Positions 1 to 64,000 of a stretch of 64,000 bases of DNA are shown in pieces (positions within the stretch are counted from its first letter, which is position 1; each line of letters begins with the position of its first letter). Position numbers and translations under genes: made by a program. The stretch lies in NCBI GenBank assembly GCA_019671135.1, contig JAHRHY010000013.1, positions 1,612,001 through 1,676,000 of the forward strand, given 5' to 3'. The DNA is from Linnemannia hyalina (lineage: Eukaryota > Mortierellomycota > Mortierellomycetes > Mortierellales > Mortierellaceae). A model generated the notes under the pieces. It did no database searches and was not told the DNA's origin. It saw only the letters and a list, made by a program, of their open reading frames with translations.

Positions 1-1
1 C

Positions 2-1019
2 CCCGGTGAGGTCAACACGGCAGCATTTTGTAGGATCTTGCGGACCTATCTCACTTCAATTGACACCAATGTGGCGACAGATGATGACGCTGAACCGCAA
101 CATCGACGCAACGACCAAGCATCCACCAACAGCATCCTCCCTCCTGGTCTGGAAGCCAAGAATCTGGTCGTGAGCAGAAAATCGCTTTACCAGCCTGTGT
201 TTGCCCATCGACATAAAATGCAGGATCTGTCGACAACGAGGATCACCGTCAGTCCAGGTCAGACGATTGAGGGCAAGTTATGGGCCGAGCAGAAGGACGG
301 GCAAGCGGATGGAGGAACGTCGATTCCGAGTATCAGCGAGATCCTGAACGTGCTGCCATCCCGACAATACCAACAAGTTGCAGACATGGAGCAATCCACG
401 TTCCGATTTTTCCTTGTTCAGGATATCTTGCATGGATTCTATGGGTCTGCAAGAGTGAAAGCCATGGGCTGGGATCTGAAGAAGGCCAAGAAGGCAGAGA
501 TGGACCTCGCCATCGATGCCATCCTCAGGGAGTGCACCACCAAGACGCTATTCTGCTATGGAAATGGGTCCTTCCGTACAGGCATTAACCTCGCATCCCC
601 CCATGAGTCCTTCAAGGCGGTCTTTTGCGCAAAAGGTACGGTTTTTTCTCTATTTCCTGTTAGTTGTATTTGTCCGATACAGAAAGAACAAATACTGATC
701 ATATTCATTTTGTGCATTTTTATGAAAATAGGCTGTTGCTGCTGGGCACATCGTGGTGTTGGTCGATGAATACCTCACTTCAAGCATTTGTCCCACCTGC
801 CTCGAGTCGAATGAGGTATCCCGTCTCGCCAAGCCTACTACGAGGTCATGCGTGTGCCTGACATGCGGAAGGTGGCTCCACCGCGATATTGTTGGAGCAC
901 ACAACATTGCCGCTGCAGGCGAGGTTTGGATGCGGACCTTGACAAGGCCGACGCCTTTGAGTCGCAAGAGCCCAAGTGAACAGTCTGCATGGTCCCCTGA
1001 CCTCCATAATTCGAACTAG
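2..1019 (+). pseudogene. Fanzor (eukaryotic TnpB-like) nuclease, C-terminal part, copy 1, 5' end outside window
   Basis: The open frame starts at base 2 with Pro-Gly-Glu, which aligns with the RuvC-I motif VDPGE of the second copy at 36.8 kb, so the catalytic Asp lies just off the window. Exon one runs to about 635, an intron (GTACGG to ATAG) covers 636-731, and exon two is 732-1019. Exon two holds the rearranged RuvC-II glutamate (VDEYLTS, Glu at 768), a CPTC/CLTC zinc ribbon and RuvC-III HRDIVGAHNIA (Asp at 885). Known Fanzor family members are RNA-guided DNA endonucleases related to IS200/IS605 TnpB. The frame entering the intron is one base off that of exon two, with an extra T near 612-615 compared with copy 2, so this copy is probably dead. 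The intron position is shared with copy 2. Confidence 0.8.
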
Positions 1020-1099
1020 ACTAGTTACCTGCGCCGAAAACGCAGTCACCATTATCCCAGCGTTGACAGCCGAAGGGATAGGAAATTACAGATTATTTT

Positions 1100-1590
1100 G
1101 CCACCCGCTCCCACGCTCTTTTTCTACACCTTCATCACCTCTACCCCGCGCCTCTTCATCGCCTTAGCCATCACTTGATTCCTTTCTTTGTCACTCCCAC
1201 GCCCTTCCTTTTCCACTCTTCCCACATCTCTTTGCTGTGCCACCCTCCCACGTCTTTTTTTATCGTCTTTCCCTTTTTTTTGCCTTGTTTTCTCTCGCCT
1301 CCATTACCTTTGCTACCGCTCCCACGCTCTCTCTTCGACTTTGCTTTCCCTTTGTTTCTCACTCTCACCACTCCCAACTCCTTCCTTTTTGCCATCATTC
1401 CCACGCCCTCATCGTCTTTGCCACCACTCCCACGCCCTTTCTTCGTCCATCGCCTTTCTTCTTTCTTTTCCTTTTAAACCCACACTTTGCATCCTTTTCT
1501 CTTTTTGTTTCTTTCACTCCTTGCCTTCTCTACACCCCAAACCTCTTCCACAACTCTCACTTTCTTCCCTGCACTTTGTTTTCCTTTGAT
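1100..1590. repeat. Pyrimidine-rich tract with recurring CTCCCACG motif
   Basis: About 490 bases are almost entirely C and T on the plus strand. Within them the octamer CTCCCACG, or a one-base variant, recurs near 1108, 1195, 1246, 1318, 1398 and 1427, usually followed by CYCTTT. The tract ends just before the ATG of the first CRN gene at 1604, so it could be its promoter or 5' UTR, as pyrimidine tracts often lie upstream of fungal starts. It could equally be simple low-complexity DNA. Confidence 0.6.
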
Positions 1591-1603
1591 GCTTCGCAAC
1601 ACC

Positions 1604-2457
1604 ATGACCGACAATCGCCTGAGTCAGTTCTGTCTCGTTAATGGAGAAACTACATCCAACGCCTTCTCTATTAAGATACCCTCAAACGACCCTGTCGATG
1701 ACCTCAAGAAGCTCATCAAAGCGGAGAGTCCAACGCCTTCAGTGACATCGATGCAGACCAGCTCACCCACTGGCGCGTCTCCATTCCTGACGAGGACGAC
1801 AACGACCTTCCTGTTCTGCTCGACTCTGTGCCTGAAAAGAAGAAACTCAAGGCAACCACCAGGCTGCTCAAAGTCTTTGACACTGAGCTGCCCGACGACA
1901 CAATTCACATCATCGTCCCTCCTCAAGGTAATGCACACACGCGTTTATTGCTTTTTGTGACTTGCTGTTTGCATCGTCGACTCTTGCCCATGCACTAAAT
2001 TAATTCACCTCTCCAATTGCATGTCATAGTCAATGCACCTGTTCCTTCTCGAGCCTTGACTCCCCTCCCTGGCTATCTCTCGGATGGTTCTCGTCCTAGC
2101 ACCCCTCTCTCTGGTAAGCGCAATTGCTTTATACCCATTATTCTTTGTTTACATCCCGTTGTGTATTCAAGTTTCTCATACCCTGCCTTTTCACATAACT
2201 AGGCGACCTCCATGCTGATATCAAAAGGATCACGGACAAGTTCTTTGCGCCAGGACCAATTGCTGACTTTCTTGGCGCGTTTGTGAGAGGCGAGAAGAAA
2301 CTTCCAGTCACCAAAGGATCTATTCGAGGGTTGCCTAGCGCATGGCGTCGTGGATTCGGAAAGGCTCCAGAGACTTTAAGAGGATTTGTCCTTTATTTAG
2401 ACGTGAAGCTGGATCCCGTCCCTGCTGGAATGAGTAGGTTACAAGGAGTTGCCTGAA
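1604..2457 (+). pseudogene. Crinkler (CRN) effector-like gene 1, N-terminal part only
   Basis: The start MTDNRLSQFCLVNGE resembles the ubiquitin-like header of CRN proteins. Three exons are visible: 1604-1927, 2030-2113 and 2203 to about 2455, with GT-AG introns in phase 1. The header continues through HWRVSIPDEDD and TIHIIVPPQ. The third exon carries the conserved segment KRITDKFFAPGP and GLPSAWRRGFG that precedes the NTPase in this family. The frame breaks near 1722 (one base missing after LIKAE), and the gene stops before any P-loop, so the NTPase and nuclease parts are absent. CRN proteins are secreted or nuclear effectors known from oomycetes and early-diverging fungi. Its continuation is replaced by gene A. 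Confidence 0.75.
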
Positions 2458-3076
2458 GCGACATATCATGTCAGCCAGCGACTATGACACCGATCTTTAC
2501 TTCGCTCGTTGGAATGTGCTGAAATAGCTCAATCATTTCCACGCCCTACGCCTCCACTCCAATCCCAGGGCATCTTGTGTACTGGAAGTCTGATCACAGC
2601 TCTTTCTTTCCGTTGATGAACTAACCATGAGTAACTTTCTTTGACCCAAGATGGATGCAGGAGCCAAGGACCTTGGGATATCGATGGAGCTGCGACCTGT
2701 ACTTATTAACAGGATGTACATGAGGATACGAAACTCGTCCCCCGAATTCCACGCAATATTCATATTAGAGTCATCCTCAGTTTCAACATGTATGTTCATC
2801 TAACTCGGTCTAGGGATCCTAGCTGACTGTTGCCTGCGTGTTTTGCATGCAATGCAGCACCTTGATAATGAAATAGCTACGTATGTATCATTCGGAGATA
2901 CTACAAGAAAGGTCAGGAGCTAATAAGCAAACCCTTGTCCAGGGTGCAGTGTTCTCTGTTAAAGCTAATTTTTGGTTTCACTTCGCTCGATTAATAAATC
3001 AAGTCGTCCACCGAAATATCAACTTTGCTTCTTGCCTTTGCACCAACCTCACTGTTTTTCCTCGTCACTCTCGGAC
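2458..3076 (+). other. Gap between CRN1 and gene A; last 200 bases match the region upstream of gene B
   Basis: No gene is recognised at 2458-2870, although short CRN-like reading frames may remain. From about 2880 to 3076 the sequence can be aligned with 7300-7530 upstream of gene B: both contain TATGTAT, TTCGGAGA, GTCAGGAG and AGCAAA in the same order, followed by a pyrimidine-rich leader and the ATG. The similarity suggests that the genes were duplicated together with their promoters. Confidence 0.5.
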
Positions 3077-6000
3077 ATGAACAACAACGGCCGCGTCCCA
3101 TGCACGGACCCTCACTGCATTAACACATACAGCAAAAGGGCTGACATGCAGCGACACTACCTAGCAAAACACACAGAAACGAGGTTCCCCTGCCGTTTTC
3201 CTGGTTGCGAAAGACACTTCAGCATGGACAACAACCGCGTCAAACATGAGCGAAAGCATCAGCTGTACCACTGCCACGGTATAAAGAACAACCCTTGTAA
3301 CCAGATCATCCAAGGAACACAAAACTGGATAGTTCACCAGAAAATCCATCAACCACATCCTTGCCCGGATCCAGAATGCGACAAAGGCTACACCATGCGG
3401 AAGTCACTCCTTAAACACCTGAGAGATGCCCACACAAGCAACAACCAACTTCGGTCCAGCTCTCAACTTCCATCGATGCCGATCACAACTGTCCCATCAC
3501 CTGAGCCCATTGTCGACCATGAGACGAAGCTGCCAATCCCAAATGGTAAAAAATGGTGGCGTTTTTTTTTTTTTTTTTTTTTTTTTTTTCGGTCAACCTC
3601 AACATCTGACCTCGTCCGTTTAATAGAGTTCAAGGTACCAGTTGTGTACAAGGGAAACAGGGTCCAGGGGATAGAGCCGACAACAAAGTGGTACGAGTTC
3701 ATTTACCAGCCAGGAACGACGCCTCTGGAGAAGGATGTAAGCAGAACAAAGTCAGCTGCGTCGTCTTCAATTCGCTAAATACACTTAATGTAAAGGATAC
3801 CTTAGTCTAACTATATCTGAGTATAATACTGTTGACACAGGACAAGGGACTCACTCCTCATCCCAAGTACTGGCTTGACGGCAGAAAGCTCTCGCGAGGC
3901 GAAAAAGCAGGCTTTGATCTACTCTCCAAATATAACTTTTTTGTGTCATCCACATTCCACGGAAAGAGTTGCGAAGTCTGTCGGTCTGAGTTGGGACATT
4001 GGCATATAGGATTGAAAGAGAGGGAGTCCTGCCTGAACGTCCAATCCTATGGCGACATTTGCCTTCGATGCTACAGTAAACGGAGATATGAAGAGGTATG
4101 TTATGAGGGCAAACCTCGGGCACACTTGGGGCAAAGGATACTGTGCAGTTGCTCACCCATTTGCCTTAATCTGTTATTCCGGGAACTAGTTTGCTATGCA
4201 AGCTAATGCTGGTGTGCAGCCAAAGGATCCTAAGCCACGAGACTGTCTGGACTGTGGCGTGGCTTGCCATAGAGACAACTGCCGCATTATTGTCAGCCAC
4301 CACGATAGCTGGTATCGTGCAATTTGCAGGGAATGTGAGCGGATGAGGAGGGCTTCCAAAGACATTGCACAAAGAGCAGCTGCCTATTTCGAGGTATGGT
4401 GGCGTGGAAGGAAGCTCGTATTCGAGAGCCGTTATCAAGCTGATGGTTTGGTCCTCACAGTTTTTCTGCGCGGTGTATGTGTGGGAGCGCCTCATCTCTC
4501 TGGTCGTGAGGTGGTACATCTTCGATACCAGGCACAAGGCTCCACAGCTACCGATTGGTACGACCATACGTCCTTGTCTGCCGGCAATTGTGATCCCATG
4601 AAGCAGTTCACGACGGACCGTATCACATCTGATAGCCACAAGAAAATACTTCCTTACTCTCACCCTCGCCAATGCACAGTGGCAGCATCCGCATGGAAGA
4701 ATGAGTAAACTGATGTCTTTGTTGCTTATCGCGCCTTTGACCATGCTTTTATCCCAAGCTAACACACTGTCTCTCAACATAGGATTTTCATGGAGTTGAC
4801 TCTTAAGCAGCGGGTTGACTACATGCTTTATTGGTGCGACCCTGAGAAGCGAGAAGAAGGATTCAAGAAGGCGGACGCCATTCTCCTTGAACTCTTTGAA
4901 CGGTTCGACCTGGAAGACGAGATGAAAATCGACTTTACGGAACACGACGAATATCGCTGGCGGGACTTTTGCCATTGCAAACGCAAAAAGAAGGACCGCA
5001 TTGCATGGAATAAATATGAGTGGCGATACTTTTTGCGGACATGCAACAACATCGACCTTTGCTCTGGGCTCTCTATGGTGGATATCGGCCAGACAGGAAA
5101 TATTGATCGACTCTCCAGTGATGGCCAGTATCGACTTGGCGCTTGCATCTACATTCCCCAAGGCCTGAATTTTGCGAAGGAGCTGCTAGACGATTTCAAG
5201 ACATCGAAGTTGCTCCAAGGAAGCGATCTGGAGAACTGCCGCAAAGGCATCAAAATGCTCCGTGACCTGATGATTGAGACTGGGGAAAAAATGAGGCATC
5301 GTCTACCCAAGTAAGTGTTTCCCCCGTCTTCTGTCTGTTTTTTTTAATCCTAAGACGTGTTTACAGGAAAACTATAAAGTCAACGCTGTAACGAATTCTG
5401 TTATCTTTTTGGTTTTGTAGGCTGCTGGAAGAACATGCAGCACTTATTGCAGGTCTCGAGGACAGCGGCAACAAAGAGGTTCAAGTGCTGGAGGAAGCTG
5501 TCGAGGACATTTACGACCAGTACGAGACTGCACCTGAGGGCATGGTATTGACTGACTGCGACACCCAAGGCAAGATCATGGACAGGGACGACACTTTTGA
5601 CGGTGTTGGCAACTCTTACGAGTTCATCTACGATCTGTCTGAAGAGATTAACCCAAGGGAGTACGGGGAGGAGACTGCGGCTTCTCTCTGGGCATTTGTT
5701 TTCGCTGAGAGCGATGAGGATGACTCTTTCTCTGATGTCGACCACGACCAGGCCATTCCTACACTGTCGTTTGCAACTGTGGAGGAGGCGGACCAAAGTG
5801 ACAACAAGCTGTTGCAGCGTCTGTTCGACCGTGGAGAGATAGAGTCCCGTTCGGATACTCCCATGAGCACCCTCACACTGCCTCTCCATTTCGAGACGAA
5901 AAGCGACCTCATCGTCCACCCCAGACATCCTCATGCAGGCCCTTGGAGAGAGAAAGTGGAGTCCACCCTCAAGAGCACTTGGACCATTCCTGATGAGGAC

Positions 6001-6258
6001 TGCAACTCGAGAACATTCAATACAGCTTTGCAGGAACCTGCACATAAAAAGCTCAAGCCCGGACTGAATGACATCAAAGCTTTGCAGGAAAACGAGACTC
6101 CAAACTTGAAGACGACCAAGAAATTGCGGCAGACCACCCACGCAGCAAAAGTTGTCTCGTCAAGCAGCCTGTCTGTTGTCTCCCCCTTGAGGCAATCACT
6201 CATCAGCGATTCTCTGTTCGAGGGCGGTAAGGAGAATCGACCTCCAAGACTGCCTTGA
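3077..6258 (+). CDS. Gene A: four-finger C2H2 protein with HNH-like segments (family of unknown function)
   Basis: Predicted CDS is join(3077..3545, 3627..3736, 3841..4095, 4190..4704, 4783..5310, 5421..6258), 904 residues with no break. The ATG at 3077 follows a C/T-rich leader and begins MNNNGRVPC. Four C2H2 fingers occupy about residues 8-125. Exon 3 has paired cysteines (CEVC and CLRC) and exon 4 has CLDC and CREC, suggesting further zinc knuckles. Two later stretches, FTTDRI (exon 4) and IDRLSS followed by QGLNFAK (exon 5), resemble the DR and N-K half of HNH nucleases; this is inference. The last exon is acidic and low-complexity and ends near a KEN box-like GGKENRPP. Intron 1 contains 28 consecutive T. 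Gene B is a clear paralogue, C a diverged one. DNA binding is likely; nuclease activity is unproven. Confidence 0.8.
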
Positions 6259-6764
6259 TTCTCTTCTCAAACTCGAGTGGATATTGATAATTGCTCTATC
6301 TCCGCAAAGTAGTATCGCGACGACCCAGATATGATAAAATGAAGCAATAAAAGAAACAAAGGCGGTTCAAAAATGATATCATTCATGTAAACCCAATCCG
6401 GGGTCTTGTCAGAGTTTTACTCTGATAACTGGCACATGACCAACGCCACCAACTTCCAGATCTTTCTATCGCCACTGACTACGGGATCCACTGATCACTG
6501 AATGGCTTTCGCTGACTAATCGCCCTCCTGACCAGTCAGCCGATACAGTTCTATAGAAAGACCTAGAAAGAACTATGGGCTCCGCCAAATCCCTTGAATA
6601 CACATAAATAGGTAGTTCATACGTAGTCTAGTTCCTCAGTTATTAACTCACTTTTATTAAACAAGATATCATAATGTAACTATTTCCTCGTTCCCTTCGT
6701 TCCCTCGTCTCCTTCGTCGTTCCTCTCGTCCTCATCGTCCGTCCTCGTCCGCCCTCGACCTTCT
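6259..6764. other. Intergenic between gene A and CRN2
   Basis: No gene is recognised. The stretch holds a small hairpin near 6410 (GTCAGAG, TTTTA, CTCTGAT) and a C/T-rich run with TCCCTCGT-like repeats at 6685-6770 leading into CRN2. Confidence 0.5.
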
Positions 6765-7175
6765 TACAGGTCTACCAAGAGCATGGCATCTTATCCACCA
6801 GAGACTCGCCCCAGTCTACTATTCATGGACCTACCTGATCCATCTACACCTGACTCGCCATCAAGGAATCTTGCGGCTGGCTCCGTTCTCGAACTAGTGA
6901 AGGAAAATAATAGACGCCATATTCCCTCCGAGCTGCGTCGTGGGGCATGGTATGCGTGCGAACGGGCCCCAGTTGGCGACAGCCATTCTTTTATCTCGTT
7001 CTTTTCGACGGTCGACTGATAGAGGTAATCCCTCTTTTGAATCAAGGTATACTACATGATCCAATAACTCTTGGATGTGGATGTCGTGGAGCTTTGACCC
7101 AGGAACATCTTGGCAGGGTGTGCACAGGTGAGATCAACGACAGAGAGCTCACGCTGGATGCTATCCAGTAGTCTC
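6765..7175 (+). pseudogene. Crinkler (CRN) gene 2, short internal fragment
   Basis: The sequence after the acceptor-like TTCTTACAG at about 6769 reads GLPRAWH in one frame. The next frame gives ETRPSLLFMDLPDP and SVLELVKENN. This is the segment that lies between the CRN header and its P-loop, matching FLDFPDPSAP and LDMVKEK in CRN3. It has lost the frame within 150 bases and lacks the NTPase. It begins at the same relative position as CRN3 does after gene B, so the two gene-plus-CRN units look like duplicates. Confidence 0.6.
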
Positions 7176-7530
7176 ATCGAAGCTTAAACAGGTAGCTCCA
7201 TTCGACTGGGTTCGATACTTGCAGTTGCCAGGGAACATCGCTCTACGTATAGCGTACTGTACATGCGTTGGCTGCGATCGAGCAATCCGACAAACGATAC
7301 AATTATGTATCCTTCGGAGACGCAGCAGGAAAACGTCAGGAGTTGGTGAGCAAATCCCTTCTCAGGCTTACCAGTACTACTTGCTGGCATGATAAATGTT
7401 TAGCTGTGTGTGGCGAGCTTAATCATGCCTGTCGATCAATAAATCATACATCCGTCAAAATATCATGTTTTTGTTTCTTGACCTTGCACCGCCCTCACCG
7501 CCACTACTTCTCCCACTTCACTGTCAAAAC

Positions 7531-10500
7531 ATGAGCAACCACGACCGCATTCCATGCGCAGACCCACACTGTACCAACACGTACGACACCAGGCAGGACA
7601 TGCAACGACACTACACAGCAAAACACACTGAAGAGAGGTTCCCCTGCCGTTCTCCTGGCTGCGAAAGGCACTACAGCTCGGACAACCCACGCATTACGCA
7701 TGAACGAAAAACCCACCAGCTATACCACTGCCGCCGCGACACTTGCAACCAGACCATCGAAGGAGCACAGAACTGGAAGCTGCACCAGAAGACACACAGG
7801 CCGCATTTGTGTCAAGAGCCAGGTTGTGACAAGGGCTACACCACTCTAAGGTCACTCCATCAACACCAGCAGGCCATCCATACAAGAAACAGCCAGCCCT
7901 GTTCCAATCCCCTACGTCCGTCAAGGCTGATCCCTGTTGTCCCGCCACCAGAGCCTCTTCTCGACGATGAGACGAAGCGGCCGATTCCATATGGTGAGAA
8001 ATGGTGGCGTTTTTTGAAAAATTATATTAGTAGTACACACTCCAACAGCAACTAATAACCTCGCTCTTTTAATAGAGTACAAGGTTCCTGTTGTGTACAA
8101 GGGAAGCCGGGTCCAGGGGATTGAACCAACGACGAAGTGGTACAAGTTCATCTATAAGCCAGGAATGACACCCATGGAGAGAGATGTAAGAATAACCTGC
8201 AGTGGTCCTGATCTACATGTCCTGATCTACATTGTGTGATGGCATATCATCCTGACGGTATCCGGGTACTACTCTTAAATAGAACGAGGGACGCATCCCC
8301 TATCCCGAGTATTGGATGGATGGTCGCAAGTTCTCCCGAGGTGAAAAACGATGGTTCGATTTGCTCTCCAAGTACGGCTTTTTCGTGTCAACCACCTTCA
8401 CTAGAAAAAAATGCGATGTCTGTCAATCGGAAATGGGGCACTGGTATCAAGGACTACAAGAAGGGAAATCCTACGTGGTCGTCCAATCCTATGCCAACAC
8501 TTGCGACCGCTGCTACCGCAAAAAGAGATACGAAAAGGTAGGCCATACAGATAATTATCCGTGTTTGTGCTTGTGATAAAACATGGCTACTTATCCACCT
8601 CCTTCAATTCTTTAGAGCAGGGACGAGTGGGCTATAAAAGCCAATGCTGGTGTACAGCCGGAGGAACCCAAGTCACGAACCTGTTCGTGCTGTAGCAAGA
8701 ACTGCAGTCAGGACAACGCTCTTGTTCAAAGCCGCCACGGCAGAAGCTGGTATCGCCCACTATGCATAGAGTGTCGGCGAATGGAAAGGGCTTCCTTGAG
8801 CCCTGATCAAAGAGCGGACAGTTACTTTGTGCTCTGGTGGCTAAAAAGAAGCTTCGTGTTCAAGAGCCGTGTTCAAGCTGATGGTTTCGCCCTCACGGTT
8901 TTTCGTCGCGGTGTATGTGTGGGCGTGCCACAGCTCTCTGGTCGTGAAGTGGCACACCTCCGACTCCGGGTACGAGGTTCTACATCCAGTGATTGGTACG
9001 ACCAAGAACCTCTGGTTGCTGGCGATCGCGACCCGATGAAGCGATTCTCCACAGACCGTATCACATCTGGCAGAGACAAGAAGATGCTTCCTTATTCTCA
9101 TCGGCGCCAATGCACAGTGGCAGCATCCGTTTGGAAGAATTCGTAAGTTGATGTTTGTTTTGATTATCATTTTTACGACTACGATCATGTTCCATAGCTG
9201 AACAAGCACCCATCTTTCTTTCAGGATTTTCTTGGATTTGACCCTCGAGCGCCGGGTTGAATACATGCTTCATTGGTGCGATGCTGAGAAGCGGGAAGAA
9301 GGATTCCGAAGAGCAGATGCCGTCCTCCTGGGGCTCTTTGAGGGGTTTAACCCAGACGAGGAGATGAAGAGTGACTTTACGGATCAAGACGAATATCGCT
9401 GGCGGGTGTTTTGCAACAGTAGGCGCGACAAGAAGGAACGCGTTGCTTGGAATAAGTACGAATGGCGATACTTCCTGCGAGCGTGCAAGGGGATCGATCT
9501 TTGCTCTGGGCTCTCTATGAAGAAAATTGGTCAGCTAGGAAACATTGATCGACTGGCAAGTGATGGCGAATACCGACTCGGTGGCTGCATCTACATACCT
9601 CAAGGTCTAAACTTTGGGAAGGAGTTGCTGGCAGACTTCAAGACCTCTAAACTGTTCCAAGGGACTGACCTGGAGAACTGCCGTAAAGGCATCAAGATGC
9701 TCCGTGACCTGATGATCGAGACCGCCGAAAAAATGAAGCATCGTCTACCCGAGTAAGTGCTTTTCTCTATTTCTATACCTATTATTTTTGGGAGGCGACT
9801 ACAGGCAAAATGCAAGGTCAAAGCTGAAAAGACTGGCTTCTCCCTTTTTGATTTTGTAGGCTAACGGAAGAGCATTCCGCACTCATTGCAGGTTTCGAGG
9901 ACAGCGATAATTTGGATGCTCAAATGGTAGAGCAAACTATCGAGGACATGTGTGATCAGTACGAGCCTGCATCTGGTGACATGGCCTTGACTGGTTGCGA
10001 CAACCAGGGCATGACCACCGACATGGACAACACAATCGACTGCGATGACGATTCTGCTGAGCCCAGCTACCCTCTGGCTGCAGAGATGAGCCCATGGGAA
10101 TACGAGGAGGAGTCTGCTGCTTCTTTCTGGGCATTCGCTGAGAGCGATGAGGACGACTCTTTCTCGAATGATGAACTTGACCACGCAGCTCCTATGCTAT
10201 CATTTGGTGCAGAGGAGGATTTGAGCCATAGTGACAGCCGCTTGTTCCAGCGACATATCGACGACGGACCAGCGGTGTCTCCTTTGGCTGTTACCCCCAG
10301 CAACCTAACTCTGCCTGTATCTTCCGAGAAGGAGAGGGACAATTCCTGTATGGGTGAGCCACTTGCTACGCAGTCTCAGCTTTTCTTTGAAAAGGGCTCG
10401 CTCCAAAGAAGGAGCTCTTCGAAGGGAGATGCCCAGGTAAGCAAGTTCAAGTCCTCGTCCTTGGATGTCATAGATGACAATGTCTCTCACTTAAGGCCGT

Positions 10501-11207
10501 TCATTGTCAACCGGAATCTGACCCACATCCACATTTCCTTCCAGGGATGCGTTGACAAAGCGTCCCAAGTCGGATCGTCGAGCATTCCCAGCGACTCCAT
10601 CGTCCATTCCACATCTCTCCATGGACGTTCCCATGATGACGACGTCAAGTCCCCCTTCAAGAATCTTGCTCAGACCCTTCTTGCGCGGAACAGCGGCCCT
10701 TCCTATTTCAATGCACCTTTGCAGGAGCGCACACACGAAAAGTCCGAGTCCCGACTGGATGCGACCAAGGCTCTGCAGAGCAGTGTAATTCCAAAGCTGA
10801 AGGCAGCGAAGGAAGTACAGTGGACTACCTATGCGGCCCCTGTCGCGTTGAAGAGTGGCTCTCCTCTTGTCCTGCCATTGAAGAGGCCGCCAATCAACGA
10901 CATCCTATTCGAGCGTGGTAAGGAGAATCAACCTCCCCGGACTGCCTTGATCACCCAGCCTTCGTCCTCCCGGCCTCACAACACTACATCCTTCGATGGC
11001 TCATCCGAAATGAAGACCCCAAAGCATGGTCGATCGGGACAGGCCAAGGCAAGTGGATTTTCAACCGCTCCTACAGAGGGGAAATATGTCGAGTCTCGCA
11101 GCGAAGCCGCCGCTTCGGATGATGACGATGACTTCATGCCCAGTCGAATGACAACCAAGAACGTCCCCATCGTAAAAAAGGTCTCGGCCAAGAAACAGAA
11201 ACGTTAA
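7531..11207 (+). CDS. Gene B: four-finger C2H2 protein with HNH-like segments, paralogue of A
   Basis: Predicted CDS is join(7531..7993, 8076..8185, 8283..8537, 8616..9142, 9225..9752, 9860..11207), 1076 residues and fully open. All five introns sit at the same positions and phases (1,0,0,2,2) as in gene A, and exons 2, 3 and 5 have identical lengths (110, 255 and 528). Fingers start with IPCADPHCTNTY. The cysteine pairs CDVC and CDRC, CSCC and CREC-like CIEC, and the FTTDRITS and IDRLAS followed by QGLNFGK segments, are all conserved. The final exon is longer than in A (about 448 residues), acidic and Ser-rich. It repeats the ERGKENQPP motif and ends in a basic tail (KKVSAKKQKR) that could be a nuclear localisation signal. 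Function is unknown; a nuclear DNA-binding role is inferred. Confidence 0.8.
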
Positions 11208-11392
11208 TCATGGCCCAAGACTTTCCCCAAAAACATATATTGCTTTCGTTTGCATAGACTTACACTAATCCCTCCTTCAGTGCAATGCAGCATCGCCAGA
11301 ACCCAAAAATCGACTAGTGCTATAAAAGAAAGAGAGAAGGAAGGATGTAGGATATGCTTTTTCAAAAAAAGAACATCTGTTCGTAAATCTGT

Positions 11393-14300
11393 TCGAAGGT
11401 TGCCAGAGCATGGCATCGCGCGTTCGGCCTTGAGACATGACCCAGCCTGGTCTTCCTGGACTTCCCCGACCCTTCCGCACCTAATTCAGCGTCCAAGAAT
11501 CTGGCTACGGGCACTAGTTTAGACATGGTCAAGGAGAAACACTGTCCACTAATCGTGTTTGGCGTCTCTGGTATGCCACTTGCCGCAACGTGCGATCTAT
11601 GGATATCACCAAGTGCTTGAAGCATGGCACTGACTACATTCGTATTCCTTTATGGTCACACAGGCTGTGGCAAGACCCGTGCTGTGATTGAGCTTCTGTC
11701 TCAGCACTGGGGTTTTTACTTCAACGCGTCGAGCGACGACTGGGGATCAGGAGACATGATGACGCTCCACTCCACCGTCCAAAAGCACCTGAACGATACC
11801 CGGGACTCCCCTACTGCTGATCGACAGCTCAACAATGCCTTCGCACGCAAGATTACTCTATTACTCTTTCTCTCTCGACTCCTTGTCTTCAAGTACTGCC
11901 TCGGTGTTCCCGGTTGCGCTGAGACGTTCACAAGTGCAAGATGGACTCTCCTTCAAGTATGCCCGCATGTTCTCCTCGACGACCTTTTCAACGTACTATT
12001 CCGCAAGCTTCGCAGACTGGTGGATCATGGCGAGCGCTATCTCTCGGACTATGTCAGCGATGCGTTCGAGGATGTGAAAGGACGCCTTCTTGGACGTGGA
12101 TGTCAACCAACAATCAAGGATGACACCAGGCTCCTAGTCATCAACGATGAGGCACAATTCCTTGGCGACCAGTTCAATGGCTCTTTCCAATCGATGTCTT
12201 CTTCGGACGAGTCTCCACGCCCTCTTCTCTCACCAATTCTTCACGCCTTCCGGGATATCGGTCAGCATCAGTTCACGCTTGTCACCTGTGGTACTGGCTT
12301 GTCAATCAATACCCTTTTCTGGGTTCAGAGCTCAGGCTCTGGTCTGAAGGACAGTTCCACTACCTTTGAGGTGAGTAGTTCAACTTTATTAACGCTGGCT
12401 TGTCTTCCAGTTGTGTTTGAGCTCAAAGACTGACTAATGATTGACTCTTTTTTCATCTTCTTTCCACCTACACCACAAAACACACAAAACAACGCCAGTA
12501 TCTTGAATTCACAGGTTGGTCCTCCAAGGAGTCGATCAATACGTACATTTCACGAGTGCGGGATTGTTTGCACGACGAGCAGTCAAAGCTGGCTTTGGAC
12601 GAATATCTCTCGCAGGAGGCAATCGAGATGCTGTTCCAAAAATTTGTGGGTCGCTATCGACCAGCTATAGTTGCAGTGTTTTTTTTCTTCTCTCTGTTAG
12701 CCATGGCGCCAGCAACAAAGAGGAGAATTATGCTAGATATTATGCCGTCGCAGATCATTACAATCAAAGGCGACCCGAACCATCCCAGTTCGCAAAGCTT
12801 AAAGTGTTCTACTATTGAGAATTTAAGGGTTATTTTGGGTTGGAAATGGTGGCGTATTAAAGCATATCAAGCTCAATTACCTATTGTATGTTCATCTCCT
12901 TCGTTTCTAACTCTCTTGTTCACGTACTTTGCTTCTACACCACCACCATCCTCTCATCATTGGCGATCCCCATCCCATTGTGTGACAACGCTCCCTCTCT
13001 TCACTAACGTTGACCGCTATCCATCCTCTAATACACTTAAACTTCACCCTCGTTCCTCACCATCATGCCGAAGACCAAACAACATCCCTGCACTCAACCA
13101 GATTGTCCCAAGTCTTTCGCTCATAAAAGATCCTTGGAAGTTCATGTCCGTCGAGGCCACTCTGGAAGACCTCCCAAAAGGATTTCCTGTCCTGTAGCAC
13201 CTTGCAACTCGAGCTTTCTGAGTCGTCCGGGTCTCCAGAAACACCTGCTCCTTGTACATCAAGGATTCGTATGCAAGGTTCCAGGATGTCGATTACAGTT
13301 TGCAGATAAAGACGCCCTGGAAAATCACACTCGAACCCATACACGACTCGAATGTGCCCATGTCGGCTGCAAGCGCTCATACGCCAACAGGGATTCTCTT
13401 CAAAGGCATATAAGGAAAATGCATGGTGGCGTCTCTGGAGATGAAGGGACCAAAATCATCGCTCCAGTACCGGAGCCAGTTCCTGGATCTCCTGGTGGTA
13501 AGTGACGATTTGGAATGAATGTTGTAGTAGTTTGAAGTGCCTACATGTGTATTGTTAACCAACGGCAATCTAACAGAATTGATTAGCGTTTAAAATCTCT
13601 GTTGTACATACGGGAGACCCACGACAGGACATTCCGGTCTTAATCCATGCGGAGAACATTATTTTCCCTGCTGGCGCTTCAGTTGCTGATCGTGTTGTAC
13701 AGGCAAGTGCGTTTATCTTGTCAATGGCTTTAGATGTTTGTAAAATAAGCTCATAGCCTGTCTATAAACTGTAAAATAAACTCATACGTGTCTATAAACT
13801 GTAGGTTGCGGATGAGCCTGCTGTGCCACTAGCATGGCTCGACACATTTAGTCCGCTGAGCCAAATGCAACGGAGCAATTACGCCAAGATCAGAGATCAC
13901 AACTACCATATCGGTTCACCCCTCCATGCAGGGAAAACATGCAGCGGAGAAGGATGCGGTGTGGCCATTACCTGGCGATACATTCAACTTCATGTGCGCG
14001 AGAAGCTCTCTCTGGAAAGGAGCAGTATGTGCGAGCGATGCTCAAAGCGCAGGGGTCGTGACAAGGTACTGGCTGTCGTTTAAATTACTGATGCAGCTTA
14101 TAATTACAATGACAACACAACCGAACTGATTACTTGAATGGAAATATAGTTCGAGAGAGCTGCGAGAGACAACTTTGGTATCGAAGGGAACCTCTTACAA
14201 GGCCTCATCCAACAACTGGCACCGGACGATCAAGTGCCGGCATGCGCGGAAAACGCACGCTGCTCTGTTTGCTTATGCGAGCAGGATCGAAGCAACTCGC

Positions 14301-16981
14301 GGCTCATGTTGGGAAGCTCGATGAATATTCCGCTTTGCTTCCACGCCTTCTGCAACACTTGCGAGTCGATCCGGAAGAGAAAAGCAGGAGCAAGTATCCT
14401 GGGAAAGCTCTCCGACTGGGCTAGCAAGAGAACCCACGAGAGTGAAAAATTCACCTCCCGGGACTCAGCCCTTTACACCGCGATGACAGTCGCTGTCCAA
14501 GGTTTCTCCTATGGGCCCGCGGTGTATAGCTCCAGTGAACAGTTTCATATACGCGTCATGGTCGAGGAAGCTACTCCCGCGTGTTTCTGGACCGGAGTTC
14601 CTCTGTCGCTCACGGATGGCACCTGTCCCACAAAAAAATTCACAACGGACAGGGTTATGTTTGATCAAGAAGGAAAAGCCCTTAGCTATGGCGACAAGGA
14701 CCAGGCTTTGGTCGCAGCTTCACTTTTCGCAAACAGGTAGGCTTAATGCAAGGGGATGTGCAAAACGACACGATTTTTTTTCCAGATATTTGATGCAGTT
14801 TGTTGCGTTAATTGATGCATGAATACTTGCGTAGCATTCTACTCAACAGGACCATCGATCAACGCGTGCGATACCTGCATCAGCTTGATGAAGGTTGGGA
14901 GGACGGCATTCAATGGGCAGATGGAGCGATTGACGAGCTTCGAGGATACAATGCTGAGGCTGAGAAGGGGCGACCTTGGACAGCAGATTGGGAGCAGAGG
15001 TGGTGTCGCTTCTTTAACAGAAAATTGTACAGTGGCAAAGTGGATCGTGTGCAGTGGTCCAAAGCAGAATGGAGGTTCTTTGTGGAGACGTGCCAAAGTC
15101 GGTCTTTAGTGACAGGACAACATCTTGAAGGCATCGATGCGCAAATCGACCGAATATTCAATAGCGACAACTACACAGTATGGAACTGTATCCTCATTGA
15201 GCAGGGACTCAATTTCGCAAAGGAATCCATGCCTGAGTTCCAGACCTCCAACACTTTCCATGGCCATTGCAAACTTGCTCATGGGGTTAGCATCCTGAGA
15301 GCAGCCGTCAAGGAGGTTCTCGATAGGTCCCGCCCGCACCGAGTAGGGTAAGGAAAAAAGACGTTTGGTGCGCTATGATACAATCATGAAGATGTACTAA
15401 CAGTTCTGCGATCAATTAGTTGGATCGCACGTTTGGATGTTATGAAGAGAAATAGGTATCCTTGGAAAGACGGGATTCCCACCGAGTATCGTGATTGAGC
15501 ATTCGCTTTAAGCACACTGATTCAAATAAAATTGCCAAGCGCCAATTGCAACAGTCGAAAGAACCATCGGTAATGGCACGTCTGGAGCGCGGCGGGATGT
15601 TATCGGGAGCACGGAAGCCATTTAATCTCATGGAATCTGTGATTGAAAGTCGATCATAGAACACGAATGACAGTTCGCCGTTGACGACATGACAGACAAA
15701 TTGGAACCTTTGATGCACCGAGGCGTCAAGGATGCTTCTGTAGTGAAGTGTTTGCATGGTATGTTAACTTGAGATGACCACAAAGAGAGAGGAGGCAATG
15801 AAATGATGGAATGTACAGTATGCTCAGCACTTATGGCCTTATTGTCTTTCCGTCTATAGATAGAAAGGATTGTCGAATGCAACGACCCTAGTTCATGGAA
15901 GAAGACCGTCGAGGATGCAGAGGACAGGCTAGTATCTTGGGCGCATCGGCACATCAAAGGCAATTTGTGCTACGAGATATCTCGCCTCCACGACAAGCAT
16001 AACAAATACAAGGATCAGCTTGTGGAGTCTATCGACAACATGCTGGGCCTCCTTATGTATCAGCGCTGCATGTTTGGGAATCACGACCTTGTCCTCAAGG
16101 AGGTAGACCCTCAATTGGTGGAGCATGCGTTTGGTCGGATCAAGATCATCCGCGGCCGAGCTGTTACCGTGATGGACGAGCCCTTCGTTTCCAAAGCTGT
16201 CGAGAACTATTTCGCCGCTATCGATCCCTACTTCGCGAGGGAAGTACGGAAACGTATGGTAAAGTCGACGGCTATTGAACAGGGATGTGTGTTTGAGCGG
16301 TTCATGATGAAGGTTTTCAGTGAGACATTCAACACACGACCTCTATCTGAGTGGCCCCCATCTCTGATATGTGTCCAGCTCTCGTTGGCAAGGTGGAAAT
16401 TGTTGGCTGGAGGGAACCTGGACTCGAGCAAGGCACAACTCATGCAATGATGTCGATGGAGGATTTCATGGACGCTCATGTCAACCAAGGGTCAACCCGC
16501 AACAACATGTCTGTCGCGCCATTTTTCTTCCCCAAGTCCAAGCCGTCGGGACCAGACTTGGTTTTCTTCGTCCGGATCGACAAGAACAGGATGGTACCAG
16601 TTTTTGTCCAGATTGAAATTGCATCAAGGATCCTCCAATTTCTCTGAGAAAGATTGGAATGACGCACTCAGCACAGTCTCGGCACCCAAAATTGAGGGCC
16701 ACGCAAAGACTTTTCGCAAGTACTGCCCCAACAACGTCTACATCAGCTTGATCGTCGCATACCCTACCAAATGGACTGACAGGCTGCCAGTACCTTCAGA
16801 ACTCCCAAAGGACCCCAGTGGCGTTCAACAAGTCGTGATCAACGTCAGCGACGACAATTTCAGCGATATCTTCCCCAAGGAGCATGTAGAGTTTATTGAT
16901 CGACTCAAGAATGCACGAAAGCGCTCTGCTGACGATGATGACAGCAACGATGAGGACTACTCCAAAAAGCAGAGGAGCTAA
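11393..16981 (+). pseudogene. Crinkler (CRN) gene 3 with P-loop NTPase and PD-(D/E)XK-like C terminus, split by gene C
   Basis: The 5' header is missing. Homology begins at SVRRLPEHG (about 11393) and continues with FLDFPDPSAP in shifted frames. From 11624 a good frame gives Walker A GHTGCGKT and Walker B LLVINDEAQFLG. Introns are 12371-12498 and a very long one, 12676-15859, which holds gene C. The exon from 15860 (IERIVECNDPSSW) joins in phase 0. Later parts carry GPDLVFFVR and VFVQ followed by LKL, the D and QxK positions expected of a PD-(D/E)XK nuclease fold in CRN toxin-like domains. Single-base frame breaks occur near 16352 (C run) and 16612. It ends with an acidic and basic tail, ADDDDSNDED and SKKQRS. 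Confidence 0.75.
13065..15498 (+). CDS. Gene C: diverged A/B paralogue nested inside an intron of CRN3
   Basis: Predicted CDS is join(13065..13497, 13587..13702, 13805..14065, 14150..14736, 14835..15347, 15420..15498), 662 residues and open throughout. Four C2H2 fingers (starting HPCTQPDCPKSF) fill residues 8-130. Intron positions and phases equal those of A and B, though protein identity is low. Intron 2 appears to use a GC donor (CAG/GCAAGT), since this is the only choice keeping phase 0. Exon 4 has CSVC and CNTC, then CFWTGVPLS and KKFTTDRV, the clearest HNH-like pattern in the family; exon 5 has IDRIFN and QGLNFAK. The long acidic C-terminal exon of A and B is reduced to 26 residues. The flanking CRN exons are in the same orientation, so the host intron would be about 3.2 kb. 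Confidence 0.75.
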
Positions 16982-17029
16982 TCTTTGACTGCAGCTTCCT
17001 CTGCCTACTTGACACTCAAATAAAAATGA

Positions 17030-17600
17030 ACTTTTATAGTATATTCTTAATGACGTGTTGCCGAGTTGATTTTATCTTCTCTTCAAGCAGCTTGTTTTGT
17101 TTCCATCTCTTGCTCATGAAGCTCTTTCCTTTTTCCATTACTTCCCTTTTGCCACCATTCCTCGCGTCCACACACCTTTTCTTACTTCAACTCCTCCGCC
17201 CATTATCCCCTTTGCCATTACTCTCTCATTTTCTCCACCTCTCAATTCACCCCTCTCTATTGTTCTTCACATCACTCCTATCGACTTTCTTTAACTTTCA
17301 CCACCTCCATTGCCACGAATTCTTTCTCGAGAGACATTCTCAACAACAAACAACAGCAACAACAAACAACAGCAGCAACAACAGCAGCAACGGCAACAGC
17401 AACAGCAACGGCAATCACTAAAACAAACTCAAACAAAGGACAACAAAGAAAAGAAAAACAGATTCAAAGACTGAGTTAAGGTTTGTGGCTGACAGTGGCT
17501 CGCTCTCATTGTGGCTAGCATGTGGCTCTCATTATTGTGGCGAGCATGCTGGGAAGGATTGAGTGCTACCCGGTTTTTACCAATAAATTAAGGTTTTGCC
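17030..17600. repeat. Pyrimidine tract and CAA/CAG microsatellite
   Basis: A C/T-rich stretch (17060-17330) is followed at about 17340-17420 by an irregular run of CAA, CAG and CGG triplets. GTGGCT-type short repeats follow at 17485-17545. No gene is recognised. A short Gln/Asn-rich frame crosses the microsatellite but lacks other support. Confidence 0.6.
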
Positions 17601-17917
17601 GCAATTTGTGGCCTTTTTTTTCCGGTCCAGTTTCTTCCCATAATCGATTTGCCCTCGTGAGTATCTAGCGTGGTGTTCAGGGAGGACTGGGACTGCGATT
17701 GGGGAGTGTGTTCGGGCAAAGGCATGTCCGAAGCAACCCTAGAAAGGTCTCCAGACGCTGGGTCAGGCATGGCAATCAGGAACCGAAGTAATAGAGAGGA
17801 GTATATCTTGCTGTGTTGAATGGTGTGTGGTTTTTGTATATATGTGGGTAGCGCGCTCTTTGCTTGTGTAGCTGTCGCAAGGATAAAGAACAAAAACAAT
17901 AAACGCTGGTTGACCAT
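17588..17917 (-). CDS. Possible small secreted protein
   Basis: A 109-residue frame starts at MVNQRLLFLFFILA, a plausible signal peptide with a cleavage site after ATQA. The remainder is hydrophilic and Ser/Pro-rich with one N-glycosylation-like NTT and NWT. A TATA-like ATATAAAG lies on the minus strand near 17965, about 45 bases upstream. No family is recognised and no intron is seen. It could be a chance frame; an upstream ATG at 17929 adds four residues. Confidence 0.3.
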   Translation of the reverse strand: MVNQRLLFLFFILATATQAKSALPTYIQKPHTIQHSKIYSSLLLRFLIAMPDPASGDLSRVASDMPLPEHTPQSQSQSSLNTTLDTHEGKSIMGRNWTGKKRPQIAAKP

Positions 17918-18879
17918 TTCAAGCTGCATATATGAGTGAACACGACGAGAAAGAAAGGTACTTTATATCAATGACTATACTAAGATCAATGCTATTACCA
18001 ACAATTCAGCACGGCCCCTAGAGAAGAGTACAATGTAACCAACATGAACAACAACAACAGCAATAACAAAACAACAAAAACAACAGATATGTGCCAAGAA
18101 CGCCACTGGATTCGTTATTGATGATAAAGTTTCATAGCGCAACTGAAACGCAGGAGCCGTCACATTTCTAGATTCACGAGAAAAGGCAAAGCGGTGAACA
18201 ACGATGGTGACTGCCGTTCAGCGAGAGTTGTTCGATCGAGGTTTATTTCTCGTTTCTCAATCCTGCAGAAGTAATCACCCGAAGGCGAGAGAGGTTGAAA
18301 AATGAATAACAAGCGCGATAATAGAAATAATTTCGAGGCATATTACATGATCGAAAGTACTCTGTCTCTTTCTCTCTTTCGCCTCACTTTCATGCATGCA
18401 TGTCTGTTGTTAATCCCCCTCTTTCCTCGTAGCCTTCTCCAAAAAGGGAAAGTACTCCATTACCAAAAACTCGCCCTTCTTTTTGTTACACGCTCTTTGT
18501 TCGCTCTCTTTCTCTTTGCTGATTTCTTTTCGTTCCCAGCGTTTATGACCATGTTTGCTCGCTGTTGTTTTCTCCTTGTACAGTACACGTAGCTCTTACA
18601 AGTAATTACTTGTCTCCTTTTTGATTTCTCATACTCACAGTTCCCTCGCCTCTTTCGCCCTCCTTTTTAAGCTTCTCTCTTCCCTCTTATTCTCCCCTCC
18701 TTGTATCTCCCCGAGGAGGAATAGAATCGTTTAAGAGTGAAATTTCCCGCCAATCATCCCTCCCTTCCTTCCCAGTATTTCATTATTTTTTTGGACTATT
18801 GGTATTACACCATGCAATCCATTCCCTTGCCTTAAAACGCCCTTTTTTTTTCTCTTACCATCTATCTCACTGCGGTTGC

Positions 18880-19218
18880 TTATTCAAAAGGATCACAATG
18901 ATCACTGGCCAATCACAGCATTTCTCTCTGTAAATATTTTCTTGTTCCTGAAAACCTTTTTTGTTTCTGAATGAAAGAATGATCAGGAATGATTTGTGAG
19001 TTGGGTGGTTCTTCATTGTTTTGTTTTTGTTTTGTGTTTTACAATGGTTTGAAGGGGAGAGAGGAGAGAGGATGTGTGGATGTGTTGGCTCCTTCTTGAA
19101 CTCAAAACTAAATAGAAAAAGATACACATTCACCCTTGCTCGCTTGCCTTGCATGTGCATGCACCACTCATCTTTTCAAATTCTCCTTTCACATAGACCA
19201 CACGAAGGACACGGTAAT

Positions 19219-19261
<43 letters not shown>

Positions 19262-20460
19262 AGACACACATACCCGCAACAAAAATATCTAAGCCCACAT
19301 ACCAAAATGTACAACACTCATTTTTTTTCAATATCCTCTTCTTACCTTAATTGTAATTGACGACGAATAGCAAAATGAAAAATAAAACCAGGTGTCGACC
19401 CGCTGGCATTCGTTGTACCTACTGTACTTTTCTTCCCCTCCCACGTTTTGAACCACGAGACCACCATGGTGAGCCCCACATACACTCAGATAGGTCTAAC
19501 CCAGATTGTGTCCAGCCGTGAAAAAAAAGAACGTGTCGAGGATTCACCCTTGTGCATGCTGCAAATCGTACATAAGAGAGCACACGAGTGAGTGACTCGA
19601 CGCAAGCCCAGTATTCCAGCTGGTGCTGCATATTCACACTCTTCGCACTCTTTTTTACGCTTTCATGCTCGTATTCTTTTCTCACCATCCTCTGGCCCCT
19701 TGGCCCCTTTGCCTTCATCCAGAGAGCCTCCCCCCTCCCTTCTTTTTCCTCTCTTCCCTCTCTTTTTCTCTCCTTTGTGCATGGATACATAGACTAGTCT
19801 CTAAATGTACTATTAGGACACCATGCCATGTCATACAACATTATCTGAGTTTTTGTTTTTTCTGAGAAAAGAAGTGGTGCTCACAAAGAATGTCTGGTAC
19901 AAACACATGTACACCTCGTTTTTTTTTTTAGTTCCAACTTTCTAATTCCTTCTTGGCAGCTCACTTCTCTCTCTCTCTCTCTCTTTTTTTTTCTTCTTCG
20001 TTATTCCTTGGGAATCGAACTTACACAAGAAATTATATTATGGGAAGAAGTATGGGTAACGCTAGAGAGCAAAACAGAAGTCCGTGTTGAGTAGGTTGAG
20101 ATGAATGGATGGATGGGTTGGATGAATGGTGGATCTTCTCTCAGCTCGGTAGAAAAAAGGGATATCTTCTTCCCCTCTCTCTCCCTTTTACGCTCATTGT
20201 ATATCTTTTTCTCGTTTCCGACGATTACACGATTACACCATTACATTGTTTTTTTTTGCATGCTTAACAAGGGAATTTACAACTCAGAGAGATAACAGTT
20301 TGCTTTGAGGTTGAAGAGCTGCTAATTAACTGTCAAAAAGGGGGTATACAAGTTGAAAAAAAATACAAGGTGAAGAGGGGAATACCACAAGCAGCCGAGA
20401 CGAAAAGCTCCCTTCTCCCAGACTTCGCGACTCGACTACGAGAAAAAAAGAACTCAGAAA
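18880..20460. repeat. Intergenic segmental duplication, copy 1 (no gene)
   Basis: The block has no convincing gene. Stretches alignable by eye with 24160-28390 in the same order are: GATCACT with CCAATCA (18900), the CA-rich part with AATGTACAACAC (19130-19330), TTGGCCCCTTTGCCTTCAT (19700), GTACACCTCGTTTTT (19910), and the AAAAGGGGGTAT with TTTCGCGACT-like part (20335-20430). It contains a (CA)n run at 19227-19259 and is rich in homopolymers. It lies downstream of the stop of the minus-strand gene at 21020. Confidence 0.55.
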
Positions 20461-21019
20461 GGGAAAAAAAAGAAGAGGAGGCCGTATCTGTGATGGTGAG
20501 GTGTGGATAGAACAGGAAAGAAGGGAAGCGACCGCGCTAATTAAATTCCTCACCTCTGCTCTGCCGCCGTGATTTTTTTTTCTCTTTGTTCTAGTGACAG
20601 TTGGCGGCAGTTGGTGAAACAAACTCAGGTGCAACGGGCATTACCTCAAATTTTCCGGCCTCAGTGACGATTGACCAAGTAAAGGATGTCCATATAACAC
20701 TACTGGCGAATCATACTGCTGGTGAATCGCAAAGATGGACAACGTGTTGTCGGTCTTACGTCCTTTTTTTATTCTTTAGAATGAAATGTGTGTTAGCAAG
20801 CGAGCCTTTTTTTTTTAACTTGGATTGGTGATGTACTTTCACAAATGTATCGACGAACAAGAGAGAAGAAAAAAGGGACGTTTATTTTCTAGGGGAGGTC
20901 ATGTCGGCTCTATTCGTTTGGGCCTGCCAAAAATACAAATGAGAGCTAAAGAAATGAGAGAGGGATCTGCGTGCGGACTTGATTCAATTGGTTTGAATAA
21001 TGGGTATGCTACCACATGT
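20460..21019. other. 3' flank of the secreted-protein gene; nothing recognised
   Basis: No reading frame with recognisable content is seen apart from shadows of the adjacent gene. This is probably 3' UTR and terminator of the minus-strand gene that stops at 21020. Confidence 0.4.
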
Positions 21020-22945
21020 TTAGACCTTGATGCAGATTGGGGGAGAGTCCAAACGAGGACTGACAAGTGGGGGAGTAGATCTAGTGAATCCAAAGAAGGT
21101 ACCCTCAATCATCACACTAGCCTGTCCATCCGCAAAAATAGCGACGTTGTTGGCGGGGCACTGTTCAGTCTTTTGAGTATCCCAGTTGGTGTTGATACCC
21201 AAGTTCAAAGGAGCAACAACTCCAGCGTTGACAGCAGAGAAACCAAAGACCTTGAGGCCCAAGTTGAGAGAGGGGATAACATTCAAACCGAGGCGGACAG
21301 CGGCCGTCTGGCGAGAGTCTTTTCTGCCTCTGCCTCTGGCGGGGGCGGTGGGGACGGCACCGAGGATGGCGTCTCTGGAGTTGACACGACGGCCGTTTCT
21401 GGGATGAGGGCCCATGTAGATGGCGTTGTCGTGGCTCTTGATGTTGAAAGCTTGGGTAGGGTCGGTGAGCAGCTTGGGGGTGCCGGGGAGAGTGCAGGTA
21501 CCGAATTGGATCTGGGGCAAGCTGGTGAGGCCACCGTTCCAGTCGATGGTCCAAGGGCAGGAGGTGGCACTACCAGTGTTGAGCAAAAGATCCTCGGTAG
21601 CCTGAACAAGGATGTTCAACGAGACGGAACCGGCGACAGCAACATTGGCGCCGAGGTCAAAGACACCGGGGACAGAGAAACCAAGCATGGGGATGGGGGC
21701 AACAACGGTAAAGGTAGGGGTGGTAACGTTGACGCGGGTCAAGGTCAGCAAAGGATTGCTGGGGCCGTTAGAGCGGCCGACGTCCTTCTTCTTAATGTCG
21801 ACACTGGTGGAGTGGTTGATCTCGGTCATACCAGATACCTTAGCGGCAGAGAGGCCCCAGGTGATGCAGCTGTATCTGCTAACGAAGATGTTCCAGATGC
21901 AAGTCTGGCTCCAGGCCATGTCGGCCTGGGCTATTCACAATAATGAAAAAGTAAAGGTACAGGTTAATAGCTGCCGTACTGTGCACAGGGTGAAAAAGTC
22001 GACGCATTCACTCGTGATTGTTTCTTGCTTACCATAACCCTTGACGTTACTCCTGTCCATGTTAGCCTTGACATTGTTGGCGCTAATTTGATTAGCGATG
22101 GTCTTGGTGGCAGGGGAGAGATCGCGCTCAAAGTTCCACATGGGTCCCTTCTCATAAGCAGTGGAGCGCTTGTGGAAGTACAAAGGGACAATCTCATGCA
22201 TATCCATATCGCGATGGGCAATGTGAACAGACTGTTTGCGGCTCATGCGCGACCAGATGTTAGTCTTGACGACAGAAAACGAGACAACGTTGTTCTTCTT
22301 GGCGTTCAAGAAGCGGGGGTTCTTGACCATCTTGACAACAGTCTCCATAGGACGAGTCTTGGCCCACTTCTTGGCCTCCTCGCTGAGTTCAGCGAAACAA
22401 GCCTTGTTCTTCTTGAGGTCGACAAAGTCGTGAGGGATGACAACACCGAACACCCTGGAGGAACCGACATTCCAGCTACGGACTTGATCAGCAAAACGGG
22501 GATCAAGCTCCAAGTTCAGCTTCAAGTTCTTGCCAGTACCAGTGCAGGAGTAATTTCTGACAGCGTGCTGGAAGGCAAAGGGGTTGATGGACTGGATGGT
22601 ATATTGCTTCTCGGGCTTGAGATCATCTGACTTGAGCTCGACATCCATGTCGACGTGATGGCAGGCACCATAGTCAGCATAGTTGTCGTCCGAGGCATCG
22701 ACGAAGCGGAGCTGGATGACGTTGGTGGGACGGAATTTGTTCAGAGTGTCTTTGGCTTGGCGGCCGTTGAAGGCATCGGAGCGAGGCATCAGGTTGACGG
22801 GGGTTGACTTCATGGGCACACCGGGTTCGATGTTTTCCATGGAGGAGGCGGGTTCGGCGTAGACAAGAGGAAGGTTAAGGAGGGTCATGCAGACGAGGGC
22901 GACGCAGGCCAACAAGCCCATAGGGGCGGAGCGAGAACGAGTCAT
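21020..22945 (-). CDS. Secreted two-domain protein of unknown function
   Basis: CDS complement(join(21020..21930, 22033..22945)), 607 residues. The single 102-bp intron has donor GTAAGC, acceptor GTGAATAG and phase 1. The start at 22945 was chosen because it gives an ideal signal peptide (residues 1 to about 31, core LLACVALVCMTLLNLPLVYA); an upstream in-frame ATG at 23077 would place a hydrophilic stretch first. The N-terminal half is a Cys-poor beta-rich region containing NVIQLRFVD and NYSCTGTG. The C-terminal half is rich in Pro, Thr and Asn with FGTCTLPGTPKLL. The arrangement recalls fungal extracellular proteins pairing a DUF7029-like with a DUF7223-like domain, but this is only a resemblance. 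It is intact, unlike most genes nearby, and is likely exported to the wall or medium. Confidence 0.7.
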
Positions 22946-23464
22946 GGTGTGAGAAAGGAGATTAAGGTAAGGATTTAAATGGGGTATTTGTGAAGAGCGA
23001 GAGGGGGTATGCGTTTTGTTTGAATGGGATCGTGGAGGACGGGAATGGGTCGTTTGTGTTTTTGTTTGCGATGGCAAAGGGGAAGGGCAGGTAGGTTCTA
23101 AGGATCTACAAGGAGCGGGGGTTGATGAAATGAGGGACGAAAGACGTACGGAGAAAAAATAAGAGGGAAAGTGAGCTTCTTTTAAGGAGGTGGTGGTCCC
23201 TGATATTCTTTTTGAGGAATGGAGAGAGCCAAGCTACTTTGGCTGTTGCCAGAAGTGACCCACCCCCCACCACTCACACTTTCGGAAGTATGTTGGCCTG
23301 TGTACACACTCGAGTCGCGCATTGAAGAAAGAGTACGTGCACATCATATTGGCTTTAATTCGAACCCCAAAGAAAAAAAACATTGGCAGGGTGAAAGGGT
23401 CTAGTTCTTCTTCTCACTGCTCTTTGCTGCAGGCATCATGTACTCGAGGAAAAAAAACTGGATC

Positions 23465-23496
<32 letters not shown>

Positions 23497-24160
23497 AACA
23501 ATGGAAGGAGTAGAAAAACAAATACATGTGCGTTCGTGAACAAAGGCAAACAGTTATCAAAGGACGGTACTTTGCAGAGAGCAATTATGATCCAACTGTG
23601 AATTAACCCACTTTCCTACAGACAAAATGCAACTGCCAGAGGGAGCGAAATCTTGCGCTGTTTGCTCGGACCTACTTTCAGTAACTTCAATCAGATTTTC
23701 TTTCTTCTCAATCCCTCCTCAGTTAGTTTTCTAGGCAAGTCGGATTGTTTATTTTCTCAAGTATATTGTTTGATTGAAGAAACCTGCTCATACATAACCC
23801 CTGAAAATAACATGCACGTCAATGCCTTTGCTGCACAAGTGAACACTCCGAAAGGGAATGTGCCCTAATTTGTTTCTTTTGTTCGCTCATTTCCCATTTC
23901 CTGGCCCTATTTTTTCCCACCCGCTCATTCCCTTGTTATTGTTGGTTTACTTCTGCACGTGTACATATCCTTCTTTGCGTGATAGCTCTTCTTCAGTCCA
24001 CCCTCCACATTGTCTTAAATGTTTCCTATACTCCTTTCTTCCATTTTTCCTCTCTCGTTCTCTTCCTGTTCTTGTCTATCAAAGAAGGAGATGTAGTTCG
24101 AAAGGAGTATTCGCACTCAAGCCTAAAATTACGTTCCCCTCCCAGTCTCTCTCTGTCTCA
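22946..24160. other. Intergenic with (GA)n microsatellite
   Basis: The region contains the likely promoter of the minus-strand secreted-protein gene just above 22945 and a GA repeat at about 23467-23494. No gene is recognised; short frames at 23.65-24.1 kb look like non-coding low-complexity sequence. Confidence 0.5.
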
Positions 24161-24571
24161 CTTATTGATTGATCACTATCCAATCATAGCCTTGTGCCTG
24201 AAATCCTTTTCTGTTTATCTTTCGTTCTTAAACGAACGAGTAAACAAACAAAACAAACAAACGGCCAGAAGAATCTTCTTTGTTTTCTTTTTTTCTTCTC
24301 TCTCAATGCGTAGGTTTGAGGGTCTGGATGGTGTTTGGCTCTCTTTTGAACTCAACTTTAGATAGTCAGGGCATGCATGCACCCCCTTGCAGCAAATCTT
24401 CCCTCCGCATTGTACATGGCAATCATACACACACACGCAAACAATCATACCTAAGCCTACATATCGAAATGTACAACACACTTTTTTCTATCTTTTATTT
24501 TTAATTCCTATCCTCCTGCCTAACCTTCTTGACGACCAAAAGCAAAATCAAGGTACTCTCGCGTTCATGTA

Positions 24572-24736
24572 CACTCAGAATTTTTTTTTGCGTACAGTTG
24601 GATAAGAAAACTGTCTTAAAAGAATTTCGAATAAATGAATTGAAATATTACTCAGTCCGAAAAATTATTCAGTCATATGACGGGGGTTTCAACCCACACA
24701 AAATGAACTAGAACGGCAGATGGACAGATGGACGCG
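24572..24736. repeat. Left terminal inverted repeat of the pogo-like element
   Basis: About 165 bp pairs with 27393-27528. The best-conserved parts are the outer 20 bases, TTACTCAG with CCGAAAAATTATTC, and ACGGGGGTTTCAACCCACAC. An extra A-rich stretch after GCGTACAGTTGG accounts for the length difference. Confidence 0.8.
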
Positions 24737-27288
24737 ATCAACATCATCATCAGCACAACGCCAAGATGTCGTCGAAACGCCCCCACCCCCTGTGAATAAA
24801 GCCAACAAAGTCTCTAAAACGAAAAAGAATAAACTGACCTCAACAAGCGGACCCTATACACCCTTACAACTCCCCTTCAACGATGACAAGAGCGCCACTT
24901 ACACCAAAGCCCAACTCGAACGCTTTTACGACCTGCGTGTCCGGAGATACGAAGATCCCCTACAATGTGCCAGAGCCAATGCCGCCCATTGCTTGCTCCT
25001 CAAGCCTGATCCCGGTGTCTATGCCATCTCAATGACAAGGACATGCTACACTCTCCGCGTCAAGCTCGAGCCCATCGACATCTTTCGCTACCTCCAGAAA
25101 CACCTCACAAAGCCTTTGGCCAAGGACCCAACCCAAATCTGAACGACAGTCTCTTACAGGAGCTTCGTAAACAACATTGGCATGAACATTCCTCACTCCA
25201 CTCTGCAATGTATCCTCCAGAATGAGGCCAAGACTCGAGCGTTGGCCGACCAGCTTCCCGTCGGTGCTAAGTACGTAATCAACCGCAAGAACAGGATGGT
25301 CGAGGAAGGTTTGTATTTATGGCTACAGGATCAACGGTCGAAGCAAGTTCCAATCAACGGAAAGATGATCATGGAGGCCGCCCAGGTGACATATACCGTT
25401 CTTGTCGACGTATACGAGAAGAGCAATACAAGAGAGGCTGTCGTTCCCTCCTTCTCCGCCTGGTGGTTTAATGCCTTTAAAAAACGATACCACATTTCGT
25501 ATAACCAGCTGCACGGGGAAGCAGCAGGTGTTGACTTGGATGCTATTGAACCTGAACTTCGCGATATCCGTGCGGTTTACGCCAACTACTCACCCGATGA
25601 TATCTACAATTGCGACGAGACTGGAGTCTATCTCAAGGAACTCGTCACAAAGTCGTATACTGTCCCCGAGGGCACAGGCGGAACCAAGCCCAACAGGAGT
25701 GCCCGAGTGTCGATTCTTTTTTGTGTCAACGCCTCTGGCTCATCCCTAATTTTGGCGGAAGACCCAAAGATGTCGGCATTGAGGCCTTTGGTTATTGGTA
25801 GATATTATTCATTTGCCTTTTATCGCTCTTGTTTTTTATGTTCTTTTTGGGAGGGTCAATATCCATGTTGTAAATTAACTTCTTAAGATTTTGCGCACGC
25901 TAGCCAAGAGCATGGCTCGAGAGGTGGAGGATGGGGCCAATGACGGAATGGAGATACGGAAGAATGGCTCAGGATGGATGAACCGCAACATTTTTACGAG
26001 TTGGTTGATAGATCTCGATCAACAGCTTGAGCGACGCACCCTTCTCCTGCTGGACTCTTGCCCTGCGCACAGTAGTATCAACGTTCCTCCAGCATTCAGA
26101 TACCGCGACAGTTGGAAGTTCCTCACAATCCAACGCCTGCCCAAGATCTCAACCTCTGTCACGCAACCACTCGACACCGGCATCATCAGCGTCTTCAAAC
26201 GCGCATTATTGGAACTCCTCAGTCAGGAAACAAGCCTTGTCCGCACCTACGACAGAAGCAAATCTATTAGCAACGGACATGCATGGTCACTTATCCCGTC
26301 CGCATGGAACAGAGTCAAGGCAACAACAGTTCGCAATTGTTTTGCGAAAACTCCTGTGCTCCCAGATGACATGCGCCAACAATTATGACAGCACCCAACA
26401 GCACCTCAGGAACAGCGGGAGAATATTAAATACTCGCGGCGTAACGATTACAAGGAGGAAGCACGGGCGTACTTTGAGCACCTAATTGCCGAGGCGAACG
26501 AAGCCTGTGACTGGCAATAGGCCTTCAAATCACACGGAACACAGGATGCACAGGATCTAGCCTATGAGTCATTGCCAGCCGAAGCTGCAGTGGAGGAGGT
26601 GCATAATGAGCAGGCCCTGCTATCTGTCTCGAGCCCGTCTTGCCCAGCGCCGTACGATACCGACGAATGGGCAAGCTCTCCTCTAGCCGACGAAGTGTAC
26701 ACACATGCCATGCGGGTCCTGAAGGAACGGATGCCAGTACTCGGTCAGATGAGCATTGGCGAACTCAAGGCAACAAGGGGGTTATTGAGCTGTGGGTCGG
26801 CAGAGGAGATCATTCTCAGCAAGGGATTGAAGGATGTTTTGCGCTTCTATGGCAAGTCTGGCCATCTGGGAGGACATGTGGAACAGTCAGAGGTACAGTC
26901 AGTCGCCCAACCATTGCTTTCAACATCCATGTACAGTAGTAGCAGCCTTAATCTCAGCCGCACTGACGCAAGGAAAACCTCATACAGCATCGACGATAGC
27001 AGCCACGAGGAAAATGTGGTGGATGGAAAGCGATGTGATCAAGGAGAGGACGAAAGCAATGAGGACGAGGGAGATGACGAGGAGGAACAGCGGATGGAGA
27101 AATCTTTGATAGAGACACAACATCGTGAGGATGGAGATGAGGAGGAAGAGGAAGAGGAAGAAGAACCGCTGCTGCGCCGTAATCGAGGAGAGATTATTGA
27201 TCCTTTTGTTGCAGAGGAAGAAGTTACTGCCGACTACAGCAACTACAGTGGCCATGCTGGCGATAAAAGCAATAGCGACAGTGACTAA
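24720..27288 (+). pseudogene. Pogo/CENP-B-type DDE transposase gene
   Basis: The coding region is in three main blocks. 24720-25140 encodes a Lys-rich N terminus. 25182 to about 25790 carries a helix-turn-helix-like NIPHSTLQCIL and the first catalytic Asp (YNCDETGVY, Asp at 25614). 25888-26388 carries the second and third Asp (LLLLDSCPAHSS at 26053, QPLDTGIISVFK at 26173). A phase-0 intron from about 25791 to 25887 with a weak GTTATT donor would join blocks two and three. The frame between blocks one and two changes near 25140-25180, so a further intron or one indel is needed. An acidic C-terminal frame (26572-27288, Glu/Asp runs) may be the tail of the same protein. All three catalytic aspartates are present, so activity could have been lost only recently. 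Confidence 0.7.
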
Positions 27289-27392
27289 GACACAGCAACA
27301 ACATCAACGACAGCAAATAACGATAACAACAATACCAGTACCAAAGAAAATAGTCATCAATGCTACAGAAATATCTATTATCTGTCCCTCAT

Positions 27393-27528
27393 GTCGCGTC
27401 CATCTGTTCATCTGCCTTTCTAGTTCATTTTGTGTGGGTTGAAACCCCCGTTATGTGACAGAATAATTTTTCGGTCTGAGTAACATTTCAATTCATTCCA
27501 ACTTTACGCAAAAAAAATATTCTGAGTG
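27393..27528. repeat. Right terminal inverted repeat of the pogo-like element
   Basis: About 136 bp is the inverse of the left end, with the shared core GTGTGGGTTGAAACCCCCGT at 27433-27452 and outer end TATTCTGAGTG. Confidence 0.8.
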
Positions 27529-28864
27529 TACTTCTCTCATTGACCACGGGATCATGCTCCACATACTCTCACGTAACCCAATGGACATTTGTCCATGACA
27601 AAGGAGTGTGTGTCAACTCACCCATTTTCGCTTGTTCATGTTGCATAAAGTACATACTCACAAGGAGAGCACACGTGTGACACGACAATAGCCTACCTGG
27701 GACTACATTTTCTCATTCTTTCACTCTTCCACTTCAGACTTTCCTCTTTCACCAATTCTCACCATCGTCAGGCCTCTTGGCCCCTTTGCCTTCATAAAAA
27801 GAGCCTCCCTCCCCCAGTCCCTTCCCTTCTTTCTTTTTCTCTCCTTTCGCGCATGAATACATAGGCTAGTCTACCATGCATTATTGTCTGAGTTTTCCAA
27901 GAAATATGAAAATGTTCACAAAAAGGACATTGAGGAATGTCCAGGACACAGTACTGGTACACCTCGTTTTTCTTTTTGTTTTTCTTGTCTATGTACTATT
28001 TTCTTCTTGGTGGCTCTCTTTCTTTCTTGTTCTTGGGAATTTGGCAAGTTTTTTACAATGGGAAAGGAATATGAATTTTAGGCTGAGGGTGGTCTGTCCT
28101 TCAACTCGATAGCTCTCTCCCCTTCTCTCTTCATTTCTTACGACAGCACTTTTGTTTGTATTTTTTGTGTGTTACGCACATGTCATCACAGCTCTGGGAG
28201 TTGTAATATAATAGTGGAGAAGGAGCGGAAAGGAACACGCTTTGGAGTTGAACGGCTACTCTAAAAGGGGTATGCGAGCTGCACAAAAAAAAAAAAAAAT
28301 ATCCCAGAGGAAAGGAAAATGGGGATACTACAAACACCAAAATCCAACCTGGCAAGGTACCCTCCCCCATTTCGCGACTTGGAGAGAGAGAGAGTATCGC
28401 AGTTGGAATACGGGCTAGGGCTATTTCCCTCTCCCTTCTTTTTAATTGTTCTATTTCTCTTTCTCTTCCCAAGCTCAAGCTCACGCTCACGTTTCCATGT
28501 CTCTCTTTTTCTTTTTTTGCTCATGCTCATGCTTATGATCATTTTCTCATTTATTTTGTACATCATTTTTTTTCCCGTGAGTGTGTGTGTATTTTCGGTA
28601 CGAAGGACGCTGAAGTACGAAAAGCTCTCTGAATTGTGAGGAATGTGGAAAGGCATATGCATGACGCTTTTCTAGGTGGATGGAGGGATAACTCGGCTAC
28701 AGTACTTAACAAAATGTGCATTGAACTAAATTCAACAAGCAACAACAAAACACAAAAAGCGAACTATCTTAAAAAGCTCATCCATGTACTGTCGCTTTTA
28801 TTCCACATGCCTCCTCCCCTAATGTAAGATACTTTAGAAAGAGTATATGTAAGCTCCTTCTAGT

Positions 28865-29941
28865 TTAGAAGTTCAGAGAAGGAGGGTTGGTAACAACCAC
28901 GTTCTGGTAACCAGGTAAGTTCACGACAAAGCTAAAGACGTTGGAGACGGGCTTGTTGATATCGTTGCGACCCAAACTGTCAAGACCCAGTTGGCAGTAA
29001 CAGTCGAGATGAGCGAGTACTGGGTATAAAATGTGCTGTCGACTGTGTTCTTGATATTATGGACAGCGCTTCCAAGCAACAATCCAAGGACATGGTTGCA
29101 GCTGTCGAAATAATCGTCCGCTTCATCAAAGGTCAAGACTACAAGGGTGTCATTGTTGAAAGTCGGGTTGGACAGGAGGAGGGCCAAGAAACCCGTGGAC
29201 CAATTGCTGGCATAGGCAACTGTGGTATCATGACCATCGCTCTTGACGTTGGGAGTGTAGGACGAGTAGTTGGGGAGGTTACCAGCTTGGAGGTCTGTCT
29301 GCAATTGCGTCGCGGGACGACATTTTTGCAACGGGTCGCGTTCTTGGAGATGTTATCAAAGCTGACAAAGGGTTGTGCTTGCGGTGGTAGAGACTCTGGG
29401 AGGAGCTACCCGTGTAACAAACCGAGGGCATGTCCTCCTGGTAGGGTTTCCAGGTCAGACCCTTGCTTCCAAAAGGTCGACGACCGTCTTGTAAGAGGTG
29501 CCCATGTTGTGGGTGAATCTGTCCCTGTAACGAAAAAGTCTCCGGCAATGGCAGTGAAGTAGTTGGGCTGGAAGGAGTGAGTAACTCCATGGTAGTTGCT
29601 GAGAGCAACGCCGCTTGAGAAGAGGGAACGGAGGTTGGGGTCAGAGTTGGCCAGGTCGTAGTCCTATCATCATAAGAAACAAGAACAAAAATATGGGTTA
29701 GTGTTGACTCGAATGATGAAATCGGAGTGTAGTGAGTGGTTCTTTGAACACTGGGTTAGGTTGACTGGAATTGCACCAGGCAAATGAAGGAATGTATGAA
29801 AGTGAACGACTTAAAGGTACATACGGTGTTCTCAAGGAAGATGATAAAGATGTGGTCAAAAGCTGCGCCCTTGGGAACGTCGGCGCAGCTTGAGCCAGTG
29901 GCAGCCAACAAAGCGAGGGACACAAGTTTGTTGAATAACAT
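28865..29941 (-). pseudogene. Secreted acid phosphatase / phosphoesterase family protein, decayed
   Basis: The start at 29941 gives a signal peptide (MLFNKLVSLALLAATGSSC) followed by FDHIFIIFLENT, the opening motif of the phosphoesterase family (PF04185: phospholipase C and fungal acid phosphatases). An intron runs from about 29824 to 29664 (GTATGT to GATAG). Exon two continues DYDLANSDPNLRSL, NYHGVTHSFQPNY, WKPYQEDMP and LVVLTFDEADDY, all expected family motifs, ending VVTNPPSLNF. At least four single-base losses disturb the frame, near 29548, 29480, 29355 and 28990. The protein would normally be about 300 residues and exported. Sequencing error is possible but neighbouring long genes are clean, so decay is the simpler reading. 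Confidence 0.75.
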
Positions 29942-30298
29942 TGTGTGGTTGTATTAGTGATGGTGGTAGTAGTAGTTCCTTTTTGATGGGAGGTAAAAGG
30001 CCAAGGGAAGGATAGTGATAGGGCGACAGAATAAGAAAGAAGAAGAGGGAGTGAAAGAAGAAACACTTCCTCTTCTTTTATCAAAAAGAGGAATTATCCC
30101 TTCGTTTGTCTCTCATGCAAATTTGCATGATATTTTTCATTTATCGAGGATTACAATAAAATGGGTTGAGAGACCAAACCTGCCGATCTAAAACAAACGT
30201 AGCGTGCTTTTTTAGGGTGCTGTCGTCCAGGTTGCTATCTCATAACCATCATCCCCTCCTCCCATCATATCCTAGTCTCCACTTCACAATCCTCATTC

Positions 30299-32241
30299 AT
30301 GCCCGAAACGATTTTGCCCAACCCAACTAACAACTCTAATATCGAAATCCTTGGATCCTTTGATGTCCATAAGACGCCATTTACGAATGAACCAAATGAA
30401 TTGCTGTTCTCAATATCTCGCCGCCCTCAGGAGCTGTTTAATGATGATGACATCAGTGATGATGAGCCGTCGACACAAGGAAAGGTCGAGGATGGTTGCC
30501 TATCGTCTTCCTCTTCCTCAGCGCAAACAAGGATGACTGACAAGAAGATTGACAGCAAACCATGGACTCTCCCACCGCCCCCGGACTTCAAGAATATCTT
30601 TATGCACACAAAGGAGGAGCACGCGGCACAAGCTGATGTTCCACTCGCATTTCAACTCGACGGCGAACTTTCACCTTTGACCCTTTTCACGCTCTTTTTC
30701 TCGGATTCGGTATGTTTAAAAATTGCAGTCAATACCAACGCTTATGCAGCATCAAAAGGAGCTGGAGAAGTAGAAGGGTCACGCCACTGGGAGGATACGA
30801 CCTTGGGCGACATACATATATTCCTAGACATCCTTGTCTACATGGGCATATTCCGACTACCCTGCGTTGAGGACTACTGGTCAACAAACCCAAACTAACC
30901 CCAACATTCGATCACTCACTTCATGACCCTTGTTCGCTTCCAACAGTTGAAGCGTTTCCTTCACGTCTCCCACCCAGACCTACTGGAAGAACATTAGTAC
31001 TCAAAGGTAGAGCCTCTTACCACTAAATTGGCACAGGACTTCGCTCGCTACTACATCCCATCCTCCAATGTCTCCATCGACGAGATGATTGTTCGCTTTT
31101 CAGGAAGTAGCCACACTGTCCGCGTAAAGGGCAAACCCACACCGGAAGGCTACAAGATTATCGCTCTTTGCTAAGCAGGATACACCTACTCCTTCCTCTA
31201 CACATCTCACATCAATTCTATCGTTGGCGTAGAAAAAATAAACGGACTGACTATGACCTCTTCAGTGGTTGTTCATCTCGCCAAAACACTCCCTTTTTCG
31301 ACTCGTCACTACAATATTTACATGGACAACTACTTCTCCAACATTCCCCTCTGTACTTATTTGCGCCAATTCCAAATCGGCGCTTGTGGTGCTGTCCGTG
31401 TCAACTCTGCTGGATTCCCCAAACGACTCAAGGTGCCGAAGGCCAAGAAGCTAGCATGGAACACTCTATCTGGCATTGTCCTCAATAATCAAGACCTCGC
31501 TGTCATTTGGATGGATAATGCACCCATCAGCATGCTCAGCACCATCCACAAAATCCACATGGACGATAACTTTATCGAACGTATCCGTCGCTGTCCTCGC
31601 AACACCAGTACGAACGCCACTAATTCTCGGGCAGTATTCAATGGAATCCTACAGTTCCGCTCAAAATACCGAAATTGATCGATGACTACAACAAGAATGG
31701 AGTCGACCTCAGCGATCAGTTCAGATCATACTACTGTACCCAACTAACCGTTGTCAGGACATGGATGCCCCTATTTTTTTGGATTCTCGACACCACCATT
31801 GTCAACTCTTATCGTATCTATACCGTGCTAAAGGGGACTCTTACCCACAAGGAATATCGGTTCAAATTGGCATGGGCCTTGATCGCCTCAGAAGCACTCA
31901 ACCAACACCATTCCATAATGAAAAAACACAAACGAGAGTGCGATGCGACGTCTGACAACCACCCCAGGAAGACCATGCACGTTACCAAAAACACTGAGCT
32001 ACCCCCCAGCCGTTTTGTCCCCGGTTTCCACTATGGCCAATACTCCGATACCCGAGAACTCTGTCTCCTTTGCCGCTACAGAGCCACTGTCCTCAAGGAC
32101 AAGAGCTACAAGAGTTCGACGCAGACAAACTGAGTCTGTAAGGATTGCAAGGTTCCTTTGTGCATGTCAAAAGCCCGTAACTGCTTCGAGGATTTCCATC
32201 AGAATAGCAAGAGGACAAGAAAACATATGAAGAATGAATAA
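30299..32241 (+). pseudogene. PiggyBac-like transposase (DDE_Tnp_1_7), inactive
   Basis: From ATG 30299 the frame gives an acidic N terminus, then LGDIHIFLDILVYMGI and the catalytic core with SIDEMIVRFSG (first Asp), IYMDNYFSN (second Asp) and NKNGVDLSDQF (conserved third region). A C-terminal Cys-rich finger (CLLCRYR, CKDCKVPLCM, NCFEDFH) closes it, typical of piggyBac proteins. In-frame stops lie at about 30896 (TAA), 30995 (TAG) and 31172 (TAA); there is a frame change near 31650 and another stop (TGA) at 32131. TTAA-flanked ends were looked for but not confidently placed. It is about 600 residues, the usual family size. Confidence 0.8.
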
Positions 32242-32919
32242 AGCCCTCTACTGCAACATTCGCATGAGTGTTACGCTTTTCACGCAGTTGGGTGGCTTAG
32301 ACGCGAGATTCATGTTACGGAATCAGGTGGGTTCGGTTGAGATATTGTGGAGTGGTTGTTACACTGACAGTTGAGGTTGATGTTGTGAATAAGGGAAATG
32401 TAGAAGAAGGCTGTTGAAACTGGGGGGGATCCTATGGCACGATACGCAAGCAAACAATACACACTGAAATAAACGGCGTCGGCTAACTCAATCAATTGCT
32501 TCGTGAAGTTGTCTTTTGAAAGGACATGGAGCAAAAGATCGAGCTGCCTCGCTATTTCTACTACTGCAGTATCTACTTTGGTCTAAATTACGGTGAGGTC
32601 AAGGCACTGCAAGGAATGGGCTCTCTGTAACAATGTGTAACGCGGTCGCTCACAATTATTTTGGCTCCTTGACCTTTCCACCATCCACACACCAACAAAC
32701 ACCACCCCCTACACACAAACAAACACCAACAAACAAACACCAACAAACAAATCCAAACGAAAACATACAACTAGCATACACTTCTGAACACCGACCTCCC
32801 CTTTCACCTTGGTATGACCGAGCACAAGCCTGCTTGCAGCTGTTTGCTTCTAGGTGTTGCCATTGCTAGAGGACTGATGCTAATCGCGGCTATTTTTTTC
32901 CCTACTTTTAGTCGTCATC
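32242..32919. other. Intergenic, includes ACAAACACCA simple repeat and likely 5' leader of the next gene
   Basis: No gene is recognised. An imperfect ACAAACACCA repeat occupies about 32690-32760. Between 32811 and 32912 there is a possible leader intron (GTATGACC to CTACTTTTAG) ending just before the ATG at 32920. Confidence 0.4.
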
Positions 32920-35900
32920 ATGGGTGTGGACGACCTGAGCGCCAAAATAAAGAAAACTACAGGAAAAGTCGACTCTCTCCTGGACCTCTCCTGGACAAGA
33001 CTTGTCATGTCGACCTCTTCGGATCATTCTACGCCCTCCTCAACACACGCGCATATCACACGACTGCCAAGCACGTCGCCAAAGAGGCCAGAGTGCAGGT
33101 GTCTTTTGAGGTGTCGTTCGATCCCGTGTCGTCGGACAAATCGTTGAAGCGACCTAACATCGCCCCACATCCACCCTGCAACATCACACGAGCTCGACCA
33201 GCAAAAGCACCTCATTACACCTCGTCGGACCCCGTATCTCCAGCTCAAAATAACGCAGGATCAACTACTACAGAGATCGATCTTCCATCTTCCTCGAATC
33301 CAGCAACTATGCTGATCGACACAGGGCTACAGAATACGGCACTATCCTCCGCTGGATCCAGCTCACACGACCCAAATCGATCAGGTCCGCCAGTAGCACA
33401 AGGAGGAGCTGATGGTGGCAAAGATTTGGCTCTGCCCGACACAGACCAGCCAGAGCAACCTCAGCAAGTCACGCAGGTCTCACTCGTGGAGGCAATCGAG
33501 GAATTATTACTCCAAGAGCCCAAGGAGATATACATCGACCTGGATGGCCATCCGTCAGTGACACCCCAGCAACGAGAGGACAAAGAGGTATATTTTCGTG
33601 GCCACATCCAATGCACACGAGCGTATTTGCGCGGATAGATTCAAAAATAAGGGATATGATTGAACATAATGCATGACTCATTCTTTTAATTATTTAGCAT
33701 TTTAGTACTTTGGACACATCGGGCTGGTCCTTGATAACCTCATCTCAAGCAGTTTGTCCAAGGTGCACACTATCATTCACGTCGACGGACCGCGTTCTTT
33801 GGAGAAGGAGGCCGAGCACAAGCGACGCGACGAACGTCTCCAGAAATCGCTCGACAAACTCACCCCCACCGCCACCAAGGACAAATTAGAATCCGGATTG
33901 GGACTCAAGGCAGTGTATAGGATATGCCGCTCAGCATACAGATTGCCGCCAGAGGCATTGGAACAGGTGCTGGGGGTGATGGAGAACAGTGGTTGGAGAG
34001 TATGCTGTTGTTCACACCAATCAGACCTGTGCATTGCATCGCACGTCCGTCGAGCTCCTGACAAGTCCGCCATACGTGTCGTAACCCACGATTCCGACCT
34101 TTTGGCCTATGAGGATATTCATTCCATCACCATTCCGGCTGGGATTTCAAGGGACTGGACCACATACTACAAGGACGAGCTCCTGATCAAGTTGGATCTG
34201 CCCTCCCCGGCCCATCTCGTATTCGTGTCTATTGCAACAGGAAACGATTACACCCGAGGGGTTCCCTACTACGGATAGGCGAGCAACATGGCAATTATCC
34301 GGCATTTCGACTTCGGGGTTTTGGGGGCAATGACAGGACAGGATCTGGTAGAGGGGTTTGAGAGACTGGTGGGTGACTATTTGGATGTGGTGAAGGCCAA
34401 GGCGGAGGATACTCGGAGGTCGGCAGGCCAACGACAACAACAACGGCGACAACGCCGAGCGCAACAAATTCGCCGCCAGACACCTCCACCAGATTCCAAA
34501 GCGGAACACAGGGATCAAAAGCGCATAGATCGCGCAGATATGCAGCTGGCCGTGACCGTGGCTGATTTCCAAGGTGCAATCGGGGCGTTCGTGTCCTGTC
34601 AAGAGTCTCCACAATCAACCGATGGGTCCCGACCACCTCTTGCATATGACGCCGTCCGTTCTACACTCTTGGAACTAGAAATGAGGAAGGCCAGGATCAA
34701 TTCTTCCAGAGTCAAGAGAATCGGGGTTGCCGCCGAGACAAGAGATGCCTCGCTTGTAGCCGAAAGCTTGATGGATGCGGGCGAGCCTTCAACTCTCATA
34801 GTCCCCGCAGCGAGTGCCGGTCAGCAGGGCTACTTCGACTCTGGTCGTGGCGGTAAGGCCAAGGCGAAGCGGACAAGGAAGCACAGAGGTCCCCGCAAAA
34901 ATCGAGCCAACAGGAAAAGGTTCAACAAGTGGAGGAAATCCATGTGAGTGGAAACTTGGATAACTTTTGCGTATTGGCGACCAAATTGCTTTCTGCAGGC
35001 TTTTTACTAATACTCTCAATGTTGATATTATTTCTTGTTGTTAGGTTCCGAAGAAGGACCGATCTTGCCCGCCCCTATGAACCGCATAAGGTCTTTCTTC
35101 CTGATGCCAGCCCAGTGGAAGAGGACGCGCTCCAGCATCTAACGCCATCAACACCTCGACCATTCAAACCCAAACCCGACTCCAGCAATAACAACAACGA
35201 CGGTAACGGCAACAACAAGAGCAACAAAAAGAAGCGCAAGAAGCCCTTAAAGCTACCCGCGGACAAGGAGGGGCATAAAGCTCTAAAGAAGTCATTCGGT
35301 GGCGCTTTCAAGATGTTGGTACTGACAGCTGGATCACTTTGGGGACTGTCTCCGCCGCGCAACCGATCTGACATCAGAAGAGATTTCCCGATCGTCAACA
35401 GGATCGACCGCGCCGTCTTCGCGATGAACCCCGCGAAACATGTCGTCATGAAGATGCTCGAGTTCTTATTCTACGATGTCTGTTGCCTGCGCGAAACCAA
35501 GAGGGCCGACCCCAAGACAGTCATGAGGACGACGCTATGTTCGGCGACGATGCTCTTGATCTTCTGCTTGGAAAGGACAGCGCAGGGGTCATCATTCGAA
35601 ATCTCATCTCATTCGCCCTTCGAGGATCCACATCGGCGCAGGCTGGACGGAGAGCAGAAAAGACCGAGTCTATTAGCGCATATGCTCTCGCCATTTCTAT
35701 CTTCGAGCAGTTCCGAGCTTTGCACCCATCAATCAAGGCGCTCAACCCTGACCATATACCCCTCTCGAATGTCCAGCAGGATTTGGCGCCAAAGATCTGT
35801 TTAGCGATCAAGATGCACTACCGAAAACTGCCAACAACTATAGTCAACAAGGTAATGCTCTACTAACAAGTTGCATGCGAAAGTGCGCATTGAAAGTGGA

Positions 35901-37709
35901 TAATACATAGATAAAATTATAATAACGCCAATTCATTCCTTTTTCCTTTATGAATCTAGATGAAAAAGCTTGGTTTCGAATCATCGACAATTCCCTCCTG
36001 TGATGGAGAAGAGGAGGAGGAGGAAAAGGAGGAGGAGAACGGCGATGAATTTCGGGATGTAGCGGAGGAGACCACCAATAAGTCCGACAAGATTGTCTTC
36101 GAGGCCGGTCACATCAAGACCTAGTGGGACGAGATGCTCCGACTCCCATACGACCAGAGACCGCGCTTCTGTATTAGTACGCACTTGGGTGACTCGTTTC
36201 TGGACATCAGCGAGGAAGCTCTTCTGGCGATTCTCTGGGGAGAGTCATCGGGAGATGTGGGCAGGACGACGGAAGCCAATGTGCGGAGTAGGACGGAGGC
36301 CAAGGAGGACCAGGAGTCTGACTATGGCGGGTTGATGAGGCGTCTCGTTATCGGCAAGCCGGAGGATCTGGTGAACAAGGAAGTCGGGCAGACGACATAT
36401 GGCAAAAAGACTACGACCATGCAGGAGCTCTCTACCCAGCACCCATAGATCTACGGACAAGGATCCCTTGCACGCTACACCATCCGAAGGGTTAACGTCC
36501 TGCGGGAAATACACAATCAAAATCTAACAACACCCACACAGCCAACAGCAACAACATCAACATCATCATCAACAGCGGCGCCACAGCTACCCGCGCTGCC
36601 TTCACCCACCGGCTCCATGGCGACAAACAAACGATACGCATTGAGCAACTATCTAAGAACTGATGGTCATCAGCTACAACTACTCGCGTTTGATGTGCGA
36701 CGAGGTTGGGAATCCTCTTTCTCCAAGAACAAGCTTATTCACAGGATCGAGACAGACTTCCCGACGAGACAGTCCATTGTCGATTGGTTTGGGGATGACA
36801 TGTCCTCTGTCGTTGTCGTCGGTGTGGACCCAGGAGAGAAAGTCAGCGGCACCTTTTGTGTGAAGCTCGGCGAGGATTGGGCCGTGAATCTGTTGGTCAA
36901 GAGAAGCTCTTTATACCAGCCAACGTTAGCGCATTGGAGCTGGATGCAGGACTTGAAAGGAGCCCAGCCGGCGGCGGACTCCGGGGGGGGGGGGGGGGGG
37001 GGGCACTAGATGGAGGCGTGTGGGCAGTCCAGGACGTTCGATATTGAAGGAACACTGCAGCCGACCTCGTACGAAACATGGGACAAGATGGTCGAAGCCC
37101 ACCGAAAGTACTTGTCTGCGGAACCACTGCTTCACGAGTTCTATGGACCGCGTACTGTCAAGTTCGCCAACTACGAGCACCGCTAGGCCAAGTTGTCGGA
37201 TATGGATCTTGCTGTTGCTGGTGTCATGAGGTTGGTGGAAGCGGCGGTATCAAGGATTCCCGAGGGCAAGACCCCTACCGTACTGTTTGCATGGGGAAAC
37301 GGATCGTTCCGTTCTGGCTACAACTTAACCTCGCAGCATATGACATTGCAGCGACGGCTTGCTCAGAAGGTAATAGCACAAACGGACACGGTTCAAGTGA
37401 AGCGCCAATTCAATGAGAATAAGTGCAAGTACCAATCAAATTGCTTTATTTTCTACAAACTCGTAGGCCCGCGAAAGAGGGTACTTGGTTCTGTTAGTCG
37501 ACGAGTACCTGACTTCTACAATGTGCCCCACTTGCGTTGCGGTTGGAGTGTCAACGAGATTGGCGAAACCCTCAATGCGTGTTTGCGCCTGTTTGAAGTG
37601 TCAAAGGTGGATTCATCGGGATGTGGTCGGGGCGCATAATATTGCGCTTGTTGGCGAGCAGTATGTGCGGACTCTTGGACGACCAGCGCCCCTACTACGA
37701 CCTCTATAA
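32920..37709 (+). pseudogene. Composite gene: FEN1/XPG-like nuclease N-terminal half plus Fanzor-like RuvC C-terminal half
   Basis: Five exons: 32920-33587, 33706-34943, 35045-35851, 35960-37369 and 37467-37709, with GT-AG introns in matching phases. The start MGVDDLSAKIKKTTGK is FEN1-like. FEN1 active-site positions follow in order: HVDLFGSF, IIHVDGPRSLEKEAEH, HQSDLCIA (Gln at the first acidic site), VVTHDSDLLAY and TGNDYTRGVP. After a basic, Gln/Arg-rich linker, exons 4-5 give RuvC-I VVVGVDPGEK (Asp at 36827), VDEYLTS (Glu at 37503), CPTC/CLKC ribbon and HRDVVGAHNIA (Asp at 37620). The exon 4/5 intron matches copy 1. Inactivating changes are a frame change near 32985 and another near 35500, plus five in-frame stops (34276, 36122, 36446, 37007, 37184), all TAG. 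A 21-G run lies at 36983-37003. Whether it was ever one protein needs an intact relative. Confidence 0.7.
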
Positions 37710-37770
37710 TTTCAACATCGACCATGTTGTAGAACTATCCTAACCCTTAACAGGGGAAGGGATAAACTCT

Positions 37771-38148
37771 GTTACAAAAAGATGTGGTGGCTAGACAGTG
37801 GCGGCGATGCCTTAGGTTAGCAGTCATATTCTTTAGTAGACATAGTATTAGTAGTGCGCCGAGCCCTCTTGTCTGCTCTTTGTCCTTTTACACATCACTT
37901 GGACGAGAGCAGTATTGACAAGAGTTTCGCTGGCACGCTGCAGGTAACAACCCCCTCTTTAATAATATGAATACAAGGTCCTTTTACACATCACTTGGAC
38001 GAGAGCAGTATTGACAAGAGTTTCGCTGGCACGCTGCTATTATCACTTCCTCTCCCTCCAACCTACAACCCCCTTCCCCCCTCCGTACCAATTGAGGACC
38101 TAACAGCGGTCCTACAACTCTGGCCGTCGACCCTCTCCCCTGAGTAAC
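37771..38148. mobile_element. Small GTTAC-ended repeat, copy 1 (MITE-like), with AACTCT target duplication
   Basis: The unit begins GTTACAAAAAGATGTGG and ends CCCCTGAGTAAC, giving GTTAC/GTAAC inverted ends. AACTCT flanks both sides (37765-37770 and 38149-38154). A second copy lies in inverted orientation at 47768-48089. This copy has an internal exact 60-bp duplication (37882-37941 and 37978-38037). It encodes nothing recognisable and lies about 60 bp downstream of the composite nuclease gene. Confidence 0.7.
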
Positions 38149-38154
38149 AACTCT

Positions 38155-38621
38155 GTTCCCAAGCGCGCTGACTGACAGTTCTTTTTTCAAGTCCGAGAGT
38201 GTTATTGATTGTCTGCCTAAGGTAGGCAAACATATGGCGGGGCCAAGCTGCCAACGAATTGAACGCGTGTCTCAATTTTGTTGCATGGAATTGAACAAAC
38301 CAAGCAGCAAATCTTCAACAGAATTATTGGGCGCGAAGGCCCGAGAATTGGCAAGTATTAAAAATGCAACGAATTGAACGCAGCTCTTAATATTTCAATG
38401 ATAGCATGTGCATTGTAAAGTACGAATTTTGAACATACGCTTGATCCCACACGGTCTCTAGATCGTGACGTCTATTGAATCAATTTTTCTAATTCGCCAT
38501 CATAGATCCATTCACTCTTTATTGTCGCTCTTTATTTTGTGATCACTCTAATTCACCCTTCACTCACCTTCAGCTCCTCCTTTACCCTTTCGAACGAGTC
38601 CCAGCTCAGCAAACAATCAAC
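38155..38621. other. Left flank of the Tc1-like gene
   Basis: No gene is seen. The phrase CAACGAATTGAACGC occurs twice (about 38251 and 38366), possibly part of a transposon end, but no matching inverse was placed at the other side. Confidence 0.35.
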
Positions 38622-39613
38622 ATGAAGCCTCGTACGCGATCCATTAAAGAGATAGCCGTACAGCAGCTTGGACAAGGAAAATCGACCAGGGCAGTTGCAT
38701 GCAACCTTCGGATCTCTGTCTCATCGGCGATCAGGATCAGGAACGAGGAAAAGGAAAACATCCCTGAGCCCCATCCTGGCAGACCTAGGAAGATCTCAAC
38801 GAAGACGAGGACGAATCTCGCGCGCCATTTCATCTAAGGCGACTTAACATCGCTAAAGGATGGACAACGATTTATTGAATCAACCGAGGGAGAGCATGTC
38901 TACCTTACCACTATACAGAAGAATCTACTCCAGGAAGGAATGAGGGTCTACTCAGCACCAGACAAGCCGAATCTCACACGGGAACAGATCACAAAAAGGC
39001 TCAGATTCGCAGAAGAACACCATCACTGGAAGGTCGAGGACTGGAAGAACGTGATGTTCTCTTATGAGTGCATCTTCAGCCGCATTGGGTCCTTCGACAA
39101 GAAGTACTACTACCACAGACGCCAACAACAACAACACCTGCCTCACCAAGTTTGGCCGAAACAACAAGGCGGTGGAAGGAAAATAATGGCCTGGGGTTGC
39201 ATTGCACATTCTGGCGTCGGAGACCTCTGCTGGATCGAGGGCAATATGGATTCGGATGCCTATCTCAACCTTCTCCAAAGGCGTGTTCGTCAGTCCCGTG
39301 ATTGGCTAGGCATGGACAAAAAGAAATTCATATTCCAACAGGACAGTGCCCGCATATACACTGCACTCAAATCCATACACTTTTTTGCGAGGCACAGGAT
39401 CAAGGTTTTTGAGTGGCCACCTAATTCGCCCGACCTCAACCTCATCGAGAACGTTTGGTCGTACATCAAAAAGGAGCTGATCGGCAGCCAGAGGCGGCTG
39501 AGGACCAGGACAGGCTGTGGGAACGTGTAGAGGCGATCTGGAGGGAGATTCTGCCGGAGTACCTTCACAAACTGTACGAGAGCATGTCCGACCGCCTGGA
39601 GATGGTGATTTAG
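38622..39613 (+). pseudogene. Tc1/mariner transposase, inactive
   Basis: The N terminus MKPRTRSIKEIAVQQ has a helix-turn-helix and the GRPRKIS hook of Tc1 proteins. The catalytic core shows FSYE where FSDE is expected (first Asp replaced by Tyr, codon at 39063), FQQDSARIYTA (second Asp) and PPNSPDLNLIENVWS (third acidic site, DD34D/E spacing). There is a stop (TAA) at 38834 and a frame change near 39500, after which LPEYLHKLYESM continues to the TAG at 39611. The replaced Asp and breaks make it inactive. Length matches the family (about 330 residues). Confidence 0.8.
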
Positions 39614-41366
39614 GACAAAGGACGCGACACCAAGTACTGATGACCGCGGTAGATGAAGGGCATGCAACAGATTCAGTCATTTAGAAAAACTGATACAATG
39701 AACTTATTTATTTTAAAGCGATGTCGATGACGATTCTACAAAGTAACCCTGGTTGGGATTTCATGTGAACAATGAGGAGGAGAGAGTATAACAATAGAGC
39801 GAGACTTGGGAGTAGAGGGTTAGGATGAGAATGAGAAACGTTGATGAATGTCAAAGACTGCAATTCATCGAACCAGTTTTTCTAAGCACTAAAACACCCC
39901 CTGTCAGTGCAAAACTAACAGGGTGTGTCTGACAGGGTATTCTCAGTCATTCCCTTTCAGAGTAGAAATGCTTTTGAAAATTGTCCTTGTTTGTGGGTTT
40001 GTGTTCGTTGCTGCTCAACGTTTGTTGCTTGCACGCCTTGCTTGATATCTCGCTGGAGAATGATCACCGCAGCCTTTGCTTAAGTAGCCTTTCTTCCAAC
40101 TTATCCTCCTACCTTCTTTGTCCCTTTCTTTTTTTTTTTTGTCTCCTTTTCTCTTTGTCTCCCTCTCTCCCTGTCTCCCTCCCTCCCTCCCTCCCTCTCT
40201 CTTCCCTCTCTTTCTATTTTTGTCTCCCTCTCTGTTTGTCTCCCTCTTGCTGCATCTCAGTGTCTGTTCACTCACTCCTCATTCTCTATTAAAGGTAGGA
40301 GTGTTATTTATATTCTCATAGGGCTCAATAAAGAACCCCAGCTTCTTTCTCACCATTTCCCTCTCCCCAGCTGTTCATATTACATTTTTTTTGGCGAAGA
40401 ATCGAGGGATCATTCCCACACAACTTTGAACAAAAACACACACACACTTTAACACTCACAAAAACGTACTTACTTATTCATTCACACACACAAACGCTTA
40501 TCCATTCACTCACTCACACTCATCGACTTATTCATTCACACTCATCGACTCACCATCCATCCATTCATTCATTCATTCATTCATTCATTTATACAACAAA
40601 GACACAACAAAAAAAAGAAAACAGAAAAAAAGTCATTTTGTTACCATCCACTTCACTGCTTTTCTTTGTCCACAAACTCGTGCCTCGTTCTCACAGGGGG
40701 AGGAGAGCAGTTGCATCTCAGTGTCTGTTCACTCACTCCTTATTCTCTATTAAAGGTAGGTAGTATTATATATTCTCATAGGGCTCAATAAGACCCCCAG
40801 CTTCTTTCTCGCCATTTTCCTCTCCCCAGCTGTTCATATTACATCTCTCTCTCTCTGTCTCCCTCCCTCCCTCTCTCTTCCCTCTCTTTCTCTTTTTGTC
40901 TCCCTCTCTCTTTATATATCCATCTCTCTTTTCTGTCTCTGTGTGTCTGTCTGTTACTCCCTTCTTAGCTGCAGGAAAGCGAGGCCAACGAGCGAAGACT
41001 TTTTCATGGTTACCTTCCCTTTTTCTCGTGTTCGCCTTGCCTTTTTTGTTTCATGTTCTTGGTAAACTTGTCCTTCTCTTCCCTCTCCATCATCTCAGCT
41101 CGTATGCACACACTCACGCACAACACACAACACATACACACACAGACAAGCACTCGCCCATACTCTCTAACTATCTCCTCTCACCCTTGCCTCTTCCTTC
41201 TTGTCTTCCCCTCTTCTTCCCCTCCTTTCTGATCGGCACTTGATTCTCACACCCATCCCTGAAAACCGAAAGAACCCGCTGCAACAAAACATATATCCAA
41301 TGGTAATAAAAAGCGTAAGTTTTGTATTCAAGGCCATAAACTTGGCATTTGCTCTCCTCCTAAAGA
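39614..41366. repeat. Intergenic, low-complexity with a 135-bp direct repeat pair
   Basis: Two copies of a unit beginning TGCATCTCAGTGTCTG and ending CTGTTCATATTACAT lie at about 40253-40386 and 40714-40845, each next to a CT-rich microsatellite (40130-40247 and 40846-40930). Between them are ACAC and ATTC runs (about 40436-40590). A shorter relative (GGCTCA, TTTCTTTCTCACCATTTTCCTCTCC) is at 62432-62480. A CA run is at 41108-41146. No gene is recognised. The pair might be ends of a tiny LTR-like element but no target duplication was found. Confidence 0.55.
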
Positions 41367-44300
41367 TTAAGCATTACTGCCCTTCCCTTTCCTTCCTCTG
41401 CCACGTCCTTTCCCCCCTCCACGTCCTCTCCCTCTACCACGCCCCCGCTCTTCAACGCGCTTCGATCCTCGGCCAATGTTCCAATGATGCCCCCTCCTCT
41501 TCTTCGGGTTTTGGTTCTGATCCTGTACAGTGCCATCCACCTTTCGCTTTGCTTCCCACCACTGATTAAATTCCTGAAAGGCCTTCATCTTCTCGGGATA
41601 CTCCTCGAACGTCGCCATGATGGTCTTGAAGTCGTTGGTATAGCCGAGCTGCGCCTCCTCGCTAACGTCCAGGTCGCTTATCGTATTCGTAAATTTCCTC
41701 ACGGCACTTGCGGTCTTCGAATGCACAGCCTTGATCGCCTTGCTCCTCTTTGATACGGCGGATGGTGCCTTAAGGAATAGCTCCTTCAACCGCGCGGCAA
41801 ACTCTGACTGAGACAATACAGGCCTACCTCTCTCCTTCCTACCCTTACCCTTACCGCGCCTATCCTTGTTAGCGGCTGTGCTCTCAGCATAGGTATTGGC
41901 CCTGACATGCTGGAGCTCGTCGAGCGTTGAATTAAGTCGAGGATTATCCTGCATGCCCTCGGTGTACCATCGCTTTTCAATCATCCCTGTGAAAAAAAGA
42001 ATATCACCATCGTGCCTCATTACATAGTAAAAATGGCGGCAGACCCAGCCCTTATTCTGCATTGAAGCGCATGAACAAAAGTGGGTACTATCCATCATAA
42101 GCACCATATACTCCGGCAACGTCGTCGATTCTGTACTTGAAACCGTGATCAAGTATACTTTGTCAACCTTGCACTCAACGTTCTCGACAATAGTGCAAAT
42201 AGATCTCCTGAGAAGGTTTTCTCTGCTCAAATCATCCTAATTGAATGAAAAAAGGAGTAGAAAAAAAGGAGTAGAAAAACAATGAGAAACCACTAACGGG
42301 ATTTTATACTTTGACAGCAATCATCATACAGACTTACTTTGGAGATATCTTGAGAAAAGCTTTGAGGGTCGATAACTCTATGCTGGAAACCATAGGACTG
42401 AGCAAGCTCGATTCTCATTTGGCTCATAGCATAGTGATCCAGGAACCGACTGGAAGCAGAGAGCACCATCTTCAAGTCACAAGCAATGACCCCGTCGAGG
42501 TCTTTGCTGTGATTGGTCACTCTACCGACGATGGCAAAAGCGAGCTCCTTGTTGAGCTTCGTAGAGATGAATTCCAGGAGTCGCTGCAAAGGTGTCTGAC
42601 TGTTGACACCGAGCATCTTGATCAACCTGTGGGTCATCTCAACTCGCTGCGAAGACCGCATCCCGGCGGTAAAGATGGTCTTGACCCAAGGGCCCAGTGC
42701 TCTCGACGGCGGCGCATTCTTCTCAGGTACTTGCCCCAGTCTCCCCACTCGTACTCAACAAACATATGATCGTCTCTATCCACAAGCTGGTCGTCCTGGC
42801 TCGACGAGTCCTTCTTTTCCTCACCTTTGACCTTCTCTACCTTCTTGCCCTTGACCTTGCTTTTGATCTCAGGCTCGCGACGCTCCCCTCTGCCTTCCCC
42901 ACCAAATCTTTGACAAAGACCCATCCATATCATCCTGAAGGCATCCTCTGTAATAGCTTCTCGGGCTTCATTGAAAACATCCATGAACGCCTCCTGATCC
43001 ACGCGTTTTGGGAATACTCTCTTGATGTGTCGACGTATGTTCTTGAGCATATGCCAAATACATGATACAATATTGGTCCTGCCCGTCAACACCTGATCGG
43101 CTGCCGCCTCCATCGCCGCCTCCTCGTCCATAATGATTGTTGTAGGATAAACGTACCCAGTCTCGGTCTTGGTGGCCTCCAGCTACTGCTGCAATCCCCA
43201 GGCATAATACTCCTGGCTCGCACAGGCAATCAACCGTGTACGATTTGTGGAGTCAACGACGACAAAGCAAGTCAAGCTCATGCCCAATCGATTAGTTTTG
43301 GCGGTATTGTCGTGTACAACAATACAGTGGTAACGCTTGTACAAAGCAACCTGCTCTGGAGACATCCAGAACAGTCGATCCAGACAGCATTCCTCGTCCA
43401 CCTCAGAGGAAAAAAACCACCGCTCCTTCTGCATCTTCGTACACAAGTAGGCCTGCAGTAATGTTGCTTCCGCGTTCTGGGATGGTGGTCGGCGAGCATT
43501 CTTATACATCTTCAGTCGGGCGTCGATCTGTTGCTTGTTGAAGACCTTGTTGGAGTTGGTGTATGTCTGTTCCAGCTGTAACATTGTTGCCTCGATCGAA
43601 GAATCCGTCTGTGCACGCTCCTTTATAATCTCAACCATTCTTGGGGAGAGACGATTGATCATGTGGAGATCCTGCCTAGGCTGGTGACCATTGTGTTGGA
43701 GAGATCTGATCTTGGAGAGGCGCCAAGCAGGCCTGATCTCTAATGGACTTGTGAAATTGAGGCCGAACAGACACCCACAACGTGTGCTCTTTTGGGAGTC
43801 TCGCGACTTTTCTGGGTCAACGCTCTGTTGGGCAATGTGAGAACCCTCTCTGCTACACGCGAAATAAACTGTATAACAAAAACAGAGCGCAAGAAAAGAA
43901 AGTGGCGTAAATAATTGGTTCTGGATCATGCACCACACTTTTCAATTCTCTAAATTTTATCCTGGCTTTGTCGTTATTTCTCCCCTCAACTTACCATGGA
44001 GACCTTTCTCAGGACTGGTCGTGTTCGAGGAACGAACTTTGATGTCGACGTTTCTGCTCAAGCCCCAGTCCTTGACAAAGTCGATCAAAGTCTCTGAGTG
44101 CGGGAAAATGTCTCCCTCGTGTGGTTCCCATTCGTCGGCCAGTCTCACGTGGTCCGTATTCAGTATTGATCCGTGAGCGTACACTTTAAGAATAGTCGGA
44201 TTCAAGCAATCCTCCTGAACCTTGCACTCGGTATTAGTGGACGCGGCAGGCATACTGGTAGCGGCTGGTTTTTTGGTGGTTAGCGTCTCAGGAATGTTGA

Positions 44301-45575
44301 CGGTGTATGGTCTGATAATAGTGGACAGGTCTCTGGTGGGGACAGCACAGCTCTTTATCACATCCTCGAATGAAGGAAGATCGGACCCCGAGTCTGTGTT
44401 TGAATCCGAAAGGTTATCGTCCTCATCCATAGAGTTCCAGTCCTCGCTACCGCTCATTTCCTTGCCATTGTTTTGGTCCTTGCCGTCATCGGTTCTTTTG
44501 CCATTGTATAGTGGATCGTCCCATGTCACAAAGTTGGCGATTGCACAACGAAGTAGGTCAATCTCTGTCTCCAAACTCCAGACCATTGGGGAAACCGAGG
44601 CCTATTATTTGACAGTAGGAAAAACAGCGAATTAATAAAAAACAATAAAGTAAGACGATGGCCAAGCATATTAATCGTACGTACCCATTGGTGAGCAAAT
44701 TGAACCGACTTGTATTTTGGGGTAGTATCCTCAGAGTACTGCCTGGTCTTTTGCACGCCTTCGCTCTATTAGATGAGCAAAATGCACAAGGTAAATAAAA
44801 ATAATGATCTTACAAGGACATTTTCATGTTTATGTCTTTGGCTATTATCGACACAAACGTTACAGGCCGGCTGTCATCACTGTTGGGACGTACTTCATCG
44901 TCAGCGGCCTTACTTTTCTCTTTGCTCTCATCGTTCGTCTCCTCCTTGCTCTCACCGTTCATTTCCTCCCTGCTCTCACCGTTCATGTCATCCTTGTCCT
45001 CGCCGTGAGTTTCGCCTCCTTTTCCCATCGTATCGTTACCGCTCGTCTCCTCCACACCATCCCCTGACTTTTTTAAATAATGAAGGATTAGTTAGTATAG
45101 AACATTAAAAAGATGCAATAGCAATGCATTGTTATTAATTGTCGTTTCATTCCATTACCTTGGGTGCAGACTTGATGTTCAAGAGGGGGAAGCCTTGCGC
45201 CTATAAAACAAATACTGCCTGCGTTATGAATCACATTTTTTAAAATAGTATAGCTGAAACCATGGCGCACAAGATCGCAGAAAATAATCTTGTTACCTTT
45301 TCGTAGCCTAAGACCCGCGCCAAATAAGCGGTTCGATAAATCGGAATGTTCTTTTCCTCCCATCCATAGCACCCGTTCTTGAAGAGAATGTCATGTTCGA
45401 CTGCAAATGCGGCAATAATTCCGCACGAGACCCCATCCTGTCTGGGCACCTTGATAGAGGCAAGAAAGGCGTTGTCGATTTCCTTCCAAGGCGATTTTTC
45501 ACGTACACGGCACACGGAAATGGTTTTTTAAAACATCCAACTCTCTGTCAACGAACTGTGTACCATTCGAGTTGA
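41367..45575 (-). pseudogene. Mutator-like (MULE) transposase with SWIM finger, joined upstream to a Ulp1-type protease remnant
   Basis: Reading on the minus strand, the first block (about 45575-45297) ends with RQDGVSCGIIAAF, the Asp/Gln-Cys end of a C48/Ulp1 cysteine protease; its His half is missing. Small exons follow at 45200-45159, 45067-44814 (acidic ESKEE repeats) and 44763-44685, then 44601-43995 and 43847 onward, with introns whose phases agree. These lead to a FAR1-like zinc region (TRCGCLFGLNF) and the MULE core: VVHDNTAKTNRLGM, IIMDEEAAMEAA and a SWIM finger CSCASMQNKGWVCRHFYYV near 42045. The tail is a Gly/Arg-rich stretch. A TAG replaces Gln at 43183, and a frame change occurs near 42700. 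Ulp1 and MULE functions are known together in some eukaryotic MULEs; a single spliced protein is an inference here. Confidence 0.7.
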
Positions 45576-45764
45576 CGTATACAGTCCGAATTTGCAAGAG
45601 AGATACAAAATAAATAGGCACCAAGCAAGATGCGATTTTTTAAAAACTAGTCTCCTATCTGCATTTCATGGCAAAGATGCAACATAGTCAGAACAAGTTT
45701 TGAAATATCATCGACAAGATCTAATGCCCTTAATTTCGATGCGAAGGATGCGATCTGTTGATGG

Positions 45765-45985
45765 ACATGTACATTCAAGAGAGATCTATGCAAAAAACTA
45801 TGGTACATTTCTGTTTGGAAAAGTTGGCGGTGATTGGTAGGACTATTACGCCCGGAATATTACAATGGTTAGCATACGTGATTGCCGTTATACAAATACT
45901 CTTGTCTGATTGTCACTATGAACCTCATCAAGAAGGACATAGATGTGGAAGATACCACGTTGTATTTGGATCTGAGTGGTCTCCT
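45765..45985. repeat. 221-bp direct repeat, copy 1
   Basis: The segment begins ACATGTACATTCA and ends TGGTCTCCT. It matches 48091-48312 at about 95% identity by eye. It sits exactly between the truncated 5' end of the MULE/Ulp1 remnant and the truncated Helitron. Confidence 0.8.
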
Positions 45986-47760
45986 GAGCGTACTGCGCTC
46001 CAATGCAGCTCTGTCTAGAACATCAGCGATGGGTTCGTCCAAACGAAAGGCGTGCATGAACTGACCGGGAAGATGCAAATGCAACCTGGTGACGGAAGGA
46101 TAAGCACTGTGTAGGCGGAATCCGAATATGCGCCAAGCGGACTCGGAGGCAGAGACATAGCGACCGTCGATGAAATCAATGATCTCGTTGACTTCTGGCA
46201 CAGGTAGATCACCGGCTCTGGCTTGAGCTCCGTCTTGTGCCGGCTGTTGGACCACAACAGTGGCTCGATCGTGGCCCTTGTAGACGTACTTGTACAGATA
46301 CTTGACGGCAGTGGAAGAGGTACAGCTCTCGACATTGATATGTGCACCATACTTCGCAGCCAGATAAGGATTGTGCGGAACGACCCAACGGTTGTCAATC
46401 TCGAAATCTCCTCGGCCATCGATCCTGACCGTCCTTCCATCCATGCGGCGCCGGTACTGTGGGTATCTATTTGGTCCGTTTGTGGTGGTTGCGAGGAAGG
46501 GCTTGGCATAGCCTTTGGTACATACGCCGTTTTCCATGCATGGAGAGTTCCTGTTCGCCGGTCCACATGGGCCATGGATCATGGATTTTATAACAGTCTC
46601 GTAGGCGGCTGGATGAGTTGCAGGGTTGGGAATCTCGGCAGAATGTATTTGTCGTAGTCCTCAGGCGATCCAGGTTTGTGCTCGGGGCCCATGATGAGCA
46701 GAATGTGTGCATGGGGGAGTCCACGCTTCTGGAACTCAATAACATGAATCATGCCGACAACCTTTCCAAGGACTTGGCTTTTCAATAGATCATGCAGGAG
46801 TTCCTTCAGCTTGATGTGAAAGACGCGGGTCGTCAGATCCGGACGGTTCGCCGCTGTCTGGTTCGGGAAAAGTTCAGACGTGATTTCCGGCCACTTGGGG
46901 TTACAGGTAAAAGTGACGAAATAATCCGGAGTCGATTCGAAGGCACGGACAATGGCCATTGCATCTTGGTACAACTGCTGCATGTATCGGGGTCCGCTGA
47001 CATAGCTTGAAGGCAGGACAACCCGTCTTCCAACGGCGGCGGCGTCGACATCCCCAGCATTCACCGCATCTTGTAAGCCTGTGGAGACATCATGCCAAAA
47101 AAAAATTAGAATTCTGAGAATGACCATCAAGTGATTTTCAAAATGTCTTTAACATTTCATTTCAAAAATGACCCCGTTGATTACCTAAGTAGAGCTCAAT
47201 GCGCAGGGTCTGCTGATTATGCTTCAGAAAATTGAGACGATTCATGTCCATAGTGCAAAACATATCGACCATCAATTGCTGAAAGAGCCGTTTCGAACGA
47301 AGCATATACTCGCTGCTATCGTCAATGCGGTACTGGAGCCGATACGCTAAAAATCCATCATGGTAATCCTGCGAGGGTTGTTGCCTTGAGCTTGGTCCTG
47401 GTCATCTTCATCGTCCTCATGCTCGCCCTCATCGTCAATTGTCGAGATCCATTTCCATTCCAGCTTGTGGATCGGCGTCGTCAAGGATTTCATCATTATA
47501 GCCCTGGTCGACCTGCTCCTCGAGGTCGTACTCAAAGTCATCGTTGTCGCTGTCGATGTCGTTGTCGTTATCGTTATCGTTATCATTATCATTGTTACTG
47601 TCGTTGTCGTTGTCACTGTTGATGTCGATGTCGCTGTCGCTGTTGTTATCGTTGTCGTCAAGGTCCATCTCATTAGCGTTGGGTTGATCCAGCAGTGGCT
47701 GTGGATCATGAGGTGGAACAGGATGTTGATAAGCAAGTTGTGGATCTAGGACATGTTGCA
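45986..47760 (-). pseudogene. Helitron Rep (HUH) fragment, copy 1
   Basis: On the minus strand the gene begins in an Asp/Asn-rich low-complexity stretch (47750-47430). It continues with YMLRSKRLFQQLMVDM, then an intron (about 47190-47075), YFVTFTCNPKWPEI and the HUH motif FQKRGLPHAHIL. The paired-tyrosine Rep motif KYLYKYVYKG follows. Homology to copy 2 stops at GAGCGTACTGCGCTCC (about 45987), directly at the 221-bp repeat, so the helicase half is absent. Frame breaks lie near 47345 (a T missing) and 46625. Helitrons move by rolling circle using Rep plus Pif1-like helicase. This piece cannot be autonomous. Confidence 0.8.
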
Positions 47761-47767
47761 AGACATT

Positions 47768-48089
47768 GTTACTCAGGGGAGAGGGTCGACGGCCAGAGTT
47801 GTAAGACCGCTGTTAAGTCCTCAATTGGTACGGGGGGGGGGGGAAGGGGGGGTTGTGGGTTGGAGGGGGGGGGAAGTGATAATAGCGTCCTAAAAGAATC
47901 ACACGAAACGATACACTGCAGCGCGCCAGCGAAACTCTTGTCAATACCGCTCTCGTCCAAGAAGTGATGTGTAAAAGGACAAAGAGCAGACAAGAGGGCT
48001 CGGCGCACTACTAATACTATCTACTAAAGAATATGACTGCTAACCTAAGGCATCGCCGCCACTGCCTAGCCACCACATCTTTTTGTAAC
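47768..48089. mobile_element. Small GTTAC-ended repeat, copy 2, inverted relative to copy 1
   Basis: It begins GTTACTCAGGGGAGAGG and ends CATCTTTTTGTAAC, the reverse complement of the unit at 37771-38148. It lacks the internal 60-bp duplication and has longer G runs (47830-47872). Its flanks (AGACATT and AACATGTAC) do not form a clear target duplication, so it may have been moved with neighbouring DNA. Confidence 0.7.
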
Positions 48090-48090
48090 A

Positions 48091-48312
48091 ACATGTACAT
48101 TCAGGAGAGATCTATGCAAAAAACTATGGTACATTTCTGTTTGGAAAAGTTGGCGGTGATTGGTAGGATTATTACGCCCGGAATATTACAATGGTTAGCA
48201 TACGTGATTGCTGTTATACAAATACTCTTGTCTGATTGTCACCATGAACCTCATTAAGAAGGACATAGATGTGGAAGATGCCACGTTGTATTTTGGATCT
48301 GAATGGTCTCCT
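48091..48312. repeat. 221-bp direct repeat, copy 2
   Basis: It matches 45765-45985 and immediately precedes the truncated 5' end of the DIRS-like element. It also begins two bases after the end of the GTTAC repeat. Confidence 0.8.
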
Positions 48313-49462
48313 AACAGCAGTGAAGAATGCAGCACTGAAAACAGAAGCATTACTCTCGGACACCATTACCCTCTCACCCAAGGCCAAGGACAACCTCGAC
48401 TGGCGGATCACGCAGTTCAGCTATGGAACGGATTGTCCTGGATCCAAACACCAACACAGCTGAATGTCTATACCAATGCCTCGACCAGCGGCTGGGGGAT
48501 TGTGATCAACGACGAGTCGTGGAGTGGACAGTGGTTAGGGACAGACAAATATCAACACATCAACTGGCTTGAGTTGCAGACGATCTTCAAGGCGGTCAAG
48601 TTCCCTCAGGTGCAGGGGAGAATGGTCAATTTAATGGTGGACAACACCACCACCATCGCTTACGTCAATAGGTTCGGAGGGACTCGATCACCAGCACTGA
48701 TGGAGCTGGCGGAGCAGATATGGCAACACTGCCTCCGGACAGGAACCCGACTCAGAACGACCTACGTCCTCCCCCCTTTCAACCCAGCGGATGCACCGTC
48801 CCGGCAGATGGTGCAACAGTTGGAATGGTCGATCGATAAATCTTTCTTCCAGCAGCTGGATCAGATCTGGGGCCCCCACCAGATCGACCTCTTCGCGACG
48901 GCATAGAACACCAAGACGCAACGGTTCTTCTCCTGGATGCCGGACACGAGAGCAGTAGCCACCGACGCCCTCCGCCACACCTGGAGCAACCTGGGCAACT
49001 TATACCTCTGCCCCCCCTGGAACCTGATCCCTCGAGTCTTGTCCCGCCTGTGTCACGAGACAAGAGCTTGCTCTTGTGACTTCGCCCTAACAAATATAAA
49101 AGGGCCTTAGATAGTAAATCTATAGCTCTTTACTTGGTATCGCCAATATAACATACGCCTTAACCTATTCCTCATACTCATTTCCTAGCCCTTGATCAAG
49201 GTTCTCTTTATCTACTTCATTCTATTGCTTGGTCTGCTTTCTTGACAGCCTGCAGCAGGAAGGCCTATCGGCAACGATCATCACTCCCTATTGGCCAACG
49301 ACGATTTGGTTCCCGACGGTCTCCCAGATGTCAATTGCGGACCCGATCCCAGTCCCACGCCACCTCGTTCTACCGGCTCCAGGAAGCGCAAGCGACATTC
49401 TCTCCAAGAACCCTCACTGGACCATGATGGCTTGGCGGGTAAGCGGGTCAGGACAATGGTAG
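48290..49462 (+). pseudogene. DIRS-like retroelement polyprotein remnant (RNase H and following region; RT missing)
   Basis: The frame from about 48290 gives LTAVKNAALKTEALL and LDWRITQFSY. A one-base change near 48422 leads to WNGLSW, VYTNASTSGWGIV, HINWLELQTI, VDNTTTIAYVNRFGG, NPADAPSR and HQIDLFAT, the RNase H region of DIRS elements. The usual first Asp of RNase H (TDAS) is Asn here (codon at 48475). A TAG follows at 48904. The frame then continues through CPPWNLIPRVLSRL, where a solo LTR interrupts it, and resumes after the LTR with QQEGLSATIITPYWP. The reverse transcriptase is absent, truncated at the 221-bp repeat. It overlaps the recombinase gene in another frame, as is usual in DIRS elements. 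Confidence 0.75.
49051..49248 (+). mobile_element. Solo LTR (198 bp) inserted in the DIRS remnant
   Basis: It starts TGTCACGAGACAAGAGC and ends CTGCTTTCTTGACA, so the ends are the inverted pentamers TGTCA/TGACA. GCCTG lies on both sides (49046-49050 and 49249-49253), a perfect 5-bp target duplication. A TATA box (ATATAAAAGG at 49086-49095) fits an LTR promoter on the plus strand. Ignoring the insertion, the DIRS frame joins exactly (SRL to QQEG). No internal retrotransposon region remains. Confidence 0.85.
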
Positions 49463-50490
49463 TGGACGGTCTCTCGCCCACCTGCGCCCAAAGCCTCCTT
49501 GAGGCGTCTACGGCCCCCGCGACAACGCGTCGATACGCGTGCATTCAATGCGAGTTCACCTCATGGATGCGAACAGAAAGTCGGGATCCAGAAAAATTTG
49601 ATATCCCCTCCATCGTCGAGTTTTTGTTTCAAGGCTGGACAAAATCGGACTGGAAGCCACAGACAATCAACACCAACAAGTGCGCCATCCTCGCCATGTA
49701 TCAGGAAGAGAACGACCTCTTCAACAGCCACCCATACGCCAAACATCTGGTCACTCTGGTCAAGCGCAAGGATCTCAAAGCAATCAAGAACACGCCTGTG
49801 GACATTTCCCCTATTCTTGCCCTTTTTCGTGCATGGGGTTCGAACGACTCTCTCCCTATCGACGACCTTGTTTGCAAGTTAGCCTGGCTCCTCGGCATCT
49901 GCGGTTTCCTACGTCCAGATGATGTCCAATGCATCAATGTCGCCAGGCCAACGATCAACGCCGCCGGTATCCTCTCCCTTCAGGTGGTCGCACCAAAGGA
50001 GAAAGTGGGCGGCTCCAGCACAGTGGTGAAGGTGCTCATCTCTCCCGCCTCCGACCCTCTGATCTGCCCAGTCCAAGCATACTCAGCCTACCTTACACGT
50101 CTTCCTGCTGATCTCACAACCTTGGCGCACCACAAGTCCACACGCACAACCCCAAGACCGGACACGGTCCCTCTTCTCCATCACCAAGACGATCCATCCC
50201 TGGCAATCGCCAGCTCCACGATCGGAACAAAGATGAACAGCATTACCGATCACATGACTTTTCCGCCAGACACCACCCGGCCAAGTTGTCGCGCTATCGG
50301 CAGCACGTTGGCAGCTTTCCACGACGTATCCGTTGACGAGGTCAAGAAGCACGGTCGATGGTCCCTTCTCTCCGCCACTTTCGAGAAGTTCTATCGCCTG
50401 AACCGCAATTCGGCAATTAACTTCAGTTCCATTGTTTTGGCAGGCTCTGGATCCACAGCATCGGTTTCTGGTCGTCACAACGGAAAATGA
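49291..50490 (+). CDS. DIRS-type tyrosine recombinase
   Basis: 399 residues, fully open. A basic N terminus (RKRKRH) may be a nuclear signal. An SAM-like N-terminal DNA-binding part (ATTRRYACIQCEFTSWM) is followed by the catalytic domain. This shows the first Arg (GICGFLRPDD), a later Arg at PSCRAIGSTL, HGRWS, and the nucleophile Tyr in FEKFYRL. In DIRS retroelements this enzyme, rather than an integrase, inserts the cDNA. The ATG lies within the end of the preceding polyprotein in a different frame, the usual overlap for DIRS. It remains open although the rest of the element is dead. Confidence 0.8.
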   Translation: MANDDLVPDGLPDVNCGPDPSPTPPRSTGSRKRKRHSLQEPSLDHDGLAGKRVRTMVVDGLSPTCAQSLLEASTAPATTRRYACIQCEFTSWMRTESRDPEKFDIPSIVEFLFQGWTKSDWKPQTINTNKCAILAMYQEENDLFNSHPYAKHLVTLVKRKDLKAIKNTPVDISPILALFRAWGSNDSLPIDDLVCKLAWLLGICGFLRPDDVQCINVARPTINAAGILSLQVVAPKEKVGGSSTVVKVLISPASDPLICPVQAYSAYLTRLPADLTTLAHHKSTRTTPRPDTVPLLHHQDDPSLAIASSTIGTKMNSITDHMTFPPDTTRPSCRAIGSTLAAFHDVSVDEVKKHGRWSLLSATFEKFYRLNRNSAINFSSIVLAGSGSTASVSGRHNGK

Positions 50491-50744
50491 ACAGGTGAAG
50501 TCTATGCAAGACGACTTACACCCATTCTCCTAGTAGACCAGAGACCGAGGATGTGCCCACCCACGTCCTCCCTTTAGTTAGCTCACGCAGATAGTAGATA
50601 GGGATCCAGATCCGACAGTTCCTTCCATTTTATTTTTATTTTTATTTTCTCGATCATAATTAAAAGAAGGTCACATCACATCCTCGGTCTCTGGTCTACT
50701 AGGAGAATGAGTGTAAGTCGTATTGCAAAGACTTCACCTGTTCA
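50488..50744. repeat. 68-bp inverted repeat just after the recombinase gene
   Basis: Arms 50488-50555 and 50677-50744 are near-perfect inverses (TGAACAGGTGAAGTCT against AGACTTCACCTGTTCA, and ACCGAGGATGTG against CACATCCTCGGT). They are separated by 121 bases with AT-rich sequence. The left arm overlaps the stop codon of the recombinase. In DIRS elements inverted and complementary segments near the 3' end help form circular intermediates, so this may be the element's right terminal structure. Confidence 0.7.
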
Positions 50745-52181
50745 TTCTCTTCTCATCTTTATAGATGTTTTCTCGATTCCATTCTCTCAATTCATGTGTT
50801 GATCACGTTTCAGTCAAGTTCATTGCCATTGGGTCATACAAGGTGCATTGTTGACAAGATTCAAGCAAGTCAGAGCCGCATGATTATGTGTTTTTATTGT
50901 CTTTTTCTTCTCATCATTCAGATTGGTCCAGGCTTTGGTATTCATGACAGGGTGGTATTGTATTGATGAAAGTTGCTCAGTCTTTGAGGGGGGACCATGA
51001 AAGCATTTTCATGCACTTTCATCTGTAAGTTGCCCCGAACGTTGTTCCCATTGTCATGATTATGGTGTGCAGGAGTGAAATTGAGTAAGGTGGGAGGCAT
51101 GGAAGGTGTGTGATGGAGAGAACAGTCAATCATGTCCCTCCCCTTCTTCTCATACATGCAAAGTCCTCGCAAGGCACCTTCATTGTTACTTGTAGGTCAT
51201 CTGCTATTGGTTCATGCATAAATCACGCAATCTCTCTTAGGGACAAAACGAACGATGACATCATCCTTTATTTTCAACATCATGTGACACTAATCATCAG
51301 TGGAGATCTTAACGGCGGTGAGGATTAACCTCTGCTCAAGCATCGCAGTCGATGCAAGGTCGTGCTTTCGATACCATAGAGTATAAGCAGTAGTGGTGCC
51401 AGTGTTTTCAGACTGGAGTGGTGCCAGTGGAGAGACGGTGCTCTGTCAGCTGCATCGCTGCATGGCTGACCTTCCATTCGGTGATGGGAGTGCATTCACT
51501 TATTCCTTTCGTGTCTTTCTTTTTTTTTTTTTTTTTTTTTTTTTTTTGAAAGGTGAATGCATGTAGGGGTGTGTGAAGTGGGCAAGATCCCTATTGTGAA
51601 TTCGTTAAGAAAAATGGAAAATAATAACCGGGGTTGTGATAAGCAATGATGAGGTTATGAGGAAATGGAATAACGAAACAAAGAGAGGGGTCTGTTTATT
51701 CAGGAACGAGCACCCTTCGTTCCCTATGTTACACGTGATTATAGCTAAAAGGAGACAGCGACATTCTCATGGAACAACGATTCGCGGTTCAGAGACCTGG
51801 CCTGAGTATTCAGGAAGGAAGCCCTAGGACCCAACCCCCTCTATACACACAATACCGCCACTACACTAACATACAATATCACCATACAACACCACCACCA
51901 CACATCACAACCACCCAAGAACACACACCACCTCATCAACAATACACACCACCTCACCACTCACACACAATATCACCCTCCCTGGTCTTCCACACATGAC
52001 GTACTCCACGCCAAGTACGCCTCTGCGCCCCTCCCTTGGACTCACCCACTCAACAGTGGGTTCAAACCCCACTCTGACCAACAATTAATGGTCGGAAATC
52101 AAACGTAAGTAAGCGAGCACTTTGTTGTCGTCATCATTATTAAGGTGAGACGCTAAAGAACTGCGGGCTACCCCCTATGAG
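50745..52181. other. Intergenic with T28 run and CA-rich stretch
   Basis: No gene is recognised. A run of 28 T lies at 51520-51547, and a CACCAC/ACACAC-rich segment at about 51838-51975. At 52054-52082 the sequence GTGGGTTCAAACCCCAC with TCTGACCA resembles a tRNA T-arm and acceptor, but no matching 5' half is present. Confidence 0.45.
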
Positions 52182-52826
52182 TTATTTATTTATCATGGAC
52201 GACATTGCCTGCGTCATAACGGACACCTGGGACTTCAAACCAACGAGTGATGTTTCGTAAGAGCGCTGTCGGTTTTCAATAGCGGATATTCTCTCACTGA
52301 GCTCATCCAACGCTGCCAAAGTCGCTCGCATCATATCCCTTAGGCTGTCGGTGGAGTGAGGGGCTGGTTCATCATCCTGGGTAGGTGGGTCATAGATAAC
52401 TACGACGCAACAATCGGATCCTTGAGAGGCAGGGGCATCATTGATCGGCCATGCATTGACAGGCTCCGTCTCGACGTCCTTGATATCGTGGAAAGGCTTG
52501 TGACTCGTCCGAACACTATTGCTGACCTCGACGACCTTCTCGCACACCTTTCGCCTTTTTGCAGCATGATCGGAAGAGCCTTTGACATGATTGAACAAGC
52601 TTTGTGTCGAATTTAGCTTGGAGTCGCAAAGGCACCTGTACTTCATGTCGCTCTTGGGATCGCGCCGGAACCGAAACAGAACGTCTTGATAAACGAGATC
52701 TGTGACCTCCAGAGAGTGGTAACTTGAACAGTGGCTTCGCTCTTTGGCAGACAGCTCCTTCTCGCTCTTTGCAAGATAGCCTTTTGAGCATATACAGAAC
52801 GTACATGGACGGGACTTGCTGGACAT
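52182..52826 (-). CDS. Small zinc-finger / coiled-coil protein of unknown function
   Basis: 214 residues, single exon, ATG at 52826, intact. The N terminus has paired cysteines (CTFCICSKGY). The middle has YRCLCDSKLNSTQSLFNH followed by HAAKRRK, an atypical C2H2-like finger (Cys-x-Cys). The C-terminal 60 residues (from LRDMMRATLAALDELSERI) have heptad character and probably form a coiled coil that mediates oligomers. A basic patch after the finger may be a nuclear signal. The family is not recognised by name. It could be a host regulator or a transposon accessory gene. Confidence 0.6.
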   Translation of the reverse strand: MSSKSRPCTFCICSKGYLAKSEKELSAKERSHCSSYHSLEVTDLVYQDVLFRFRRDPKSDMKYRCLCDSKLNSTQSLFNHVKGSSDHAAKRRKVCEKVVEVSNSVRTSHKPFHDIKDVETEPVNAWPINDAPASQGSDCCVVVIYDPPTQDDEPAPHSTDSLRDMMRATLAALDELSERISAIENRQRSYETSLVGLKSQVSVMTQAMSSMINK

Positions 52827-53704
52827 GCTTTTGGAAGGAGTAAATGTAGAGGATAAAGATTACTAGAATGGTGGGCTTGCTTTGTATTAATATTGAGATC
52901 TGGTTAACCACAACAATAAGCGGTCACCAGGAGAAATTGGACGATGACATCTCTCAAAAAAAACTTAGAAGGACCCAGACTAACTGGATAAATATGGAAG
53001 GAAGGATGAAGAGATGATAAATGACAGAATAGTCTATATTTGACTAAAGGCCTAGACTAAACGACAGTATGGTCACCCAGACCAACCTTAATTGGACCAA
53101 TTGTGCATAAACAGATGCGGGATAGTGGGATGATGGGATGATGGGATGATAGGATAGTCTCGACAGATGGGATGAAGGGATGGTCACCCAGACCATGCAA
53201 TGATCAGACAGGACTCGGAAAAATGTGTACTGTTTTTGTTATATTTTATTATGAAGAAAAGGAAAGAGTAAGAAGAATAGTGTGCAGAAGAAAAGGCAGA
53301 GGACAGATGGAAGTGAGTTGTTGCAGACTGAAGAATAAGACAGGGGGAACAGAGGGTCTATTTATGCTAGGAACCGGTTAAACAGAAAGGGGTCAAGAGA
53401 AGGCCTAGAATGGAACCGGAATGGAAACAGGCAAATGACAAATGACAAAACGAATGACAAAGACAAATGGGCGATGAGGCAAAAAGGCGAAGATGGTTAA
53501 TGGATTGGTTCTACACAAGTAGCTCTTCCAGGTACCGGCCTAGACCAAGGGACAGAAGAATATAGGCACAAGTAGAGAGACACCCCTAGGAACTCAATCC
53601 GGTGGCAAGAATCAAGTTGGTGGCGGAGGTCACGTGACGGATCGAAATGCAAGACGCGTTCAATGGAACAAGGAAAAAACCTAAACCTGGCAATCTGGGG
53701 CTAA
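52827..53704. other. Intergenic with a degenerate minisatellite unit
   Basis: A single diverged unit of the 126-bp minisatellite is at about 53080-53200 (GACCAATTGTGCATAAACAGATG and GGGATGATGGGATGAT). The rest shows no gene; AAATGACAAA-type short repeats lie near 53435-53465. Confidence 0.5.
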
Positions 53705-54400
53705 ACGTGGCAGACCAACCTTAACTGGAGGTCCAGACCAATTGTGCATAAACAGATGTGGGATGATGGGATGTGGGATGATGGGATGATGGGATGATAG
53801 GATAGTCTAGACAAGTGGGATGAAGGGATGGTCACCCAGACCAATCTTAACTGGAGGTCCAGACCAATTGTGCATAAACAGATGTGGGATGATGGGATGT
53901 GGGATGATGGGATGATGGGATGATAGGATAGTCTAGACAAGTGGGATGAAGGGATGGTCACCCAGACCAATCTTAACTGGAGGTCCAGACCAATTGTGCA
54001 TAAACAGATGTGGGATGATGGGATGTGGGATGATGGGATGATGGGATGATAGGATAGTCTAGACAAGTGGGATGAAGGGATGGTCACCCAGACCAATCTT
54101 AACTGGAGGTCCAGACCAATTGTGCATAAACAGATGTGGGATGATGGGATGTGGGATGATGGGATGATGGGATGATAGGATAGTCTAGACAAGTGGGATG
54201 AAGGGATGGTCACCCAGACCAATCTTAACTGGAGGTCCAGACCAATTGTGCATAAACAGATGTGGGATGATGGGATGTGGGATGATGGGATAATGGGATG
54301 ATAGGATAGTCTAAACAGTTGGGATGAAGGGATGGTCAGCCTTAACTGGAGTAAAATGTGGCCCAGACCAATTGTGCATGAATAGATGGTGGGATGAGGG
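53705..54400. repeat. 126-bp minisatellite, about five copies
   Basis: The landmark GGTCACCCAGACC recurs at 53830, 53956, 54082 and 54208, and in altered form (GGTCAGCC) at 54334, exactly 126 bases apart. Each unit contains AATTGTGCATAAACAGATG and several GGGATGAT sub-repeats. The middle units are nearly identical. Because 126 is a multiple of three, a minus-strand frame stays open through all copies (286 residues with a 42-residue repeat); I regard that as a by-product. The array ends about 0.3 kb before the metal-ATPase start. Confidence 0.9.
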
Positions 54401-54509
54401 ATGATTGGATGTTTGAATGATGGGTTGGTCAACTGATGAATGCAAGAGCCAGTATTATGACTGCTGGGAAACGAATAAATGCCGCACGTCGTACCTGTCA
54501 AAAATATAC

Positions 54510-54519
54510 ATATATAAAA
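54510..54519 (+). promoter_or_regulatory. Probable TATA box of the metal-ATPase gene
   Basis: ATATATAAAA lies 170-180 bases before the ATG at 54690. It is followed by a pyrimidine-rich leader (54555-54610), a common fungal promoter layout. Confidence 0.5.
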
Positions 54520-54689
54520 GCCATAGCTCCCAGATAGTAACCCTGAAAACCATCTAAACACTCTCCTTCCTTCTAACTCTCCCCAGCCCTCAGCCCTCTC
54601 CTTGTTTAGGAAAGGTCAAACGGCCTCACCCCACCTAGATCCTCGACAGTCCCTTACACTTTCAATCTCTCTGCAACATCTCCTTGATA

Positions 54690-57600
54690 ATGTGCGACAC
54701 AACAGCTAGTGAAGATGGAAAAAACGAGCTTGGTCGGAAGCAATGCGGTTCATCTGTGAGGTGCGCTGGATCGACTCATCAAAAGGATGCTGCATACCTT
54801 AGCCCGTATTGCATGAAAGGCGACATTGCAGACCAAGGCATCCCATCTACTACATGGGAAGAGTCGTGCACTTATGCGAATGCTATCACCACTGAGCTTC
54901 TCGAGGCACCAAAATCCATCTGTTGCTCTGCAGGGCCAACCAAGACGATGCTTTGCCGTGACAACGATGGGCCACAAGAGCTATGCGGCAAGATAGGGCA
55001 AAACAGGAAATCCTCACATGTTGATGTCGATAGCATGGTATGTTTTTAAAACTGTGCATGTTTTAATCGATTTAAAATCGTATATTTCGTATCTTTATTA
55101 ACTCCATACACTTTTTTTTAAAAAAAAATATCACCTAGTCATGCACCGGATGCAAAATCAGCGCCGAGCCTTCTGAGGAACCGAAATCCACCTGTTGCTC
55201 TGCAAGACCAATCAAGAAAAAGGCGTGCCTTGAAAACGATAACCTACAGGACCAAGGCAAAATTCAAGTACTGATATGCGACGGGGACGTTCAAAACTGG
55301 AAATCCGCATGTTTTGTGGTCGATGGCATGGTATGTTTTAAAGCTGTGCATCTTTTAAACGTTTTAACTTTGTACATTTCGTATCTTTATTAACTTAAAA
55401 CCTTTTTTTTAAAAAAAAAACAACATCTAGACATGCACTGGATGCGAAAACACTTTGAATGCAGCTTTAGAATCTCATCTATCCATCGCTAATGTCAAGT
55501 GCAACATGTTCCTCAACAAAGCCGAAGTCTGTTACGATCCAACAGCATTAACAACAGACGACATCATCGACATTATCAAAGCCGCTGGTTTCTCCGCACA
55601 GTTTCAGCACTCAGCATCTGGCAACCAGGCTTCTTTCATCATCACACGTCAAACCATCGACTTCAACCCAGAAAAGGATCGGAGCATTATCAACAGTACC
55701 CTCGATGCAAATGGTATTGTAACTGTCGACGCAGTTGCCAACTTCACCGGATTTTCTCTGGATGTGACATTCGATCCTGATGTCACTGGGACCCGTGATA
55801 TCGCCCGCGCACTACGATCCCAAGGCTTCTCTGTCGAATTGGCCCAAAACGACAATGGTGAACGAGCCAGGAAGGGCAGATCCGAAATGATAAGAATGCG
55901 TCGGTTGCTTATTATTAGTATCATTTTCGTGATTCCCGTCGTATTTCTGGCTTTTGTCTTTCCGCACGCAGGGACTTCTGAAGTCGTTCCAGACCTGCCT
56001 ATCCGCAACCTCGCGCTCTTCGTCCTTGCCACTCCGATTCAACTCTATGCTGGTGCACCCATTTACCGTGGCGCTTGGAAAGGCCTCGTTTTGTCTCGTG
56101 AGCTCAACATGGATTCTCTCGTCATACTCAGCACATCCTGTGCTTATTTTTATTCAACGATTGCGACTGTTGTGGCTATATCGTCGTCACGCTATCAGGC
56201 TCCCGAGATTTTTTTCGAGACCAGCGCGATTCTCATGACCCTCATCATTCTTGGCCGGTACTTGCAAGCGATGGCAAGAGGTCGAGCAGCCGATGCCCTC
56301 AACAAGCTCAAGAACCTTCAGTGTCCGACCGCCAATCTTGTCATTCTGGACAGCAACAGTGACCAAATCGTCGAGAAGATTGAGAGTGGCTACCTCCAGC
56401 GCCGGGACATTATCAAGATCCTACCCTCGGACAAGATCCCCGCTGATGGAGTGATAGTACATGGAGCTGCGGATGTGGATGAGTCCAACATGACGGGAGA
56501 ATCGGTACCTGTAGGCAAAGGAGTGTCAGATGAAGTTATGGGCGGCAGCATCAACATCAACGGCACATTGGTGGTACGCGTCACTCGTGTGCAGAGCGAG
56601 GGCAAACTCAACGATATCACAAAGCTCGTGGAACAAGCCCAAGGATCCAAATCGCCCAGCCAAGCCTTTGCCGACAAGATCGCCACCTGGTTCACTCCGT
56701 CTGTGATCGTGCTTGGCATCATCACATATCTAGTATGGCTTACTCTTGGCCTTCTGGGTAAAGTGGACACCAGCGAGTATCCATCCGGAGTACTAGCGCT
56801 GACGTACTCTGTTGCTGTACTCGTCGTATCATGCCCATGTGCCATTGCCCTGGCTGTTCCTACGGTTATCGTCGTCGGCACCGGAGTAGGAGCAAGAAAT
56901 GGCGTCCTTGTCAAAGACGGCGGTGTATTTGAGGAGGCAGCTGCAGTTACCCACGTTGTATTCGACAAGACAGGGACGCTGACTCAAGCCGTATTCCAAG
57001 TCGTTGACTGCCTCGAGTTACAAAACGGTCATCACCAGCATGCGTACGACTTTGCCGTCACTGCCGCGTCCAACAGCGAACATCCACTCTCCCTTGCCGT
57101 TGCAGATTATTGCCGGGGAAAAAGATCGCAGTCGCTTAGTCTTGAGGAATCAACTGCATACCCCGGCTTCGGCATATTGTGCAGGATTGGAGGCGTAGAG
57201 GTGCGTGTTGGTAAGGTGGCCTGGGTCTTGGACGAGAATATCGAGCTGCCAGCTGAAGCCAAGGGATTCCTGGCTCGGTCCCATCAACTTGGACGGTCAA
57301 TCGTCGCTGTCTCCTCGGACCTGGCGCCTACGTTGCTTTTCGCGCTTGCGGACGGACCTCGGCCTGAAGCTGCTGCTGTAGTGAACCACATCAAGATGAT
57401 GGGATTGCAGGTTCACATTATCTCAGGTGACCATCAAGCTGCTGTCGATCATATTGCGCGGCAGCTCGGTATCGAACCAGCCTATGCCTTCGGAGATTGC
57501 ACACCTTCTGACAAGCTCGCACGACTTGTGCAATTGCAACGCGCCGGATATCGCGTGGCATTCTGTGGCGATGGTACCAATGACGCTCCTGTACTCGCGC

Positions 57601-57965
57601 AGGCTCAAGTTGGTGTAGCGATGGGAGCAGGGACCAGTAGCAATGTGGCTATTGCTACAGCAAACGTTGTACTTCTCACTAATGACCTCAAAGGAATGGT
57701 TACGACACTAGATCTAGCACGCCATGTGATGACTCGGATTCGGATCAATTTTGCGTGGGCTTTCTTCTACAATCTTTTGGTGATTCCCCTCGCAGCCGGA
57801 TGCTTTGTACCTGTAATGGAAAATGCCCGCATACCACCTGCACTTGCAGGCTTGGGAGAGCTAGTCAGTGTCATGCCAGTACTAGTTTTTGCATTACTCT
57901 TGAAACGATATCGCTTTCCCAGTTCTCTTGTGACCCCACCTGTTCTTTTTGGTCGGCAAAATTAA
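54690..57965 (+). CDS. Heavy-metal (copper-type) P1B-ATPase with cysteine-rich N terminus
   Basis: CDS join(54690..55037, 55139..55330, 55431..57965), 1024 residues. Both introns start GTATGT, are phase 0 and split a Met-x-Cys-x-x-Cys motif just after Met (DSM/SCTGC and DGM/TCTGC). The N terminus holds scattered Cys (CCSAGP, CCSARP), then a metal-binding HMA domain (about residues 180-250) and a second HMA-like fold without the cysteines. The core has TGESVPVGK (535), the CPC metal site in SCPCAIALAVPT (648), DKTGTLT (692), SEHPLS (about 731) and GDGTNDAP (893). The last membrane helix reads GLGELVSVMPV instead of the usual M-x2-SS. This recalls the fungal PCA1/CRP1-type copper or cadmium exporters, so metal export or resistance is more likely than Golgi copper loading. 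It pumps metal ions across a membrane using ATP and appears intact. Confidence 0.92.
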
Positions 57966-58304
57966 TAATAAATTACAGTTATTTGATTTCATTGAAGACT
58001 CGTAACTTTTGCCATTTTGTCAACTTTTCTTATTCTCCATCTCGACCCTCCATCCCAGACTGTTACAGGACCATAGTATGCACTAACATTGTACATACAT
58101 GCCTCAGCCTTTTATTCCCTATTCCTTTGTAAAGCGCTTAGTAAAAGTGGTCGCATGTTTCGTACATTTCAACATGTATGCACCCTTCTCTACTCATTGC
58201 AAGCCCTTCACCTTTGCATTTCCATGGCATGCATTTCTGTGATTCAAGCATCGCTTGCCCCCATTGCTAGCTCATTCCGTGCACTTAGTGCCTCATTCAC
58301 CTTA
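57966..58304. other. 3' flank of the metal ATPase
   Basis: AATAATAAATTACAG directly follows the stop and may serve as the polyadenylation region. No gene is recognised. Confidence 0.4.
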
Positions 58305-58662
58305 GGAGGCCATTCATATCCCGCTCCACCAACCATAGACTGCTGAATAATAATATCTGTCAACACCTTTTAAAACAGCGTGCTACGTGAGAGTACAACA
58401 AATATCTGCACCTTTTTCCTTCCACCAATCTCCATTTTCTACATCCACCACCACTACTTTGTAACATCATGTCCAAGGCTGTCTCAGCTAAAGTGGATGA
58501 TGTTACAAAGTAGTGGTGGTGGATGTAGAAAATGGAGATTGGTGGAAGGAAAAAGGTGCAGATATTTGTTGTACTCTCACGTAGCACGCTGTTTTAAAAG
58601 GTGTTGACAGATATTATTATTCAGCAGTCTATGGTTGGTGGAGCGGGATATGAATGGCCTCC
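58305..58662. repeat. Near-perfect palindrome: 166-bp arms, 26-nt loop
   Basis: Arm 58305-58470 is the exact inverse of 58497-58662 as far as I can read, around the loop 58471-58496 (GTCCAAGGCTGTCTCAGCTA and six more bases). The homology continues a few bases further out with one mismatch (CTTAGGAGG against CCTCCTGAG). A transcript would form a long hairpin. No protein is recognised. It could be a foldback element, a recent inverted duplication or an assembly artefact. Confidence 0.85.
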
Positions 58663-58671
58663 TGAGCAGAG

Positions 58672-58905
58672 AAGTGGTGGAACTGAGTAAAAAGGTGATG
58701 GAGCTGTCAAAAAAGTGATGAAGCTGAGCAGAAAGGTGATTGAACTGTCAAAAAAGCGATGGAACTGGTTAAAAAAAGTTATGGAACTGAGTAGAGAAGT
58801 GATGGAACTGAGTAGAGACGGGATGGAACTGAGCAGAGAAGTGATGGAACTGAGCAGAGAAGTTATGGAACTGAGCAGAGAAGTTATGGAACTGAGCAAA
58901 GGAGG
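58672..58905. repeat. 21-bp tandem repeat (GATGGAACTGAGCAGAGAAGT)
   Basis: Units of 21 bp with consensus GATGGAACTGAGCAGAGAAGT are regular from about 58780 to 58905 and degenerate before that. Both strands stay open through the array because 21 is a multiple of three. The translated 7-residue repeat (MELSREV) is probably incidental. Confidence 0.8.
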
Positions 58906-59384
58906 CCTTTCAAGTCCAAATTGTAATATAGTATATGTTACATCTTTACAGACCTTGACAATATCTACAGCGACCATTAGAGGAGAGTGTATGTATAATA
59001 TCCACCATGTAAAACAACCACTGTAACATCCCTTGCATAACTATCCTACTAAATACCAACCTATTCTCCAAACAACAAAGTCTTCTTATTTTTCGCACAC
59101 CAATCTCTTGAATGTGTCCATCTACTATTAAACTGTAACCCTCACTGCAAGATTAAGGGTAGTACTTCTTGTATGTGATCATCTAAAGCACTTGTATCCT
59201 CAGCTGTATTTTTGTCGTGAAATACAGGGGAGAGATTACATTTTAAAAAAACATGTGCTATCTATTGCTATTTTATTTCATGTTCTATTGCCGACTTTAA
59301 AGAGATACATCAGCTATGGAAGCCAACACTGTATTCCTTGGGCTTTGGATATTTTGTATATGCCTTGTTATCTCCTTTGCACAT
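58906..59384. other. Intergenic; nothing recognised
   Basis: AT-rich sequence without a convincing reading frame. It ends where Helitron homology begins abruptly at about 59388. Confidence 0.45.
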
Positions 59385-61908
59385 GGAGAGGGCCGCATAA
59401 CCCATATCTGGCTGCAAAGTACGGCGCTCATATCAACGTCGAAAGCTGCACCTCTTCCACTGCCGTCAAGTATCTGTACAAGTACGTCTACAAGGGCCAT
59501 GATCGAGCCACTGTTGTAATTCAACAGCCGGCACAAGATGGAGCTCAGGCCGCCGGTGATCTGCCTGTGCCAGAAGTTAATGAGATCCTTGATTTCATCG
59601 ACGGTCGCTATATATCTGCCTCCGAGTCTGCTTGGCGTATATTCGGATTTCGCTTGCACAGTGCCTATCCATCTGTCACCAGGCTGCATTTGCATCTTCC
59701 CGGTCAGTTAATTCACGCCTTCCGCTCGGACGAACCCACCGCCGATGTCCTAGAAAGAGCCGCACTGGAGCGCAGTACGCTGACTGCATTCTTTGACTAC
59801 AACAGCCAACATCCTGATAAGCCGCCATCAATGTACCATAGCTTTCCTCAAACCCACGTTTATGTCAAGAAGGAAAAGCGATGGAAACTCAGGCAGAGAG
59901 GGTATACGGTCGGCCGACTGTTTTTTGTGCATGATACCGCAGGAGATCTGTTTTATTTACGGTTGCTGGTGCTTTCGGTACCAAGTCCTAAATCGTTTGA
60001 AGACCTGAGAACAGTCGAAAACGTGGTCCATCCCACGTTCAAGGCCGCCTGCATCGCCCTTGGCATGCTTCAAGACGATCGCGAGTGGGAGAACTGTCTT
60101 CGGGATGCCGCTGTCAGTTAAACGGGATACCAACTCCGCTCCCTTTTTGCAAAGATCCTTGCCTTTTGCAACCCAAGAGATCCTGCTCAGCTTTGGACCA
60201 CCTTTCGCAATGAACTGTCTGATGATCTCCATCCAAGGGAACGTGACGTTACCAGTCTGGAGCAGCGGACATCCTTTGCAAACCAGCGTGCAAATGCTGC
60301 CTTGGTTCACTTACAAGTTCTTCTGAGAAATCTCGGCAAAGACTCTCGACGACTATGAAGGCATGCCAGAGCCCATCATACTGGAACAGCACGATCTCAA
60401 TACGAATCCACTTATTGAAGACGAGTTGAATCATCCTTTGTCAAGCGCGGAGGAGTTGGTCGTGATGGAACAGTCGCTCAACGCGGATCAAAGGGAAACC
60501 TACAACCAAATCAAGCACTCCTATGAGATGAACACTCCCGATGCATACTTCGTCAATGGTCCCGCAGGCACAGGGAAGACCTTCCTTTACTCCCTTATCC
60601 TATTTATGGTCCGGTCAAATCACGATATCGCTCTTGCCGTCGCTGGATCTGGAATCGCCGCAATACTCCTACAAGGCGGAAGAACCGCTCACTTGCGCTT
60701 CAAGATTCCCATCCCTACCCACGAGGATAGTGTTTGTTCAGTCAGCCACGGGTCAGAAATTGCCGATCTTCTCATCCAGGCCAAGATCGTTGTTTGGGAC
60801 GAAGCCTCTATGACGCATCGGCATATCTTTGAGGCCGTAGACCGCACTCTCAAGGACCTGATGATGACTGTGGACCCTGAGAACGAATATCGTCCCTTTG
60901 GAGGGAAGCTCATGGACTTTGGCGGCGACTTTAGACAAATTCATCCAGTCATCAAGCAAGGTCGTAGAGAGGAAACCATTGGAACCTGCCTTAAACGATC
61001 TCCACTCTGGCGGCACATCCAACACCTTCATCTTTCCGTCAACATGCGCCTCCTCAGAAATGCCGACGCTCCCGACATTGAGGGACAGAGCGAGTTTGCA
61101 ACCTGGCTTCTCCAAGTCGGAGAAGGAGCTGTTCCTGGCCCGTCTCCAGACAATGGAATTCCAGATGGTGATGCCAGCCAATGCCAACATTGATGATCTC
61201 ATTGCCAAGGTCTATCCTGATCTCCAGCACAATATTGGCAATACTCGGTATCTCAATCAGCGCGTACTTCTCTGTCCGACAAACGACAATGTCGATGAAA
61301 TCAACAACCACATCATGTCAACAATAGAAGGGGAATCAAGGGAGTTTCTTTCGGAGGACCGCATCATCGATAATGAGGACGATAGAGTGGACGCTCTGTT
61401 TCCTGTCGAGTTTCTGAACGGCCTCAAGTCGTCTTCACTCCCTCCTCACCGCCTGAGATTGACCGTGGGTTGCCCTGTCATATTCCTTCGAAACCTCATG
61501 CACCAGGAAGGACTTTGTAATGGTACGCAACTGATATGTACGTCTCTCCCCCGGTACGTCTTAGGAGCCACTATCATTACAGGGGCACATGCCGGCGACC
61601 ATGTATTCCTTCCACGCATCAAGGTTCGTCCTTCTGACATCGATATGCCGTTCAAGTTCCAGTGGCTCCAGTTCCCTATCCGGCCTGCCTTTGCAATGAC
61701 TATCAACAAGTCCCAAGGCCAGACTTTGGACACTGTTGGTATCTATCTCAGGAACCCGATATTTGCCCATGGTCAACTGTACGTTGCCCTATCTCGAGTG
61801 ACGAACAAGAGCAATGTGCATGTGTTGATTGAGAGGGGGGATGCCAATACACCATATGGCTGTACACCAAATGTTGTTTACCCAGAGATTCTTGCCCTGA
61901 GTGACTGA
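59385..61908 (+). pseudogene. Helitron copy 2: C-terminal Rep part plus Pif1-like helicase
   Basis: Homology begins inside Rep at PHNPYLAAKYGAHINVES, just after the HUH part, so the 5' end is truncated. KYLYKYVYKG (paired Tyr) and the region joining Rep to helicase follow. The helicase has Walker A GPAGTGKT, Walker B VVWDEASM, GGDFRQIHPV, and late motifs FAMTINKSQGQT and LYVALSRV. A TAA lies at 60119, a frame change near 60355 and another near 61168. The C terminus at 61908 is normal. The first 380 bases are almost identical to copy 1 (45987-46375 minus), showing the same family. Confidence 0.85.
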
Positions 61909-62047
61909 AAGCAACAAAAAACAAAAACCCAAAAAAAGAGACTGGACAAAGGGAGGGAGAAAAGGAAAGTGACAACAGAAATAAATATTACAACACAAAA
62001 CCACACCCATATCATTTTTTTTCCACCCAACACATTCTCCACACCCT

Positions 62048-62078
62048 CCGCGAGCGAAGCCGCGGGTACTATTCTAGT
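62048..62078 (+). mobile_element. Helitron 3' terminus (hairpin plus CTAG/T)
   Basis: CCGCGAGCGAAGCCGCGG at about 62048-62065 forms a GC-rich hairpin, followed nine bases later by CTAGT (62074-62078). Helitrons end in CTRR before a host T and carry such a hairpin 10-12 bases inside. It lies 140 bp after the helicase stop in the correct orientation. Confidence 0.85.
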
Positions 62079-62890
62079 GCATGTAAAAAAAAGGGGCAGG
62101 TCGCGCTCTCTCTAAGCATTGGTGAATATTTCGCATGGGGAAATTAGGAAAATGTGAATGATGTGAATGATGAGAATGATGAGAATGATAAGGCAGAAAG
62201 TGAATGGCGAAGTGAAATGAGCATACAAGGCGGTGTAGAATGAGGCTGGCAATTATCAATGTCTTAATCAGCGTTCCGAGTCTTGAACTTTGATGCTCAC
62301 CCAGAAGATCACGGCAGCTTCAAGGTTGCAACAGACTAAGGTTACTGTCAGTCATAGTTAAAACAGTGAAGGAGGTCAGGCGGGAGATTTACTCATTGAT
62401 GACGTAATTATCGTGCCCATTGCTCATACCTCAGGGCTCAGTAAAGTCCCAGGGTTTCTTTCTCACCATTTTCCTCTCCACAGCACACTCCTCTTCCTCT
62501 CTCCAGCGCACAGGATCGCATGCAACCGATCGCTGTGTTGTAGCAAAGGGGAGTTATGATAATAAAGTAGTGAGGGAAAGGTGTAGAAAAGGATGTGTCA
62601 AGGAGGCGAGCGGGACAGAAACATATCCTCTTTATTTTGGAATCTGTCTATCTTAAATAACCCTCTTAGCACGTGAGTAAACATGCACCTACGCCACTAG
62701 CAGATGCTAAACATCTCACACATGTTGTGCACGTACACAACACGCTGCAAGCTCGTACGTGAGGTCCAGGAACAGGAAGGAGGGCTTAATACGATGCCGC
62801 CATGTGGTACCAACGCTGTCCCTCCCAACCATAACAACTACCATGGGAACTCACAGCTGAATTGTTTGACAGAATGTTCACTGGTGTCTG
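62079..62890. other. Intergenic; short simple repeats only
   Basis: GAATGATGA-type repeats (62155-62195) and a relative of the 40.3-kb repeat (62432-62480) are seen. No gene is recognised. Confidence 0.45.
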
Positions 62891-63480
62891 CAAGAGTCTG
62901 CAATATATGAGCCTGGAGAAGTGTTGTATCCACCTCGATGGCGCGTCGTATCACTTTCGCGAGGACAAGTTCCAAGTCTGCCGACAACAGTAGGCCAGAC
63001 CTCGTTAAGTGGATCAAGAGGGAGGATGTCATTGACTTGCTGGCCAAGAGTTCGACAGAGATGGTTGGAACGGAAGAATTTAGACCCCTCACCGACCTCT
63101 ACCTCAGTCGTTTTCAAGATTGTCGCCAAAAGGTATGCCGATCGATCGAAGTGGACGATATACGGCATTGCCAAGAAGAATGGACACCCCTACCGCTGCG
63201 AGCTTCAACCAATGGAGAAGATCTGGGCCGTGGTCAAGAACATGGCCGCGGTGAGTTCAACTGGACGACACAAGGCCCTATCACGCAAGCGCACGCTGGT
63301 AGAGCATTTTTTCAACATTCCCGAAAGTGTGTTTCTCTCTCTGTTTGGCGCATACGTATCCTGATTGGCATCGAATGCACAAACAACTAGCCGAAGGTCG
63401 ATGGAGCAGATGGTCAAGATCATGAAGATGGAGATATCATCGATAATGACAGTGAAGAAGAAAGGGAGGAGGAGGAGGAG
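62890..63480 (+). pseudogene. DDE transposase fragment (IS630/Tc1-like), C-terminal part
   Basis: In shifting frames the sequence reads CCIHLDGASYHFRED (an Asp in the typical position), then RPDLVKWIKREDVIDLL and WTIYGIAKKNGH. CELQPMEKIWAVVKN carries the final acidic residue, and FFNIPESVFLS follows. The order and spacing fit the second half of a Tc1/IS630-type DDE transposase. At least three frame changes are needed and the N-terminal half is missing. An acidic tail continues to about 63480. Confidence 0.6.
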
Positions 63481-63663
63481 AGAAGCAGAGGTGGTGGGTG
63501 CTCACGTCCTTGCACAAAGAATGATACGTGATGCCACCATTTTTTTTTCTAGTACTGTGTCCGATCAATTTGCTTCAGTGCAAGAGAAAAAGGACAGGCC
63601 AAGTGCAGCATGACCGTTCAATTGCATCCGATCTACGAGTAGCTTACTCACCCAGCAACGACG

Positions 63664-63987
63664 TCAGGATACTTGTAGGTTGTTCATAAAGAAATGGAGC
63701 AGCTGCGTATCCGACAAAACAATGTCAAATGCCGTGACAATGGCGGTCGGGAACGTATTTATCTCTGGGTGGTAGTTGACAGCATCTGAATTGATAGTGA
63801 GAAGAGAATGGCATTGGATTTGGTATATCGTCGTGATATCCTGCACGTAAGAACGTAAGAAGAGGGACGTGCCCACGGTCTCTGGTGGTAATGTGAACCA
63901 TTCACAATTTGCAGGGCATAGATACAATTGGTGATCTAGACCCATGTACAGTGGCTGTACGAATAAGACCCGTATACCTTTCCGCAC
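63664..63987 (-). CDS. Unidentified reading frame at the right edge
   Basis: A 107-residue minus-strand frame (MRKGIRVLFVQPLYMGL) with ordinary composition (INSDAVNYHPEINTF). No family is recognised. It could be an exon of a gene extending beyond the window or chance. Confidence 0.25.
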   Translation of the reverse strand: MRKGIRVLFVQPLYMGLDHQLYLCPANCEWFTLPPETVGTSLFLRSYVQDITTIYQIQCHSLLTINSDAVNYHPEINTFPTAIVTAFDIVLSDTQLLHFFMNNLQVS

Positions 63988-64000
63988 AGGACTGTTTAGA

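Follow-up and report, generated by a model that had tools for sequence, protein, structure and literature searches.

A transposon-borne Mortierellaceae gene that appears to encode a FEN1-like 5' nuclease and a Fanzor1 nuclease in one protein

We found that one transposon-borne gene of the Mortierellaceae almost certainly encodes, to judge from its open copies, a single protein of about 1,350-1,460 residues, in which a 5' nuclease of the FEN1/EXO1/XPG type is followed by a basic linker and a Fanzor1 nuclease (REC, WED, RuvC and TNB). The gene lies in a 64,000-nucleotide stretch of the 51.5-Mb genome of Linnemannia hyalina (Mortierellomycota; contig C5:1612001-1676000), hereafter the window. The exons of the window copy were mapped against an intact sister copy on contig C1, L031, as follows.

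32920..33587, + strand: exon 1, with the MG start, the first FEN1-like Asp (VDLFGSF) and a long variable insert; frame broken in the window copy
33706..34943, + strand: exon 2, with the FEN1-like core (HVDGPRS, HQSD, DSDL, NDYT; open piece 33706-34275) and the basic linker after it
35045..35851, + strand: exon 3, with the remaining linker and the start of the Fanzor core; the phase-2 intron upstream is kept in families W, A and B
35960..37369, + strand: exon 4, with the TDG motif, RuvC-I (GVDPGE) and the middle of RuvC; broken in the window copy
37467..37709, + strand: exon 5, with the alternate Glu (VDEYLTS), the TNB zinc ribbon, HRD and the stop; PF07282, 42.0 bits

An earlier note on this DNA had placed FEN1-like and Fanzor motifs here in one series of exons, and the mapping onto L031 confirmed both the motifs and the series. 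Its outer limits, 32920 and 37709, are those of the mapped exons, and the frame is indeed the same on either side of the in-frame TAG at 36446. The note was right about that stop but understated the damage: the alignment with L031 reveals four in-frame stops and six exonic indels, and the window copy is therefore a dead relic. L031 is 97.6-99.2% identical to the window over three long aligned blocks, and its gene comprises five exons with 1,459 codons and no stop, separated by four GT-AG introns in phases 0, 2, 0 and 0. Despite the relic state of the window copy, the architecture is evidently real.

Twenty full loci were fetched from the genome (one of family W, eleven of family A and eight of family B) and 19 of them were modelled, the exception being L042 of family A, in which no start was found. 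Both halves lie in one open, intron-split frame at 14 of the 20 loci. All ten modelled family A copies are open, with 1,351 codons each; three of the eight family B copies are open (1,397-1,400 codons) and the five others, also modelled, are broken. Intron places and phases are identical across the intact W, A and B copies; the W protein shares 42-43% identity with A, with B and with two annotated relatives, and the identity between A and B ranges from 38 to 63% depending on the region. It is extremely unlikely that two proteins are made from adjoining genes and that gene modelling has joined their frames by accident. Some annotated models hold one half only (for example, P0012, P0022 and P0024), as separate genes would have it; but the 14 loci are open across both halves, the phase-2 intron inside the linker is conserved, and no Met precedes the Fanzor core in exon 3 of any of the five intact proteins (three of which are near-identical B copies). 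Exon 4 of A and W opens with ATG and that of B does not, so that a separate start at this point is not a conserved feature. Several species also have annotated models containing both halves, and the joined architecture is old enough to be spread over four genera (Linnemannia, Entomortierella, Mortierella and Podila). Thus, intact relatives do not always encode the two halves separately, and the two-nuclease composite gene suggested by the earlier note is borne out. A single long frame running over the FEN1 and RuvC matches at some loci was discarded as evidence; at L051, a divergent relative in the same genome, it contradicts the stops read.

We then asked how often the two halves are neighbours in the genome, which yielded 81 matches for TNB, 64 for the FEN1-like part of the window and 84 for L051. 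With the window FEN1-like query alone, 58 of the 64 matches are followed by a TNB match on the same strand, and a FEN1-like match lies upstream of 55 of the 81 TNB matches. In the merged set, from which L051-query rows overlapping or adjoining listed loci had been dropped, 60 of 80 FEN1-like and 60 of 81 TNB loci are paired on the same strand and in the same order, mostly 2.8-3.4 kb apart. This refutes the idea that the FEN1-like half is never next to a Fanzor elsewhere. Chance pairing or a hitch-hiking neighbour was ruled out, as about 0.004 chance pairs are expected per FEN1-like match, against 60 pairs in fixed order. The unpaired loci (20 FEN1-like and 21 TNB) may have decayed, may have diverged beyond the reach of the queries, or may be genuine stand-alone genes.

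Relatives were collected from the protein database with three queries. The family A protein retrieved five proteins, from L. hyalina (KI688_001067, here P0001), L. gamsii, L. zychae and Entomortierella parvispora; an alignment query retrieved seven, adding L. elongata; and a query from a second clade, clade E, retrieved 15, adding Haplosporangium gracile, several Mortierella isolates and Podila clonocystis. The L. gamsii protein (P0002; 1,321 aa) runs from an MGI start into the zinc ribbon, inside which it ends, and the E. parvispora protein (P0003; 1,313 aa) likewise runs from an MGI start into the zinc ribbon and is missing the middle of the FEN1 core. In six of the 15 clade E proteins (P0015, P0016, P0017, P0019, P0020 and P0023), a single chain holds the RuvC-I motif of the Fanzor together with FEN1 motifs. 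Many of the annotated relatives are partial models. When W, A and B were compared, the FEN1 and Fanzor parts gave pN values of 0.25-0.42 and pS values of 0.68-0.95, and the linker was looser (pN 0.43-0.57); we claim no selection ratio because dS is mostly saturated. The FEN1-like core appears to be under purifying selection. Trees of the two halves, built from 12 proteins, recover the same main groups, namely clade E, A together with P0002, B, and W; only P0020 changes position between them. A single old fusion fits these trees better than repeated joining.

In the predicted structure of a relative, the FEN1-like half shows a FEN1-like fold, with FEN1, EXO1, XPG and Rad2 occupying the first 37 rows of the fold list. 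The 5' nuclease might instead trim the 5' end of an omega-RNA precursor or some other RNA, as the candidate omega-RNA described below would need to be cut from the 3' end of a long transcript and the related RNA 5' exonucleases XRN1 and XRN2 do appear lower in the list; but the leading rows are all DNA-acting enzymes and XRN1 comes first at rank 41, and we consider this role improbable. In Pfam, no XPG model was matched by the FEN1-like piece of the window or by that of family B. L051 matches yeast Rad2 (E 2.7e-5) and archaeal FEN1 (8.6e-5), with 17.7 bits for Pfam XPG_I, below the cut-off of 24.9, and the clade E proteins P0015 and P0017 pass XPG_I_2 with 29.0 and 29.2 bits (cut-off 24.2). 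Human FEN1 has seven acidic metal ligands. By motif, all seven are present in P0014 and six in W, A and B, where Gln replaces a Glu that we take to be E158 of human FEN1. Every one of the 12 sequences from the window's clade in which the motif is seen has this Gln, the other ligands being kept, and clade E retains the EAD motif. On account of this Gln, the 5' nuclease may be less active or altered in W, A and B. The domain could even serve chiefly to hold DNA, gripping the strand that is cut or displaced, with catalysis that is feeble or absent, at the least in the window's clade, where exon 1 also carries a long variable insert. Such a role would agree with the Gln and the insert, but less well with the remaining ligands, the EAD motif of clade E and the purifying selection on the core, and we regard it as unlikely.

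In the Fanzor half, the window gene ends in a Cas12f1-like TNB domain (PF07282) whose score, against a cut-off of 26.3 bits, indicates that this end is not a chance match; the same domain scores 33.1 bits in P0003 and 46.6 bits in P0012. The Fanzor1 pattern given in passages of PMC3627910, D-X(125,275)-[TS][TS]XX-C4-X(5,50)-RD, is matched by the five intact W, A and B proteins scanned and by P0003 and P0004. None of the remaining 24 scanned sequences, mostly incomplete at one end, matches it, nor does P0012, whose C-terminus is intact but has three zinc-ribbon Cys residues rather than four. W, A and B have GVDPGE or GIDPGE in RuvC-I and VDEYLTS at the alternate Glu, and clade E has DLG instead of DPG, with NEYYTS in P0012. 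RTDG is found in all five intact proteins and in most relatives reaching the region (one has KTDG and one KIDG). According to passages of PMC10711439, DPG in RuvC-I, the alternate Glu and TDG in WED are hallmarks of Fanzor1. A structural model of the Fanzor half from 20 sequences was weak (mean pLDDT 50.5), and its best fold rows tie with Cas12p.

We then investigated the element that carries the gene.

30094..37764, + strand: whole transposon copy, 7,671 bp, with TTATCCC at the left end and GGGATA at the right end
30203..32133, + strand: broken PF13843 (DDE_Tnp_1_7, piggyBac-type) transposase in several frames; three pieces with E-values of 1.1e-11, 4.3e-12 and 0.0071, the third below the cut-off
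32316..32632, no strand assigned: 317-base repeat, a gap in the L031 alignment (present in the window, not in L031), with related copies at eight other places

The left limit of the window element is common to C1:3549865 and C4:123668, and its right limit is common to L031. Family A and B copies also have common ends and differing flanks, and near-identical copies in differing flanks bear out the earlier claim that the gene is mobile. The case is indeed stronger than the earlier note put it, with a family of FEN1-Fanzor fusions that is both old and recently mobile. Both ends were located in 12 of 21 copies surveyed (the 20 loci and the window), and all 12 read TTATCCC..GGGATA, the two ends being separated by 6.5-7.7 kb. 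Among the 21 right ends the base that follows GGGATA is variable, and the first left T is constant, a pattern that would fit either a TA duplication with a required preceding T or an element that simply starts with T. A joined-flank search for an empty insertion site gave no trusted junction-spanning match; one 93% match on C8 over the window junction was not counted. A TTAA target duplication is the hallmark of piggyBac. It is absent from all 12 two-ended copies, which have a TA duplication at most, and we therefore file the element not as piggyBac but only as a carrier of a PF13843 transposase.

PF13843-related DNA was found at 32 loci, the window included, after dropping rows that match the 317-base repeat only or are extra pieces of listed loci; 28 of the 32 are followed by a FEN1-like match on the same strand. 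This would suit a 5' nuclease that serves the transposase step, clearing flaps or gaps at the transposon ends after the DDE transposase has acted, with the fusion uniting both accessory activities, and FEN1 is known to remove 5' flaps. On the other hand, no transposase DNA was detected before the 11 genes of family A, the most uniform set, in which the fusion is nonetheless open, and the 5' nuclease is joined to the Fanzor rather than to the transposase. We therefore doubt this explanation. Over its left 2.1 kb, the window element matches the one at C4:123668 with 83% identity, and with 99% in the first 406 bases; between the FEN1-like parts of the two, identity is 37%.

The right end of the element could encode an omega-RNA.

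37688..37764, + strand: candidate omega-RNA scaffold, 3' UTR with the right-end hairpin TATCC..GGGATA; predicted fold

The stop codon lies 55-68 bases from the right end in W, A and B. A terminal hairpin TATCC..GGGATA is predicted in W, A, B and D (in A at 90 nt only and in B at 120 nt only). Compared with shuffled sequences, the 90-nt fold energies have z values of -2.1 for A, -0.85 for B, -0.6 for W, and -2.6 and -1.5 for D, those of B and W being no better than shuffles, and Rfam gave no match in L036. A solo 77-base copy identical to the right end of the window is present at C1:4207363-4207439. We regard the right-end RNA of the fusion elements as a candidate omega-RNA. It would start near the CCTCTATA motif and pass through GGGATA into the flank, so that the guide of the window copy would be read from 37765 on.

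Passages of PMC10432273 report omega-RNA-guided DNA cutting by SpuFz1 and three other Fanzors, the cut of SpuFz1 leaving 5' overhangs. By analogy with the Fanzor literature, the fusion protein would bind the RNA from the right end of the transposon, whose last part reads the flanking DNA, and would cut matching sites beside a short motif, perhaps TTA. Intact copies thus probably cut DNA by an RNA guide. In the least certain step, the tethered 5' nuclease would act on the cut ends, removing the 5' overhang or resecting the 5' strand. Such processing is conceivable, although we put it somewhat below an even chance, and clade E would be a better candidate for it than the window's clade, where the Gln calls for caution. 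Trimmed or resected ends would favour repair by copying from DNA that still holds the transposon, and the element would be kept or copied after excision. The whole chain, from the fusion through the RNA-guided cut to 5' end processing that favours copying repair, is offered with equal reserve. Still more tentatively, the fusion could be a natural RNA-guided nuclease with built-in 5' end processing that trims or resects the break and steers repair towards copying of the transposon.

No FEN1-Fanzor fusion is mentioned in passages of PMC3627910, PMC10432273, PMC10711439 and PMC11423790, and no co-mention of Fanzor with XPG or with a Mortierell- name was found in the open-access main texts searched. 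In those texts, Fanzor and FEN1 are named together in one review, a single time each; TnpB and flap endonuclease come together in two papers, both of which name the latter once, and Fanzor and piggyBac in 11. The covalent union of a Fanzor with an EXO1/FEN1-like nuclease suggests that what becomes of the break is of consequence to the element. The fusion thus bears on the open question of how Fanzors benefit transposons, and its halves are separable for testing. Its two clades, with the EAD motif or with Gln among the metal ligands, offer a built-in comparison. If the proposal is true, the fusion would be a natural case of a guided nuclease equipped with an end-processing enzyme of its own.

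The FEN1-like half shares its fold and catalytic motifs with the FEN1/EXO1/XPG (Rad2) 5' nucleases, but it sits in a transposon protein, and in the window's clade it differs from them by the Gln in one metal-ligand motif and by the long variable insert in exon 1. In comparison with the piggyBac superfamily, many fungal copies carry a PF13843 transposase in their left part, but the fungal element lacks the TTAA duplication and family A lacks detectable transposase DNA. With Fanzor1 (SpuFz1, GtFz1 and PpFz1) the fusion has in common the DPG of RuvC, the alternate Glu, the TDG of WED, the zinc ribbon and RD, as well as a transposon-borne gene whose 3' end is near the right end. Whereas Fanzor1 proteins mostly have 600-700 aa and some about 800, as stated in passages of PMC11423790 and PMC10711439, the fungal fusion reaches 1,351-1,459 aa and has a 5' nuclease at its N-terminus. 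An additional domain is reported for PpFz1 in passages of PMC11423790, but it is a small RuvC insert that binds cyclophilin, not a nuclease. The solo 77-base right-end piece recalls the 'ghost' loci of SpuFz1, and the constant base before the left repeat may be compared with the constant CA in SpuFz1 elements with a CATA TAM, both described in passages of PMC10432273. There is also a likeness in layout to the transposase-Fanzor1 chimeras of Bao and Jurka (Mariner, IS4-type and Sola2), in which, as here, Fanzor1 adjoins a transposase within shared ends and a common 5' part is joined to differing Fanzor parts, as in the window element and C4:123668. In the passages of PMC3627910 on these chimeras, however, accessory endonucleases are separate rather than fused, and piggyBac is named for a DEDDh nuclease only.

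An isolated 77-base copy of the 3' UTR and predicted right-end hairpin of the window's FEN1-Fanzor gene (window 37688-37764, the candidate omega-RNA) was found elsewhere in the same genome, at C1:4207363-4207439, with 100% identity. Genome searches with the TNB (zinc-ribbon) and FEN1-like queries gave no match near this piece, which may possibly be a ghost omega-RNA locus.

The window also contains part of a further FEN1-Fanzor copy, as well as repeats and other transposons:

741-965, TNB match of the window-start FEN1-Fanzor copy, from the genome search with the TNB query
24634-27497, DDE_1 transposon (PF03184, with HTH_Tnp_Tc5)
32316-32632, 317-base repeat inserted in the window copy, not in L031, its intact sister
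37767-37914, repeat forming the right flank of the window element, with at least 21 other matches (93-99%)
38838-39530, Tc1/mariner-like transposase (PF13358 and PF01498)

The further copy lies at C5:1608804-1612965 and overlaps the start of the window (1-965); its FEN1-like match, found in the genome search with that query, is immediately outside, before position 1. The 317-base repeat has related copies at eight further places (90-99%), and the right-flank repeat shortly precedes the Tc1/mariner-like transposase. The inverted ends of the DDE_1 transposon are about 104 bases long (93%), and contig C44 holds a 79% copy.

In family A of the fusion gene (L032-L041), the non-coding left part bears repeats of about 74 bases and varies in blocks among the copies; other families have transposase DNA at this place.

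In clade E, the EAD motif of the 5' nuclease, scored only where the region was present and readable by pattern or by eye, is kept in the fusions P0015-P0017, P0020 and P0023. RuvC-I is GIDLG in the clade E proteins P0012, P0015-P0017, P0019, P0020 and P0023, a state like that of TnpB.
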